Shown piece by piece: positions 1 to 54,049 of a stretch of 54,049 nt of DNA. Position numbers and translations under genes: made by a program. Source of the DNA: a virus; the IMG/VR virus record IMGVR_UViG_3300018080_002591, positions 1 to 54,049 of that record; one strand, given 5' to 3'. A model generated the notes under the pieces. It saw nothing but the letters and a program-made list of their open reading frames with translations. It had not been told where the DNA came from and made no database searches. How positions within the stretch are numbered: the stretch's first letter is position 1; each line of letters opens with the position of its first letter.

Positions 1-231
1 ATACGAGATATTCAGTTTAATATTAAAGGACGCGGCGGGACTACATTAACACCTGGTCTGGAACGAGCGAGAGAACTTTGTTGTGATGTTTGCCTTGCTT
101 TTACAGATGGTTATACAGAGAATATTAATGCTTTAACCCGTAGACAGCTTCCTAAAAAATTAATTTGGGCAATAACTCCAGATGGTACTGCCGATAAAGT
201 TAATAGAACTGGATGGGTAGTAAAGTTGTAA
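1..231 (+). CDS. VWA-like domain protein, C-terminal part (5' end outside window)
   Basis: Frame 1 is open from the first base to a TAA at 229-231 and gives 76 residues with no start, so the gene begins upstream. Visible motifs are KGRGGTTLTPGLERA, then LAFTDGYTEN, then KLIWAITPDGT near the end. This order (GGGT near a helix, a strand ending in FTDG, and a W-x-I/L-T strand before the C-terminus) is what I know from VWA-like domains of the DUF2201 type, which are often preceded by a metallopeptidase-like domain. That upstream part cannot be checked here. The role in the phage is unknown. An AAGAGG at 231-236 directly after the stop could be the ribosome binding site that served the next phage gene before the HNH gene was inserted (inference). 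Confidence 0.6.
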   Translation: MRDIQFNIKGRGGTTLTPGLERARELCCDVCLAFTDGYTENINALTRRQLPKKLIWAITPDGTADKVNRTGWVVKL

Positions 232-245
232 AGAGGATAAAATAT

Positions 246-279
246 GGGTGTTGTTGAGTTTAGAAGCTCAGCAACACCC
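246..279 (+). promoter_or_regulatory. RNA hairpin ahead of the HNH endonuclease gene
   Basis: GGGTGTTGTTGAG (246-258) pairs with CTCAGCAACACCC (267-279): 13 base pairs with one G-U pair and an 8-base loop. The stem overlaps a first possible start (ATG 244, with AAGAGG at 231-236), and a second ribosome binding site (AAGAGG 286-291) and ATG at 298 follow it. It may terminate transcription from the upstream gene, although only TTATAT follows, or it may control translation of the endonuclease, as hairpins do for some T4 homing endonucleases. Confidence 0.5.
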
Positions 280-297
280 TTATATAAGAGGCAATAT

Positions 298-927
298 ATG
301 AAATATAAACCAATAAAAATAAAATGTGAAATATGTGGTAAAAAATGTAGTGGTTTGATTGGTTTATATTCACATATAAGTCAAGCTAAAAATCACATCA
401 CGGTAGAAGAATATAAAAATAAATATTCAATCGATAAATATATAAAAGAGCAAATGAAAATTATATTTTATCAAAACATCAAAATCATTGATAATGGTTG
501 TTGGTTATGGACCGGTGATATTGATAAGGATGGGTATGGTGTAATATATGCATTCTCTTATAGAACAAAAGCACATAGATTTAGTTATGAATTATTCAAT
601 AATATAATAAAAAATAATTTATGTGTTTGTCACTCTTGTGATACACCTGGGTGTGTGAATCCAAAACATCTTTGGTTAGGAACATCACCCGAAAACACAC
701 AAGATTCTATCAATAAAGGTAGACGTAACTTTATGTTTGGTGAAACTAATCCATCAAAAAGAACTGAAGTCAGAGAAAAAATTAGTAAATCATTGAAAGG
801 TAAAGCAAGACCATCTATGATAGGTAATAAAAACAACAAACTAATGTATGGTGATGATAATCCGATGAAAAACCCTGATGTAGTAAAAAAGTGTTTTGAG
901 TCAAGAAGGAGAAACAATGACTCGTAA
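298..927 (+). CDS. HNH homing-type endonuclease
   Basis: The 209-residue protein begins with a probable zinc finger (C10-x2-C13, then two His about 20 residues on). The core contains GCWLWTG, AHRFSYELF and CHSCDTPGCVNPKHLWLGT followed by N and D residues, which is the HNH fold of phage free-standing homing endonucleases. The C-terminal third has repeated N-P-(S/M)...R/K segments and KISKSLKGK, resembling NUMOD3-type DNA-binding modules. I prefer the ATG at 298 because AAGAGG stands 6 bases before it and the hairpin at 246-279 covers the alternative ATG at 244. The gene ends 11 bases inside the topoisomerase gene, an intrusion typical of selfish homing genes; topoisomerase genes are known homing targets in T4-like phages. 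It most likely cuts an HNH-less allele of this locus and spreads by repair. Confidence 0.85.
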   Translation: MKYKPIKIKCEICGKKCSGLIGLYSHISQAKNHITVEEYKNKYSIDKYIKEQMKIIFYQNIKIIDNGCWLWTGDIDKDGYGVIYAFSYRTKAHRFSYELFNNIIKNNLCVCHSCDTPGCVNPKHLWLGTSPENTQDSINKGRRNFMFGETNPSKRTEVREKISKSLKGKARPSMIGNKNNKLMYGDDNPMKNPDVVKKCFESRRRNNDS

Positions 928-2704
928 TAATTATACAGCAAAAGACATTCAAGTATTAGAAGAAATAGAACACATACGACTTAATGCTGGAATGTACGTA
1001 GGAACAACTGAAACTCCAACACATTTAATTGAAGAAGCTCTTGATAACGCTCTTGATGAAGCTCTAGCTGGTCATGCAAAAATTATTGCTGTCATGATTG
1101 ACACTAAAGAAAATAGATTTGCAGTTCTTGACGATGGACGAGGGATTCCACTCGAAGACAATACACCAATAACTATTTCATCAAAATTATTTTCAGGTGG
1201 AAAATTTCAAGATCGAAAAACAGCGTATGAAATTTCAAGTGGACTTCATGGTGTGGGGTTAATTGTTGTTAATGCATTAAGCAGCGAATATAAAATTGAA
1301 GTATGTAGAGATAATAAATTTGCTACATATAACTTTCAAAATACAAAGCTACGAAACAAAAAGATAATTAAACATGAAGGTTCAAGACCATTCGCAACCA
1401 AAATAGAATTTGTTCCAGATAAAAAATTCTTTGAAACACTTACGCCTAATCTAAATCGAATTAGGCAACGTCTAACAGCAGCTTCAGCAGAAATGCCAGA
1501 TGATATTAGTTTCGTCTTATATATCGATGGAGAAAAAGAAATATTTAAATTAACCGCATTAGAATACTTTAAACAGAATTGTTTAACAGGTCAAGATGAG
1601 GTTGAAATATATCCAATTGAAGTACAAAGAGGACCAGAAAAGTTCAATGTCCTTTTTACATATGAACAAAATGGAAGAATGACACCGAAACATATTTCTT
1701 CCGTAAATTTATTGCCAGTGACTGATGGCGGAGTTCATTACAATTGTTTTCTTGATCAACTTAAAGATTTTTTTAGGTTAAAGGCCAAGAAAAATGGTTT
1801 CGAATTTCAGTTACAAGATGTTCTTATTGGTTTGAGAGTTTACATGAGTTTGAATTTACGCGAACCAAAATTCTCAGGTCAAACAAAGGATCGATTAATT
1901 AACATCAAATCAGATATCGAAGCGTTTACAAATCAAATGAAACCGCAGATTGAAAAGATATTTGAAACAGGCGATAGATTAGATGTTCTCCTAAACCGAT
2001 TTCAAGATTATCGAAAGAAATTGGATTCACGAAAATTAGTAAAAAATGGAAGTGGTGGGAAACGTGCGTCGACTAAATTCACAAAACTAAGAGATTGTAC
2101 TCGAAGGGATGGCGAATTATATATAGTTGAAGGTGATTCAGCAGGCGGATCAATCATTCAATCAAGGAATGCAAAGATTCATGCAGTATTACCATTGCGA
2201 GGAAAATCAATTCCAAATGCAACAACAAAGAAAAATATATTAGAAAACAAAGAAGTAAAAGAATTGATTATGGCAATTGGTGCAGGTTATGGTCCACATT
2301 TTGATATTGAAAAAGTTCGATATCAGAAAATCATATGTGCAACTGATGCCGATCATGACGGAAGTCATATTGCTTGTTTGGTTTCAATGGCAATGGCAGT
2401 TCTTCTTCCTGAAATTGTGAAAACAGGTTTATATTATATTGCACAAACTCCATTATATGCGATTAATGAAAAGAAAACATTTAAACCATTGTGGAGTGAA
2501 GATGAACTTGATAAAGCAAGAGAAGCAGGAAAGCAAATCACACGATTCAAAGGACTTGGTGAATTGTCACCACATCAATTGAAAATATGTTTGTTGGATG
2601 AAGAAACAAGACATCTGACTCCAGTAACATATAGTGAAAATATTGAACAGCTTGAATGTTTATTTTCAAGTGCAGCAGAGAAAAGAAAGTTAGTAGGAGG
2701 TTAA
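917..2704 (+). CDS. Type II DNA topoisomerase large subunit (GyrB/ParE-like, T4 gp39/60 type)
   Basis: ATPase and DNA-gate (Toprim) subunit of a phage type IIA topoisomerase, expected to work with the small subunit at 7258. In 595 residues it has the GHKL ATPase motifs (catalytic E40 and N44 in EEALDNALDEA, DGRGIP at 73-78, GLHGVG at 109-114) and the Toprim motifs EGDSAGG (405-411) and DADHDG (477-482), with E405, D477 and D479 as metal ligands. KGLGE near the C-terminus is also present. The length is close to ParE, and the gene is intact, unlike T4 where gp39 and gp60 are split. I chose ATG 917 because AAGGAG lies at 906-911; a TTG at 896 in the same frame has no such site. The partner subunit is separated from it by a 4.5 kb insertion. 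Confidence 0.95.
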   Translation: MTRNNYTAKDIQVLEEIEHIRLNAGMYVGTTETPTHLIEEALDNALDEALAGHAKIIAVMIDTKENRFAVLDDGRGIPLEDNTPITISSKLFSGGKFQDRKTAYEISSGLHGVGLIVVNALSSEYKIEVCRDNKFATYNFQNTKLRNKKIIKHEGSRPFATKIEFVPDKKFFETLTPNLNRIRQRLTAASAEMPDDISFVLYIDGEKEIFKLTALEYFKQNCLTGQDEVEIYPIEVQRGPEKFNVLFTYEQNGRMTPKHISSVNLLPVTDGGVHYNCFLDQLKDFFRLKAKKNGFEFQLQDVLIGLRVYMSLNLREPKFSGQTKDRLINIKSDIEAFTNQMKPQIEKIFETGDRLDVLLNRFQDYRKKLDSRKLVKNGSGGKRASTKFTKLRDCTRRDGELYIVEGDSAGGSIIQSRNAKIHAVLPLRGKSIPNATTKKNILENKEVKELIMAIGAGYGPHFDIEKVRYQKIICATDADHDGSHIACLVSMAMAVLLPEIVKTGLYYIAQTPLYAINEKKTFKPLWSEDELDKAREAGKQITRFKGLGELSPHQLKICLLDEETRHLTPVTYSENIEQLECLFSSAAEKRKLVGG

Positions 2705-2707
2705 CCT

Positions 2708-3289
2708 ATGTCTGATATTGAAGATATAGAAAAAAGATTTTTAGAAATTTCTGGTTTAAAATGTGATTTAAGTAAATTTCCGCTCAAACCAGATGATATA
2801 AAAAATAACATCAAAATCAATAAAGATAAAAGCAATCAATTTGGTGAAGTATTTACACCATTATGGTTAGTAGATAAAATGATTCTCAAATCAGGGATTG
2901 AAAAATTACAAGAATCTAAATCAACATTAGATTTATGTGCCGGTTGGGGTCAGTTCACAATACGAATGATTCGTGCATTAGCTAATTATGATAAAGACTT
3001 TGATGTATATAAATGGTTAAAAGAAAATCATACTTTTATTGAATTACAACCAGAATCGGCATATAAGCTATTAAAGATTTTTGGAATTGATATAAATCTA
3101 TTCATTGGGGATGCTTTAAAAATTAGAGAAGTTACAAAATGGGATGGCATTTATATCTATAAAGATTATTGGAAAGAAGTCCCATTTGAATGGTTAAGTG
3201 AATATATAAATTATAATGAAAACGAATTCGTTGAAAGGATAACTAAAGACTTCTTAACTGAGAAAGAAAGTGGTGTTTTAGTTATGTGA
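2708..3289 (+). CDS. Adenine methyltransferase-like protein with SAM motifs but no NPPY
   Basis: 193 residues. FGEVFTPLWLVDKM (45-58) matches motif X of N6-adenine DNA methyltransferases, and LDLCAGWGQF (74-83) is a good SAM-binding motif I; IELQP and FIGDAL (132-137) fit the next strands. No (N/D)PP(Y/F) catalytic motif follows; the chain ends after KWDGIYIYKDYW and a short tail. By itself it probably binds SAM but cannot methylate in the usual way. It may be a truncated remnant, or one half of a split enzyme whose catalytic half is the next gene. A strong AGGAGG site precedes ATG 2708. This gene opens a very AT-rich block with the two genes after it. Confidence 0.65.
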   Translation: MSDIEDIEKRFLEISGLKCDLSKFPLKPDDIKNNIKINKDKSNQFGEVFTPLWLVDKMILKSGIEKLQESKSTLDLCAGWGQFTIRMIRALANYDKDFDVYKWLKENHTFIELQPESAYKLLKIFGIDINLFIGDALKIREVTKWDGIYIYKDYWKEVPFEWLSEYINYNENEFVERITKDFLTEKESGVLVM

Positions 3290-3296
3290 CATAACA

Positions 3297-4535
3297 ATGC
3301 TAAGTAAAGAACATAGAAATTTATTAAGAACTGAAATTGGAAGAAAATTTCTAATTGATAAAACATTAGAAGCAGTTCCGAAAGATAAGAACTGGCAAAA
3401 TTTTCACACCCCATATGATTTATGTGAAAAAATGATTTCAAAGACCGATGTTTCAAATAAAAGTATTCTTGTATTATTTAATATAGAATTTATAGAAACA
3501 TTGATTTATAAATTTGGGGTTAGTAGTAAAAGTATTTTATTTATAGCAGATTGTAGAATAGAATCTGAAATGGCTGCAAAAATATATAAAGTAGATAATA
3601 TCATCGTTAATGATATTGATGAACTACAGGAGGTATTAAAAGGTATGAAGAAATTTGATTTATGTTTCAGTAATCCTCCATATACTGGAAGTTCGGATGT
3701 TGATATTATAAAATCTATACTACCAATATGTACAGAAATAATAGTAGTTCATCCAGCTGCATGGTTACTTGATAATAAATGTCTGAAAAAATCATATTTT
3801 ACAAAATATAGAGAAGAAATTAAAAATTATTGTGAAAGTGCATATATTTTTGATGGTAATGCTGCATTTAATATAACTGGCCCATGTAGTCCTTTTACAA
3901 TTTTTAAAATTAATAAAGGGCATAATAAAAAAATTTCAGTTAATTATTTTGATGAACAACAGTTTGATGTTGATTCTGTATATGATATTACGGTATTTGG
4001 CAATGATTGGATATCAATTGTAAAACCATTTTTTAATGTTATTAATGATTATTTAAATAATAATAATAATATTTGGGATTGGGAACATAGAATAATAAAA
4101 ACGATTCACGAAAATAAATATTATTGTCAATTTAGGTCACAAGAGCCTGGGTCTCCTGATAAAAGTGGTAGGTATATGTATGGAAAAGATTTTTATAGTA
4201 TAATTCAAAAAAATACATTATCTGAAAGATATAAAATAAATTATGACGATATCGATCTAACCGATAAAAGAATTAAATTTTGGTTTAATACAGAAATTGA
4301 AAGAAATAATTTTATAGAATATTTAAAAACGAATTTTGTTAGATTTTGTATTTCAATCTTCAAAACTAATGAAAATCTACATAGACGAGAGTTATGCTTA
4401 ATTCCAGTTATGGACTTTGCCCAAGAATGGACTGATGAAAAACTATATGAATTTTTTAATATACCTCAAGAAACTATAGATTATATCACAAACTTTTTTC
4501 CTGATGATATATATGGTTTAAGGAATAGAACATGA
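3297..4535 (+). CDS. NPPY-type adenine DNA methyltransferase, Eco57I-like
   Basis: 412 residues. NFHTPYDLCEKM (35-46) is motif X, and FDLCFSNPPYTGSS with NPPY at 126-129 is the catalytic motif IV of N6-adenine methyltransferases. The motif I position reads ILVLFNIEFIE (57-67) without the usual F-x-G-x-G, a divergent form I associate with some Eco57I-type proteins. The remaining 280 residues would be target recognition; GSPDKSGRYMYGKDF is a striking polar stretch. It starts 7 bases after the SAM-motif gene ends, with no clear ribosome binding site, suggesting coupled translation, and its stop overlaps the helicase-nuclease start by 4 bases. Read with its neighbours it suggests a modification enzyme protecting DNA from the adjacent nuclease (inference). 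Confidence 0.7.
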   Translation: MLSKEHRNLLRTEIGRKFLIDKTLEAVPKDKNWQNFHTPYDLCEKMISKTDVSNKSILVLFNIEFIETLIYKFGVSSKSILFIADCRIESEMAAKIYKVDNIIVNDIDELQEVLKGMKKFDLCFSNPPYTGSSDVDIIKSILPICTEIIVVHPAAWLLDNKCLKKSYFTKYREEIKNYCESAYIFDGNAAFNITGPCSPFTIFKINKGHNKKISVNYFDEQQFDVDSVYDITVFGNDWISIVKPFFNVINDYLNNNNNIWDWEHRIIKTIHENKYYCQFRSQEPGSPDKSGRYMYGKDFYSIIQKNTLSERYKINYDDIDLTDKRIKFWFNTEIERNNFIEYLKTNFVRFCISIFKTNENLHRRELCLIPVMDFAQEWTDEKLYEFFNIPQETIDYITNFFPDDIYGLRNRT

Positions 4536-6445
4536 CTTATAATTCATTCGATGAATTTATAAACACATTAAGAAATCATCAAAAAACAGCTTTTGATGAA
4601 ATACAAAAATACCCAATTGGACAAGTGTTTATTCCAACTGGCACAGGAAAAACATGGATTCAAAAAGCTGTTCATGTAAATGATATGATTATAAAATCCA
4701 GTGAAAATAAAACTGGTGTATATGTAATTGGTGCACATAGATTATTATTATGTGAACAATTATTAGATGAAATAGTTGAATTAGCAAATAATTTTGATAT
4801 TAAATTTAGAATATTGTTTGTCGGGACGTTGGATTATAATCCAAAAATATCAAATGAAAGTATGGCTTCTACTAACGAAAAAGTTATTAATACATTCATT
4901 CAAAGTAGTATCGAAGATAATTATCATACAATCATATCTGCAACGTATCATAGTTTTGATCTTTTAACCAAAATACCAATTGATATTTGTACTTTTGATG
5001 AAGCTCATAATACAGTTAGTAATGATAGTGATCCAAAGATGTTTAGAAGGAATATTGAATTAGTAAAACCATTTATAAACCGTCAATATTTCTTTACAGC
5101 AACACCCAAAGCTATTGGTAAAACAGGTGGTCAGAGAGATGAACAATTTTATGGACCGATTTTATATAGTTTAAGTCCAAAGGAAGCAGTTGAAAGACTT
5201 GAAATTGTTCAACCAAAAATCCATACAGTTGATATAGATGGTTATTTTGATGAGAATGATGTTGTTCATAATAACAAATTATTTATAAAAACCATAAAAG
5301 AAACATTTACTGAACATGAAAAAGTTTTAAATAATATTGCAGCAAAACTTTTGGTAACTGGAAAAAATTTAGATCAAATACATCCTATATATAATGATTT
5401 AGGTTTTCAAGAATGGTGCAAATTAAATAATATTACATGTTTTCTATTTTCTTCAAGATTAGAAGAAAAATGTATAGTTGATTTTGATCCTTCTATTAAA
5501 TACAAAGAAAAATTAGAACAATTAAAACTTGATTTAAATCAAAGAGCGATCTTTTTTCATTTTGATATTTTATCAGAAGGAATAGATATTCCAAATATGA
5601 CTGGATGTCTTTTCTTTAGAAAACTAGAAACCAATGAAATTAAATTTATTCAAAACATTGGTAGATGTTCTAGGTTAATTATAGAAGATAGACAAAAAAT
5701 ATATAACAACGAAATATCTTCTATCGATGATATAAAAATGATAAAACCAGAATCATGGATTATTATACCATTATATTCAGCAAATGAATCAACAAGAAGA
5801 TATAAAAACATCTTAAGAAAATTAAGAGATACATATAATGTTCCATTCATTGATGTATTGATGAGCAGAAATGTTATTGGCAGTGAAGAAAAAGAAATAC
5901 ATTCAATAAATACATCAAATATAGAAGAATGTGATCAAAAAGATTTTTCTCTTAAACATGATTTCGAAGCAACCATGATTCAATTATTATTGGAAGAACT
6001 ACAAATTCAATTAGATCAATCAGATGATAAAGAAGAATTATTATCTGAATGGATTGATGAATCATATGGTGAAGCTGGTTTTGCATATGATCAACAACTT
6101 CTTCTTGAAGGTGCAAGAAAAGAAATAGAAACAAATATCTATGAAAGAAATAAACATGCTAGACAAAAATGTTTAGATCATCATGGTTATTCATGTAAAA
6201 TGTGTGGCAAAGAACTAGGAAAAATATATGGTCGAACAGCAGAATATGTTATTGAAGTTCATCATATTGTTCCATTATCACAAATTGGTAAACAATATAT
6301 AGTTGATCCAATAAAAGATCTAATTCCAATTTGCCCTGATTGTCATACAATTACCCACATGAAAACACCATGTTATACAATTGAAGAAATAAAAGAATTG
6401 TTAAAAAATAGGAGTCTAAATGAAAAGAAAAACGATAACAGTTGA
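4532..6445 (+). CDS. SF2 helicase-HNH nuclease fusion (restriction-like)
   Basis: 637 residues in two parts. The helicase part has Walker A FIPTGTGKT (K40), DEAH at 156-159, FTATP (motif III-like), SEGIDIPN (motif V) and QNIGRCSR (motif VI), typical of type I/III restriction-type superfamily 2 motors. After a helical region, the last ~100 residues are an HNH domain: CKMCGKEL, EVHHIVPLS and DLIPICPDCHTITH, with paired CxxC zinc ligands around the HH catalytic site. The overlap with the methyltransferase gene (ATGA) makes a three-gene unit with the layout of a compact restriction-modification or DNA-defence system. The alternative is a phage recombination helicase that gained an HNH domain. Whether it cuts unmodified or modified DNA cannot be told from sequence. 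Confidence 0.8.
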   Translation: MTYNSFDEFINTLRNHQKTAFDEIQKYPIGQVFIPTGTGKTWIQKAVHVNDMIIKSSENKTGVYVIGAHRLLLCEQLLDEIVELANNFDIKFRILFVGTLDYNPKISNESMASTNEKVINTFIQSSIEDNYHTIISATYHSFDLLTKIPIDICTFDEAHNTVSNDSDPKMFRRNIELVKPFINRQYFFTATPKAIGKTGGQRDEQFYGPILYSLSPKEAVERLEIVQPKIHTVDIDGYFDENDVVHNNKLFIKTIKETFTEHEKVLNNIAAKLLVTGKNLDQIHPIYNDLGFQEWCKLNNITCFLFSSRLEEKCIVDFDPSIKYKEKLEQLKLDLNQRAIFFHFDILSEGIDIPNMTGCLFFRKLETNEIKFIQNIGRCSRLIIEDRQKIYNNEISSIDDIKMIKPESWIIIPLYSANESTRRYKNILRKLRDTYNVPFIDVLMSRNVIGSEEKEIHSINTSNIEECDQKDFSLKHDFEATMIQLLLEELQIQLDQSDDKEELLSEWIDESYGEAGFAYDQQLLLEGARKEIETNIYERNKHARQKCLDHHGYSCKMCGKELGKIYGRTAEYVIEVHHIVPLSQIGKQYIVDPIKDLIPICPDCHTITHMKTPCYTIEEIKELLKNRSLNEKKNDNS

Positions 6446-6575
6446 TTGTCCATCTTGTCAGTATATGAAAGTCGGTGAAGATGGAAATTGCACATGCTCA
6501 TGGGGAGCCGGAAAACCCAAAAGATTATTGGAGCAAAAAGGAAAAAAGAAATTAAACTGTAAACTGAAGAGGTGA
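6420..6575 (+). CDS. Small cysteine-containing protein, unknown function
   Basis: 51 residues, basic at both ends. Four cysteines are arranged as C10-x2-C13 and C24-x-C26, with a fifth near the C-terminus, consistent with a small zinc-binding knuckle. AGGAG at 6410-6414 sits 5 bases before the ATG, and the gene overlaps the end of the helicase-nuclease by 26 bases. The next gene follows 4 bases after its stop. I do not recognise the family. Its position suggests it is either the last gene of the restriction-like cassette or the first of the small-gene run that follows. Confidence 0.6.
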   Translation: MKRKTITVDCPSCQYMKVGEDGNCTCSWGAGKPKRLLEQKGKKKLNCKLKR

Positions 6576-6579
6576 TGTC

Positions 6580-6879
6580 ATGCCTTATATTAAAAACGAA
6601 GACAAGCATGAAATGTCTGATGCTATCAATGATCTAAAAATGTTTATTGAAAGCAAAGGCGATTTGAATTACGCAATATGTGAACTTGTCGGTCGATTGA
6701 TAGATGATGATACATTATCATATACAAAAATATCTGAATGGATTGATGGAGTTCATGATGCTGAATGTGAATTACGGAGACGAATATTAACTCCATATGA
6801 GGTTAGTAAGATGGTGCAAAACGGAGATGTTCCTAGTTTTGAATCTATACTTAACCGGATTATAGAGCAAAATAAATAA
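6580..6879 (+). CDS. Conserved hypothetical phage protein (MPYIK family)
   Basis: 99 residues starting MPYIKNEDK, followed by GDLNYAI, ISEWIDGVHDAECELRRRI and PYEV...NGDV. This ordered set (MPYI start, GDLNY-I, an alpha-helical middle with E-x-RRR, and a PYE...NGDV end) is a pattern I associate with a small phage/prokaryote family of unknown function, perhaps DUF6899; the family name is from memory. It is probably all-helical. GAGGTG lies 6 bases before the ATG, inside the end of the previous gene. Its stop is adjacent to the ATG of the next gene. Confidence 0.65.
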   Translation: MPYIKNEDKHEMSDAINDLKMFIESKGDLNYAICELVGRLIDDDTLSYTKISEWIDGVHDAECELRRRILTPYEVSKMVQNGDVPSFESILNRIIEQNK

Positions 6880-7286
6880 TGGGATCTAGAGCAGATTTCT
6901 ACATTGGCATGAATAATCCAAAATGGATTGGTAGTATTAGTAGAAATGGACATCCATGGAATATTCCATGCAGATTATTGATACAAAACAATATCGTTAT
7001 GTACGAAGAAATTGTTATTGACTTTTTAGCAAATAATAATGGGTTTATTAAATCAATAGGCAATTCGTGGCCATGGCCATGGGAAAACAGTAAATTAACT
7101 AACTATTCATATTTCTTTAAAAGAAGTCATAATATGGTTTATGCATATTCAATGGTAGATAAAACAGTATTCAATCCATTGAAAATTATGCAGGGCGAAG
7201 ACATGAAAACCGCCCATGTTCACATAGCGATAAATTTTCCATTAATGGGAGTGGGTTATGGACCAAACGTTACCAAGACTGTATAA
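6879..7286 (+). CDS. Conserved hypothetical phage protein (MGSRADFYIG family)
   Basis: 135 residues starting MGSRADFYIGMNNPKWIGSI, with a conserved-looking WPWPWENS and a tyrosine-rich TNYSYFF. The start and the GWPWPW-DS block are familiar from small proteins found in many tailed phages, whose role is unknown. It overlaps the start of the topoisomerase small subunit by 29 bases, so translation is probably coupled. No catalytic motif, signal peptide or membrane segment is visible. Confidence 0.65.
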   Translation: MGSRADFYIGMNNPKWIGSISRNGHPWNIPCRLLIQNNIVMYEEIVIDFLANNNGFIKSIGNSWPWPWENSKLTNYSYFFKRSHNMVYAYSMVDKTVFNPLKIMQGEDMKTAHVHIAINFPLMGVGYGPNVTKTV

Positions 7287-8562
7287 GGATTACGGGGAGT
7301 ATTCAAATTATCGGAATTTTCCCTTAGACCTTGACGGTCTTAAACCTGTAGAACGAAGAGTATTATTATCAGCTTACAAAATTGCGAGAGCTAAATATGT
7401 AAAATCACGGCAAGTTGATTCATATACAACTGGACACTATCACCCACATGGAGAATGTTACGGGACGATTGTTCAATTAGTTCGTCAAGGGTTTTTGATT
7501 GGTCAAGGTAATTTCGGATCTAATGTTGGTGTTGAACCAACCGGTCCAGCAGCACCAAGATATACAGAATGCAAAATTGATCCACGAACATTGGAATTAG
7601 CATTTAAGTATATTAAATACTGTCCTGAAGTCCCAACTGAATTAGGTGACAAGGAACCAGTATTTTTACCAACAATGATACCGATATGTTTATTAGGAAA
7701 TGATTATACTCAAGGCATTGGATTTGGTTATAAAACATTCATACCATGTTTTTCATATACTTCATTAAAAAATAGACTTATGTGGTTATTGGGTCATAGA
7801 AAAACTGAACCTGTTCCTGTTCCTAATTCGGATTGTACAGTAACAGCTTCACCTTCTGACCTGAAAAAACTATTAACAACAGGAAAAAATAAAATAGATG
7901 TTGAAGGGATTATCGAAGAAAATCCCAAATTAAATAAAGTTATATTAAAATCATGGCCGCCCGGTAAAAGATTTGAAACGATTCTAAATAAGTTTTCTGC
8001 GGAATTGGATTCGGGTATGATTGGTTTTACAGATCTATCATCATTTGAAACAGAAATTGTTTTTCAGGTGTTGAGAGAAAGAAGTCGCGATAAAATATAT
8101 CAAGATTTTGTAGCAAAGTTGAAAGATGTAATTAAAGGAACGATATCATTTGAAACAACGGTAGTTGATAGTAACAGGAAAGTTGTTGTTAAATCAGTCG
8201 ATGATCTTCTTTTGGACACATACAAAATGTTCGCTGGAATGAATGAGACAATGCTTAATGAAGAAGTCAGAAGAACTGATGATCAAATTGCAGAATATAA
8301 TTTACTCGATATAGTAAGACCTGTACTAGCATCATGTATCAAAGATGGGTTTGATATGGAAATGACATTTACATTTATTAAAGATGCAATAGAAAAAATT
8401 GACCTTGATGCAGTAAAAGAGTTAGTAAATAAATATAAAATCAGCAAACTATTAACTTTAGATACTGATACACAAGAATTAGTTGATAAAAAACAACAGT
8501 TTACCCAAACGCTAGCAGAGTTGGACAAATTTTTAGTAGAACAATATTCAATGTTTAAATAA
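7258..8562 (+). CDS. Type II DNA topoisomerase small subunit (GyrA/ParC-like, T4 gp52 type)
   Basis: DNA breakage-reunion subunit partnering the gene at 917. In 434 residues it has LDGLKPVERRVL, the YHPHG segment (61-65) and the catalytic tyrosine Y102 in APRYTE. It ends after the coiled-coil/tower region and lacks a GyrA C-terminal wrapping domain, so it should relax or decatenate rather than supercoil, like T4 gp52 (about 440 residues). One oddity is YHPHGE, where most GyrA/ParC have YHPHGD; this is conservative. The long helical C-terminus with QELVDKKQQFTQTLAELDKF matches the family. GGGAGTGG precedes ATG 7258 within the previous gene. Confidence 0.95.
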   Translation: MDQTLPRLYKDYGEYSNYRNFPLDLDGLKPVERRVLLSAYKIARAKYVKSRQVDSYTTGHYHPHGECYGTIVQLVRQGFLIGQGNFGSNVGVEPTGPAAPRYTECKIDPRTLELAFKYIKYCPEVPTELGDKEPVFLPTMIPICLLGNDYTQGIGFGYKTFIPCFSYTSLKNRLMWLLGHRKTEPVPVPNSDCTVTASPSDLKKLLTTGKNKIDVEGIIEENPKLNKVILKSWPPGKRFETILNKFSAELDSGMIGFTDLSSFETEIVFQVLRERSRDKIYQDFVAKLKDVIKGTISFETTVVDSNRKVVVKSVDDLLLDTYKMFAGMNETMLNEEVRRTDDQIAEYNLLDIVRPVLASCIKDGFDMEMTFTFIKDAIEKIDLDAVKELVNKYKISKLLTLDTDTQELVDKKQQFTQTLAELDKFLVEQYSMFK

Positions 8563-8572
8563 GGGAGACTAT

Positions 8573-9001
8573 ATGTATAGAATATCAAAAGAGTTCAGTT
8601 TTTCAATGGGGCATAGACTCAGCTGCCATCAAGGATTATGTAAAAATTTACATGGCCACAACTATTCAGTTGTTATAACATTGAAAAGTGAACATTTAAA
8701 TCCAAATGGAATGGTGATGGATTTCGGAGACTTGAAAGCAATAGCAGAAAATCACTTCAAACAATTTGATCATGCTACAATGATCAATAGAAGCGATGTA
8801 GATAGATTTATGAAATTGCAGCAAGAAATGCCATTCTTAAAAATTGTTGTAGTTGAATATGAACCAACCGCAGAAAACATGGCGAGGGAAATATTCAATT
8901 ATTTCAAAGGAGAAGTAGCAAAATATGAAGGTAACATAGAAGTAGATCAAGTTAGTATATATGAGACGGATTCGTCTCAAGCAACATATTCCGAAGATTA
9001 A
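8573..9001 (+). CDS. queD: QueD-like 6-carboxytetrahydropterin synthase
   Basis: 142 residues, the normal size for the 6-pyruvoyl-tetrahydropterin synthase/QueD family. The zinc ligands are H14 (SMGHRLS), H27 and H29 (LHGHNY); the catalytic cysteine candidate is C23 in LCKNLHGH, and YETDSSQATY near the end carries the conserved glutamate. QueD converts 7,8-dihydroneopterin triphosphate to 6-carboxy-tetrahydropterin, the second step toward preQ0 and 7-deazaguanines. The first step, GTP cyclohydrolase, is supplied by the FolE2-like gene at 30354. Phages use this route to make 7-deazaguanine DNA bases that block restriction, or to feed tRNA queuosine. QueE, QueC and DpdA were not recognised here and may lie outside. 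Confidence 0.9.
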   Translation: MYRISKEFSFSMGHRLSCHQGLCKNLHGHNYSVVITLKSEHLNPNGMVMDFGDLKAIAENHFKQFDHATMINRSDVDRFMKLQQEMPFLKIVVVEYEPTAENMAREIFNYFKGEVAKYEGNIEVDQVSIYETDSSQATYSED

Positions 9002-9013
9002 GAGGATGAACAG

Positions 9014-10417
9014 ATGGTCGATGTTATTAAAAGATCTGGGTTACTCATTCCAAGGACAAATGAAAATACACAATGGTATGTTGACATAAAAGAAAAATTA
9101 ACAAGAACTCAACAATCATATCAAACGTCAGCAATTGAAATTCAAAAGTTTTATATTGAATCTGAAAAGTTCATATTGGTGCCGCGGTATTTTCCCTTGG
9201 ATGAATATGCAACAGTTGAAAATGTTAAAAATATTATGCATGATGGTGAAGATATTGATATTGAACATAACATTACACCCAGAAGTGAAACACAAAAGTT
9301 AGCAATTGAATATATGACTAATAACGATAAAGGGACAATACAATTAGCTCCAGGTGTCGGGAAAACAGTCATATCAATTTATGTTATTTGTGAGAGAAAA
9401 AAGAAAACTATAATTCTCGTACATCGTGACGCATTAGCCGAACAATGGCAAGAACGGTTTTTACAATTTACAAACTGTAATAAAGAAGATATTGCACGTT
9501 TATCATCTGCAAAATTTGAAGATGAACTTAAAAAACCGATTATAATCGGCACGGTACAAACTTTCATATCTCTATTAAAGAGAAAACGAGAAGAGTTTTT
9601 AACGGCATTGAACGAGGCGAACGTTGGAGTATTCATTGGCGATGAAGTCCATACAACTGTGGGTGCTCCAACATTCTCGGAATGTTCAATACATATTCCA
9701 TCAAAAGTAACATTTGGTTTAAGTGCAACTCCATATCGGTATGATGGAAATGGTGATATTATTGAATATCATTTAGGACCGATTTTTGAAGACACTGATA
9801 CCGAAGGTACAATGCCTGCAAAAGTAACAGTATTATTATTAGATTATGAAATAAATACACCGCGCAGAGGGCGTTATTTAAGGTGGGAGGGACGTTTTCA
9901 GAGAGCGAGGTATCTCAATCTAATGAAGAAATCAAAACCTTACAGAGACAGTCTGAGGGGGTTGATTGCCAAATTAGGAGTTGAGCGCAATCTAATATGT
10001 ATGGTAGAAAGAGTCAAACTAATTGATGAACATTATGATGAAACTCAATTTAGAAGTAAATCAAAATTTTGTGGAACAGCAAAAGCTGATACATTAGAAA
10101 AACGTATATCATTCACGACACCAGGTAAATGTCGAGATGGTATTGATGTGCCATGGAAAGATTGTATTATAATGACATCTCCAATTAAAAATATAGATCA
10201 ATTATCGGGACGAGTGACTCGAATAGCTCCAGATAAAAAAACACCAATCATTATTGATATGGTTGATTATGGTTGTCCTGAGATAGCAAATACATTTTAT
10301 AGTCGTCGAGAATTTTACAATAAAAAAGAATGGCCAGTACAATATATCTTTTGTACAAATAATGGCATGAAAATAGTCGATAATCAAGTTGCAATGGACA
10401 TAATATCAGGGAGATAA
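9014..10417 (+). CDS. UvsW-like SF2 DNA helicase
   Basis: 467 residues. After a ~90-residue N-terminal domain come RSETQKLAI (Q-motif-like), Walker A LAPGVGKT (111-118), DEVH (210-213), SATP (237-240) and the C-terminal QLSGRVTRI (motif VI). The size, DExH type and position next to other replication-recombination genes match T4 UvsW, an RNA-DNA and branch-migration helicase that unwinds R-loops and rescues forks. It is distinct from the helicase-nuclease at 4532, which has an HNH tail. AGAGG lies 12 bases before the ATG. SF2 family membership is certain; UvsW orthology is inferred. Confidence 0.85.
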   Translation: MVDVIKRSGLLIPRTNENTQWYVDIKEKLTRTQQSYQTSAIEIQKFYIESEKFILVPRYFPLDEYATVENVKNIMHDGEDIDIEHNITPRSETQKLAIEYMTNNDKGTIQLAPGVGKTVISIYVICERKKKTIILVHRDALAEQWQERFLQFTNCNKEDIARLSSAKFEDELKKPIIIGTVQTFISLLKRKREEFLTALNEANVGVFIGDEVHTTVGAPTFSECSIHIPSKVTFGLSATPYRYDGNGDIIEYHLGPIFEDTDTEGTMPAKVTVLLLDYEINTPRRGRYLRWEGRFQRARYLNLMKKSKPYRDSLRGLIAKLGVERNLICMVERVKLIDEHYDETQFRSKSKFCGTAKADTLEKRISFTTPGKCRDGIDVPWKDCIIMTSPIKNIDQLSGRVTRIAPDKKTPIIIDMVDYGCPEIANTFYSRREFYNKKEWPVQYIFCTNNGMKIVDNQVAMDIISGR

Positions 10418-10419
10418 TT

Positions 10420-10728
10420 ATGACAACAGGCAAAGAACTAATACAAATTTTGTTAGAACATGATCATTTATTAAATTGTGATATTATGACTGATGGCGGA
10501 GAACCATGGAGACATATTGATATTGATGTTGGTAACAAAATAGCTGTGATATCTGCTAAAACAAAAGTTAAAATCAAATGTCCATTTATCAACAATTTAG
10601 CAATTAATTCTGAAGTTGAATGTGTATATCTTCTTAATACAGGGAAGTGTGATGACATTGAAATATGTCCTGGTTGTGGAGATGCATGGTGTACAGAAAA
10701 AATTCAAACTTCGATATTAAGTGATTAA
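10420..10728 (+). CDS. Small phage protein with a CPGCG zinc-like motif, unknown
   Basis: 102 residues starting MTTGKELIQILLEH. The middle reads DIDVGNKIAVISAKTKVK, beta-strand-like, and the C-terminus carries ICPGCGDAWC, three cysteines that could form part of a zinc site. I do not recognise the family. It begins 2 bases after the UvsW-like gene (GGGAGATAATTATG) and overlaps the ribosome binding region of the next gene, so it is part of one operon. Confidence 0.6.
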   Translation: MTTGKELIQILLEHDHLLNCDIMTDGGEPWRHIDIDVGNKIAVISAKTKVKIKCPFINNLAINSEVECVYLLNTGKCDDIEICPGCGDAWCTEKIQTSILSD

Positions 10729-10729
10729 A

Positions 10730-11071
10730 ATGAAAATAAAATCAGATTTTGTAACAAATAGCAGTTCAACTGCATATATTATTTATAACAAGACGAGTGA
10801 TGTTAAAACACTTGTTGATTTTGTAAAAGAGAATCCCCACATTGTTGAAGAGTATTTAGTAGAATATGATTGGAATATTACTGATAAATTTAATCAACAA
10901 GCAATGATTGAATCTGCCGAAAAAAATAATGCATTATTAAGACCAGGAGAAAATTATATTTCATTTGGGGATGAAGATGGAACAATAATCGGCCAAGTTT
11001 ATGATTACATGTTAAGAGAAGGTGGAGAATCAGATTCATTTACTTGGAAATTTGAAGAATATTTGAGGTAA
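10730..11071 (+). CDS. NSSS-motif protein 1 (MKIKSDFVTNSSST N-terminus)
   Basis: 113 residues from ATG 10730. The first 18, MKIKSDFVTNSSSTAYII, are identical to those of the protein at 14510, while the rest of the two proteins shows no obvious similarity. Related starts (M-K-I-[KR]-S-x-F-V-[ST]-N-S-S-S) recur in many bacterial and phage proteins of unknown role. The remaining ~95 residues are acidic and probably globular, ending SFTWKFEEYLR. A GTG at 10721 in frame would add three residues, but the shared MKIKSDF start argues for ATG 10730. The ribosome binding site is weak, suggesting coupling to the gene before it. Confidence 0.7.
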   Translation: MKIKSDFVTNSSSTAYIIYNKTSDVKTLVDFVKENPHIVEEYLVEYDWNITDKFNQQAMIESAEKNNALLRPGENYISFGDEDGTIIGQVYDYMLREGGESDSFTWKFEEYLR

Positions 11072-11074
11072 AAA

Positions 11075-11290
11075 ATGAAAAAGAATAAAGGGTTTACATT
11101 AATTGAATTAATGATGGTAATTGTAATAATCGCAATTTTGGCTGGATTGATCGTTCCTCATCTTAGTAAACTGCTTAGAGAAAAAGCTGCTAATAGCACT
11201 CCTCCTGCAATTGAGATACAAGTAGAAGAACACCCCAACCCCATGCAGCAAATTGAAATACAAAAAGATCCTGTATCAAAATCGTTATAA
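11075..11290 (+). CDS. Miniature type IV prepilin-like protein
   Basis: 71 residues. KKNKGFTLIELMMVIVIIA followed by ILAGLIVP is a textbook class III (prepilin) signal: short basic leader, cleavage expected between G6 and F7, glutamate at position +5 of the mature protein (E11) and a hydrophobic helix of ~20 residues. Only about 42 residues follow, rich in P, E, Q and K, so the globular head of a normal pilin or pseudopilin (about 100 residues) is missing. After processing by a host prepilin peptidase it would sit in the inner membrane like a pilin subunit. Possible roles are poisoning or capping host type IV pili or a type II secretion pseudopilus, for example to stop superinfection (inference). 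GAGG at 11065 precedes the start, and it lies between ordinary phage genes. Confidence 0.8.
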   Translation: MKKNKGFTLIELMMVIVIIAILAGLIVPHLSKLLREKAANSTPPAIEIQVEEHPNPMQQIEIQKDPVSKSL

Positions 11291-11302
11291 CTGGAGTATA
11301 AT

Positions 11303-12322
11303 ATGAAATTTGGATATACAGCAGACATACATTTGTCTAGATATGGACAAGATAAAGTAGAGGACGAAAGTAATCTACCAGAGCGATTGCATAGTATTAA
11401 AATATCATTAGATTCGATGGCACAACATTTAGTTGATAACAATATTCGAGTTATGATTTTTGGTGGAGATTTACTTCATGGTAAATCTATTATATATGCA
11501 ATCGCTCAAGACTTAATGATTGATTTCTTTAATCATTGGTCGGATGATTTAAAATTTTATGTCATTGATGGTAATCATGATTTAAGTGGTAAAGGTCATA
11601 AAGTTGTTTCGGCATTAAAACCATTACGGAATTTGCCTGGAGTGACGTGGGTACCATTCAATGAAACATTACAAATTCGTGATATTTTAATGGTTCCATA
11701 TGGACCAGATATGATTGATGTTATTAAGAAAAATAATGCAAGAACATTGATTTCTCATTTTGGATTGAGTGAAGGTATGTTGAATTCAGGAATAAGTATA
11801 GTTTCTGATATTTCAATGAAAGACTTAGAAGGAAAATATGAACTTGTATTATTGGGGCATTATCATAAACCACAAGAAATAATTAGACCTTCAATAAAAC
11901 TATATTATGTAGGAAGTCCAATTCAATTGGATTGGGGGGAGAAAGATGATGATAAAAGATTTCTTATTGTGGATTCAGAAACACTTGAAGTCGAAAGCGT
12001 CCCCACCACGGGTTATAAAAAACACATCGAACTTGACATCACAAATTCAAATAAGGAAGAAGTTCTTCGACTCGCTTCAGAAGCAAAAGAAGAAGGACAC
12101 TGGGTCAAAGTAGTAAAAAGAGAAACAGTTGATCTTGGTGGCGATAATGAATTTATGATTGTTGATAAATCTGAGCATGACATTACAAATAGAGGCATTA
12201 CCAGTGGGATGAGTCATGCTGATAAGTTTAAAAAGTTTTTAGAAATAAAAGAAATCGCTGAAAATGATCATGAAGCATATTTGAAAAAAGCTCTTGATCT
12301 AGTCGATAGATGCGAGGGTTAA
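11303..12322 (+). CDS. SbcD/Mre11-like nuclease subunit (T4 gp47 type)
   Basis: 339 residues of the calcineurin-like phosphoesterase fold. Metal ligands are visible in order: D8 and H10 (TADIHLS), D56 (FGGDLLHG), N91-H92-D93 (DGNHD), then LISHFG and LLGHYHKP. This is the exonuclease/endonuclease partner of the SbcC-like ATPase encoded 2 bases downstream; together they process DNA ends and start recombination-dependent replication in T4-like phages (gp46/gp47). The length equals that of T4 gp47. The gene has its own GGAG site. Confidence 0.93.
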   Translation: MKFGYTADIHLSRYGQDKVEDESNLPERLHSIKISLDSMAQHLVDNNIRVMIFGGDLLHGKSIIYAIAQDLMIDFFNHWSDDLKFYVIDGNHDLSGKGHKVVSALKPLRNLPGVTWVPFNETLQIRDILMVPYGPDMIDVIKKNNARTLISHFGLSEGMLNSGISIVSDISMKDLEGKYELVLLGHYHKPQEIIRPSIKLYYVGSPIQLDWGEKDDDKRFLIVDSETLEVESVPTTGYKKHIELDITNSNKEEVLRLASEAKEEGHWVKVVKRETVDLGGDNEFMIVDKSEHDITNRGITSGMSHADKFKKFLEIKEIAENDHEAYLKKALDLVDRCEG

Positions 12323-12323
12323 T

Positions 12324-14513
12324 ATGAGAAATATAACATTTCATGAAGTAGGTATGGAGAATTTTGGACCATATATCGAACCCATGGTTTTGCCATTCAC
12401 TAATAATCATTTAACATTGATAACAGGACCAAATGGTATCGGTAAAACAATGTCGCTTGAAGCATTGCCATTTACTCTATTTGGAGAGACATGTAAAAAA
12501 GTAAAAGGCGATGATGTTGTAAATAATAGAACTGGCAAAAATTGTCATACATGGACAAAATTTACAATCAATGATGATACATATCAAATAGATAGATATC
12601 ATAAATATACGAAAATAGGAACCACTGTAACCATTTGTAAGAATGGAGAAGAACCATATAAAAAGGGTCATAGAGAAGTAGTCCCTGAAGTCGAAAAATT
12701 AATTTGCTCAAAGAAATCATTTACAAATACATTGATGTTTGGGCAAAAAGTAAAAGACTTTTTCACCGATCTCATTGACTCTGATAAAAAAGAAATATTC
12801 AGAAAAATATTGGATTTGGACATTTATACAAAATGGTACAAACAAGCTGATCTTGATCTCAAGGCAATTAAAGAAAGCATTCAAGAAGCATTGAAAAAGA
12901 TTGGAGTTGATCAAGGAGTTTTATCGGTTGTAGAAAATCAGATCGATGTAGTGAATCAACAAATCAAACGTTTTGAAGATGATAAAAAAGAAAAAATTGC
13001 AACTGAAAAGAAAGCTCTTGAAGATTCGCAAAGACTTCTTGACGGTTGGCAAAAAGATTTAGATAAACTTGTTGATACTGGTGCCGACATTGAAAAGTTA
13101 AATAAACAAATTCAAGATGTTGAAAAACAGAAAAGTCATCATATAAATGAAAAAGAAACAACAGTTTTGCAATTAATGAACAGTCGTGATGCAAAAGTAT
13201 CAGAAATGCAAACGGCTGCCGATAAAGCAAAGCAAAACATTATTTCAGAACAACGAAGCAAATATGATACATTCTTATCTGGTCATCAAAAAGAAATAGA
13301 AAAAATTGATGATGAAATAAGTACTATTAAACAAGAGAAATCTAATATTGCATCTGAATTATCTTCTATTGAAACTGAAAAAAGAATCATTCAAACTAAC
13401 ATTGATAAATTAAATAATAGTCTTGAATTAGATGAAGGTTCATGCCCAACATGCCTTCGAGAAATTGATGACGCATGTAGAAAGCATTTAGAAGATGAGT
13501 CAATGAAGTTAGTTAATGCATATTATGCATTAGAGAAAAAAGAAAAAACATTACAAGATCAAAACACTAAAACGTTTGAAGCTTTAAAAGAAGCTGAAAC
13601 GAAAAAGACACAACAGCATAATTCATTTCAAACTATAACATCAGATTTAAAAACTGAAGAAAATATAAAAATAGCTGAAATTGATGATAAATTGAATTCA
13701 ACATTTGACACGATTAAAGAGTTGGCTGATAAACAAGCAGAAAAAATTGAAGCAGATTACGTTGAATACATTGATAACTTATCAAAGAAATTAGCTGAAT
13801 TGTATGAAATGAAAGATGTTGTAACAGATACAAATGAAAAAAGAGTTGAAATTGAAAATATGATTAATAGTCTGCAACAAAATATTGCTGGGCATGAAAT
13901 GAAACTCAAAATTGCAGAGGAAGAAGAATATGATAAAAGTCAATTGACTGAATATCAAGTTAAAAAACAAGAGCTTGAAACAGCCATTGCAATTTCAAAT
14001 ACTACTCTTACTGAATTAAAAAATGAAGAACAATTAGCATTATTCTGGAAAACCGCATGGTCACCAACTGGAATTCCTTCGATGTTAATTGATGAAGCAA
14101 TACCATTTATGAATGAAAAGGTCACCGAGTATCTTGACCTATTATCAAATGGAAGATATATTGTTTCTTTCGATACATTAGCTGCAACAAAAGCAGGTGA
14201 GTTCAGAGATAAAATTTCAGTTAATGTTCTTGATACATACACAAGAGCAAATTCAAGAATGCAACTATCAGGTGGTCAAACGAGACTTGTTGATATTGCA
14301 ACTATATTAACACTCGGAGATTTACAATCAAGCGTTCAAGATGTTAAAATAAATATATTATTATTCGATGAAATCTTTGATAGTCTCGATGAAGAAAATA
14401 TCGGGTTTGTTTCAAAAATACTATCACAATTAAAAATCGACAAATCAATTTATTTGATATCACATACACAAGTTGAACAACTAGAAGCGGACGAAACACT
14501 GGAATTCAAATGA
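12324..14513 (+). CDS. SbcC/Rad50-like ATPase subunit (T4 gp46 type)
   Basis: 729 residues. The N-terminal half-ATPase has Walker A GPNGIGKT (35-42). A long coiled coil, rich in E, K and Q, is broken in the middle by the zinc hook CPTC (C374, C377). The C-terminal half has the ABC signature LSGGQ (648-652) and Walker B NILLFDEIFDSLDEE. The protein tethers DNA and drives the SbcD-like nuclease encoded just upstream. Its length is considerably greater than T4 gp46 (about 560) because of a longer coiled coil. Its stop overlaps the next start by 4 bases. Confidence 0.93.
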   Translation: MRNITFHEVGMENFGPYIEPMVLPFTNNHLTLITGPNGIGKTMSLEALPFTLFGETCKKVKGDDVVNNRTGKNCHTWTKFTINDDTYQIDRYHKYTKIGTTVTICKNGEEPYKKGHREVVPEVEKLICSKKSFTNTLMFGQKVKDFFTDLIDSDKKEIFRKILDLDIYTKWYKQADLDLKAIKESIQEALKKIGVDQGVLSVVENQIDVVNQQIKRFEDDKKEKIATEKKALEDSQRLLDGWQKDLDKLVDTGADIEKLNKQIQDVEKQKSHHINEKETTVLQLMNSRDAKVSEMQTAADKAKQNIISEQRSKYDTFLSGHQKEIEKIDDEISTIKQEKSNIASELSSIETEKRIIQTNIDKLNNSLELDEGSCPTCLREIDDACRKHLEDESMKLVNAYYALEKKEKTLQDQNTKTFEALKEAETKKTQQHNSFQTITSDLKTEENIKIAEIDDKLNSTFDTIKELADKQAEKIEADYVEYIDNLSKKLAELYEMKDVVTDTNEKRVEIENMINSLQQNIAGHEMKLKIAEEEEYDKSQLTEYQVKKQELETAIAISNTTLTELKNEEQLALFWKTAWSPTGIPSMLIDEAIPFMNEKVTEYLDLLSNGRYIVSFDTLAATKAGEFRDKISVNVLDTYTRANSRMQLSGGQTRLVDIATILTLGDLQSSVQDVKINILLFDEIFDSLDEENIGFVSKILSQLKIDKSIYLISHTQVEQLEADETLEFK

Positions 14514-14965
14514 AAATAAAAAGCGATTTTGTTACAAATAGTTCATCAACTGCTTATATAATTTGTGTACCTAATGAGTTCATTCCTAGTGAAGAAGATA
14601 TACTACCTGAAATTAAAACTCTAAATGAAGAATATGAAGGGTTTGAACTACAAATGAAAACCAGTGAAGCTATACAACATATACAAAATTTATTTGAAGA
14701 TTTGAAGTTTGGAGAAACTTTAGATTGTTATGAATATGATGATTTTAAACCAGTGCCTTTTGGTGTTGTTTTAAATATATGTGAAAAATATAATTTCGTT
14801 CTAACTGGTTTTGAAATACATTTAGATGGACAACATATTTTACATGGACTCCAGCAAGAATTAATAGATAAATGGGTCATTGATACAAAATTAAAAGACA
14901 TAACAATTGAGGTAATTAATGAACAAAATAAGGATTGTAAATTGGCTATTAACAAGGAGATGTAA
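14510..14965 (+). CDS. NSSS-motif protein 2 (MKIKSDFVTNSSST N-terminus)
   Basis: 151 residues. Residues 1-18 (MKIKSDFVTNSSSTAYII) are the same as in the protein at 10730, although the codons differ at several synonymous sites, so the peptide itself is under selection. The remaining ~130 residues are acidic with no motif I recognise, and they differ from the other copy. The last 47 bases overlap the radical SAM gene at 14919. A conserved N-terminus with a variable rest, next to a radical SAM enzyme, is reminiscent of a leader recognised by a maturation or targeting factor, but this is speculation. Confidence 0.7.
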   Translation: MKIKSDFVTNSSSTAYIICVPNEFIPSEEDILPEIKTLNEEYEGFELQMKTSEAIQHIQNLFEDLKFGETLDCYEYDDFKPVPFGVVLNICEKYNFVLTGFEIHLDGQHILHGLQQELIDKWVIDTKLKDITIEVINEQNKDCKLAINKEM

Positions 14966-15968
14966 TTTAAAATGTGATTATTGTGCAATAGTTAAAAATT
15001 ATGATGGCAAACCAGAAGAATATCCTGATATGGATCATTATATAAAAAATGAAATGACAACCGAACAAGTTCTTTCGGGGCTGGCAACAATCAAATTACA
15101 TAACCCAGATGCATTTCACATCTTTTATGGCGGTGAGCCGATGTTGAGGAAAGATTTGTCAACCATTATAAATTATTGTAATGATGAGGATATTCATTAT
15201 ACAATAATCTCAAACAATTCACCTGAAGTTATACCCTTAATTAAAAAATTAGTAAAAGAAACTAATGGAAAAATTAAAGGGTTTACCGCATCAGTTGATC
15301 CTGTAATATTTACAGAATCAAATGAATTAGATGATAAAGAAAAAGACCGAGTTATGAAGAGTCTGGCTGGGTTTGAAAATTTAAAAGAGATGAAAAAATA
15401 TTGCGATGATGTTGTTGCAGAAATAACAGTTATGAAACATAATCAACAATATTTATCCACATTGGTTGAAGTATTAACTACTGTTGGAATCAATAGCGAT
15501 ATAACATTTATTGATATTGCGAAAACGCCTTATTATGATTTTTCAAATATTTCAGATGAGGATTTGCTTGTTGAAAATTCACCCGAGCTAGCTGAACAAT
15601 TTCAATCAATTTCAGATGGCGATTTAGATGTTCATATGAAACGAACATTGCTACCTGAAATATGGAATATTCTTCCATCTAATATGGATTGTGGAATAGA
15701 TAAAAGTCTTCATAATATATCAATTGATGCAGATGGCAGTATTCGTTTGTGTTTAAGAATACGAGGCACATTATCTCCATCATTAGTTCCATCAATAGAT
15801 TCATTGTTCACAAAAGATTATAAAGTACATCCAGTTGCACATTCAATCATAAGCTCAGACAAAAAGAAGCATTGTAAATTATGCAATCATACTTGTCAAT
15901 TAATGAGCAAAATTATAGATGATAATAATTTAAGTCCTGATGATCTAGTACATCTGGACCGGAGGTAA
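14919..15968 (+). CDS. Radical SAM enzyme with SPASM-like C-terminus
   Basis: 349 residues. C15-x3-C19-x2-C22 in RRCNLKCDYC binds the radical 4Fe-4S cluster; FHIFYGGEPML is the GGE motif that binds SAM. The C-terminal third has further cysteines (MDCGIDKSLH, IRLCLRI, CKLCNHTC) positioned like the auxiliary cluster ligands of SPASM/twitch enzymes, which commonly modify peptides or proteins. It is not QueE-like, because that enzyme has a different cysteine spacing. GAGG precedes the ATG, inside the overlapping NSSS-motif gene, so the two are probably co-translated and may be functionally linked. The substrate is unknown. Confidence 0.85.
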   Translation: MNKIRIVNWLLTRRCNLKCDYCAIVKNYDGKPEEYPDMDHYIKNEMTTEQVLSGLATIKLHNPDAFHIFYGGEPMLRKDLSTIINYCNDEDIHYTIISNNSPEVIPLIKKLVKETNGKIKGFTASVDPVIFTESNELDDKEKDRVMKSLAGFENLKEMKKYCDDVVAEITVMKHNQQYLSTLVEVLTTVGINSDITFIDIAKTPYYDFSNISDEDLLVENSPELAEQFQSISDGDLDVHMKRTLLPEIWNILPSNMDCGIDKSLHNISIDADGSIRLCLRIRGTLSPSLVPSIDSLFTKDYKVHPVAHSIISSDKKKHCKLCNHTCQLMSKIIDDNNLSPDDLVHLDRR

Positions 15969-15970
15969 TT

Positions 15971-16306
15971 ATGGCAGATTTTGATCCAACTGTTATTCAA
16001 AACGCAATTCAGTTTTGGCACAAAGTCAATACAGAAGATCAAGTAAGAATTAAATTTACAAAGAAAGATGGCACTACACGATTTATGGTATGTACGTTGA
16101 ACTTTAAAAAAATACCAGCGATTGACCATCCGAAAAATGTAAACATGCCAAAGATTTTAAAGTTAATGCAAAATAGTGGCATATTACATGTTTATGATCT
16201 TGAAAAAAAGGGATGGCGATCAGTCCCATTTAACTCAGTTGAATATTTAGAAGCTGGAGATAAAATGTATAAAATTCAACCAATAAAACGGATGGGGGAT
16301 AAATGA
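15971..16306 (+). CDS. Small SH3-barrel-like phage protein
   Basis: 111 residues. RIKFTKKDGTTRFMVCTLN followed after ~40 residues by LHVYDLEKKGWRSVPFNSV is a pattern I know from small phage proteins described as SH3-like barrels (DUF2693-type); the name is from memory. Such proteins are found near replication genes, with no assigned role. GGAGG lies 5 bases before the ATG, and its stop overlaps the next start (ATGA). Confidence 0.6.
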   Translation: MADFDPTVIQNAIQFWHKVNTEDQVRIKFTKKDGTTRFMVCTLNFKKIPAIDHPKNVNMPKILKLMQNSGILHVYDLEKKGWRSVPFNSVEYLEAGDKMYKIQPIKRMGDK

Positions 16307-16674
16307 CGAAAGAAACAACCTTAGATAAAATATTGAAAGAGATTCCTTCATCTGATATGACTCAACAGATAAGAGAGTTTTGTGATGTCATAATGAAGGA
16401 AGAAATGTCAAGGATGCCAAATATTGAATATGCTCCGAAGGGGCCAAATAAATTTGCAATCCTTGAAGTAAATGGTTTGTTAAAAAGAGAGATTGGATTT
16501 ATAACTCTTGAACGTGAAAGTGAAGAAGATTATATTGGAGTTTATTGGACGTTTAGATTGGATAAAAAAGATAAACCTCCTAGAAAAAATAAAGTTCATA
16601 AAATCGAAGGCAATAGTGCAAAGAAGATATTATATCAATTTGCGAAACTTGTAAAATTTTATCGCGGAGAATGA
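16303..16674 (+). CDS. Hypothetical protein directly upstream of the Ubl-conjugation genes
   Basis: 123 residues, charged and probably alpha/beta: a helical N-terminus (TLDKILKEIPSSDMTQQIREF) followed by strands around KFAILEVNGLLKREIGFITLE and a basic patch KKDKPPRKNKVHK. No known motif was recognised. It starts on the ATGA overlap with the gene before it and is one base from the start of the large E2-like gene, so it belongs to the same operon. Confidence 0.6.
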   Translation: MTKETTLDKILKEIPSSDMTQQIREFCDVIMKEEMSRMPNIEYAPKGPNKFAILEVNGLLKREIGFITLERESEEDYIGVYWTFRLDKKDKPPRKNKVHKIEGNSAKKILYQFAKLVKFYRGE

Positions 16675-16675
16675 A

Positions 16676-19342
16676 ATGACTGAATCAAAGGATTTGCAAT
16701 TAGAATTAGAAGAAATAAGGTTAAATAAATATTACTGTACACGGTCTGTTTCAAAATTTCCTGATGGAGAAAATGGAGATTCAACACCAATCCTTAATAG
16801 AAATACAATTAGAACACCCGAATTGATGAACAAGATCCAAAAGTATCATTCAATGTTAAAAACTGATTATCAAGTGGATCATCTATTTCCACCGAATTGT
16901 CGATATTATGAAAAACATCCAGAAGGGTTTTTCGTTGTAATTGAAGAACCCCCGGCATTTAGGACAATTAGTATTGACAAAGATTTATCAAGTGAAATTC
17001 AATCATTAAAAAGTTCAGGTCATTGGGAAGAATATGGTTATGAAAACTGGCAAAAAGAAAATCATGGACCCCCATATCAGTTTACATTAGCATTACCATA
17101 CACTGTATTTTGTTTAGCATTTACAGAATCATATGATCATTTGGGTGGTCAGGTATTTTTTAGAACACAACAGATCACAGGATTTAGTGATATTCTTCTA
17201 AAAGCGCCATTTTTAAATATAAGTGATAGTCATAATATTTGTTTTGGTAATAAGATACATCACGGTCCAAAAAGAAGTATATACGCAGATGTAAACCATG
17301 CAATATCAACATTCTGGTCAACAATATTCAATACAGATTATCTTTATAATTATGTTGCATATCAAAACATACCTCTATTATGTGACTATTTTACATGGCA
17401 ATATCATTCTAATATTGATCCAATGTTTATTTATAGTGCTGATTGGATCAAGGAAAAAGATATAACCATCGGTACACAAATTGATCGGATGAAAGCTTGG
17501 TTAAGCGAAAGATCATGCCATGACCATAAACAGTTCGAATATCGTACATTAAAAGATCTTTTTCAACAATCAAGTGAAAAAGGTCGTGCGAAGGTTCCTG
17601 GCGTTAAAGGTCTTACGGAACCATTGTTGTTTGATATTTCAAATTCAATGAAACTTGGCGAAAATGTATATGTTTCAGTTGGTGATTCATTTAAAAATAA
17701 TTACGATCAGATGATATATGTTGATTCTTATATGGGTTTTAGAAAAAGTCCAAGACCGTTATATATTAGTCTTGAACGTCACGATGGTAGGATATTTAAA
17801 TGGAAATTAACCAAAAAAGTTTGCGAATATATAGCAGAAAAGATTAAAGCCGAGCGTCATCTATCAGAAGCAACATTACCCAACGGTTTGGTAATAAAAA
17901 GTGGTGATATTCTGGAAATGAAAAATGCTTATGGCCAGAATATTTATCGTAAAATATTTTATATAAGATATTCTAGAACTGGTGAGGTTGAAGCACGAGT
18001 TGGTGCCGAATATTATATTGTCAATAATATCGAGAAAGATACACAAATTTTTGATGTATCTAACCCAAAATATTTTGACATGACATTATCTAAAGATGAA
18101 CAATATTATATAATCAAAAGAGATCATTTTGACGCAAATCATATAATTAAAGCAGCGTCATGTAATTTCGATAGCATAGATACTGGGCGCGATAGCGGCG
18201 GTTTAGTAATGAAGTTTAGAGAAAACAGAGGACTTGACCAAGGTCATCGATACAATATACCGATAGGATCAAACGAAAATACTTTCAGAAAAATTTATCC
18301 AATGGATAATTTGAAAACATTACCAGAAATATTTACAGTTGGTCGTCGTTTGATGTATATATATAGAGAGACGGAAACTGGAAGTATTGTCGAGAAAGAA
18401 CCAACCGTTATCCCGAATTTGGGGATTGTAATAGAGTATGCTTGCTCTATCAGAAAGGCAGCTTCCGACCAAATTGTCAAACATAATTTTATTCAGGATG
18501 ATCGTTTTGCTCTTGAAAGTTGGAATCATGTATATGATTTTGAAATTGGCGATAAAGTCGTTGTAGCAAATTGGGAAAACCCAATTGACATGCTAACGGT
18601 TAAACAAATTCAAGGATTTGTTGAAGATAAAAATACCGGCGATATCAGTTTTACTTTAGTTGATAAAAACGAAAACGTTACTAGTTATAAATATATCGAC
18701 GGTGCAAAGAGACTTGCGAGACTTGGTTCTGTTAGAAAAATTACTAATGTGTGGGGAGAATTAACTTCCGGCATGAAAATTGTTGCAAATCAAGCCAGAA
18801 TTAGTATGTTTCCGAAAAAGGATACCAATATAATTATTGGTTTTCTCTATGACACTGGTGGTGAAGAACCTTTAGTATTATGCTCAAATGCTAATACTTT
18901 ATGGTATAGCGATGTTATTAATAATTTCGATATAATAAAAATGGACGACGAAGCATGGAAAACCAAACAGCATGCTTCAATTAACCCATCAAAAATGAGA
19001 TATCAATCTGGAGATATACTTCAAGGTCAGCATTACTATAAAAATGATATAGGCTACTTAGTATACATACCTAGAGATCAACGAACAGTTAGAGCTTCAA
19101 GCTTAGCTTATTATCAGTCGTATGACGATAATTTTGTTTTTGATAAATCATTTACCGAAGATGTTATGTTTGATATCTTCCCTAACCCGAGATTGACAGT
19201 GACACAAGAAAACAAACTTGGTCTTGTAAATGTATTCCCTAATTTTCATGGAATGTTTACAAAAACTGACGAGTCTCACTCACCATACAAAGTTGCGAAT
19301 GACAGAAGGAGTATATTAAATGATGTTTCCAGTGATAATTAA
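16676..19342 (+). CDS. Large protein with N-terminal E2 (UBC-like) domain, PRTRC-B-like
   Basis: 888 residues. The stretch at about 65-225 resembles E2-like domains of the bacterial PRTRC protein B kind: LFPPNCRYY and EEPPAFRTISI, then LALPYTVFCLAF, then APFLNISDSHNICFGN and STFWSTIFNTDYLYN. The APFLNI...ICFGN segment aligns by eye with the E2 signature HPN-[IV]-x-x-x-G-x-[IV]-C-L, making C189 the candidate thioester cysteine. Residues 250-888 are unassigned; they include several beta-rich segments beginning with G-D-x-[VIL] (for example GDKVVVAN) that could be repeated SH3-like barrels and might bind substrate. The stop lies 20 bases inside the JAMM gene, tying the two together. The E2 call is from pattern reading; structure prediction would decide. 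Confidence 0.6.
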   Translation: MTESKDLQLELEEIRLNKYYCTRSVSKFPDGENGDSTPILNRNTIRTPELMNKIQKYHSMLKTDYQVDHLFPPNCRYYEKHPEGFFVVIEEPPAFRTISIDKDLSSEIQSLKSSGHWEEYGYENWQKENHGPPYQFTLALPYTVFCLAFTESYDHLGGQVFFRTQQITGFSDILLKAPFLNISDSHNICFGNKIHHGPKRSIYADVNHAISTFWSTIFNTDYLYNYVAYQNIPLLCDYFTWQYHSNIDPMFIYSADWIKEKDITIGTQIDRMKAWLSERSCHDHKQFEYRTLKDLFQQSSEKGRAKVPGVKGLTEPLLFDISNSMKLGENVYVSVGDSFKNNYDQMIYVDSYMGFRKSPRPLYISLERHDGRIFKWKLTKKVCEYIAEKIKAERHLSEATLPNGLVIKSGDILEMKNAYGQNIYRKIFYIRYSRTGEVEARVGAEYYIVNNIEKDTQIFDVSNPKYFDMTLSKDEQYYIIKRDHFDANHIIKAASCNFDSIDTGRDSGGLVMKFRENRGLDQGHRYNIPIGSNENTFRKIYPMDNLKTLPEIFTVGRRLMYIYRETETGSIVEKEPTVIPNLGIVIEYACSIRKAASDQIVKHNFIQDDRFALESWNHVYDFEIGDKVVVANWENPIDMLTVKQIQGFVEDKNTGDISFTLVDKNENVTSYKYIDGAKRLARLGSVRKITNVWGELTSGMKIVANQARISMFPKKDTNIIIGFLYDTGGEEPLVLCSNANTLWYSDVINNFDIIKMDDEAWKTKQHASINPSKMRYQSGDILQGQHYYKNDIGYLVYIPRDQRTVRASSLAYYQSYDDNFVFDKSFTEDVMFDIFPNPRLTVTQENKLGLVNVFPNFHGMFTKTDESHSPYKVANDRRSILNDVSSDN

Positions 19343-21074
19343 TGATGGTACAGCAGAAATTCCGGATTCTGATATATATTATATTGTTGGTAAAGAAGGA
19401 GTTTTTCTAAAAAAGAAATTGGGTGTTATGGAAAGCATAGCCCCAGTCAAAAACATTTCAATATTAGAAAGCGTTCAATCAATGGCTAGGATGCATATCC
19501 GAAAAATTCCTGCAAAAAAGGCAAAGCAGATTCTAAACTTTTTCAAAGCCGTTTATGAAGAACATTATTCAGAAGCAATAGTACTTCTGTTTTACAATAT
19601 GGAGAAACAACATTATAAAGTTGTCGTTCCCGTTCAGGAAGTTAGTGGTGGTGCTGCAGATTATAATAAAGCAATCACTATCGATGGATATGATATGATC
19701 GGTACAATTCACAGTCACGCTGGAATGTCAGCATTTCATTCCGGTACAGATGACGATGATGAAAAATCATTTGATGGACTTCATATTACATTTGGTAATA
19801 TGCGAGATAAGGACATTAGCGTATCAGCGTCTATTGTTGCCAATGGTCATCGTATCATAGTAGACCCATCTGAATATATCAACAATATAGAAATGACAGT
19901 TGATATTGATGAAGAAGAAAAAGTCCCAATGGCACAAACATGGCGTTGGGACAAGGACCAGCATAAAATGGTTCAAGTTAAATCTGAGAAATTTTATACT
20001 AGACGTAAATTTGATCAACGATATCAGATTCACCTTGCAAAAGATCCAAAGTTTCCTGCTAATTGGATGGAACGTGTTACAAAGAAAACATATGTCAGTC
20101 AATATGCAGGCACTGGCTGGGCAGGTGGTTGGCAAGGTCATAACGCAGGTTATGATTCGGATTATTGGAAAGATTGGAAAGGTCATGGCGTTCAGGCTAA
20201 TAAACCAGGCACAGTAACTCCAACTAAACAAAACAAAACTACGCCAGCAACAGTTCCGAATAAACCAACCGTTGTATCGAAGGAAACTCCATGCGATGCG
20301 TGTTCATTCAAACATCATAAAATTAATCTTAGCATTGAGAGGATGGATGACGAAACTAAAAAAGCTATATTAGCATGGGCGATTGAAAAACTAGAGGGTA
20401 ATAATTATCAAGTTGTACCCGGAGAAGAAGTAGATGAAACTGGATTAACCCATTATCATTGCGCAGGCTGCCAGGAATACATTTCAGTTGATGAAAACAC
20501 TGAAGGTAGTGCATGTTGTCCAAATTGTCAAACTGATGATTATCTAATTGAGGTTTCTTCTCAAGAAATCATGATGGAGGTTGGTGGTACATATGAAGAA
20601 GATGATTCGACTACCGGCAATATGATTAAATGTGAAGAATGTGGAAGTTCGTTTACCGAAGATTTTTTAAATGATGGTCATTGTCCTACATGTAATACTT
20701 TATTACCTGTAGAAGTTGATACTGAACTTGATGCATCTGATGACATTGTAATTTGTCCTGATTGTTTCAAAGAAAATGATCTGATGGAACTGGCGGTTGA
20801 TAATAAATGCTTCTATTGTTCATGTGAGATTTCTCCATATGAAATCGCCGAATTATTGAGGCAACGAAACCGTGGTAGAGATCCATTGGAAAATCAAATG
20901 GATAATGATTCTGGCGCCTTTTTAGATCCAGAAAAAGAGGCAATCGAACGAATCGCACAAGATGATATAGAACGTATCCCAGTTCCTGATAGCGATTCAA
21001 CGCCAATCACTAAAACTAAAACAGGAGTTTTTGCTTCAATATTTGAAAAAGCAAAAGCTTTAAGAAAAGGTTAA
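19320..21074 (+). CDS. JAMM/MPN+ isopeptidase with three zinc-ribbon modules (PRTRC-A-like)
   Basis: 584 residues. The N-terminal ~200 form a JAB/JAMM metalloprotease: H131-S-H133-x7-S141-x2-D144, with E85 a possible catalytic glutamate. Such enzymes remove ubiquitin or process the Ubl C-terminus. A low-complexity G/W/T-rich linker (about 255-320) leads to CxxC pairs forming three four-cysteine modules: C381/C384-C400/C403, C438/C441-C455/C458 and C479/C482-C497/C500, plus a lone C325-x2-C328 next to two His. Such modules could bind substrates, Ubl or nucleic acid. AAGGAG at 19306-19311 serves ATG 19320; ATG 19323 is also possible. The E1 gene follows after 2 bases. Confidence 0.85.
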   Translation: MMFPVIINDGTAEIPDSDIYYIVGKEGVFLKKKLGVMESIAPVKNISILESVQSMARMHIRKIPAKKAKQILNFFKAVYEEHYSEAIVLLFYNMEKQHYKVVVPVQEVSGGAADYNKAITIDGYDMIGTIHSHAGMSAFHSGTDDDDEKSFDGLHITFGNMRDKDISVSASIVANGHRIIVDPSEYINNIEMTVDIDEEEKVPMAQTWRWDKDQHKMVQVKSEKFYTRRKFDQRYQIHLAKDPKFPANWMERVTKKTYVSQYAGTGWAGGWQGHNAGYDSDYWKDWKGHGVQANKPGTVTPTKQNKTTPATVPNKPTVVSKETPCDACSFKHHKINLSIERMDDETKKAILAWAIEKLEGNNYQVVPGEEVDETGLTHYHCAGCQEYISVDENTEGSACCPNCQTDDYLIEVSSQEIMMEVGGTYEEDDSTTGNMIKCEECGSSFTEDFLNDGHCPTCNTLLPVEVDTELDASDDIVICPDCFKENDLMELAVDNKCFYCSCEISPYEIAELLRQRNRGRDPLENQMDNDSGAFLDPEKEAIERIAQDDIERIPVPDSDSTPITKTKTGVFASIFEKAKALRKG

Positions 21075-21076
21075 TT

Positions 21077-21754
21077 ATGGAAATAGTTGTTATTGGATTA
21101 GGTGGTGTTGGTTCTCTGTTATGTGAAAGAATGGCAAGATACTTAGCTTATTCATCAGGGACCAAAGCAAGCATGTTGTTAGTTGATGGTGACTCTTATG
21201 AAGCCAAAAACTTCGAAAGACAAGACTTCACCCAAATGGGCAACAAAGCTGAAGTAAAAGCTGCTGATTTAAAAATGCAGTTTTCAATGTTAAATGTAAG
21301 TTCATTCCCTGCCTTCGTGAATGAAACCAATCTTGCTCAAGTTATTAAAGAAGGTACTATTGTTTTTAGTTGTGTAGATAATCATAAAACCAGAATGATA
21401 CTTTCAAACTATTGCAAAGAATTACAAAATGTTACATTGATTTCTGGTGGGAATGATCTCATTGATGGGAACGTACAGATTTATATAAGGCAAAATGGAA
21501 AAGATATTACTCCAGACCTTTGTGCGTATCATCCAGAGATTGCAAATCCCGATGATAAGTTACCCGAAGAGATGTCATGCGAAGAATTAGCAGCTTCAGA
21601 ACCACAATTATACTTCGCTAATCTCGGTGTTGCAACCATTATGTGTTGGGCGTTTTATAACGCCATTGTCAAGGGCCAGCATGAAAAGTCAGAGATTTAT
21701 TTTGATCTTACTCAAATGACTTCTATTGCTAAACAAAGAATCGTGAAAAACTAA
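21077..21754 (+). CDS. E1-like (ThiF/MoeB family) Ubl-activating enzyme
   Basis: 225 residues. The nucleotide-binding motif is VVIGLGGVGS (5-13), followed by VDGDSYEAKNFERQ (D37, D39, E42, N45, R48, Q49) and SCVDNHKTR, the set of ATP- and magnesium-binding residues of ThiF/E1 adenylyltransferases. The C-terminal part has MSCEELAASEPQ, in which C168 could be a thioester cysteine, and resembles the ThiF members of PRTRC operons. It should adenylate the C-terminal glycine of a Ubl, the obvious candidate being the product of the next gene. It lacks the C-terminal extensions of eukaryotic E1 enzymes. Confidence 0.9.
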   Translation: MEIVVIGLGGVGSLLCERMARYLAYSSGTKASMLLVDGDSYEAKNFERQDFTQMGNKAEVKAADLKMQFSMLNVSSFPAFVNETNLAQVIKEGTIVFSCVDNHKTRMILSNYCKELQNVTLISGGNDLIDGNVQIYIRQNGKDITPDLCAYHPEIANPDDKLPEEMSCEELAASEPQLYFANLGVATIMCWAFYNAIVKGQHEKSEIYFDLTQMTSIAKQRIVKN

Positions 21755-21756
21755 CC

Positions 21757-21771
21757 TGACTTTCAAAGTCA
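21757..21771 (+). promoter_or_regulatory. Palindrome in the leader of the Ubl gene
   Basis: TGACTTTCAAAGTCA is a 15-base palindrome around a single central C, in the 50-base gap between the E1 stop (21754) and the Ubl start (21805). It is followed by an A-rich tract and the site AAAAGGAA. It might be an operator or an mRNA leader hairpin, and suggests the Ubl gene is controlled apart from its neighbours, which are otherwise fused by overlaps. Confidence 0.35.
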
Positions 21772-21804
21772 AAAACAAAAAAATGTGAAAAGGAATTAAA
21801 AATT

Positions 21805-22278
21805 ATGGCACAGTACAAAAGAGAAACTTTAGAAGACAAAACCGTTCGTGATCTCCGTCAACTCGTAGTAAAATTGGGTATCCCTGGATTCACCAAGAAA
21901 CCTAAAAGCGTTATCATTGACGCTATTATGGCCAAACATGGTGTTACCGGCGCGGCCGCATCAATTGCCGCAGATGGCCCAGCCGCTGCTAAACCTCTTG
22001 ACGGAGTAGAAGCAACCTTCCAATCTTCAGTAACCAAACCTTCCCTGAAAAAAGGTGAACGTCTCAGCACAACACTTCAGGTATCCTGTGGTGCTTCTTC
22101 TGGTCGTTTTCCTGTTGCTGGAAGAACCGTTGCCGAAGTTGGGGATTTCCTTCGGGAAGTTCTTAATGTAGACAAACTTTCAACCGGTCTTGTAAACGGT
22201 AAAGAAGTTGATGGAAGCTATGTGCTTAAATCAGGCGATACTCTTGAATTCCTGAAACCAGCTGGGAAGAAAGGTTAA
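21805..22278 (+). CDS. Ubiquitin-like beta-grasp protein with SAP/HeH-like N-terminus
   Basis: 157 residues in three parts. Residues ~10-45 (TVRDLRQLVVKLGIPGFTKK and onward) look like a SAP/HeH or Rho-N helix-extended-helix module that usually binds nucleic acid. An Ala/Pro-rich linker (46-65) follows. Residues ~85-152 resemble ThiS/MoaD/ubiquitin beta-grasp folds: strand TTLQVSCG, helix VAEVGDFLREVL, then VNGKEVDGSYVLKSGDTLEFLKP. The chain ends AGKKG, a single terminal glycine, so it may be charged directly or after processing by the JAMM enzyme. Flanking E1, E2-like and JAMM genes support the Ubl call. It uses more C- and G-ending codons (CGT, CTC, ATC, ACC, TTC) than its AT-rich neighbours, as highly expressed genes do, and stands between its own leader and a 3' hairpin. 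Confidence 0.78.
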   Translation: MAQYKRETLEDKTVRDLRQLVVKLGIPGFTKKPKSVIIDAIMAKHGVTGAAASIAADGPAAAKPLDGVEATFQSSVTKPSLKKGERLSTTLQVSCGASSGRFPVAGRTVAEVGDFLREVLNVDKLSTGLVNGKEVDGSYVLKSGDTLEFLKPAGKKG

Positions 22279-22290
22279 TATCCTTTTAAA

Positions 22291-22316
22291 TGAGGGGCTC
22301 CTTTGGGAGTCCCTCA
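22291..22316 (+). terminator. Hairpin after the Ubl gene
   Basis: TGAGGGGCTCC pairs with GGAGTCCCTCA: 11 base pairs (one G-T) around a TTTG loop, 12 bases after the Ubl stop. No T-run follows on the + strand (CCCACTG), so it is not a classical intrinsic terminator for bacterial polymerase. It may stabilise the 3' end of the Ubl mRNA or stop the phage's own polymerase. Confidence 0.5.
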
Positions 22317-22359
22317 CCCACTGTTATAAATATGAAATGGAAAGGAGCATATCGTGTAA

Positions 22360-23265
22360 ATGAATCGAATAGCTGTAATTGGACTAGGCACACTCGGCGG
22401 AGCCGTATGTAAAAATTTATCAACAATGGAATGTATAGAAGAACTGGTTCTTGTTGATTTTGATATTTTAGAAAGTCGTAATATTCATAATTCGGTATAT
22501 CGCGCATCACAAATTGGAGATCGAAAAGTTGACGCTCTCACAGAAATTATCGAAGACGATATTGACATAATACCGATTCATGAAAAATATAAAGAAGGAA
22601 AAACAAATCTTCCTGAATGTGATTTAATTGTAGATTGTAGAGATGTTGTATGTAACAGAGGAAAAGAAATCGATGTTCGATTATACATAACAGGTAAAAT
22701 TCTTATCATTGATTGTAGAAAAAACATTCGCACTCAACATATTTATAAAGGTTCATATAGAAGTCAATTGTCAAAAAGTGAGTTGAACAGTGCAGGTTTC
22801 TTTGCTTCGCAAATATTATGTAGCGATCAAATAACAAAAATGAAAGAACAAAATTTGGTTCAAAAAATTGATTTGAATTTATTACCAACACTAATAAATA
22901 ACGAAATGACAGAAAAAAATAAAAATCGAATTGATATTGTTTATGATTCAGCAGTTGGTGATAGACTTCAATGTCTTGAAGAAAACATAGAACCAATACT
23001 TTGTTTAAGCAGGACAAAGGATATTGATGTTTTTATAGGCGAAAAACATTTTGATCCATTTAAAAAATTAAATAAGTTACCACAAGTTGCAAAAACAAAA
23101 TACGCTGTAATCCCTCATAATTCTCTAAACAATTCAAATGATTTGATCAAAGCTTTAACAAATATAGTAAAAGAACAATGTAACATAGTTAATTTTATTG
23201 TTACATTACGAAAAGTGAATGGAGAAACGTTTATTGAATTACTCGAAGAAACCGGAGCAGCCTAA
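22360..23265 (+). CDS. Second E1-like (ThiF-fold) protein, divergent
   Basis: 301 residues. It starts NRIAVIGLGTLGGAVC, a Rossmann glycine loop (G8, G10, G13), then VDFDILESRNIHNS (D33, D35, E38, N41), where the usual N-x-x-R-Q of E1 enzymes reads N-I-H-N-S. LIVDCRDVVCNR occupies the place of the DN motif. It is therefore E1-like with altered catalytic residues: a partner subunit, a pseudo-E1 or an activating enzyme for another protein. The C-terminal ~120 residues are unassigned. AAAGGAG precedes the ATG. Its 3' end overlaps the small E2-like gene by 47 bases, suggesting the two act as a pair. Confidence 0.7.
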   Translation: MNRIAVIGLGTLGGAVCKNLSTMECIEELVLVDFDILESRNIHNSVYRASQIGDRKVDALTEIIEDDIDIIPIHEKYKEGKTNLPECDLIVDCRDVVCNRGKEIDVRLYITGKILIIDCRKNIRTQHIYKGSYRSQLSKSELNSAGFFASQILCSDQITKMKEQNLVQKIDLNLLPTLINNEMTEKNKNRIDIVYDSAVGDRLQCLEENIEPILCLSRTKDIDVFIGEKHFDPFKKLNKLPQVAKTKYAVIPHNSLNNSNDLIKALTNIVKEQCNIVNFIVTLRKVNGETFIELLEETGAA

Positions 23266-23668
23266 TGATATTCAATTTATTGTTGGAAGCTCTAATGGAA
23301 AGGATTTATATAAAAAGACACATATATTCATAACGAAATTAATTCCAAATAGAGTCATTCTTAATAAAAATGTTTATAGAATAACTCATATAGATGAACG
23401 TTATCACATGGATGGTTTTTCATTAACAACAGAAAATGACAAAGTACTCTATGTTAGAGTCTTTGGATATCATCCAAATTGTGACCCAGATACAGATATT
23501 TTTTGTTTACCGGATTTTAAAAAAGATATATACTTAACAAAAGAATATTTAGATCTAATCATAAGTAATATTCAAACATATTATTTAGATAACTGTTATT
23601 TTAATCCAACTGGACGAAAACTTCGTTATGAAAAAATGCAGTCGATGTATGTGCAATTAAATAAGTAA
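23219..23668 (+). CDS. Small stand-alone E2-like (UBC-fold) protein
   Basis: 149 residues, the size of a minimal E2. MDGFSLTT and VLYVRVFG look like the central strands, followed by YHPNCDPDTDIFCLPDF: HPN at 85-87 and C96 in FCLP, matching the E2 active-site pattern H-P-N-x(5-8)-x-C-L. After it, EYLDLIISNIQTYYLDNCYFNP fits the E2 helix [IVL]-x-x-I-[LI]-x-x-I-Q-x-[LY]-L followed by a (N)P turn. C96 is the candidate thioester cysteine. It overlaps the E1-like gene and lies 6 kb downstream of the larger E2-like protein, so the phage may carry two E2-type enzymes. I read this by eye; no search was done. Confidence 0.65.
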   Translation: MEKRLLNYSKKPEQPNDIQFIVGSSNGKDLYKKTHIFITKLIPNRVILNKNVYRITHIDERYHMDGFSLTTENDKVLYVRVFGYHPNCDPDTDIFCLPDFKKDIYLTKEYLDLIISNIQTYYLDNCYFNPTGRKLRYEKMQSMYVQLNK

Positions 23669-23677
23669 GGAGAAAAA

Positions 23678-23899
23678 ATGCCAAAGAAAAAATCGAATCC
23701 TATTGAAACATATGTTGAAGATGTAGTTAAAAAAATACTGGATGAAAGAGAATCACAACTAAAGGAAGAAGATGCTAGAGAAATTATAAAAGCAATGCTT
23801 CCTGAAATTGAATCGATTGTATCCAAAGTTATTCTATCACATTTTCATGCATTAGCATCGTATGTAAAAACAAATTTAAAGGATCCAAAGGAGAAATAA
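23678..23899 (+). CDS. Small helical protein upstream of RNA polymerase beta'
   Basis: 73 residues, lysine- and glutamate-rich, probably one or two long helices (ETYVEDVVKKILDERESQLKE, then IESIVSKVILSHFHALASYVK). It has a good AAGGAG site and ends 3 bases before the beta' gene, so it is co-expressed with it. By position and size it could be an omega-like or other polymerase accessory factor, but I see no omega signature, so function stays unassigned. Confidence 0.6.
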   Translation: MPKKKSNPIETYVEDVVKKILDERESQLKEEDAREIIKAMLPEIESIVSKVILSHFHALASYVKTNLKDPKEK

Positions 23900-23902
23900 C
23901 AT

Positions 23903-26557
23903 ATGCCAAAAATTCTCAACTATCAACAATTCTGCGAAGATCTACCAGAAGTTACTTCTTTAAAAACAATAGGAAAAAAGAAGTTTCACGAAAACGGATT
24001 GTTTTCAGAACAGATTTTTGGACCGGTAAAAAATTATACCTGCCAATGTGGTACTTATTATGGTATTTCTAAATCTGGTGGTAAGTGTGATCTGTGTGGA
24101 GTTGATATTGCTAATAGTGATGAACGTAGACAAAGATTTGCGAAAATTGTTTTGCCTATGGCAGTAGTGAACCCGTTGATGTATGATTTGATAGTTGACC
24201 TCGGTGGTAAATCTATTAAATCAGCAATCGATGATTTGATGAAACATGAAAAAAGTGTTCTATACATGGATGGTGAAGAATGTGTTGTTACAACAAATTC
24301 GGACAACTTGCCAGATGGTACTGAAGTGTGGGAAAAGACAGATGCAATATATAAATTAGTTGAGATTATAGCAAAACCTTTAGCAGATGAAGGCATTGAA
24401 GAATGGCAACTAATAATGGATAATATTGATAATCTATTAATTAATAAAATTATTGTACTACCACCTGATTTAAGACCTGTATCAAAAGGCGGTGCCGGAA
24501 AACAATTGATGGACAAAATCAACAGATATTATGTTCAGATATTGACCAAAAAAGAAATAATGAGAGATACTGTAATGGATATTCATTCAGATAAGAATGT
24601 TTATTATACTTATTTCACACAGTTGCAAAGTGTAGTAAATGAACTATACACAAGAATCTTAGAAAAGATGGCAAAGAAAGAAGGTCTCATTCGTGGTAAT
24701 ATATTGGGAAAACGAATTGACTTTTCTGGTCGTGCTGTAATTGCACCCGAACCAACATTAAATCTAAATGAATGCGTCTTGCCATATTTAATGATTCTTG
24801 AGATGTTCAAACTCCCAATAGCAAAACGTATTATAGAACTAGGACATTTTAAACTATTAAATAAAGCAATAAATTTTGTAGATCAATGTATAGAAACAGA
24901 TGATCCAGTTTTGTTTAAAATTGTTGAAAAACTTATTGAAGGAGAAGTCTGTATTCTTAATAGACAACCCTCCTTGCACAAATTAGGAATGCTTGGATTT
25001 TACATCAAAGCATCACTTGACAAAGTTATTAAAATACACCCATTAGTTTGCCCTCCATTTAATGCAGATTTTGATGGAGATCAAATGGCTGTTTACATCC
25101 CCGTAACACAAGAAGCAAAAGAAGAAATTATTGAAAAAATATTTGTTACGAAAAACCTCAACAGCCCGGCGAATGAAAACTTAACAACAACTCCAAGTCA
25201 GGATATTGTTTTGGGTATTTATTTTCTGACATCAAAACCAGAAGGTGAAGAAATATTCAATGACTGTTTGCCTGACGATTATAAACGTGTTACTGGTATT
25301 GTTGATAAAAATGTTTTAATGGATGTATTAAACGATATAAAAGATATTTACCCCAATCATGTAACAGCAACAGTGTTAGATGAAATCAAAAAGATAGGTT
25401 TTAAATATGCAACATTAGTTGGTTGTACAATGTCATTAGAAGATTGCTATTTCGAAGGTTCTGGTGCTATGCGAGATGAGTTGTATAAAAGCAATGAACC
25501 AAGAACTCAATTGATGGCATTAAATAATGATGCTGTAGTTGATGAGCTAAGACAAAAGTTCATGTATTCATATTTAATTGATTCTGGTGCCAGAGGTAGT
25601 TGGGATCAGGTTAAACAGTTAATATTAACAAGAGGATTCATTTCAAATTTTGATGGAGAAATTCTTCCACAACCAATTAAGCATAGTTTGATAGAAGGGT
25701 TGACAGAAGAAGAGTTTTTCTTTTCAACATACGGATGTAGAAAAGGATTACTTGATGTTGCATTGAATACCGGAACAAGTGGATACTTATCACGAAAGTT
25801 GATTTTCACATGTGCAAATTTACAAATTGATAATGAAGAAGATTGTGGCACTGATGATTATCTAACTGTTGCAGTTACGTCTCCAAGAAAAGCAAGAATG
25901 TTAGTAAATAGATATATGAAAGGACCTCATGGTTTAGTTAAAATAACAAAAGATAATTGTATGAGTCTTTTAAATGAAACGATTGAAATCAGAAGTCCAA
26001 TCTTATGTAAGAATCCAAAAATATGTCGAACATGTTATGGAGATTTATATAAGAAATTGAACAGTCGCTTTATCGGAATTATTGCAGCACAAACTCTTGG
26101 AGAGAGATCAACACAATTAGTATTAAGAACATTTCATACATCCGGAGCAGCTATAATCAAAGGCGATCAAAGTCAAACAGAAGGTGCCATCGAACAAAAA
26201 GATATTATCGGTGACCTATCTGCTGTTGCATCATTGCTTCATAGATTCAAAGGCAAAACTTACGAGGATATTGTCTCATCGCTTTTTGATGTATACGATA
26301 AGAATATTTATCATATACACTATGAATGTGTAGTCGCACAATTAATGTGGGTTGATTATAGAAAATGGAGATTGATTGAAAATAGAGATGAATATAAACC
26401 TCAATATTATTCAATTCAAAGCGTACCAAATCAAGAGAGCTGGATCTTAGCAATGGCATTCTCAAATCCAAAGAGATCTATTCTTCAAGGTATTTTATAT
26501 GAAGGTAGATATTCTGGTATCATGGATAAAATATTAACTGGAGAACGAATTTCATGA
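23903..26557 (+). CDS. DNA-directed RNA polymerase beta' subunit (phage type)
   Basis: 884 residues, shorter than bacterial RpoC (~1400) but spanning it end to end. The N-terminal zinc ribbon is C47-x-C49...C62-x2-C65 (CQCG...CDLCGVD). NADFDGDQ with D389, D391 and D393 is the catalytic magnesium triad. LNRQPSLHKLGM and VCPPFNADFDGD are classical beta' blocks. A second zinc site is CKNPKICRTCYG, and IIAAQTLGERSTQLVLRTFHTSG is the switch/trigger-loop entrance. The end resembles the bacterial beta' end (SVPNQESWILAMAF...). Non-conserved lineage-specific insertions are absent. The subunit is in one piece, unlike the split subunits of phiKZ-like phages, and should transcribe phage genes with the beta subunit at 26744. 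Confidence 0.95.
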   Translation: MPKILNYQQFCEDLPEVTSLKTIGKKKFHENGLFSEQIFGPVKNYTCQCGTYYGISKSGGKCDLCGVDIANSDERRQRFAKIVLPMAVVNPLMYDLIVDLGGKSIKSAIDDLMKHEKSVLYMDGEECVVTTNSDNLPDGTEVWEKTDAIYKLVEIIAKPLADEGIEEWQLIMDNIDNLLINKIIVLPPDLRPVSKGGAGKQLMDKINRYYVQILTKKEIMRDTVMDIHSDKNVYYTYFTQLQSVVNELYTRILEKMAKKEGLIRGNILGKRIDFSGRAVIAPEPTLNLNECVLPYLMILEMFKLPIAKRIIELGHFKLLNKAINFVDQCIETDDPVLFKIVEKLIEGEVCILNRQPSLHKLGMLGFYIKASLDKVIKIHPLVCPPFNADFDGDQMAVYIPVTQEAKEEIIEKIFVTKNLNSPANENLTTTPSQDIVLGIYFLTSKPEGEEIFNDCLPDDYKRVTGIVDKNVLMDVLNDIKDIYPNHVTATVLDEIKKIGFKYATLVGCTMSLEDCYFEGSGAMRDELYKSNEPRTQLMALNNDAVVDELRQKFMYSYLIDSGARGSWDQVKQLILTRGFISNFDGEILPQPIKHSLIEGLTEEEFFFSTYGCRKGLLDVALNTGTSGYLSRKLIFTCANLQIDNEEDCGTDDYLTVAVTSPRKARMLVNRYMKGPHGLVKITKDNCMSLLNETIEIRSPILCKNPKICRTCYGDLYKKLNSRFIGIIAAQTLGERSTQLVLRTFHTSGAAIIKGDQSQTEGAIEQKDIIGDLSAVASLLHRFKGKTYEDIVSSLFDVYDKNIYHIHYECVVAQLMWVDYRKWRLIENRDEYKPQYYSIQSVPNQESWILAMAFSNPKRSILQGILYEGRYSGIMDKILTGERIS

Positions 26558-26739
26558 GAGATCCAAATAGAATAGAACCAATGTTGACGTTAATTCGAAA
26601 GATCTGGTATCGTTCTCCAGATCTTCGATTAACCCAATTAATTATGAATGCATTAAAGATGGCTGAAGATCCATATTATGTAGAAGACGAAACTCTAATA
26701 AAAGCATTAAAAGAATATATAGAAATGGTGGAGGATTAA
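26554..26739 (+). CDS. Small conserved protein (MRDPNRI family)
   Basis: 61 residues: MRDPNRIEPMLTLIRKIWYR, SPDLRLTQLI and a D-x-YYVEDETLI segment. This compact helical pattern (RDPNRI...IWxxxPDLRLxQLI...xxYxxEDxxLI) is familiar from small phage/bacterial proteins, possibly the DUF1040/YihD-like group (from memory). It starts on the ATGA overlap with beta' and lies between the two RNA polymerase genes, so it is co-translated with them. No role is known. Confidence 0.65.
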   Translation: MRDPNRIEPMLTLIRKIWYRSPDLRLTQLIMNALKMAEDPYYVEDETLIKALKEYIEMVED

Positions 26740-26743
26740 CAAA

Positions 26744-29743
26744 TTGATAATAAACCCAGTGTTTAAAATTCAAAACGAAGATAACAATATCTTCACAATA
26801 AGAGAGCAAGAATACGAAAAGATTTTACCCATTGTTTCACAAATAGTTAAGCCAGTAGAAGAAATAGGGTTTCAAATATCTGAATTAGGATTGAAAGATT
26901 CACGTTTTTCATCCGGGGAATTATCTAGAACAATCAAACAAACCTTAGCAATCAAATTGCAAAAAGGTAATGCAAATATTGATTTGAGTATATTTCTGCC
27001 GAAGATAGTTGATAAGAATTATATTGTTATTAACGGCAGAAGAAAAATCCCTTTACTTCAACTATTTGATATCCCTGTAGTTACTCGGGGAGAAACAATT
27101 AAGTTAAGAACAAATGTAGCAACGCTAATGGTGTTTAAAGATAAAGAAGCGCCAAATGTAAAAGTTAGCTTTCTAGGTAAGAAGGTTTCACTTGCATTAT
27201 TGTTGTTTGCATTCTATGGTCCAGAAGCATTGGATGATAGATTTGATTTTGCTCATATAAAATTTGAAAGTAGTAGTGATGTATTATATGAGAATTTAAT
27301 TGAAGATCTATTTATGACATGGGATGAATCAAAAGGTTATACACAAGATGATTTTATTCAAGAATTAGGTCGCAATTATTCAAGATATAATTCTAAATCA
27401 AAGGGCGAAGATATTGTATATGCTCTTGAAGCGATTCCAAAGATAGATGTAATGACATCACAGTATTTACAAACAGGATCATTACTCGAAGAATTAATTC
27501 AAATTATTCAAGAGCAATATGTTGATGATACATTATTCACAAATAAACGAGTTAGATGTTTTGAATATATGATATTTGCAAAGATATCAAAAATTATATT
27601 TGATTTATGTTTTTCAAATAGAACTGCACGACAACCAAAATTCAATATAAACTCAAATCAAATATTAAGTGAAAGCAATGTATCGGATATTATTCAATTT
27701 GATTTTTCAATTAATCCAATTGAAGAATTAACAAAGCTATCAAGGATAAGTTTATTAGGTCCTGGTGGTTTTAAAAGAGAAAATATTCCAAAGCATTTAA
27801 GGGATATATGCCCATCAATGTTTGGTCGAATTTGCCCAGTAGATACACCAGATCGTGACAACTGTGGTGTATTACAAAACATGATTCCAAATGTTTTACT
27901 TGATGATAAAATGTCATTCACTAAGGAATTATGTGATAAACAGCCAATATCCATTCCAGTATCAATGGTTCCTTTTTGTGAGCACGATGATCAAACACGA
28001 CTTCAAATGGCATCATCACAAATGCGTCAATCAATTATGTTAAAAAAGTTTGATAGGGCAATGGTACAATCAGGTTGTGAATGGTTATATACAGATCAAA
28101 CTCAATTTGTAAAACGAGCTAAAAAAGATGGTGAAGTTATTCATATGGATGATAAATTTATTATGGTTGCATATGATGATGGTGATGTTGAATTATTCAA
28201 CATTGAATATAGAAAAATATATGTTGAACATTTAGATTTCATGAATGTATATGTAAAACCAGGTGATAAATTTAAAGCTGGAGAAATACTTGCAGAAAGT
28301 AATTATTGCAAAAATGGAGAAATTACATTTGGTAAAAATCTATTAACAGGTGTAATGATCTATTATGGTAATAATTATGAAGATGGTATTGCAATTTCTG
28401 ATAGACTTGTAAACGAGAATGCTTTAACCTCTATTCATTATAAAGATTTATCATTTACATTACCACCACATAAGGTTTTGTTATCATTAGAAGAAGGTAA
28501 ATACAAACCTCTACCAGAACAATATGAGACACTTGGAAAAGGGTCTCCTTATGCCAGAATCCAAAGTTTATCATCTGAAGATTTATATTCCCAGTTTGGG
28601 GAAGAAACATATTTACAAACTGAGAAGAAGTTCATTATTCCAGAAGTTAGATTATTTGCAAATTCATGGAATCAAGATATACCTGAATTTAAAGAGTGGG
28701 TTGAAAAAACATTGGATACTCAACGAGATAAAGAGAATGATCTTAACAAAATAATCCATAGCAAATTTTCTAAAGAGCAAGCAACTCAGCTTATAAAAGA
28801 AAATGGTCTTGATTTAAACTCATTTGTAGGAAAATATAAAAACAAACGAGAGAAGATTAATGGAATTCATATTAGGATTATTGGAGTACACCAACGACCA
28901 ATTCAAGTTGGAGATAAAGTTGCAAATCGGCATGGAAATAAAGGGATTATTTCAAGAATTGTTCCTGAAAAGAAAATGCCAACATTAGAAGATGGACGAA
29001 CTCTTGATATTTGTATTAATCCATTGGGTATTATTTCACGAATGAATGTTGGTCAGTTGTTTGAACTTCATCTGACTATGGCATTTTATGATTTAAAAGA
29101 AAATCTTTATAAAATGCTTGAGAATAATACACAAGAAGAAATTAAAAGTTATTTATTGGGTTTTATAAAAATCATTGATAAAACAAAAGACAATTGGTAT
29201 TTGAACCAATTTATTGATGATATGCCAAAAGTTATTACCCATGAATTTATTGAACAATTAACAATGATTCAACCTCCATTTGAGTCAGTTAAAATGGAGG
29301 ATTTAAAAGAAGCATTAAATTACTCAGGAACTAAATTCAAACAAAAGTTATATGATCCCGTTTCTAAACAATATATAGAAAATGAAATATCTGTTGGTTA
29401 TGTTTATTTTCTACGAATGGTTCATATCGCAGAAGAAAAATTAGCTGCCAGAGGCATTGGTAGTTATGCAAAAAGAACACTTCAGCCATTAGGTGGCAGG
29501 AAAAATAAAGGTGGTCAGAGATGTGGTGAGATGGAGACAGCTTGTATCATCGGTCATGACGCACCCATAAATTTGTTTGAATTCCTAACAACAAAATCAG
29601 ACTGTATTGATTTAAAAAATAAATATATTAGAAGTTTCATTGATTCCCATTTGGATGATGAAGATAAAAAATTCAATACAGTTCCAGAATCAGTCAAGCT
29701 GTTAAATTCATATCTGACTGTATTAGGAATAAATCACAAATGA
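26744..29743 (+). CDS. DNA-directed RNA polymerase beta subunit (phage type)
   Basis: 999 residues, compact compared with bacterial RpoB (~1340). Conserved blocks are GRICPVDTPDRDNCGVLQNM (fork-loop region), YYGNNYEDGIAIS, KVANRHGNKGIISRI (active-site lysine and histidine region) and LGGRKNKGGQRCGEME near the C-terminus, where it contacts beta'. The likely start is TTG 26744: GGAGG stands about 10 bases upstream, the frame has no nearby ATG, and the beta N-terminal region begins here. The gene overlaps the next by 4 bases. No alpha, omega or sigma subunit was seen in this window, as for other phage multisubunit polymerases. Confidence 0.95.
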   Translation: MIINPVFKIQNEDNNIFTIREQEYEKILPIVSQIVKPVEEIGFQISELGLKDSRFSSGELSRTIKQTLAIKLQKGNANIDLSIFLPKIVDKNYIVINGRRKIPLLQLFDIPVVTRGETIKLRTNVATLMVFKDKEAPNVKVSFLGKKVSLALLLFAFYGPEALDDRFDFAHIKFESSSDVLYENLIEDLFMTWDESKGYTQDDFIQELGRNYSRYNSKSKGEDIVYALEAIPKIDVMTSQYLQTGSLLEELIQIIQEQYVDDTLFTNKRVRCFEYMIFAKISKIIFDLCFSNRTARQPKFNINSNQILSESNVSDIIQFDFSINPIEELTKLSRISLLGPGGFKRENIPKHLRDICPSMFGRICPVDTPDRDNCGVLQNMIPNVLLDDKMSFTKELCDKQPISIPVSMVPFCEHDDQTRLQMASSQMRQSIMLKKFDRAMVQSGCEWLYTDQTQFVKRAKKDGEVIHMDDKFIMVAYDDGDVELFNIEYRKIYVEHLDFMNVYVKPGDKFKAGEILAESNYCKNGEITFGKNLLTGVMIYYGNNYEDGIAISDRLVNENALTSIHYKDLSFTLPPHKVLLSLEEGKYKPLPEQYETLGKGSPYARIQSLSSEDLYSQFGEETYLQTEKKFIIPEVRLFANSWNQDIPEFKEWVEKTLDTQRDKENDLNKIIHSKFSKEQATQLIKENGLDLNSFVGKYKNKREKINGIHIRIIGVHQRPIQVGDKVANRHGNKGIISRIVPEKKMPTLEDGRTLDICINPLGIISRMNVGQLFELHLTMAFYDLKENLYKMLENNTQEEIKSYLLGFIKIIDKTKDNWYLNQFIDDMPKVITHEFIEQLTMIQPPFESVKMEDLKEALNYSGTKFKQKLYDPVSKQYIENEISVGYVYFLRMVHIAEEKLAARGIGSYAKRTLQPLGGRKNKGGQRCGEMETACIIGHDAPINLFEFLTTKSDCIDLKNKYIRSFIDSHLDDEDKKFNTVPESVKLLNSYLTVLGINHK

Positions 29744-30102
29744 CAAATATAAAATATCCAGAAGATAGTAGTGAATACAAATGGTTTAAAATGGATGCAA
29801 GTACAAGTTCAAACGTTAATTATGCTGCTCATTTAGAAAGGTTAACTGATTCTATACATAAGATGATGGGTTCTAGTGTAGAAAAAGAATTTTTCGAAGC
29901 ACTGCATATGCAAAAACCTGAACCATTATCTAATCCTTTTATGGATGATATTGAAAAGATCCATGATGATATAATAGAAAAAAAGCAAAAACTGAGGGGA
30001 ATAATGGGCGACCTTGCTGAGTTTGATGAACCCAAAGAACCCAAAGTAAGCGATAAAGAAGAAAAAGAATTTATTTTTGATCCGGAGGCGCTTGATATAT
30101 GA
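29740..30102 (+). CDS. Hypothetical acidic protein
   Basis: 120 residues, helical and strongly acidic in the C-terminal third (EPKEPKVSDKEEKEF). A central helix MMGSSVEKEFFEALHMQKPEP and a helix-rich DDIEKIHDDIIEKKQKLRGIM are visible. No known motif. It is joined by ATGA overlaps to the RNA polymerase beta gene and to the next small gene. Confidence 0.55.
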   Translation: MTNIKYPEDSSEYKWFKMDASTSSNVNYAAHLERLTDSIHKMMGSSVEKEFFEALHMQKPEPLSNPFMDDIEKIHDDIIEKKQKLRGIMGDLAEFDEPKEPKVSDKEEKEFIFDPEALDI

Positions 30103-30350
30103 AATGTAAAGTATGTGGTGAAGAAATTGTATTTGATTATATAGTACCAACAAAATCGTTTAAAATTGTAGACGATAAAATATCTAGAGATGATGCATGG
30201 AAGGGTCCAGAACACGATTCTCCCTATTTAGAATTCTATTGTCCAAACGACAGAGATCACGATATAGATACAACTGAAACAAATAAATGGGCAGAAGAAG
30301 TCGAATCAAAATTTTATGAAGACTTCTCAAATTTAATAGGAGGATGCTAA
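30099..30350 (+). CDS. Small zinc-binding-like protein
   Basis: 83 residues. MKCKVCGEEIVFDY gives C3-x2-C6 and the middle YLEFYCPNDRDHD adds a cysteine and histidine, a likely zinc site; the final residue is also a cysteine. The pattern CxxCGE...YCPNDRDHD resembles zinc-ribbon proteins but has no identified function. Its end includes the AGGAGG site of the FolE2-like gene, so expression of the two is linked. Confidence 0.55.
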   Translation: MKCKVCGEEIVFDYIVPTKSFKIVDDKISRDDAWKGPEHDSPYLEFYCPNDRDHDIDTTETNKWAEEVESKFYEDFSNLIGGC

Positions 30351-30353
30351 TTT

Positions 30354-31199
30354 ATGGAATCATTGCCCGATGTACAATGTACAGCACCAGAAATAAACAT
30401 TCCGATAATGCAAGTTGGAGTCGAGAATGTTGAAGTACCTTTTAGACTAGAATCTAAATATGGAGGGTTTCATCAACTAACAGCTAACGTTCAAATGACA
30501 GCAAATCTTGATGAAAATACTAAAGGGATTTCAATGTCTCGACTTCTATTAACATTAAAACCATATTTAGATTTGCCGTTAAAAAGAACTTTAATAAATC
30601 AGATTCTTGAGGATCTTATCAAAAATCTAGAAACAGAAATAGTTACAATGAAATTTGAATTCCGGATGCCAGTAATGAGAAAGTCAATCAAAACAGATAA
30701 TGAATTTCCTATTTACTATAATTGTAAATTTGAAATGAAAAGACATATGAGCGAGAGTATTGATATGACTTGGTTTTATCAGGGAGTGCAGGTTCAATAT
30801 GCATCATATTGTCCATGCTCTGCTGAACTTTGTGGGGCGTTAGAAGAAAATGGTTATCCACATAACCAAAGATCATTTGCTGACGTCCTTGTTGAAGTTG
30901 TTGAACCTAATTATGTATGGCTGGAAGATATTATAGAAACAGTTGAATCAGAAATTTATACATTACCATATCCAATTATTAAAAGAGTTGATGAACAGGA
31001 AATTGCTCGAATTGCTGCACAGAATCCAATGTTTGTTGAAGATGCAATTCGCAAGATATCTCTAGCACTCAATTCAAGAGAAGACATTTACGATTGGATT
31101 GTAAAATGCTCACATGAAGAGTCAATACATACATCTGAAGCTATTGCAATTAATTGGAAAGGTATAGCAAACGGATTCGACGGAAGGCGTTATATATGA
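30354..31199 (+). CDS. folE2: GTP cyclohydrolase IB (FolE2/MptA-like)
   Basis: 281 residues. LPDVQ (4-8), the KGISMSR block (57-63; most family members have KGxHMSR), CPCS (153-156) and YPHNQRS with H170 match the FolE2 family, in which a cysteine and histidine of these blocks bind the catalytic metal. The enzyme opens GTP to 7,8-dihydroneopterin triphosphate, the shared precursor of folate and 7-deazaguanines. The phage's QueD (8573) uses that product, so the two likely feed a deazaguanine or queuosine pathway. The SMSR variant of HMSR is worth noting. The start has AGGAGG; the end overlaps the TIM-barrel gene. Confidence 0.9.
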   Translation: MESLPDVQCTAPEINIPIMQVGVENVEVPFRLESKYGGFHQLTANVQMTANLDENTKGISMSRLLLTLKPYLDLPLKRTLINQILEDLIKNLETEIVTMKFEFRMPVMRKSIKTDNEFPIYYNCKFEMKRHMSESIDMTWFYQGVQVQYASYCPCSAELCGALEENGYPHNQRSFADVLVEVVEPNYVWLEDIIETVESEIYTLPYPIIKRVDEQEIARIAAQNPMFVEDAIRKISLALNSREDIYDWIVKCSHEESIHTSEAIAINWKGIANGFDGRRYI

Positions 31200-31960
31200 A
31201 TAATATCGATGTATCCATATCTTACGGGTTTGGTCCTGATAATAGATATAAATTATCAAACACACCCGAAAGTATTCAATTAGCAATTTATAAGTATTCT
31301 ATTTACGAATCAATGAGAGACGAAATGATTTCGGAAATACATACAGGTAATATAAATGTAAATGCAGTTCATTTACCTTTGGATACATTAAAAACCGAAC
31401 CATCAAAAATTATGGTCATGATAGAAGACCTAATGGCAGAAACAAACTGTAAAAAATATGTTATCCATCCAAATAAAAACATCGAACGATTTGTAGATCA
31501 TTTCATACCATTCAGTCCAAAAGATACAATATTATGTATAGAAAATTTTCAATGGAAAAGAAAAAAGGTATTTAGAAGTCCATTACAAACTATTGAATTT
31601 ATTCATTATCTAAGACATAGTTATGGTTATGAAAATGTTTATAATAAATTGAGATTGTGTTTTGATACAAGTCATGCCGAAGATATATGGTTTGATTATA
31701 AAATAATGTCTCACTTGTTGAACTATATTGATGTTATTCATCTATCAAACCGAAAAGGCAAATCACAACATATGCCTTTCAATTCAGATGGGTGTGATTT
31801 AAACTTGGTTGGTTTTATAAAAGAACTGATTTCTAGATACAAATGGTATGGCGATATTGTATTAGAATATATGCCTGAATATCATCATAGATTAGTTCCA
31901 AACGCTCAATATATAAAAAAGTTAATTAATGAAAGATCAATTAAAAAAGATAGGAAGTGA
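31196..31960 (+). CDS. TIM-barrel protein of the AP endonuclease 2/xylose isomerase-like superfamily
   Basis: 254 residues from the ATG that overlaps the FolE2 stop (ATGA). The strand-end residues line up with the metal-binding set of this superfamily: H59 (VHLP), H91 (VIHPN), E116 (CIENF), D157 and H160 (CFDTSHA), H182 (VIHLS) and E224 (VLEY). Family members are endonuclease IV-type nucleases or sugar isomerases/epimerases. It is not obviously DpdA, the transglycosylase that inserts deazaguanine into DNA. Translational coupling to FolE2 suggests a role in the same nucleotide pathway or in repair of modified DNA (inference). Confidence 0.75.
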   Translation: MNNIDVSISYGFGPDNRYKLSNTPESIQLAIYKYSIYESMRDEMISEIHTGNINVNAVHLPLDTLKTEPSKIMVMIEDLMAETNCKKYVIHPNKNIERFVDHFIPFSPKDTILCIENFQWKRKKVFRSPLQTIEFIHYLRHSYGYENVYNKLRLCFDTSHAEDIWFDYKIMSHLLNYIDVIHLSNRKGKSQHMPFNSDGCDLNLVGFIKELISRYKWYGDIVLEYMPEYHHRLVPNAQYIKKLINERSIKKDRK

Positions 31961-31963
31961 CAA

Positions 31964-32320
31964 ATGAATTCAATTGATTTAATAGAATTATATCGCAAAG
32001 AGCGAGATTATGAAAAACATGTTTTTGGTGAGTACAGTAAAGTTCCATCTCTATCATTACCAAGTTTCTTAATATTTTTAAAAGAATATTGTGATAGAGC
32101 ATTAACTGCATATGCAGGAAAATGGGAAACCGACTTACCAGATTGGCTTATTACATGTAAGGAATTTGAGCAAAACGGTTCGGCTCCAGTAAAGGTATAT
32201 GAAGAAATTATAAAAATTATGGCACTAGCTGGAGCAGCATTAGAAACATATGCCAAGATTGATCCAGATAAATGGAGACAAGATTTAGAAGCAGATATAA
32301 GTAAATGGAAAAAACAATAA
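31964..32320 (+). CDS. Conserved phage hypothetical protein
   Basis: 118 residues. LIELYRKERDYEKHVFGEYS, the LPSFLIFLKEYCDRA helix, AYAGKWETDLPDWL and KIMALAGAALETYAKIDPDKWR are helical blocks I recall from a phage family of unknown function. No catalytic residues are recognisable by eye. It has a small gap after the TIM-barrel gene and is followed by a strong ribosome binding site (AAAGGAG) for the next gene. Confidence 0.6.
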   Translation: MNSIDLIELYRKERDYEKHVFGEYSKVPSLSLPSFLIFLKEYCDRALTAYAGKWETDLPDWLITCKEFEQNGSAPVKVYEEIIKIMALAGAALETYAKIDPDKWRQDLEADISKWKKQ

Positions 32321-32335
32321 AGGAGAATATAACAC

Positions 32336-33076
32336 ATGAACGACAACACCAGCTTATCAGATATGATAAAAGATGAAACACCCCCAGTATTTCAAGAAGG
32401 TAATTTGGATTTACCAACACAAGCTGCACCAGTTGAAACGCCAGAGGAAGTTCCGGAACAAGGACCTCCATCGATTTCGATTGCTCCACTGAATACATGG
32501 TTTGAATCGAATTCAGATTCGTTTGATAACATTAGTCAAGTTAAGGTTGCTATTCGAGGTGTTGACCCAACCAAAACATTGATTATGGCAGTATTAGATG
32601 GTCAAGGTGAAGTGGATGGAAATCCCAGCAGAGATCTTCAATTATTTAAAAACGCTGATACCCAACCGGTATTAGAATTGCCTGCAACCGATATGCAAAT
32701 ATATAATAATGGTTTTAAAATTGTTTATACATACGATGATTTAATCGTCAAATGTTATGGAGTTAGAACCGGATTAATTTGTGTATTCTGTAATATTATT
32801 AATGACTTTCCTGTACCATATCAGGTCGTTAAAGTCAAAAAGAAAGATAATAACGTAGAAGTTGCAAGACGCCCTGTTGAAGAAATGACCGCAAAAATGC
32901 CTCTCCCCGCGGATCTAGAAACACTTCAATTACTTTACAAACAAAGCAGCAAAGCAATTGAAGATCTCTCAACAATCGAATCAGTCGTTGGATGGCTATC
33001 AGAAAAACAATCTGAAATATCAGATATCAATCATTTGCTACAGATTGATAATGTTATTATCAGCATCTTGAGTTAA
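32336..33076 (+). CDS. Hypothetical phage protein, proline-rich N-terminus
   Basis: 246 residues. The first ~60 residues are low complexity and acidic/proline-rich (TPPVFQEG, VETPEEVPEQGPPS), followed by a beta-rich region (KVAIRGVDPTKTLIMAVLDG, KIVYTYDDLIVKCYGVRTG) and a helical C-terminus. No family was recognised. It has a good AAAGGAG site and is the last gene before the hairpin RNA at 33083, probably the operon end. Confidence 0.6.
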   Translation: MNDNTSLSDMIKDETPPVFQEGNLDLPTQAAPVETPEEVPEQGPPSISIAPLNTWFESNSDSFDNISQVKVAIRGVDPTKTLIMAVLDGQGEVDGNPSRDLQLFKNADTQPVLELPATDMQIYNNGFKIVYTYDDLIVKCYGVRTGLICVFCNIINDFPVPYQVVKVKKKDNNVEVARRPVEEMTAKMPLPADLETLQLLYKQSSKAIEDLSTIESVVGWLSEKQSEISDINHLLQIDNVIISILS

Positions 33077-33082
33077 ATATCT

Positions 33083-33160
33083 TGGATGGGCGAAGTATCT
33101 TAAGTTTTATCGGTAAACGAGAAACTGAAGAACACAGGCCCTGCTTCGCCCATCCATTTT
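33083..33160 (+). ncRNA. Structured RNA or elaborate terminator
   Basis: Left arm TGGATGGGCGAAG (33083-33095) and right arm CTTCGCCCATCCA (33144-33156) are perfectly complementary over 13 bases. Inside is a second hairpin, 33104-33125, where GTTTT pairs with GAAAC (one G-T) and TCG with CGA after a bulged A. TTTT follows at 33157-33160. It fills the only gap of this operon boundary, 6 bases after the previous stop, and is followed by AGGAG and the next start. It could be a terminator with an enlarged loop, or a small structured RNA. It is not a tRNA: there is no T-arm or anticodon arm. Confidence 0.55.
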
Positions 33161-33170
33161 CAGGAGCAAC

Positions 33171-33902
33171 ATGAAAATAAATCCAGATTTAAGTTTAATA
33201 ATGAAAGATTTATATCTTTATGATATAGAAGCATGTCATTATACCATTATGAAAAAGTTGGGTCTTGATACATCAGAATTAAATAAAAATGATAAACTAG
33301 GTAGAAATATAGCGATTGGCAAAATGATGAGACGAAATCCACGTCTAACATCTACATTACGAAACACAACCGCATCAATACTTGATGAATATATTAGAAG
33401 AAATTCTGTAAAAGATGATGAAATTGTTATACGACAATATGATGGTATGATTTTGACAAGAGGATTAAGAGAAACACAGATTGGAGAAATACCTTTAAAT
33501 AAGAGAAATTTCTTTCAAGTATTCATATGTTCGATTGATCGCTCAAAATATATATCACTTGATCAAACATTTCACACTTCTGTAAAGGGTGTTCCGTTTC
33601 GTTATCCACATATGGATGAAATATATTCACAAATATGTAAATTAAATTTCGGAAAAAAAGGAGCGATCTTTAGAGGACTCCAAAATATAAAAGATAGATT
33701 TTTAAATTCAAACGATACAAAATTATTCGGAATCCCATTAAAAAATGGAAAATTTAATATTTTCATAACTCGATATGGGGAAATGCAGGTATCGGAACAA
33801 ACATTAAAAATAATGGATCCGGATGATATTGATAAACAACGATATTTTGATTTTTATATAATCCCATTCACGAAAAGTATCGTGTATGAATTTGTAAGGT
33901 AA
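33171..33902 (+). CDS. Phage protein of unknown function
   Basis: 243 residues starting MKINPDLSLIMKDLYLYDIEACHY. The segment IRQYDGMILTRGLRETQIGEIPL and the ending YIIPFTKSIVYEFVR stand out, but I recognise no family. It is the first gene of the block after the structured RNA, with AGGAG 5 bases before the ATG. It may belong with the methyltransferase-like gene that follows, given their tight spacing. Confidence 0.6.
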   Translation: MKINPDLSLIMKDLYLYDIEACHYTIMKKLGLDTSELNKNDKLGRNIAIGKMMRRNPRLTSTLRNTTASILDEYIRRNSVKDDEIVIRQYDGMILTRGLRETQIGEIPLNKRNFFQVFICSIDRSKYISLDQTFHTSVKGVPFRYPHMDEIYSQICKLNFGKKGAIFRGLQNIKDRFLNSNDTKLFGIPLKNGKFNIFITRYGEMQVSEQTLKIMDPDDIDKQRYFDFYIIPFTKSIVYEFVR

Positions 33903-33911
33903 GGAGTGAGT

Positions 33912-34496
33912 ATGAGATTAAAACAAAAAATTGCATTAAACATTGCAGCAGGAAAAATGCTTCCATTGGAGTGTGAGTATCATCATTTAATTAATTTAGA
34001 TACAATGTATTTCGATGCGCAAGAACCAGGCGTTATTGAAAATGAAATCAAACTCAGACCGGAAAGATCAGGACGATATTATTGTAAAACAGATGCATTT
34101 GAATTCATGGAAAGGACCAAGTTGTATTTTAATCAAATATGTATATATCGTTTCCTTGAACATGTCTCGTTTACACAAGTAGATTATTTTATATATTTGT
34201 TATCAACGATTACACAACCAGGAGCATTTGTTGATATAATTGTTCCTAATTATACAATCCTTTCCGAAATGATATTAAATGATAATGTAAGAGATCCAGA
34301 TTTTGCGGCAAAGAATATTCTATTAACAACTGAACTTTTAAATGAACCATCATGTCCCCATGCATCAATATGGACACCAGAGCGAGCGGTATATTTCTTT
34401 GAATTAGAAGGTCGTTTTATGGTACAAGATATTCAAGCAGCTTTTAAATATGATGGTAGAGACATTTATCTTAGATTTAAGGCAGTAAGAATATGA
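33912..34496 (+). CDS. Divergent SAM methyltransferase-fold protein
   Basis: 194 residues from ATG 33912, which follows AAGGAG at 33901-33906; the GTG at 33906 would lie inside that site and is rejected. HLINLDTMYFDA could be the first strand, ICIYRFLEHVSFTQVDYF and LSTITQPGAFVDIIVPNY resemble the EHV...L-x-PGG-x-x-x-I-x-VPN region of class I methyltransferases. The canonical G-x-G-x-G loop at the N-terminus is not clear, so catalytic activity is uncertain. It is coupled to neighbours by an ATGA overlap. The substrate is unknown. Confidence 0.5.
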   Translation: MRLKQKIALNIAAGKMLPLECEYHHLINLDTMYFDAQEPGVIENEIKLRPERSGRYYCKTDAFEFMERTKLYFNQICIYRFLEHVSFTQVDYFIYLLSTITQPGAFVDIIVPNYTILSEMILNDNVRDPDFAAKNILLTTELLNEPSCPHASIWTPERAVYFFELEGRFMVQDIQAAFKYDGRDIYLRFKAVRI

Positions 34497-34864
34497 TATT
34501 ACAATCAAAAGTTTCAGAAGATGGGTGTGGAGGTGGAGGTGTATATCATATAACTCACCCAACCCGCACAGAAAAATTGTATAATGCCGACTTAGCCATT
34601 TATGTATATTATGATGGTTCAGTTGAAATTGGAAAAAATAGAAATGGAAAACTTGGAGATGCTAATGTAGAGACAGCTGCACATTATTTCTCTAAAATTC
34701 TTTCTCATTTAAAATTGAAAGACACAAACCTCGATATGTTTAAAGAAGGTTTGACTGAGTTATTATATGAAGCAATAACAAAAACATTGAAAGGAAATTA
34801 TCATGAGGGAACCATTTGCGCAGAGGGCGCAAGAGATGGGTCTAACCACAATAGAGGCACATAA
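34493..34864 (+). CDS. Hypothetical protein
   Basis: 123 residues. The N-terminus has a glycine/cysteine-rich turn (DGCGGGGVYHI), followed by a strand pair (LAIYVYYDGSVEIGKN) and a helical end. It is joined at the 5' end by an ATGA overlap, and the last 62 bases overlap the next gene in another frame, so its C-terminus may be partly an accident of that overlap. No family recognised. Confidence 0.5.
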   Translation: MILQSKVSEDGCGGGGVYHITHPTRTEKLYNADLAIYVYYDGSVEIGKNRNGKLGDANVETAAHYFSKILSHLKLKDTNLDMFKEGLTELLYEAITKTLKGNYHEGTICAEGARDGSNHNRGT

Positions 34865-35708
34865 AGGTCTATTCACATATGCTGATATGTATTCAGAAAT
34901 CGCATATAGACAATTATATACTGGCTTCGTTAATATCGATGAGGCACAACATCCAACAGATGGACTTCCAAGTCCACTAATTGCAATTTATACACGACCA
35001 ACACATGATGTAGATTTTAAATATTCAGGATATGTTTCGGATTTCTATCAGTTTATTGGCAATGAAGTTCTGTGTAATGGAGTTCGGGAATCAATACAAC
35101 AGGTTGGGCTTCCAATCGTTAGAGAAAATCCAATCTTAAGCTGGGATCACACAAGGTTACGAAATGAAATCATTATTCAAAGCAGTCAAACACATCCCCA
35201 AGCTGGAGATGTTTTGCCGGTTATGGTCGTCAATAATAGTTATAATGGTACTCGTGCCGCTTCTATTTCTTTTGGGATTTCTATGGAGTACAATAATGAT
35301 CGCACTATTTTCGCTTTCTCTCTTGGTGAGCTTAGACAAGTTCATATTCAAAATTCCAATACAGAAGTCCGTTCCGCGATAACAACATATATGAATGTAT
35401 TTTCAGATGGTATTGCGGATATGATTACCCAAAGTTTTAATAACCAAGTTACAGAAGATGAGATGTTAGCTGTGCTTGATTTAATTGAGAAATACGGGGC
35501 CAAACGTCGAGATGCGATATCCACATTACTTGAAGAACTACAACCATCGTCTGCCGGCATGCCTTCGTCCTGGCAGATATTTTTAGCCATAGTTAGATAT
35601 AGTAGTTTTGAAACAAATCTAAATATGAAACGTCTACTCGAGAATGCAGCAGAGAGTGTTTTAATAATACCTCCACGCATGTATGATGTACTCGAACAAA
35701 TACAATAG
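34803..35708 (+). CDS. Phage protein of unknown function
   Basis: 301 residues, with a helical start, then LPVMVVNNSYNGTRAASISFGISM, a segment somewhat like DUF932-type phage proteins (weak), and a helical C-terminus ending PPRMYDVLEQIQ. The start is ATG 34803, with AAAGGAA about 8 bases before it inside the previous gene. It is the last gene before a strong terminator, so it closes an operon. Confidence 0.55.
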   Translation: MREPFAQRAQEMGLTTIEAHKGLFTYADMYSEIAYRQLYTGFVNIDEAQHPTDGLPSPLIAIYTRPTHDVDFKYSGYVSDFYQFIGNEVLCNGVRESIQQVGLPIVRENPILSWDHTRLRNEIIIQSSQTHPQAGDVLPVMVVNNSYNGTRAASISFGISMEYNNDRTIFAFSLGELRQVHIQNSNTEVRSAITTYMNVFSDGIADMITQSFNNQVTEDEMLAVLDLIEKYGAKRRDAISTLLEELQPSSAGMPSSWQIFLAIVRYSSFETNLNMKRLLENAAESVLIIPPRMYDVLEQIQ

Positions 35709-35711
35709 TCT

Positions 35712-35746
35712 AATTAGATATAAAATATCCAATTAGATATAAAATA
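35712..35746 (+). repeat. Two direct 16-base repeats before the terminator
   Basis: AATTAGATATAAAATA occurs at 35712-35727 and again at 35731-35746 with a 3-base spacer, right after the stop of the previous gene. The TATAAAATA core looks like a -10 promoter element, so they may be paired promoters or regulator sites; in this AT-rich DNA chance duplication is also possible. Confidence 0.4.
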
Positions 35747-35780
35747 AATGAGAGGAATAATACCCCCTCTCATTTTTTTT
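35746..35780 (+). terminator. Intrinsic terminator
   Basis: AAATGAGAGG (35746-35755) pairs with CCTCTCATTT (35766-35775), a 10-base stem with a 10-base loop, ending in a run of eight T. This is a canonical Rho-independent terminator. It separates the block ending at 35708 from the morphogenesis genes that start at 35810. Confidence 0.9.
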
Positions 35781-35809
35781 GGAACAAAATATAAAAAAAG
35801 GAGTATAAT

Positions 35810-37060
35810 ATGGCAGCATCTACCACACCTTTATTAACCGAATGGCATCCTGATGTCACATATGATTTTGTATTGCGAATAGGTGAAGATGATTATTCAA
35901 CTGACCTTATTAATGTTGAAATTAAAACATCAATAACACAACCATATCAACATATAATTCTTGATGTACGAATGAATGTAGATGATATTTTAGAAAATAC
36001 ATTGTTTGGTCAAAATGAAATAAAATTAATTATAAAGTTGATAGGTACTGACAAAAATAGATTTGCCGATGATATTGTATTTGAATTAATGTATATTGAT
36101 ACACTTACAGAATATTCTCCAGTACAACAAGCATCGGAAACAGATCAAGTAGAAAGAAAAGTTACAAGGTTTAAAACTGTATGTATAAATGCATATCAAT
36201 CAATGTCCACTATGGTAAATAAAATATATTTTAACAAAAAACCAGATGAAATTATAACAGACTTAGTTAAAGCTACTTCAGCAGAACTTGAGTATGATAC
36301 AGTGGGAAAAAGTAGTCTAAATATTGATCAACTATTAATTCCACCAACTACTTTTTATAATGTTATAAATTATCTTGATAAAACATATGGTCTTTTTAAG
36401 GGTCCTATGGCTGTACATGCTACACATGACAATAAAATTAAAGTTCAAAATTTAAATAAGAAACCAAATATGGCACAAATGATAACTCTTTATCTTATAG
36501 CAACCGATAAGAACGAAAAAGAAATATTTGAATCAGAGGATGCAAGTGTATTTTACACAAGAGACGCAGTTGCTAGTTCATATAAAGGCAATGCTGTATT
36601 TTCTGTTCAAGCTCCAACTATAAAATATATCGTTAAACCGAGAGATGCATTATCAAAAACACATGATATTTCTTTAGTTGGAGAAATACAAAAATATGGA
36701 GTAATTGAAAAAAATAATCCAACAGTTTATTATAATGGTGCGGCAATATCTCCATTTAAAAGAATTGGTTTTGAAAAAGATCATACTGGGTATGATGATG
36801 ATCAAACATTTATCCATTCAAATTTAAGTCAGAATATTTTAGATATGGCAACAATTATAGCAGATGTAGCAGGAAGTTTGCCAGTTTTAAATTTAATGGC
36901 AGTTGGAGAACATGTTAAGATTGTAAGTCATACTGATTCAAGGTTAAAACTTTCTGGGTCATATATTTTAAAAGGTAGTTCTGTTATATTTTTAAAAGCA
37001 ACAACATGGGAAGCAAATGGTAGATTATTTTTGAGTAGATCAAATATCGCTCAACAATAA
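35810..37060 (+). CDS. Putative baseplate hub protein (gp27-like position)
   Basis: 416 residues, beta-rich. It begins with a domain resembling the first beta-barrel of tail hub proteins (VTYDFVLRIGEDDYSTDLINVEI), then QAYQSMSTMVNKIYF-like and a YLDKTYGLFKG segment, a feature seen in contractile-tail hub proteins where a Tyr/Lys-rich helix follows an alpha-beta domain. The last part (VGEHVKIVSHTDSRLKLSGSYIL) fits a C-terminal barrel. It sits after the terminator with an AAAGGAG site and directly before the terminase gene. The call rests on length, fold pattern and place. Confidence 0.5.
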   Translation: MAASTTPLLTEWHPDVTYDFVLRIGEDDYSTDLINVEIKTSITQPYQHIILDVRMNVDDILENTLFGQNEIKLIIKLIGTDKNRFADDIVFELMYIDTLTEYSPVQQASETDQVERKVTRFKTVCINAYQSMSTMVNKIYFNKKPDEIITDLVKATSAELEYDTVGKSSLNIDQLLIPPTTFYNVINYLDKTYGLFKGPMAVHATHDNKIKVQNLNKKPNMAQMITLYLIATDKNEKEIFESEDASVFYTRDAVASSYKGNAVFSVQAPTIKYIVKPRDALSKTHDISLVGEIQKYGVIEKNNPTVYYNGAAISPFKRIGFEKDHTGYDDDQTFIHSNLSQNILDMATIIADVAGSLPVLNLMAVGEHVKIVSHTDSRLKLSGSYILKGSSVIFLKATTWEANGRLFLSRSNIAQQ

Positions 37061-37087
37061 TTAGAACAAATAATAAAGGAGATCAGA

Positions 37088-38737
37088 ATGGCGGTACAAG
37101 TGAAACGAACTCCGGACGAATATGTTGCGGAGTATTTACGATGTAAAGGTGATTTTCATTATTTTTGTGGGCATTATATTAAAATTGAAATACCAGGCGA
37201 AGATGTATTATTAAAACCATATAACAAACAATCTGAATTGATTGATACAATTGAGAGAATGAAATATGTTTTGGTTTTGAAGAGTAGGCAAATTGGAATC
37301 TCAACTATTGTTCAGGCATATGCCGCATGGCTAACAGTCTTTTTTAACAACGTTGTTATAGGGGTTATATCAAAAGATGGAGCTGAAGCTACAGATTTTG
37401 CAAGAATTATTCGTGGTATGGTTGAAAAACTTCCTGATTGGATGAAACCATTGGGTGGTTCACAAGGACGTGGTCTTGCAAAAAGAACTGAACGTTCATT
37501 TATTTTAACAAATGGTAGTAAGGTTTATGCATCTCCTGTTAATCCAAATGCGCCCGATAAAACGCTTCGTGGTAAAGCATTAACATTTTTAGTTATCGAT
37601 GAGGCAGCATTTGTCGGTCATGTTGAGGCAGCATGGACTTCAATGGTTCCAGCTTTATCAACAAACCAAATGCAAGCACGAAAGAATGGAATCCCATTCG
37701 GAACAATTGTTCTTTCAACACCAAATAAAACTATTGGTATTGGTCAGTGGTATTTCGAACAATACATGAGGGCAGTTTCAAACGATGATATTTTTAAACC
37801 ATTTGTAATTCACTGGAAAATGATTCCAGAGTTAGCAGATGATCCACATTGGTATAAAACACAATGTAAATTATTCAATAATGATCCAAAGAAAATCGCA
37901 CAGGAATTGGAATTAAAATTCTTGCCTGCTGAAGGTTCATTCTTTGAAGCGGATACTGTTGAGAGAGTACAGGATGCATGTGTTGAACCACTTGAAAAAT
38001 TAAAAGTATTCAATGGAGAGATTTGGAAATTTTCAGAAGCATTGCCTAATAAGAATTATATGATAGGAGTTGATACTGCACCTGAACATGGGGAAGATAA
38101 ATCGGCAGTAACTGTTTGGGATTATCAAACGCTTGAACAAGTTTGGGAATATCAAGGTAAATGTAAAGTATTAGATTTCTTAAAAGTTGTTCAAATAGCT
38201 GCAACACAATATAGAAATGGTCCAATAGTAGTTGAATCAAACTCATACGGTAACCAGGTTATAGAAGAACTGATGCAAACAAATTTTTCAAGTAGAGTTT
38301 ATAAAGAAAAACGCGGAGCAAATACTATCGTTCCTGGTCTTTCAAATAATGCAAAAACAAGACCATTGATGATTGATGCTTTATATTCATATATGACAGA
38401 ATATCCTGAAGTTGTTAGATCTCAAAGACTTGCACTTGAATTAACAGGATTGGTTTCAAAAACGAGTGGTAGAGTTGAAGCAGATACTGGATGTCACGAC
38501 GACTTAGCATTAGCATCTGCATGTTGTTTTTATGTAAGAAAATATGATCCACCATTACTTCTTGAAACAGAAGGTGGTGAATATTCAGGAACAGTTGAAG
38601 TAATGAAAGATATTGTAAGTTTTAATACCGATAGACCAACAGAAATAAGCAATGCCGCAATTATGAAATCTGTTAAAAATAATTTGGATAAAAATCTAGG
38701 TTTTGTTGATATAATGGATTTATATAATAAGGAATAA
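37088..38737 (+). CDS. Terminase large subunit (gp17-like)
   Basis: 549 residues. YVLVLKSRQIGIST (60-73) is a terminase ATPase loop of the form common in phages, where the Walker lysine is not in its usual place. Walker B is FLVIDEAAF, and a motif III (STPN) follows. The nuclease domain starts with YMIGVDTAPEHGEDKSAVTV (its first catalytic aspartate), and CHDDLALASA near the end gives another. It powers DNA packaging and cuts concatemers; the small subunit was not recognised here. The AAAGGAG site stands in the gap after the hub gene. Its stop is 3 bases from the next start. Confidence 0.92.
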   Translation: MAVQVKRTPDEYVAEYLRCKGDFHYFCGHYIKIEIPGEDVLLKPYNKQSELIDTIERMKYVLVLKSRQIGISTIVQAYAAWLTVFFNNVVIGVISKDGAEATDFARIIRGMVEKLPDWMKPLGGSQGRGLAKRTERSFILTNGSKVYASPVNPNAPDKTLRGKALTFLVIDEAAFVGHVEAAWTSMVPALSTNQMQARKNGIPFGTIVLSTPNKTIGIGQWYFEQYMRAVSNDDIFKPFVIHWKMIPELADDPHWYKTQCKLFNNDPKKIAQELELKFLPAEGSFFEADTVERVQDACVEPLEKLKVFNGEIWKFSEALPNKNYMIGVDTAPEHGEDKSAVTVWDYQTLEQVWEYQGKCKVLDFLKVVQIAATQYRNGPIVVESNSYGNQVIEELMQTNFSSRVYKEKRGANTIVPGLSNNAKTRPLMIDALYSYMTEYPEVVRSQRLALELTGLVSKTSGRVEADTGCHDDLALASACCFYVRKYDPPLLLETEGGEYSGTVEVMKDIVSFNTDRPTEISNAAIMKSVKNNLDKNLGFVDIMDLYNKE

Positions 38738-38740
38738 ATT

Positions 38741-39631
38741 ATGGATGATAAATATATAGAGGAACTATTTGCAGTCCCAATCGGACTTGAAGTTGAAGCA
38801 ACAGTTGACGGTCAAAAGTTTTATTCGTCAGATGGTTTGCGAAAATCATTTATGAAAGCTATGGGTGCTTCAAGTATAACGAGTGGTATATACAATCAAA
38901 TAGATACATTAGTTACAAAGAAGAAACTTTTAGTTCCATGTTATTTATCTAAAAATATGTTTCGCTTTTTTACACATAAAATATGGGGAAGACCAGAAGA
39001 TAAAGATATTTTGGGATTTTATCATATGAAACAAAAAAGAGTTTTTATATTAATTGATAATAATGTTAATTATATAGGTACTGCAAAAAACGATGAAATG
39101 GCAAGTACTGTAATGCATGAATGTGTACATTTATACGCAGATAGATTGAAAGGAAAATTCTTAAGTACCTTCAAACAAGAATTAGATAGATTTTATATTT
39201 CATACTTTACAAGAGTATTCAAATTAAAAAAGAAACCAAATGTTACAAACATTATAAAGTTTCTTTCTAAGTTTGAATATTCCAGAGATGAAAATCTAAA
39301 TAAACAATTAACAACTTATTATTATTTAATGGAAAAAGAATTAAAACCTTATACAGAGATGAGCGATGAAGATTTTACCAAACTACTAACAAGGATTATT
39401 GTATCGATTAAACTTTCGTTAGTTAAGTTTCCAACATTTCTAAGGATGTATAGAACAAATATAGATATTTATGGACCTCTTGATAGAGCATACCAAGAAG
39501 CATTCGGAAAGAAAAATACATATACAGGAGTATTCCAAGAATTATCATCTATATCAGAAGTCATATGCGTTCTATCTGAAATGAGATCATCATACCCAAA
39601 GATTAAGAAAATGTTTAAAGATATGGCATAG
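38741..39631 (+). CDS. HExxH zinc metallopeptidase-like protein
   Basis: 296 residues. STVMHECVHLYADR carries the zincin motif H126-E127-C128-V129-H130, in a helix as expected; the third ligand is not obvious but could be E or H in the later helical region. There is no signal peptide. It lies between terminase and tape measure in the morphogenesis operon. Phage prohead proteases are normally serine types, so a zincin here is unusual. It might process virion proteins, act as a chaperone-like relic or be an ejected protein. Activity depends on ligands I cannot confirm. Confidence 0.65.
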   Translation: MDDKYIEELFAVPIGLEVEATVDGQKFYSSDGLRKSFMKAMGASSITSGIYNQIDTLVTKKKLLVPCYLSKNMFRFFTHKIWGRPEDKDILGFYHMKQKRVFILIDNNVNYIGTAKNDEMASTVMHECVHLYADRLKGKFLSTFKQELDRFYISYFTRVFKLKKKPNVTNIIKFLSKFEYSRDENLNKQLTTYYYLMEKELKPYTEMSDEDFTKLLTRIIVSIKLSLVKFPTFLRMYRTNIDIYGPLDRAYQEAFGKKNTYTGVFQELSSISEVICVLSEMRSSYPKIKKMFKDMA

Positions 39632-39642
39632 GAGTTTAACGT

Positions 39643-42600
39643 ATGGCTATTCGAGATGATAATACTCCCCCTTCAAGAACTCCGGGAAGTATTACCCAAA
39701 CCGCTGATGCACAACAGGATAGAATTGGTAATATCAGCAATGTATCTAAAACCGTAGCTAACATGCAAAAAGATGTAAAGCAACGGATTACTGAAACCAA
39801 AGAAGCTGTTGATAATTCTAAAGAGATCAGTGCGATTCAGGGTTCAATGGTTAATGTACTAGACAAATTAAGTGATACAGTCAATGCTCTAAAAAATGGA
39901 GTGAGAACTGTAACCACTGATACTGCTAAAGCTACAAAAGATGCAATTAACGATTACGGTAAAGCTGTTAGTCAGGATATTAGTTTTAACAAACAAAGTA
40001 TTGTTGCAATGGCACTTGCTAGATCAACTCCTATATATGGTTACTTTGTTGCAAAGTTTATGGAAACAGATGTTTTCAAACGTGCAGCAGAAAGAATGAA
40101 ACAATCCATTGGTAAAGCATTTGGTAGTTTAGCAGGTATTTTCAGACGTGATGGAAAAAAGAATAAACCAACACAAGAACAATTTGCAAAACATGTAAAA
40201 GGCAAAATACCACACATGGCTAAGGGTGGTGTTGTTGGTAAAGAAGGTGTTGCTAAGCTCCATGCGGCAGAAGTAGTAATGCCGATTGAAAAGCTTTTAA
40301 CTCGAATGGATGAGAGTAATGATGCAACAAAAAATATTGGTAAATTTATATCAAGGTTAACACTACAACATGCTGCATCTACTAAAGCAGTATCATCTAT
40401 GATTCTTCATAAAGATGAATTAGAAGGTAAAAGAAAAACTGGATTATTTAAAGATTTCTTCAGAATAGCAAGAGAAGAAAAAGAAAGAGATAGAAATTCA
40501 ATTGATGTTAGACAGCTTCGAGAATTAATTGCTATTAGAGAATCATTCGGCGCTGAAATGAAAATGTGGCCAGAAGTATGGAGTAGGTTATTATCAAACC
40601 ATCCAATGTTTAGAAATGTTATTGCATTGACCAAATCATATGCATCGTTGATGAAATTAATTACATGGAAACCTGTTTATGCAATATTTAAGAGTCGTGG
40701 TGGTCATGCAAGATATTTATCAAGAAAACAAGAACCACTTGAAGCATTAAATCAAAACATTGGGTTGTTGTATGTTGAATCTATGTGGCGATTTGACAAT
40801 ATGCTAAATTTATTGAGAGCAATTGCAATTGCTACAAGAGCTACAGCATCTAAAGTAACTGGTAAGAAATTTGATAGATTAAAAGGTATAGGTACTGGTG
40901 AGTGGTCTATTGCTGGCGTCACTGCTAGAGCAGTTGGACTTCTAACTGGCGGAGCAATGCAATTAGCTGGTAAAATACCTGGTCTTAGTTTATTAGGAAA
41001 AGGTGGAAAGGCATTAACTCGTAAATCTTTAACCGGAAGATACGGAAATGTACATTCAATTGAAGGAAGTGATCTTGGTCCAAAAGAAGTAAAGAAAATA
41101 AAAAGAAATCCTATCTATGTAGATTTACATGCAATTTCAGAAAATTTCAAGAAAAAACAAAAGAAAGAAGATAAGATAGCTCCAAAGAAGAAAAAACAAG
41201 AACAAAAGATGTTTGAATGGGCATCTCAAAGAACAGAAACTTCAAATGCTATTCAAAAAGGATTAAAAAATAAATCCTGGATTCAATGGCTTTTAATTGG
41301 TTTTGGTTTTGTTAAAACAATGTTATCTAGTTGGTGGAATAGAACACTTGGAAAAATTTTAAACAAACAAGCCCTTACAGGTTTAGGTAATGTACTAAGA
41401 GGTAGAGGGTTTGATGGTAAAGGTTCTTTCACTAGTAAAAAACGCAGAGCCAAAAGAAGTCTTTCTCGTAAGGCTGGAAAATTTAGTAAATGGATGAAAG
41501 GCGGTGTCGGTGTCGGTGCTAAACTTGGAGGTGCAGCAGGCATGCTAGCGGGTGGTGGCATGATGGGGTATGATGCTTATCAAGCTGTACAGTTGGCTGA
41601 ACAATGGAAAACGAGTAAAATTGGCGCAGGTATCGGCGGAGCACTTGGTGGAACAGGTCAAGGTATAGAAGGTGCGATCTCAGGAGTTGGAAAAGGTGCT
41701 TCTATGGGCATGGGAATCGGTATGTTTTTCGGTCCACTTGGAGCAGCTATCGGCGGTGGAATTGGAGCTATAGTTGGTGGTGTATTAGGTTTTGTTGGTG
41801 GCAAAAGAATTGCTGGTGCATTAGATTGGATTGGAAAAAAATTAAAACCTTTTGTAAAAGTAGTCACTGATGTTATCATGTTACCGGTGAACTTCATCAA
41901 AGACTCAATAGATATATTTAAAGATGGTTTATCATGGGATGCAATAAAAAAGTTTAGTCTTAGAAGCTTAAAATATAGTTGGGATACAATAACTGCAATA
42001 CCCCGAAGTATATGGAAATTTGCTAAACTAGTTTCTCCTAAATTAACTGGGGCAATTGAAAATATGTTTACCAAAATCAAAAACATAGCTCATGAATTTT
42101 TTGTTGCCAAACCTCTTGCAATGTGGGAAAGTGCAAAACGATGGGTAGATGAATTATTTAGTCTTGATACATTAAAAACAATTATATCTGGATTGTTATG
42201 GGATTATCCGAAATGGTTACTGAAAAAAATTGGGGGAGCTTTCTATTGGCTTGCTGATCTAGTTTTTGATATGGATGCTTTAAAAAAGGATCTTACTTGG
42301 TTATTAAATTGGCCAAAAAATAAAATCATGGGTATTTGGGATTCGGTAACAAAATGGGCAACAGAAAAATTTAATATTAAATCAATCAAAGATACACTAA
42401 TGAAACCAATTGATAGTTTTTTAGGTATGTTCTCATGGATTGGTGATATATTCACAGATATAAAAAATTATATTGTAGATAAAATAAGTTCAGTTGCTGG
42501 TATATCTTCCTTCTTTAAAAATATTTTTAAAGGCAATAAGGGTCCGCCAGATAAAGCAGAACAATCTAAAATAAAAGATAAAACAGCAAATGCCACAACC

Positions 42601-43185
42601 AATATAGCAGAATTGGCTGAAACAGCAAAAGCTAAAGCAACAAAATCTTTAAGAACATCAGGCAAATTTTTGTCTGGGTTGCCACCTAAAGCTAAAAAAG
42701 CTTTTGAAACAGCTAAAAAATATTATATGTCCGAATTTGGTTGGACTGAAAACCAAGCAAATGCAATATTAGAAACTATCGCTACAACTGCTGGGGATAA
42801 AATCAATAAGTTTTCTGATCCAGAAAAACTAAAAAATATGGCCTCTGGTTTGATGAATGCAGGAGATAATGTAGCAGGTGCTGTCAAAGATAGATTTGCT
42901 GCTATGATTGATAGTGGTCATATAGTCGTAAATGAAGCAAAATTAATGCTAGCAAATGGTGAGATGATTGCTGACGACATCGGCAAAAAAATCATGGATT
43001 CATCAAAAGAATTAGGTGAGAAATCTATTCAAGGAACAAAAGCGGTAGTAAACTCAGTAAATACAGTCACTACAAATATAGCACAGACTTCTAATGCAAA
43101 TGTGAGTGGTGGAGGTCGAGGATCTAAATTATATGATCCATCTGGTTATTTTGATCAAATGGTATTTACAGGAAATTATCGTTAA
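39643..43185 (+). CDS. Tape measure protein
   Basis: 1180 residues, the longest gene in the window and the typical size class of a tail-length ruler. The N-terminal ~180 are helical, then HMAKGGVVGKEGVAKLHAAEVV is a typical tape-measure stretch (GG-x-V...LH-A-GEVV). Lys-rich helices follow, then a hydrophobic Gly-rich membrane-like section around 620-720 (GAGIGGALGG and AIGGGIGAIVGGVLGF), followed by helical Trp-rich and Ala/Lys-rich segments. The protein extends along the tail tube and may form a channel for DNA entry. An antisense Pro-rich frame is an artefact of the Gly-rich codons. Confidence 0.88.
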   Translation: MAIRDDNTPPSRTPGSITQTADAQQDRIGNISNVSKTVANMQKDVKQRITETKEAVDNSKEISAIQGSMVNVLDKLSDTVNALKNGVRTVTTDTAKATKDAINDYGKAVSQDISFNKQSIVAMALARSTPIYGYFVAKFMETDVFKRAAERMKQSIGKAFGSLAGIFRRDGKKNKPTQEQFAKHVKGKIPHMAKGGVVGKEGVAKLHAAEVVMPIEKLLTRMDESNDATKNIGKFISRLTLQHAASTKAVSSMILHKDELEGKRKTGLFKDFFRIAREEKERDRNSIDVRQLRELIAIRESFGAEMKMWPEVWSRLLSNHPMFRNVIALTKSYASLMKLITWKPVYAIFKSRGGHARYLSRKQEPLEALNQNIGLLYVESMWRFDNMLNLLRAIAIATRATASKVTGKKFDRLKGIGTGEWSIAGVTARAVGLLTGGAMQLAGKIPGLSLLGKGGKALTRKSLTGRYGNVHSIEGSDLGPKEVKKIKRNPIYVDLHAISENFKKKQKKEDKIAPKKKKQEQKMFEWASQRTETSNAIQKGLKNKSWIQWLLIGFGFVKTMLSSWWNRTLGKILNKQALTGLGNVLRGRGFDGKGSFTSKKRRAKRSLSRKAGKFSKWMKGGVGVGAKLGGAAGMLAGGGMMGYDAYQAVQLAEQWKTSKIGAGIGGALGGTGQGIEGAISGVGKGASMGMGIGMFFGPLGAAIGGGIGAIVGGVLGFVGGKRIAGALDWIGKKLKPFVKVVTDVIMLPVNFIKDSIDIFKDGLSWDAIKKFSLRSLKYSWDTITAIPRSIWKFAKLVSPKLTGAIENMFTKIKNIAHEFFVAKPLAMWESAKRWVDELFSLDTLKTIISGLLWDYPKWLLKKIGGAFYWLADLVFDMDALKKDLTWLLNWPKNKIMGIWDSVTKWATEKFNIKSIKDTLMKPIDSFLGMFSWIGDIFTDIKNYIVDKISSVAGISSFFKNIFKGNKGPPDKAEQSKIKDKTANATTNIAELAETAKAKATKSLRTSGKFLSGLPPKAKKAFETAKKYYMSEFGWTENQANAILETIATTAGDKINKFSDPEKLKNMASGLMNAGDNVAGAVKDRFAAMIDSGHIVVNEAKLMLANGEMIADDIGKKIMDSSKELGEKSIQGTKAVVNSVNTVTTNIAQTSNANVSGGGRGSKLYDPSGYFDQMVFTGNYR

Positions 43186-43200
43186 AGGGAGAGTATTGAT

Positions 43201-44478
43201 ATGCCAACAAATGTAGGAAATCCACAAAACAAACAAATTGGATTATTAGATGTATTTGGTTATCCTCCGGATAATATACATCCTCGAACAACATTAGAAA
43301 TGAAAAAAAGTCTACCTGTAGTTAAATTTTTTCCATCTCTTCCCAGTTTTCAAAAGGGATCTAGTTTGTTTACCTTAGCTCCAGCTTGGATTGAATATTC
43401 ACAATTATTAAAAGATAATGGTTATACTATAAATGGTGGTAAAGATAATGGAATACAATTAGCTTTTCTAGCTGATAATTTTCCAACCGATACATTTACA
43501 AATGAATATGGAGAAAACTTCTTACAAAAATTTACTGATATTGCATCTGAAGGTGCTGCTTCGATATCACAAATGTTTGGTGCAGAAAAAGCTACTGATG
43601 TAATTAAAAATGCTTCCACTAATTTGAAAGCTTCTGAAAATGTTGGTGCTAAAGCTGTAGGTCAAACTTTGGGGTTTGCTCATGATATGGGTTCATCTGT
43701 TGCACAGCAATTAAGTAAAATCAGTACAGGTTTAGCTGGAGGTGGAGATTTAGTAAATACTCTTATGGCAGGTGGGCGTTTAGATTTTCCAATGGTATGG
43801 AAAACAAGTTCATATCAACCATCATATTCAATGACTGTTAGATTATATAATCCATATCCACAAAGTGATAAAGCTACACAAAAATATATTATCGGTCCAA
43901 TTGTTGCAATTATGTTATTGGGTGTACCAAGAGCAAGAAATGCATCTTCATATACATGGCCATTTTTTCATAGAATTGAATGTCCTGGTTTGTTTGATTT
44001 GAATCCAGGTTTTATAAGCAATATTACCGTAGTTAAAGGAGGAGATCAACAACAAATATCTTTCCAACAACGATTAGGTATTGTAGATATAAGAATAGAT
44101 GTGGGTAGTTTATACAGTAGTATGATAGCAGGAAAAAGCATTAATTCTGAAAGACCAACTGTTTCAAAATATGCAAAAACAATGGCAGGTGAAAGAAAAG
44201 TAACTAACAGACAACAGGATAATTCTTCAATTAGTGAATCTGTAGGAGACAATGCTATTGGCTCAACAACATCACGAACAGATATAGAAAAATTATATGA
44301 ATTAAGATCAAAAGGGTATAATTCTCCAATACCATCTTTTCTTGATATTGATGGTTATAGAATACCTAAACCAGCAAGTCCAAAAATTCAAGCAGAAGCT
44401 GAAGACTTATCACTTGGTGGTAGAGTTACATCAGAAGAAAGTACTACATATTTTGAATTGAAAAAATTAGGTGGTTAA
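43201..44478 (+). CDS. Tail tube-associated baseplate protein (gp48/gp54-like)
   Basis: 425 residues. The middle part contains SSYQPSYSMTVRLYNPYP, YIIGPIVAIMLLGVPRA, WPFFHRIECPGLFDLNPGFI and VDIRIDVGSLYSSM, a tail-tube-like domain seen in proteins that join the tube to the baseplate in T4-type phages (gp48 and gp54). The N-terminal 130 and C-terminal 80 residues are extensions; the end is Ser/Glu-rich. The GGGAGAG site precedes ATG 43201. Its stop overlaps the stop of the convergent minus-strand gene by 4 bases, so no intergenic terminator exists here. Confidence 0.7.
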   Translation: MPTNVGNPQNKQIGLLDVFGYPPDNIHPRTTLEMKKSLPVVKFFPSLPSFQKGSSLFTLAPAWIEYSQLLKDNGYTINGGKDNGIQLAFLADNFPTDTFTNEYGENFLQKFTDIASEGAASISQMFGAEKATDVIKNASTNLKASENVGAKAVGQTLGFAHDMGSSVAQQLSKISTGLAGGGDLVNTLMAGGRLDFPMVWKTSSYQPSYSMTVRLYNPYPQSDKATQKYIIGPIVAIMLLGVPRARNASSYTWPFFHRIECPGLFDLNPGFISNITVVKGGDQQQISFQQRLGIVDIRIDVGSLYSSMIAGKSINSERPTVSKYAKTMAGERKVTNRQQDNSSISESVGDNAIGSTTSRTDIEKLYELRSKGYNSPIPSFLDIDGYRIPKPASPKIQAEAEDLSLGGRVTSEESTTYFELKKLGG

Positions 44479-45590
44479 CATACCATATTACGCATTGTCA
44501 TTGTTAGATAAAATGCAAGGAAGGAAAGAATCATATACTGATGTTGTGTTGTATATGAATTGAATGTTTTTGTATAACCAATATTTTTCATAACTTTCAT
44601 TAGCAAAATATTGATTTGTTGTTTGAAATAAATCTTAGCCCTTGTACGTTTTACGGCCATCAATTTTTTAACATATGGTTGAAAGTTTCTTCCGCAAAAC
44701 ATAGACTTATTAGTAATTTCTTTTATAAACAATTGTAATATCAAACGAATCTCATCCGCATATTTTGTGCCAATCAACTCTTTAGATATCAAATCAGCAA
44801 TCACAGGTTTTGTTTTTGTAATTTTAATTGCATCAACTAATGCATTTCTATCAACAGTCCTATAAATAGTCATTTTTTTTACAGTTGAATCAATAACTCT
44901 CTTACCTCTTTCCTGTGATTGTTGCTGATAAATATTACCTTCATCATCTGAAATATCAGTTTGAATTCTCATCGCATTACCTTCTTCCCATGCTCTATAA
45001 TAATGCTCAGCAAAACTCTTCAAACTCTGATCTATTCTATGTCTAGATCCAGCTATAAATTGAATGATTTCAGAAACATTAAATGTTTTAATATCATTTG
45101 TATATCTTTTCTCCATTTCCTTTGCTAAATGAAAAAGACTATTGCCTATTGTTTTTTCTCTTGAAAATAAATGTGTTTTAGTCAATGTTTCTAACGCATA
45201 TGAAAAAGTTTCTGAATTACAAAATTGAGGGAAATACTTTTTAAATTTATGACCATATTGTCTAATTAAACTATAAATCATAGTTGAATGATATAATGTT
45301 TTATTATTATTTTTAAGAGCATACCACATAATAAATAATAATAAATTAGAATCTGGTTGTATTACAGGGAGAAAATTTTGAGCTATTGTCCCTTTATAAG
45401 TTCGTTTGATAAATTCTTTTACATCTTTATCTTTTAAACCAGTAACGTTTAATAGCTGATTATATGTTTTTTTGTGTGGTGGAAGATAACAAGGTTGAGA
45501 CAAATTATTCACATCTGAGGAAGTCAACCGCAACATAGTACGTTGTAGTTGTGTAGGATTTATTTTTGAATTTTCTAATAATGTTTTCAT
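44475..45590 (-). CDS. Putative virion/baseplate protein of unknown function
   Basis: 371 residues, mostly helical, with basic C-terminal half (KKLMAVKRTRAKIYFKQQINILLMK) and a hydrophobic end (YMILSFLAFYLTMTM), possibly one membrane-interacting helix. No domain recognised. It is the last gene of the minus-strand tail operon and starts 2 bases after the stop of the baseplate-J gene, without a good ribosome binding site, implying translational coupling. Guilt by association makes it structural. Confidence 0.6.
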   Translation of the reverse strand: MKTLLENSKINPTQLQRTMLRLTSSDVNNLSQPCYLPPHKKTYNQLLNVTGLKDKDVKEFIKRTYKGTIAQNFLPVIQPDSNLLLFIMWYALKNNNKTLYHSTMIYSLIRQYGHKFKKYFPQFCNSETFSYALETLTKTHLFSREKTIGNSLFHLAKEMEKRYTNDIKTFNVSEIIQFIAGSRHRIDQSLKSFAEHYYRAWEEGNAMRIQTDISDDEGNIYQQQSQERGKRVIDSTVKKMTIYRTVDRNALVDAIKITKTKPVIADLISKELIGTKYADEIRLILQLFIKEITNKSMFCGRNFQPYVKKLMAVKRTRAKIYFKQQINILLMKVMKNIGYTKTFNSYTTQHQYMILSFLAFYLTMTMRNMVC

Positions 45591-45592
45591 AG

Positions 45593-48106
45593 TTATGTAA
45601 ATATCTTCACTTCAATAGAGTCAGCATCAAAATAAACATATTCAGGACCATACTCTAATAATTGTTCTTGTGTTAGATTAATTAAATCAAAATTAAAGAA
45701 TATATTAGTACCAGGGGCAAGTAATCTACAATGATCAACGCCATCTACGCCCTGAACGACATCGATAATTTCAGAACGATATATTTCCGATTCAATACCG
45801 AACCGATCTTCAAACGCAGAGACAAGGGTTTCCCTCACATCGGTTGCAAGACTCGATATAGACCCAGTATACTCTTTAGTTTGAAACACATCTAGAGATA
45901 TTTCTAATGGAATCATATAGTTAGGTAGAACCCAACCACCAGCTCCATAAACATATTTATAACCTTTATTTTGAACATATACAATATCGTCAGTGTTTGG
46001 TGTTGTAAAATACCAAGTTACTGCGGTTGCATCAATAACTGATGTAGAATCTGGGTTAGCATATGTACATTCGGCAATATCACCATCATGACCCTCAAAT
46101 ACACCTGTACCATTTAATACTATATATCTATCGTTTACCGTACACTGTATACTTGTTGAACTACATGGATTTCCAGGATCAGATCTAAAATCAATAACTG
46201 GTTGTGTATTAACTTCATTTAATTGCATATTATGTAAACGCCCAGTTGTATTTCCGAATTTTATGTTTACAAAATCAGTCATCATTTTATAGTCTTCGAA
46301 TGTCAATGATGATAGAAATACCTGCAACACACTTGATTCAAATTCTTTTTGGTCTATATTATCATAGTAATCTTTTTCAATACATGGAATATCATATACA
46401 GTATATGTTGTAGAATCCTCAATGACCACATTCGAACGTGTATAATTTTCTAATGATTGTCTTAAAGTTAATGTATTTTGATATCTACCAATAAGACCTT
46501 CAGTTGGATGTTGTAATGTAAAATAATATGTTAGCTCACCTTCTGCAATAATTGAATAGTCTGGAAATGTTAATACAAATTGATTTGAGGATGAATCATT
46601 AGTCATAACATAATCATTACCTGTTTCTAAAATATGCATAGTTGCGGTAACAGTTTCAGGATCGCTTGCTGTAGAATTATATTTTAATTCATATGTTGCA
46701 TTTGTTGTACCTGATGTATAAACAATTAAATTATCCGCATACAAACTATAATCAGAATTAAAACTTGTAATTAAAGTAGGTGTTTGCTCAATTTGAAACA
46801 TTACATAATTATAATCTGCGACCGTATTTAAAGGTTCAATTATCATATCGAAAAGAGTATAAAAATCAACTCCATTGACATCAATAATTGTTTTTCTTGG
46901 AACTATATCGCTTGTAAATTCTGCAAAAACATTTCTGGTTGGTACAACTGAATTTTGATATAATAAAGTAACGAATAATGATATCTCATTTGTTTTTATA
47001 TCTGAGCGTTTTAATACTGGCAATGAATTGGGACCAATAGGAGAATCATCTATAATGATATTAGAATCAATATAATCTTGTTCCGTAACGGTTCTTTCTA
47101 ATGCAGAAATATTAGCAATAGAGTTACGCCTTACCTCTTCAACTCCTTCTTCATCTGTTCCATTTAATGCACCAATAGTATTAACTACTGTATAACTTAC
47201 TAACTCTGTAACACCAGCATCAGTTTCATTATAAATTCTATCACCTGTTCGAATCGAACCTGATATTACATTACCATCCTCGCCTTCTGTTAGTGTTAAT
47301 GTTGCTCTAATCGTACTTCCAGCGGGTGGTTGATATCCAATTATGCCATTACCAAACGATGCGTTAACGCCTGCATCAGTTCGTCTAAGCACATATCCTT
47401 TTGTATTCTCGTCCATTAAATACAAACTGCTATATTCAGTATATAAATCAAAACCAGTTTGATTAGGTTCTCTAACCTCAATTACAACCCCTGCAAGTTT
47501 ATCATCAAAGTTTATATCTACATTATAAAATTGATATACTTGTAAATCACTTGCGACTTGAAATTCTTGAATCTCACTAGTTAACTGTCTAACATTTAGA
47601 GCAAATGAAAATTTTTCTGTATCTACAATGACAGGTATATCAAATACTTTCGTATCTTCTTGTGCAGTTATTTTTACAGATGAATTGTTAGTAACTGTTA
47701 TTGTTGTTTCATAATATGTAGCAAATGTAATATCATTAGCTCTAACCTGAAACCCTTCTGGTATAGTAAATGTTGCAACAGCATCTTCAAACCCTAGTGG
47801 CATTTCAAATAAAACATCAACGGTTGCATAATTTGCCAACGATGCTTCATAACCCAAAAACGCCGCTAAATTGTAAATTGAATCAGGCAATTGTGCTTTA
47901 GTAAGAAAGAATTCACGATATACTGAAGTTTGATAAAACATTAAATTGCTTGTAAGAGTTGCTAATGCTTCAACAATAAAAGATAGGAATGACGATTTCG
48001 TAAGATCGACATTTTCTAATTCTAGATATTTTTTCAATTCTTGTATAATTAAATTTCTGTTTTCTTCTCTAGAAGTATATACTGTTTGTGATACTGTATC
48101 AGTCAT
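45593..48106 (-). CDS. Baseplate wedge protein, baseplate-J/gp6-like
   Basis: 837 residues. The N-terminal part (YTSREENRNLIIQELKKYLE, SFLSFIVEALATLTSNLMFYQ, TKAQLPDSIYNLAAFLGYE) and the later RNSIANISALERTVTEQDYI are hallmarks of the baseplate J/gp47-gp6 family, which forms the wedge and dimerises around the baseplate. The C-terminal ~300 residues are beta-rich and specific to this phage. It lies beside the gp25-like gene, as in T4-like and other contractile tails. AAAGGT precedes the ATG. Confidence 0.88.
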   Translation of the reverse strand: MTDTVSQTVYTSREENRNLIIQELKKYLELENVDLTKSSFLSFIVEALATLTSNLMFYQTSVYREFFLTKAQLPDSIYNLAAFLGYEASLANYATVDVLFEMPLGFEDAVATFTIPEGFQVRANDITFATYYETTITVTNNSSVKITAQEDTKVFDIPVIVDTEKFSFALNVRQLTSEIQEFQVASDLQVYQFYNVDINFDDKLAGVVIEVREPNQTGFDLYTEYSSLYLMDENTKGYVLRRTDAGVNASFGNGIIGYQPPAGSTIRATLTLTEGEDGNVISGSIRTGDRIYNETDAGVTELVSYTVVNTIGALNGTDEEGVEEVRRNSIANISALERTVTEQDYIDSNIIIDDSPIGPNSLPVLKRSDIKTNEISLFVTLLYQNSVVPTRNVFAEFTSDIVPRKTIIDVNGVDFYTLFDMIIEPLNTVADYNYVMFQIEQTPTLITSFNSDYSLYADNLIVYTSGTTNATYELKYNSTASDPETVTATMHILETGNDYVMTNDSSSNQFVLTFPDYSIIAEGELTYYFTLQHPTEGLIGRYQNTLTLRQSLENYTRSNVVIEDSTTYTVYDIPCIEKDYYDNIDQKEFESSVLQVFLSSLTFEDYKMMTDFVNIKFGNTTGRLHNMQLNEVNTQPVIDFRSDPGNPCSSTSIQCTVNDRYIVLNGTGVFEGHDGDIAECTYANPDSTSVIDATAVTWYFTTPNTDDIVYVQNKGYKYVYGAGGWVLPNYMIPLEISLDVFQTKEYTGSISSLATDVRETLVSAFEDRFGIESEIYRSEIIDVVQGVDGVDHCRLLAPGTNIFFNFDLINLTQEQLLEYGPEYVYFDADSIEVKIFT

Positions 48107-48116
48107 ATCTATACCT

Positions 48117-48770
48117 TTATACTAAATAGAAACCGCTGTTAGCATCAAATAAAGTTTGCTTACATCTGTTTCTAAGAGTTTCATTTTTTGTTAGAAGTTT
48201 TGTTAAATACTCTGCGTCCTCAAGTTCATGAATAGTTTTATCATATTCATAAAAAGCATATGTATCTAATACCTGTGCATTCAAATCTGTTTCAGTAACA
48301 CTCTGTTCAACTTCAACTTTTAATTTCCAAAATGTTCTATCAGTGTTAACAGATTTTTCAACTCCGGATACATTGAATATTGGATATGTGTCATTTACAG
48401 GTCTTAAATAAGATTGTTCTAATTTGATTTTATCATTTGGTAATGGAGTGAAATTATATGTACTTGGAATAACAAATCTTGTTTCGCCTTCTTTAATATA
48501 ACCAATATCTTGACCATCAAACACAGTAGAAATATCTTCAATATAATATACAGGCAATAAAAGAATTTGATTCCATCGTATTCCTGAAAACTCACCAACT
48601 CTATCATATGAACCAGCAAATACATGTTCATCTTCCCATATGGTTTCTTCGGCATCAATATGATAATATGTTGTTAGAAATGCGACTACATCTTTGCTAT
48701 AAAAATCATATATCAGTCTTTGATATTCATGAATATAATCATATAGTCTAGTAAATTTTTGTGTTGACAT
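48117..48770 (-). CDS. Putative baseplate wedge component
   Basis: 217 residues. RLYDYIHEYQRLIYDFYSKD, HEDEHVFAGSYDRVGE-like acidic/aromatic segments and a beta-rich centre are visible, but no family motif. It sits between gp25-like and gp6/J-like genes, the place of gp53-type wedge proteins in some phages, which have a similar size (inference). Its ATG overlaps the gp25-like stop by a single base (TAATG). Confidence 0.5.
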   Translation of the reverse strand: MSTQKFTRLYDYIHEYQRLIYDFYSKDVVAFLTTYYHIDAEETIWEDEHVFAGSYDRVGEFSGIRWNQILLLPVYYIEDISTVFDGQDIGYIKEGETRFVIPSTYNFTPLPNDKIKLEQSYLRPVNDTYPIFNVSGVEKSVNTDRTFWKLKVEVEQSVTETDLNAQVLDTYAFYEYDKTIHELEDAEYLTKLLTKNETLRNRCKQTLFDANSGFYLV

Positions 48771-49210
48771 TAGTCCGCAGTCCTCGTTAAGAAATCAGCA
48801 AATGTTACATCATCAAATTTTACATCTAATGTGCCTTTTTCTCCCTCATAGTCTACATATAATATAACATTAAATCTTTTACCATTTGATTGAACAATTA
48901 CATCTATGCCATCAATTGTGGCTCTATCATCATATATAGCTATACGAGTAGCTACTTCGTTTTTAATGCCTTCAACCGATATGTTATCTGATGGTTCAAA
49001 TACATATTTATATAAATCACTTCCAAATTCAGGATCATGTAAATATGTACCTCTTGGGGTTAATAAAATATTATTCCATGAATTTAATATAACATTTAGT
49101 TTGTCAATTCTTTTAAAATCCCCCTGTGGCGCAATGACGGAAAGATAGTCATAAAGGGTATCCTCAGAACCAATTACTTCTGTTTTGAAACGATCTAGTA
49201 AATTAGCCAT
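48770..49210 (-). CDS. gp25-like baseplate wedge protein
   Basis: 146 residues, the usual length. Typical features: an N-terminal helix and linker, LNVILNSWNNILLTPRGT, then LHDPEFGSDLYKYVFEP (the E-FG-S-x-L-x-x-x-x-F block of gp25), followed by EVATRIAIYDDRATIDGIDV and a final domain. In contractile tails gp25 is the wedge protein at which the sheath begins to assemble. AGAGG precedes the ATG, overlapping the end of the frameshifted gp51-like sequence. Confidence 0.88.
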   Translation of the reverse strand: MANLLDRFKTEVIGSEDTLYDYLSVIAPQGDFKRIDKLNVILNSWNNILLTPRGTYLHDPEFGSDLYKYVFEPSDNISVEGIKNEVATRIAIYDDRATIDGIDVIVQSNGKRFNVILYVDYEGEKGTLDVKFDDVTFADFLTRTAD

Positions 49211-49212
49211 TT

Positions 49213-49422
49213 TTATCCTCTTTTAGATATCTCTTCAGCCACCATTTTCTTTTTATCTTCTTCAAGATCAGTTTTCCATTTTAGATAATTATAAAATCTT
49301 TTGATTGGCATATCTGTCACAGACTGATATGGAGTTTTACTCATTTCCATACACGCAAATATATTGGATTCGAGTGTTTCTCTATACTTATTTACATAAT
49401 CAGAATGTGAACACCATGCGAA
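49213..49422 (-). CDS. gp51-like C-terminal extension reached by +1 frameshift
   Basis: An open frame of 69 codons, FAWCSHSDYV to VAEEISKRG, begins inside the end of the 49400 gene and stops 2 bases before the gp25-like start. It has no proper start codon: the first in-frame ATG comes 24 codons in, although the residues before it look conserved and coding. The natural way in is a +1 (or -2) shift at the six-T run 49426-49421 (AAC TTT TTT C). The sequence (aromatic FFAWC...YVNKYRE, YQSVTDMPIKRFYNYLKWKTDLEE) fits the small gp51-type assembly protein that partners gp26 in T4-like baseplates. Tail assembly chaperones in many phages are made by such shifts. Confidence 0.6.
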   Translation of the reverse strand, partial: FAWCSHSDYVNKYRETLESNIFACMEMSKTPYQSVTDMPIKRFYNYLKWKTDLEEDKKKMVAEEISKRG

Positions 49423-50185
49423 AAAAGTTTGAAACTAAATCAAGATCAATTTCTTCTTCTGCACCACAATGAGCACAACTACTTCTCATCTTTAAAGCAA
49501 TGCCATATTGACCCAATTCGTCCCGATATTTTTTATGAATAATTCGTTTGTCTCTAGCAGGCAAAGACATATATGCATCAATGATATCACCCGTATCTTT
49601 ATAAACAACAGTATCTCCTTCTTCAGGATTATAATGAAATTTTTCAATGATCAATGTCTCAGTAATAACATCCATATTAGCATCGACAGCAGGCGATTGT
49701 GTTTTAATAGCCATCATTTCATCAAATAATGTAGGTTGTTTTAATGTACAAACCACACCTGAAGTTGCAGGAAGATCGACAGGGATCCTTATTTTTAATA
49801 TTTCGTCGCCTGGATATGGCATATAATTGAATGTGGATGAGGCTTGAACAGTAACTGGATATTCTTTTTGACATGATCCACAAGTAACATCATAATTTCT
49901 TATTTCTTCATAAGATATATGATATAAACCATAAAGCAAGGCGTCTCTATCTTTCAATGTCACTGCTTTTAAAAATGAATCATAATCAGTTATCTGTTCA
50001 GGTTTTTCTACGAGGGAATCATAAATGCATTTGTTAAGATGCTCGTGAATTTTAGTAGGAGTCATTAAACTCCCTTTTAATCTTTCTTCTTCCTTCACGT
50101 TCAATGACCTAACAGTAAATGAAAGTTTTGTTTGTGGTGTGATAACTTCATACTCCGGAAACTTCACATCGAATCCTTTAAACAT
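49400..50185 (-). CDS. Baseplate hub assembly protein (gp26-like)
   Basis: 261 residues. A helical N-terminus (ETVRSLNVKEEERLKGSL-like), then CGSCQKEYPV and a C-terminal CAHCGAEEEIDL form two CxxC pairs, the zinc site characteristic of T4 gp26-type baseplate proteins. YHISYEEIRNYDV fits too. The 0-frame product ends SNFFRMVFTF; the last bases overlap the +1 frame described separately, so a longer fusion ending in that frame is expected as a minor product. AAAGGAG precedes the ATG. It is separated from the gene upstream by a terminator. Confidence 0.7.
   Translation of the reverse strand: MFKGFDVKFPEYEVITPQTKLSFTVRSLNVKEEERLKGSLMTPTKIHEHLNKCIYDSLVEKPEQITDYDSFLKAVTLKDRDALLYGLYHISYEEIRNYDVTCGSCQKEYPVTVQASSTFNYMPYPGDEILKIRIPVDLPATSGVVCTLKQPTLFDEMMAIKTQSPAVDANMDVITETLIIEKFHYNPEEGDTVVYKDTGDIIDAYMSLPARDKRIIHKKYRDELGQYGIALKMRSSCAHCGAEEEIDLDLVSNFFRMVFTF
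49421..49426 (-). other. Probable programmed frameshift site
   Basis: On the minus strand, the 0 frame reads AAC TTT TTT CGC and the downstream frame reads TTT TTC GCA TGG. The run of six T lets a Phe tRNA re-pair one base on (or two back). It links the gp26-like frame with the gp51-like frame. Efficiency cannot be told from the sequence. Confidence 0.5.
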
Positions 50186-50223
50186 GTTAATACTCCTTTC
50201 GGTTCGTGTCTAATTTATTTTTC

Positions 50224-50251
50224 GAAATAAAGGGGCGTGATTAGCGCCCCT
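50224..50251 (-). terminator. Terminator between tail genes
   Basis: Read on the minus strand, AGGGGCG-ctaatca-CGCCCCT forms a 7-base GC-rich stem, followed by TTATTTCG, a weak T-tract. It lies after the Lys/Ala-rich gene (50277) and before the gp26-like gene, and would separate expression of the abundant tail genes from the baseplate genes below. Confidence 0.7.
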
Positions 50252-50276
50252 ATATAGGTTTATTATCCTTTCTACC

Positions 50277-51221
50277 TTATGCAGCAATCTTTGCAGCTTT
50301 AGCTTTAATAGAAGCAACTTTCTTAGAAAGAGCAGCTTTACATTTTGCAGGATCTTTAGATTTTGCACATTTACTTACACCAGATTGTATTGCAGAAGCT
50401 TGTTTCATAAGAGCAGTTTTCTTGTATTTATTCATACATGCTGTTTTTTCTTTTCCTGATTTACCAGCACATGCTTTAGCAGCTTGACTGAAAAATCTCT
50501 TATAGATTTTATAACCAGCATAGATTGCGAGAGCAGCAGCAGCTGCACCACCAGTAGCTAAACCAGCTTTAGTTCCAGAAAATTTAGTAATCGCTGTACC
50601 AGCTTTAGTAGCGGCACCCTGAACTGATTTAGCAGCAGCAGCACCTTTTTTCAATGCTGCTTGATATGCTGGACTAGCTTTTAATGCAGAAATTTTATTC
50701 ATTATTGCAGTTTTTGCATCGCCAGATAATTTACCCGCTTGAGTTTTTAATAGATTCAATTTAGCTAACATTGGGTGTTTGAATTGACTTCCTGTTGGAT
50801 CAGGCATAGAAACTTCTTGAATCATACATGCAAGAGCTACATCCATATTTGTTTGAGCTGTAAACTCAAGTACTGGTCTTTGGGTTGAAGTAGTCATGTA
50901 AAGACTATCAACTTCATTTAGAACATTATCAAAAATATCTTCGCCAACCATTTCGGTAACAAAGTCTTTATTAATTAACATACTTTCTTTCAGATCACTA
51001 AATAAAATAGCTTCTGCGGTAACATTATATTTTTCTTCTGGAAGTGTACCATGTAAAAGAAGGTTCATGATTTGATAATCAGATGCTTCATTTTGAATAA
51101 ATGAAATAAGTTCTTTGCTGTTATCTTCTTTTTTTGCTTCAATAATATTACTTAAAGAAGTACGTGCAGCCATTAAAAATAATACTGAATCTCCTACGTT
51201 TTGATTTTCTGTGATAAACAT
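50277..51221 (-). CDS. Lys/Ala-rich phage protein with one membrane-like helix
   Basis: 314 residues in two halves. The N-terminal ~160 residues are normal, with MDVALACMIQEVSMPDP. The C-terminal ~150 are rich in Ala and Lys, with a hydrophobic helix GLATGGAAAAALAIYAGYKI, and cysteines spaced as CAGKSGKEKTAC, CAKSKDPAK and KCKAALSKK, possibly two cysteine-linked helical hairpins. The basic tail could bind DNA or membranes, as in proteins ejected with the genome or capsid-internal proteins. It lies next to the tail tube gene and ends before a terminator. Family not recognised. Confidence 0.6.
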   Translation of the reverse strand: MFITENQNVGDSVLFLMAARTSLSNIIEAKKEDNSKELISFIQNEASDYQIMNLLLHGTLPEEKYNVTAEAILFSDLKESMLINKDFVTEMVGEDIFDNVLNEVDSLYMTTSTQRPVLEFTAQTNMDVALACMIQEVSMPDPTGSQFKHPMLAKLNLLKTQAGKLSGDAKTAIMNKISALKASPAYQAALKKGAAAAKSVQGAATKAGTAITKFSGTKAGLATGGAAAAALAIYAGYKIYKRFFSQAAKACAGKSGKEKTACMNKYKKTALMKQASAIQSGVSKCAKSKDPAKCKAALSKKVASIKAKAAKIAA

Positions 51222-51246
51222 TTTATTTTGTCTCCTTTTTTAATTA

Positions 51247-51969
51247 TTAACTAGATGATTGAATTGCATCGCCATATTGTTCAATAACTTCTGCTTTAAC
51301 TTTAAATACTTGATCGGCATATTGTTGACATTTTTCTTTTACCCAATCTTCATGCCATATATAGTCGACATTAAATTCAATCTCTGTATCTAATCTACCA
51401 ACTGTTTCCACATCACTTGCAAATAAGTCTTGTGGATCTTTTGTTGGAAATACTCCATCATAAACTGCATAGTATTCAACAGTTTTTGCATCTGGAGCAG
51501 TTGTCCAATAATACATAAGACCAGCATATGTATTTTTTGTATACCCATCTAAAGTATCTTTATCTTCAAGATTAGATACTCCAGAACGATAATCTCTAAT
51601 CATTTTTACCCAACCATGCATGATATTCAAAAGTGGTGTTCCATTAAATTCTAAGAACTTAACTGAAACTGAATTTCCATAATCAACATTAGCTGGTACT
51701 GCCCATTTAATTCCACCCAATCCAGTGAACTCAACTTTATTCAAAGTACCTCCTGGTGGTGTAACTGAAAGACATGCCCCTGAAAGCAAATTAGCAATTA
51801 CTGCATTACTATCTAAATCTACAAATTCTTGTAGTCTTGGTGGCAATTTTGCAAACCAGATAAAATGATAACCTGTTACATATGGGTCAGCCACTCCAGC
51901 AACGGTACCACCGAAATTACGGCTAAGAACATTGTTGGGTACATTGGCAAATGAATTTTTTACTGCCAT
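51247..51969 (-). CDS. Tail tube protein (gp19-like)
   Basis: 240 residues. An N-terminal GYHFIWFAKLPPRL, LSVTPPGGTLNKVEFTGLGGIKWAV, then NSVSVKFLEFNGTPLLNIMHGWVKMIRDYRSGV is the pattern of myophage tail tubes (beta-barrel with VxFxE...P-L-x-x-x-x-x-W-x-x-x-I-R-D). An AGGAGG site gives it strong translation, as for an abundant structural protein. The related tube-like domain of the gp48/gp54-type protein at 43201 supports this. Tail sheath and capsid genes are not in the window. Confidence 0.75.
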   Translation of the reverse strand: MAVKNSFANVPNNVLSRNFGGTVAGVADPYVTGYHFIWFAKLPPRLQEFVDLDSNAVIANLLSGACLSVTPPGGTLNKVEFTGLGGIKWAVPANVDYGNSVSVKFLEFNGTPLLNIMHGWVKMIRDYRSGVSNLEDKDTLDGYTKNTYAGLMYYWTTAPDAKTVEYYAVYDGVFPTKDPQDLFASDVETVGRLDTEIEFNVDYIWHEDWVKEKCQQYADQVFKVKAEVIEQYGDAIQSSS

Positions 51970-51981
51970 TAGTGTATCCTC

Positions 51982-52533
51982 CTAAGATGTGAACTTCATT
52001 CTTTTTTTAATAACTTTTAATACAGCGTCCCAATTTCCATTATGGATAGGTATAGCTTTATCATCGATGTAAAAATCAGCACTTATTTTGTCTGCTGTAA
52101 TTTTATCGAAATAAATATCATGATGTTTTAACCATGCTTGAACTTGTGCGATTTGTCGTTTTTCATCGCCACCCATTTCCGCTGCATTGCCGGGCGAAGC
52201 TCTTGTAGTAAATATAACAATTTCATACCCATTATCCTTAAGCCAATTAATTGCATCTCTTGCACCATCAAACGGATCATCATAAACATCACCATTTTGC
52301 CAACCCTTTGAATATTTATGAATTGTTTGATCGAGATCTATCATTGCTCTTCTTTCATCCAAGAGCATTAACATTTCTGGGTATACTGTTCGTAAAATAT
52401 TTTTCTTTTTTTTCTTTTTGGTATTTGGAAATGAATCCATTCCGAATGCATTACCTGAAGATGTTGTAGTTATACCACCTGCAGCCATAGATTCATCTTG
52501 CTGAAAATTGTCTAATATATCTTCTAGATTCAT
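51982..52533 (-). CDS. HAD-like hydrolase with an unusual N-terminal extension
   Basis: 183 residues. The last ~120 are a small phage HAD domain: D66-L-D68-Q-T70 (nucleophile and general acid), IVIFTTR (motif II Thr) and FYIDDKAI (motif IV, two Asp), related to phosphatases of the kind that act on nucleotides or DNA ends. The first ~55 residues are an extra, low-complexity, Ser/Thr/Gly-rich segment ending in a Lys run (NTKKKKKKNIL), not part of the HAD fold. The Lys run is encoded by A-rich codons and could be a slippage site. The ATG lacks a clear ribosome binding site; the next gene is divergent. Confidence 0.8.
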   Translation of the reverse strand: MNLEDILDNFQQDESMAAGGITTTSSGNAFGMDSFPNTKKKKKKNILRTVYPEMLMLLDERRAMIDLDQTIHKYSKGWQNGDVYDDPFDGARDAINWLKDNGYEIVIFTTRASPGNAAEMGGDEKRQIAQVQAWLKHHDIYFDKITADKISADFYIDDKAIPIHNGNWDAVLKVIKKRMKFTS

Positions 52534-52654
52534 ATTAATACCGATAGTATGAGATTTATATTTTGTTCTAATTATTATGGTGTATTAGTTAAAAAACTCT
52601 ATATATATAAATTACTAATAACAACTATTATTAATTTTTCGAAAGGAGATGTGA
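52534..52654. promoter_or_regulatory. Divergent AT-rich promoter region
   Basis: 121 bases between the divergent genes at 52533 (-) and 52655 (+). It holds TATATATATAAAT around 52600 and an inverted repeat TATTAGT (52583-52589) and ACTAATA (52614-52620). The + gene has an AAAGGAG site. It should contain promoters for both directions; the exact elements cannot be fixed by eye. Confidence 0.35.
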
Positions 52655-53110
52655 ATGTCAGATAGCAACAAATCAAGTTTTATTTTTAGTTGGCCATTTA
52701 TTATTATGTGTATTATTGGTTATAACCTTTTTTTCGACGATGACGATGAAACAAAAACAATGGAGTCAGTCGATCAAGAAACTCCAGCAGTCGTTGAAAC
52801 AATCAAAGAAGATAAACCAAATTCAATCGATTCTGCGGTGAAAAGAATTAAAAAAGAAATTGCTACATCGGAGTCACTTAAAAGTGTAAAGGAGGAGCTT
52901 TCAAAAGCTAAAGATGAAATTATTAATGAGTTCAAAGAAATATCTGAATCTCAAAAAGAAGCAAATACCAACGTTGCCAATGAATCAGATAAAAAATCAA
53001 ATGAAGATGAAGAAGCGCCAACTGAAGTTATGAGAGCAGAAACACAGGTTATTGAAAATGAGACAATTGATGTTGATAAAGAACCTGAGGATGTTATGAA
53101 ACCTCTTTGA
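52655..53110 (+). CDS. Membrane-anchored acidic protein
   Basis: 151 residues. One N-terminal hydrophobic segment (FIFSWPFIIMCIIGYNLFF, about 9-27) is followed directly by FDDDDE and a long, highly charged Glu/Lys-rich tail with helical character (KSVKEELSKAKDEIINEFKE) and a low-complexity end. It looks like an inner-membrane-tethered coiled-coil protein, perhaps a lysis or superinfection factor; nothing specific is recognisable. AAAGGAG lies 7 bases before the ATG. Confidence 0.65.
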   Translation: MSDSNKSSFIFSWPFIIMCIIGYNLFFDDDDETKTMESVDQETPAVVETIKEDKPNSIDSAVKRIKKEIATSESLKSVKEELSKAKDEIINEFKEISESQKEANTNVANESDKKSNEDEEAPTEVMRAETQVIENETIDVDKEPEDVMKPL

Positions 53111-53120
53111 AAGGAAAGCT

Positions 53121-54049
53121 ATGTTTAAAAGATTTTTTAAGGAAGATAATAAAATCGTTGGAGGTATGTTCGATAAAGAATTTGAAAATGATGAATACGT
53201 TGTATGCTTCAACACCAAAACCGGTCTTGAAGTCCTTCAAGGCAAAAACGGCACAGACCCATTTCAAACCGAACTACCTCTATTGATTGACGTGGGGATT
53301 ATGGGTAGTTGTTTGAACTCATGCTCTTTTTGTTATCAGGGACCAACAAAAGAGCCACACATGACGTTTGAAAATTTTAAGACTATCATAGACCAAGTAA
53401 AAGATCACACCAATCAAGTAGCATTGGGGGGTCGTGGGGATCCTAATTTACACCCACAATTTAAGGAGATTGTTGAATATTCAAGATCAAATGGCGTAGT
53501 CCCAAATTATACAACAAGTGGTCGTAATCTAACAGATGAACAAATCGAAATATCAAAGATTTGTGGCGCTGTGGCTGTAAGTGCCTATGATCGGGATTTT
53601 ACATATGATGCCTTAGAACGATTAATGAATGCAAACATTAAAACAAATATTCATATGATCTTTACCAGAGAAAGTTTTGCTATGGCAATGGATATGGTAA
53701 GTGGTTATGATATTTGGAAAGGCAAAGTAAATCTCAAAAAACTCAATGCTGTAATTTTTCTTTTATTCAAACCACAGGGATCTGGAAAAGATAAACTTAA
53801 CTTGATACCAACAATGAGTCAACTTGAAACTTTTTCTAAAGTTATATTTAATCCAAACACTATATATAAAATAGGAATGGATAGTTGTATGCTTAATCAT
53901 GTATTACAATATGCCGAACCAACAGAAATTCAAAAAATGGCAGTTGATACATGCGAATCATCCAGGATGTCTGTTTATATCAGTCCTTCAATGCAATTGA
54001 TCCCTTGTAGTTTTGCAGATCATGACACATGGGGTGTTAATATAACAGA
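53121..54049 (+). CDS. Radical SAM enzyme (3' end outside window)
   Basis: 309 complete codons are open from ATG 53121 to the window end. C64-x3-C68-x2-C71 in CLNSCSFC is the radical SAM cluster motif, preceded by PLLIDVGIMGS. ALGGRGDPNLHP corresponds to the SAM-binding GGxP-type region; CESSRMSVYISPSMQLIPC near the end suggests additional cysteine ligands (SPASM-like). It is not the same enzyme as the one at 14919. AAAGGAA precedes the ATG. The C-terminus and any function cannot be judged here. Confidence 0.85.
   Translation, partial: MFKRFFKEDNKIVGGMFDKEFENDEYVVCFNTKTGLEVLQGKNGTDPFQTELPLLIDVGIMGSCLNSCSFCYQGPTKEPHMTFENFKTIIDQVKDHTNQVALGGRGDPNLHPQFKEIVEYSRSNGVVPNYTTSGRNLTDEQIEISKICGAVAVSAYDRDFTYDALERLMNANIKTNIHMIFTRESFAMAMDMVSGYDIWKGKVNLKKLNAVIFLLFKPQGSGKDKLNLIPTMSQLETFSKVIFNPNTIYKIGMDSCMLNHVLQYAEPTEIQKMAVDTCESSRMSVYISPSMQLIPCSFADHDTWGVNIT

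Follow-up and report, generated by a model that had tools for sequence, protein, structure and literature searches.

Bacterial conjugation of ubiquitin-like proteins (Ubls) is known chiefly as anti-phage defense, which raises the question of what a set of such enzymes does as a fixed core component of a phage lineage. We met this question in IMG/VR record IMGVR_UViG_3300018080_002591, where the window, i.e., the whole stretch of DNA analyzed here (54,049 bases), belongs to a tailed, myovirus-type phage and codes for terminase, baseplate, and virion proteins as well as SbcCD-like genes, gyrase A and B, and a beta/beta'-like RNA polymerase. The phage-encoded gyrase genes lie at positions 896-2704 (gyrase B) and 7258-8562 (A subunit, gyrase/topoisomerase IV), a 6-pyruvoyl tetrahydropterin synthase-like gene at 8573-9001 (PTPS, 1.7e-34) has a possible role in 7-deazaguanine-type modification, and between 44475 and 52533 the coding strand switches, with a minus-strand block of baseplate and virion genes. 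Among GenBank phages, no DNA-level match was found to the 10-kb stretch around the six genes that are the subject of this study. In our reading, which we consider likely, these genes form a core Ubl-conjugation set of a lineage of large phages that is organized in two modules and works by the mechanism proposed below.

The initial annotation had placed the six genes in a row, overlapping or closely spaced, next to RNA polymerase genes, and an ORF check confirmed coordinates, order, and setting, with all six on the same strand. They code for an 888-amino acid (aa) protein with an E2-like domain (E2-D), a JAMM/JAB isopeptidase, an E1-like enzyme (E1a), a Ubl candidate of 157 residues (Ubl157), a second E1-like protein (E1b), and a small E2-like protein (C149). 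Downstream on the same plus strand lie a beta'-like RNA polymerase gene (23903-26557; tblastn matches to phage rpoC, beta' subunits) and a beta-like one (26744-29743; RNA_pol_Rpb2 domains). The upstream neighbors on this strand, conserved by synteny, are a radical SAM protein (14919-15968; Radical_SAM 1.8e-10), a WYL_2 protein with an Sm-like SH3 barrel (15971-16306; WYL_2 6.5e-10), and a 123-aa protein (16303-16674). Because the same order recurs in dozens of IMG/VR contigs, the block is not a product of chance. Scanning with E1a recovered 25 viral contigs with the block, and wherever the contig reaches, these keep the order radical SAM, WYL_2, 123-aa protein, E2-D, JAB, E1a, Ubl157, E1b, C149, a 73-aa protein, and RNA polymerase, with the smallest proteins sometimes undetected; the radical SAM gene holds its position in every locus that extends that far.

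The best-scoring 80 of 179 RNA polymerase matches included 60 loci whose upstream sequence spans 7.9 kb or more, and all six genes are present in 55 of these 60, which may include near-duplicates and in which absence of a gene means absence at HMM sensitivity. The block is core to this metagenomic lineage of large uncultivated tailed phages. All five exceptions among these 60 loci from the best 80 matches belong to more divergent polymerases (43-53% identity): One has only the first four genes (L102), two have only E1b and C149 (L092 and L110), and two have none of the six (L095 and L113). Since the exceptions split the block in this way and a tree places E1b apart from E1a, we assign the six genes to two separable modules, with the 888-aa E2-D protein, the JAMM protease, E1a, and Ubl157 as module I and E1b with C149 as module II. 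Two contigs from Thermoplasmatales and Woesearchaeota bins (L164 and L175) also carry the phage block and its RNA polymerase; they are probably misbinned phage, given that this polymerase and its neighbors are present on them.

Profile searches support the E1, JAMM, Ubl, and E2-D identities that had been proposed (matches to ThiF, Prok-JAB, PRTRC_A, TGS/ThiS, and Prok-E2_D), and together with the active-site residues they leave a phage ubiquitin-like conjugation system as the best reading of the block, albeit as two modules and not as one pathway. Conservation was counted over 62-72 distinct sequences per family, which are related and do not represent independent events. The 888-aa protein (16676-19342, plus strand like all six) carries its E2 domain (family D, PRTRC_B-like) in about its first, N-terminal third, where Prok-E2_D matches at 2.2e-4; the same profile is matched by 19/22 relatives, with a best value of 1.2e-6. 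Its candidate catalytic residue Cys189 and N181 are both conserved in 62/62 sequences. A histidine C-terminal to this cysteine is not conserved in the lineage: At the position between N219 and D221, aligned by eye with the NHD of plasmid and KLEB27-3 homologs, the residue varies (T, P, G, and others). Profile searches found nothing convincing in the C-terminal region of about 570 residues, and searching PDB profiles with the family gave only weak, chance-level matches. The isopeptidase (JAB584, 584 aa; 19320-21074) matches PRTRC_A (4.1e-11) and Prok-JAB (8.2e-6) and has the complete JAMM zinc site of E plus HxHx7SxxD, with E85, H131, H133, S141, and D144 each found in 71/71 sequences; the zinc modules mentioned in the initial annotation could be located as CxxC pairs after the JAB domain. 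E1a (21077-21754) is a ThiF-family adenylyltransferase (ThiF 5.4e-20, PRTRC_ThiF 9.4e-11) with ThiF-type E1s among its PDB profile matches. Its GxGGxG motif, D37, R48, K57, and D101 are conserved in 71-72 of 72 sequences, and C168, present in 72/72, is a candidate transfer cysteine.

Ubl157 (21805-22278) begins with a Rho_N domain at about residues 9-45 (7.9e-4), which is of a nucleic acid-binding type, and continues with a C-terminal beta-grasp-type Ubl region matching TGS (6e-4) and ThiS (0.014), all of these Pfam matches scoring under the curated cut-offs. In the family, Rho_N was matched by 16/23 members, TGS by 8/23, and ThiS by 3/23, and we regard Ubl157 as a putative beta-grasp Ubl. The protein does end in glycine, as had been noted, with the tail ...KPAGKKG. 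Among its relatives, 40/67 stop exactly at KG, and 66/67 have KG either there or a short way in; the other 26 mostly run on for 1-7 residues past it. Tails that consist of KG or a few-residue extension suggest a processed precursor. In two phage loci, a separate protein is encoded directly before the E2-D gene (L068 1140-1520 and L079 1777-2115); HMM matches had suggested second Ubl copies, which was ruled out as these proteins are Rho_N only.

We propose that the JAMM protease would trim the Ubl157 precursor where residues follow KG, that E1a would then adenylate the C-terminal glycine, and that the E2-D domain would take Ubl157 on Cys189 and attach it to a target, with the long C-terminal region of the 888-aa protein as a presumptive substrate binder during attachment and the JAMM protease removing conjugates later on. 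Because Ubl157 carries the Rho_N head, its conjugation would also place a nucleic acid-binding unit on the target.

In module II, E1b (22360-23265) consists of an adenylation domain (ThiF 6.8e-13), a C-terminal domain, and a short tail ending in ...ETGAA. Its GxG motif is conserved and D33, K56, and D92 are present in 67/67 sequences, and no near-invariant cysteine suited to carry a thioester, other than C93 of the DC motif, was found in the family alignment (67-68 sequences). The last residue is alanine in 65/68 distinct sequences, and the penultimate one varies between Ala, Gly, Ser, and Val. This terminal alanine is encoded by GCA (33), GCT (17), GCG (10), or GCC (5); a ribosome-binding site as the cause of the tail is excluded because all four codons occur and the alanine is kept in loci whose C149 start codon precedes the stop codon of E1b. 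The AF2 model of E1b (pLDDT 78.5) predicts a beta-grasp-like order of b-b-a-b-b for the C-terminal domain, and its best fold match overall is Cap2-CdnD02, which likely stems from the adenylation domain; BubCD is among the PDB profile matches. Homology between the C-terminal domain and Ubl157 was also considered and is unsupported (profile comparison probability 1.4%).

C149 (23219-23668), whose gene shares 47 bases with the end of the E1b gene, returned no family at a useful score in profile searches, with UQ_con matched by only 2/59 relatives (best 0.006). What it does have is an HPN...C motif with Cys96 as candidate catalytic residue, in which H85 and C96 are conserved in 69/69, P86 in 66/69, and N87 in 65/68 sequences. 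The C149 profile aligned this motif with that of four approximate E2 sequences at a score of 28.6 over 14 columns only, compared to at most 15.3 in 30 column-shuffled control runs. The AF2 model (pLDDT 83.5) had no PDB match at E <= 0.001; among its weak fold matches, the E2 variant TSG101 UEV recurs (E 1.2-3.9, probability at most 0.21). The "small E2-like protein" of the initial annotation is therefore borne out by its motif but not by a significant fold match, and we view C149 as a probable E2.

How module II might work is suggested by CBASS, where a conserved C-terminal Gly or Ala behind a variable penultimate residue, found only alongside conjugating enzymes, is the conjugated end of cGAS (PMC10097602). 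As the terminal alanine of E1b matches this signature, E1b may itself be conjugated through it. In the mechanism that we propose, E1b would activate a C terminus ending in Ala, for which its own, in cis or within a dimer, is the simplest candidate, and would hand the activated end to Cys96 of C149. Tentatively, and at less than an even chance, module II would be a hitherto undescribed self-carrying machine in which the C-terminal domain of E1b is the modifier and C149 a minimal HPN...C E2, with neither a separate Ubl nor a dedicated isopeptidase; compare the locus with module II alone (L092). The terminal alanine gives a sharp, testable prediction, namely adducts that end at this residue. Alternatively, only module I would conjugate, and E1b and C149 would form a pair of their own. 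In this pair, the C-terminal domain of E1b would serve as a docking domain for C149 or some other partner, comparable to the ubiquitin-fold domain of eukaryotic E1s, with the tail as a binding motif instead of a reactive end. The modules do separate in nature, the modeled beta-grasp-like order would fit a docking domain too, and E1b has no clear catalytic cysteine and a C-terminal domain that cannot be aligned to Ubl157. However, a docking motif need not stop at the stop codon, and a conserved final alanine behind a variable residue is the very pattern of conjugated cGAS (PMC10097602), so that we find this explanation doubtful for the tail as well as for the role of the pair.

The purpose of the set as a whole can likewise be seen in more than one way. 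Action against a host defense protein had been among the suggested roles, in which case the enzymes would tag or untag host proteins, e.g., with the JAMM protease reversing host CBASS or BIL conjugates, or would inactivate defense proteins. BIL is an anti-phage Ubl system, and a phage JAMM protease could act on it as well as on CBASS. CBASS is likewise directed against phages (PMC10097602). Yet the block is near-universal in its lineage and not patchy (55/60 loci, from the best 80 of 179 matches), its synteny is strict, and a full E1-E2-Ubl set is unneeded for stripping host conjugates. A survey of jumbo phages linked well-conserved peptidases to the processing of phage proteins and those of patchy occurrence to action against the host (PMC7824862), and by this logic the conserved JAMM protease would belong to the former. 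We consider counter-defense unlikely, and core conservation together with strict synteny favors a routine phage function; a set that is fixed in a phage core points to routine viral protein tagging. Since the block is core and lies between recombination and RNA polymerase genes, we think that the targets are most likely phage proteins of transcription or replication, and the Rho_N head of Ubl157 along with the polymerase neighbors suggests a target linked to nucleic acids or transcription. A role outside of conjugation seems very unlikely to us: E1a would activate Ubl157 as a sulfur donor similar to ThiS/MoaD, to be used in modifying a tRNA, a cofactor, or a nucleotide, and the radical SAM neighbor might take part. 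TGS and ThiS are indeed the best matches of the Ubl domain and the radical SAM gene is a fixed neighbor, but profile searches found no rhodanese or sulfurtransferase match in the block, and E2-family proteins with an invariant cysteine, as present here, are not known from the ThiS or MoaD pathways.

Among known systems, operon type 6d of Iyer 2006 combines a JAB protein, an E1, an E2-D, and a small Ubl (PMC1779556), and the phage operon has this content, with an invariant cysteine in E2-D and a conserved C-terminal Gly in the Ubl. Judged by sequence, module I is a relative of the PRTRC/type 6d sets of plasmids and ICE-like elements, with which it shares JAB, a ThiF-type E1, an E2 of family D, and a small Ubl with Gly close to its C terminus. 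In contrast to these sets, the phage proteins all score below the NCBIfam cut-offs (PRTRC_A 42.8 against 101.8 bits, PRTRC_B 12 against 131.45, PRTRC_ThiF 41.5 against 144.75), the E2 lies within an 888-aa protein without the His that is absolutely conserved behind the Cys in type 6d, the Ubl has a Rho_N head, and the block adds a second E1/E2-like pair and sits in a phage core. Searching the window for the small Ubl PRTRC_C (TIGR03738) gave nothing at E <= 10, and no match to ParB, to which a gene adjacent to PRTRC sets is related, was found among the window proteins scanned, which are a subset of the genes in a record that may be a fragment. Within the part of the literature covered, such a system is described neither in the jumbo-phage survey (PMC7824862; 2 incidental mentions of ubiquitin) nor in a 2026 review (no mention).

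Relatives of module I also occur in bacterial bins (16/95 NC10 and 4/287 Patescibacteria genomes), and E1a of the phages forms one clade (support 97/88) with that of bins assigned to Patescibacteria, NC10, and Lentisphaerae (L165-L182). Plasmid PRTRC-like sets and Bacillus phage KLEB27-3 fall outside this clade. These bin sets share the Ubl tail (e.g., KPAGDKG) and a similar gene order but lack E1b/C149 and an adjoining phage RNA polymerase, and E2-D was undetected in some of the loci. In two Patescibacteria bins (L171 and L172), JAB and E1 genes adjoin genes for bare Ubls of 68-70 aa that end in KPSGTKG and KPAGDKG; L171 also has a stand-alone 220-aa E2-D gene homologous to the E2 domain of the 888-aa protein. 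KLEB27-3 encodes an E1, a JAB protein (PRTRC_A domain according to the record), and an E2-D-like protein in a row (gp194-gp196); it differs in that its E1 groups with plasmid PRTRC-like sets and that Ubl157, E1b, and C149 were not found there. Adjacent JAB and E1-like genes, annotated as hypothetical or structural and without the rest of the block, were also seen in Vibrio phage D69 (L029 6809-8867) and Salmonella phage Arash (L030 2261-4539), and an Alicyclobacillus plasmid protein (L034 3922-4863) appears to fuse a Ubl-like stretch ending in KKG to a JAB domain.

Type II CBASS with Cap2/Cap3 and cGAS resembles the phage block in combining an E1 with an E2 and a JAMM protease, in the Cap2-like fold predicted for E1b, and in a conserved C-terminal Gly/Ala on a non-ubiquitin protein, which in CBASS marks the conjugated partner (PMC10097602). 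Unlike in CBASS, however, E1 and E2 are separate proteins, the terminal Ala is on the E1 itself, and the genes belong to a phage and not to a defense operon; of the proteins scanned within the block and next to it, none matched a CD-NTase, a Cap2 E2-E1 fusion, or an effector. Module II matches no known system. BIL and Bub operons are bacterial sets of E1, E2, JAB, and Ubl that resemble the block in these components and are described as host systems.
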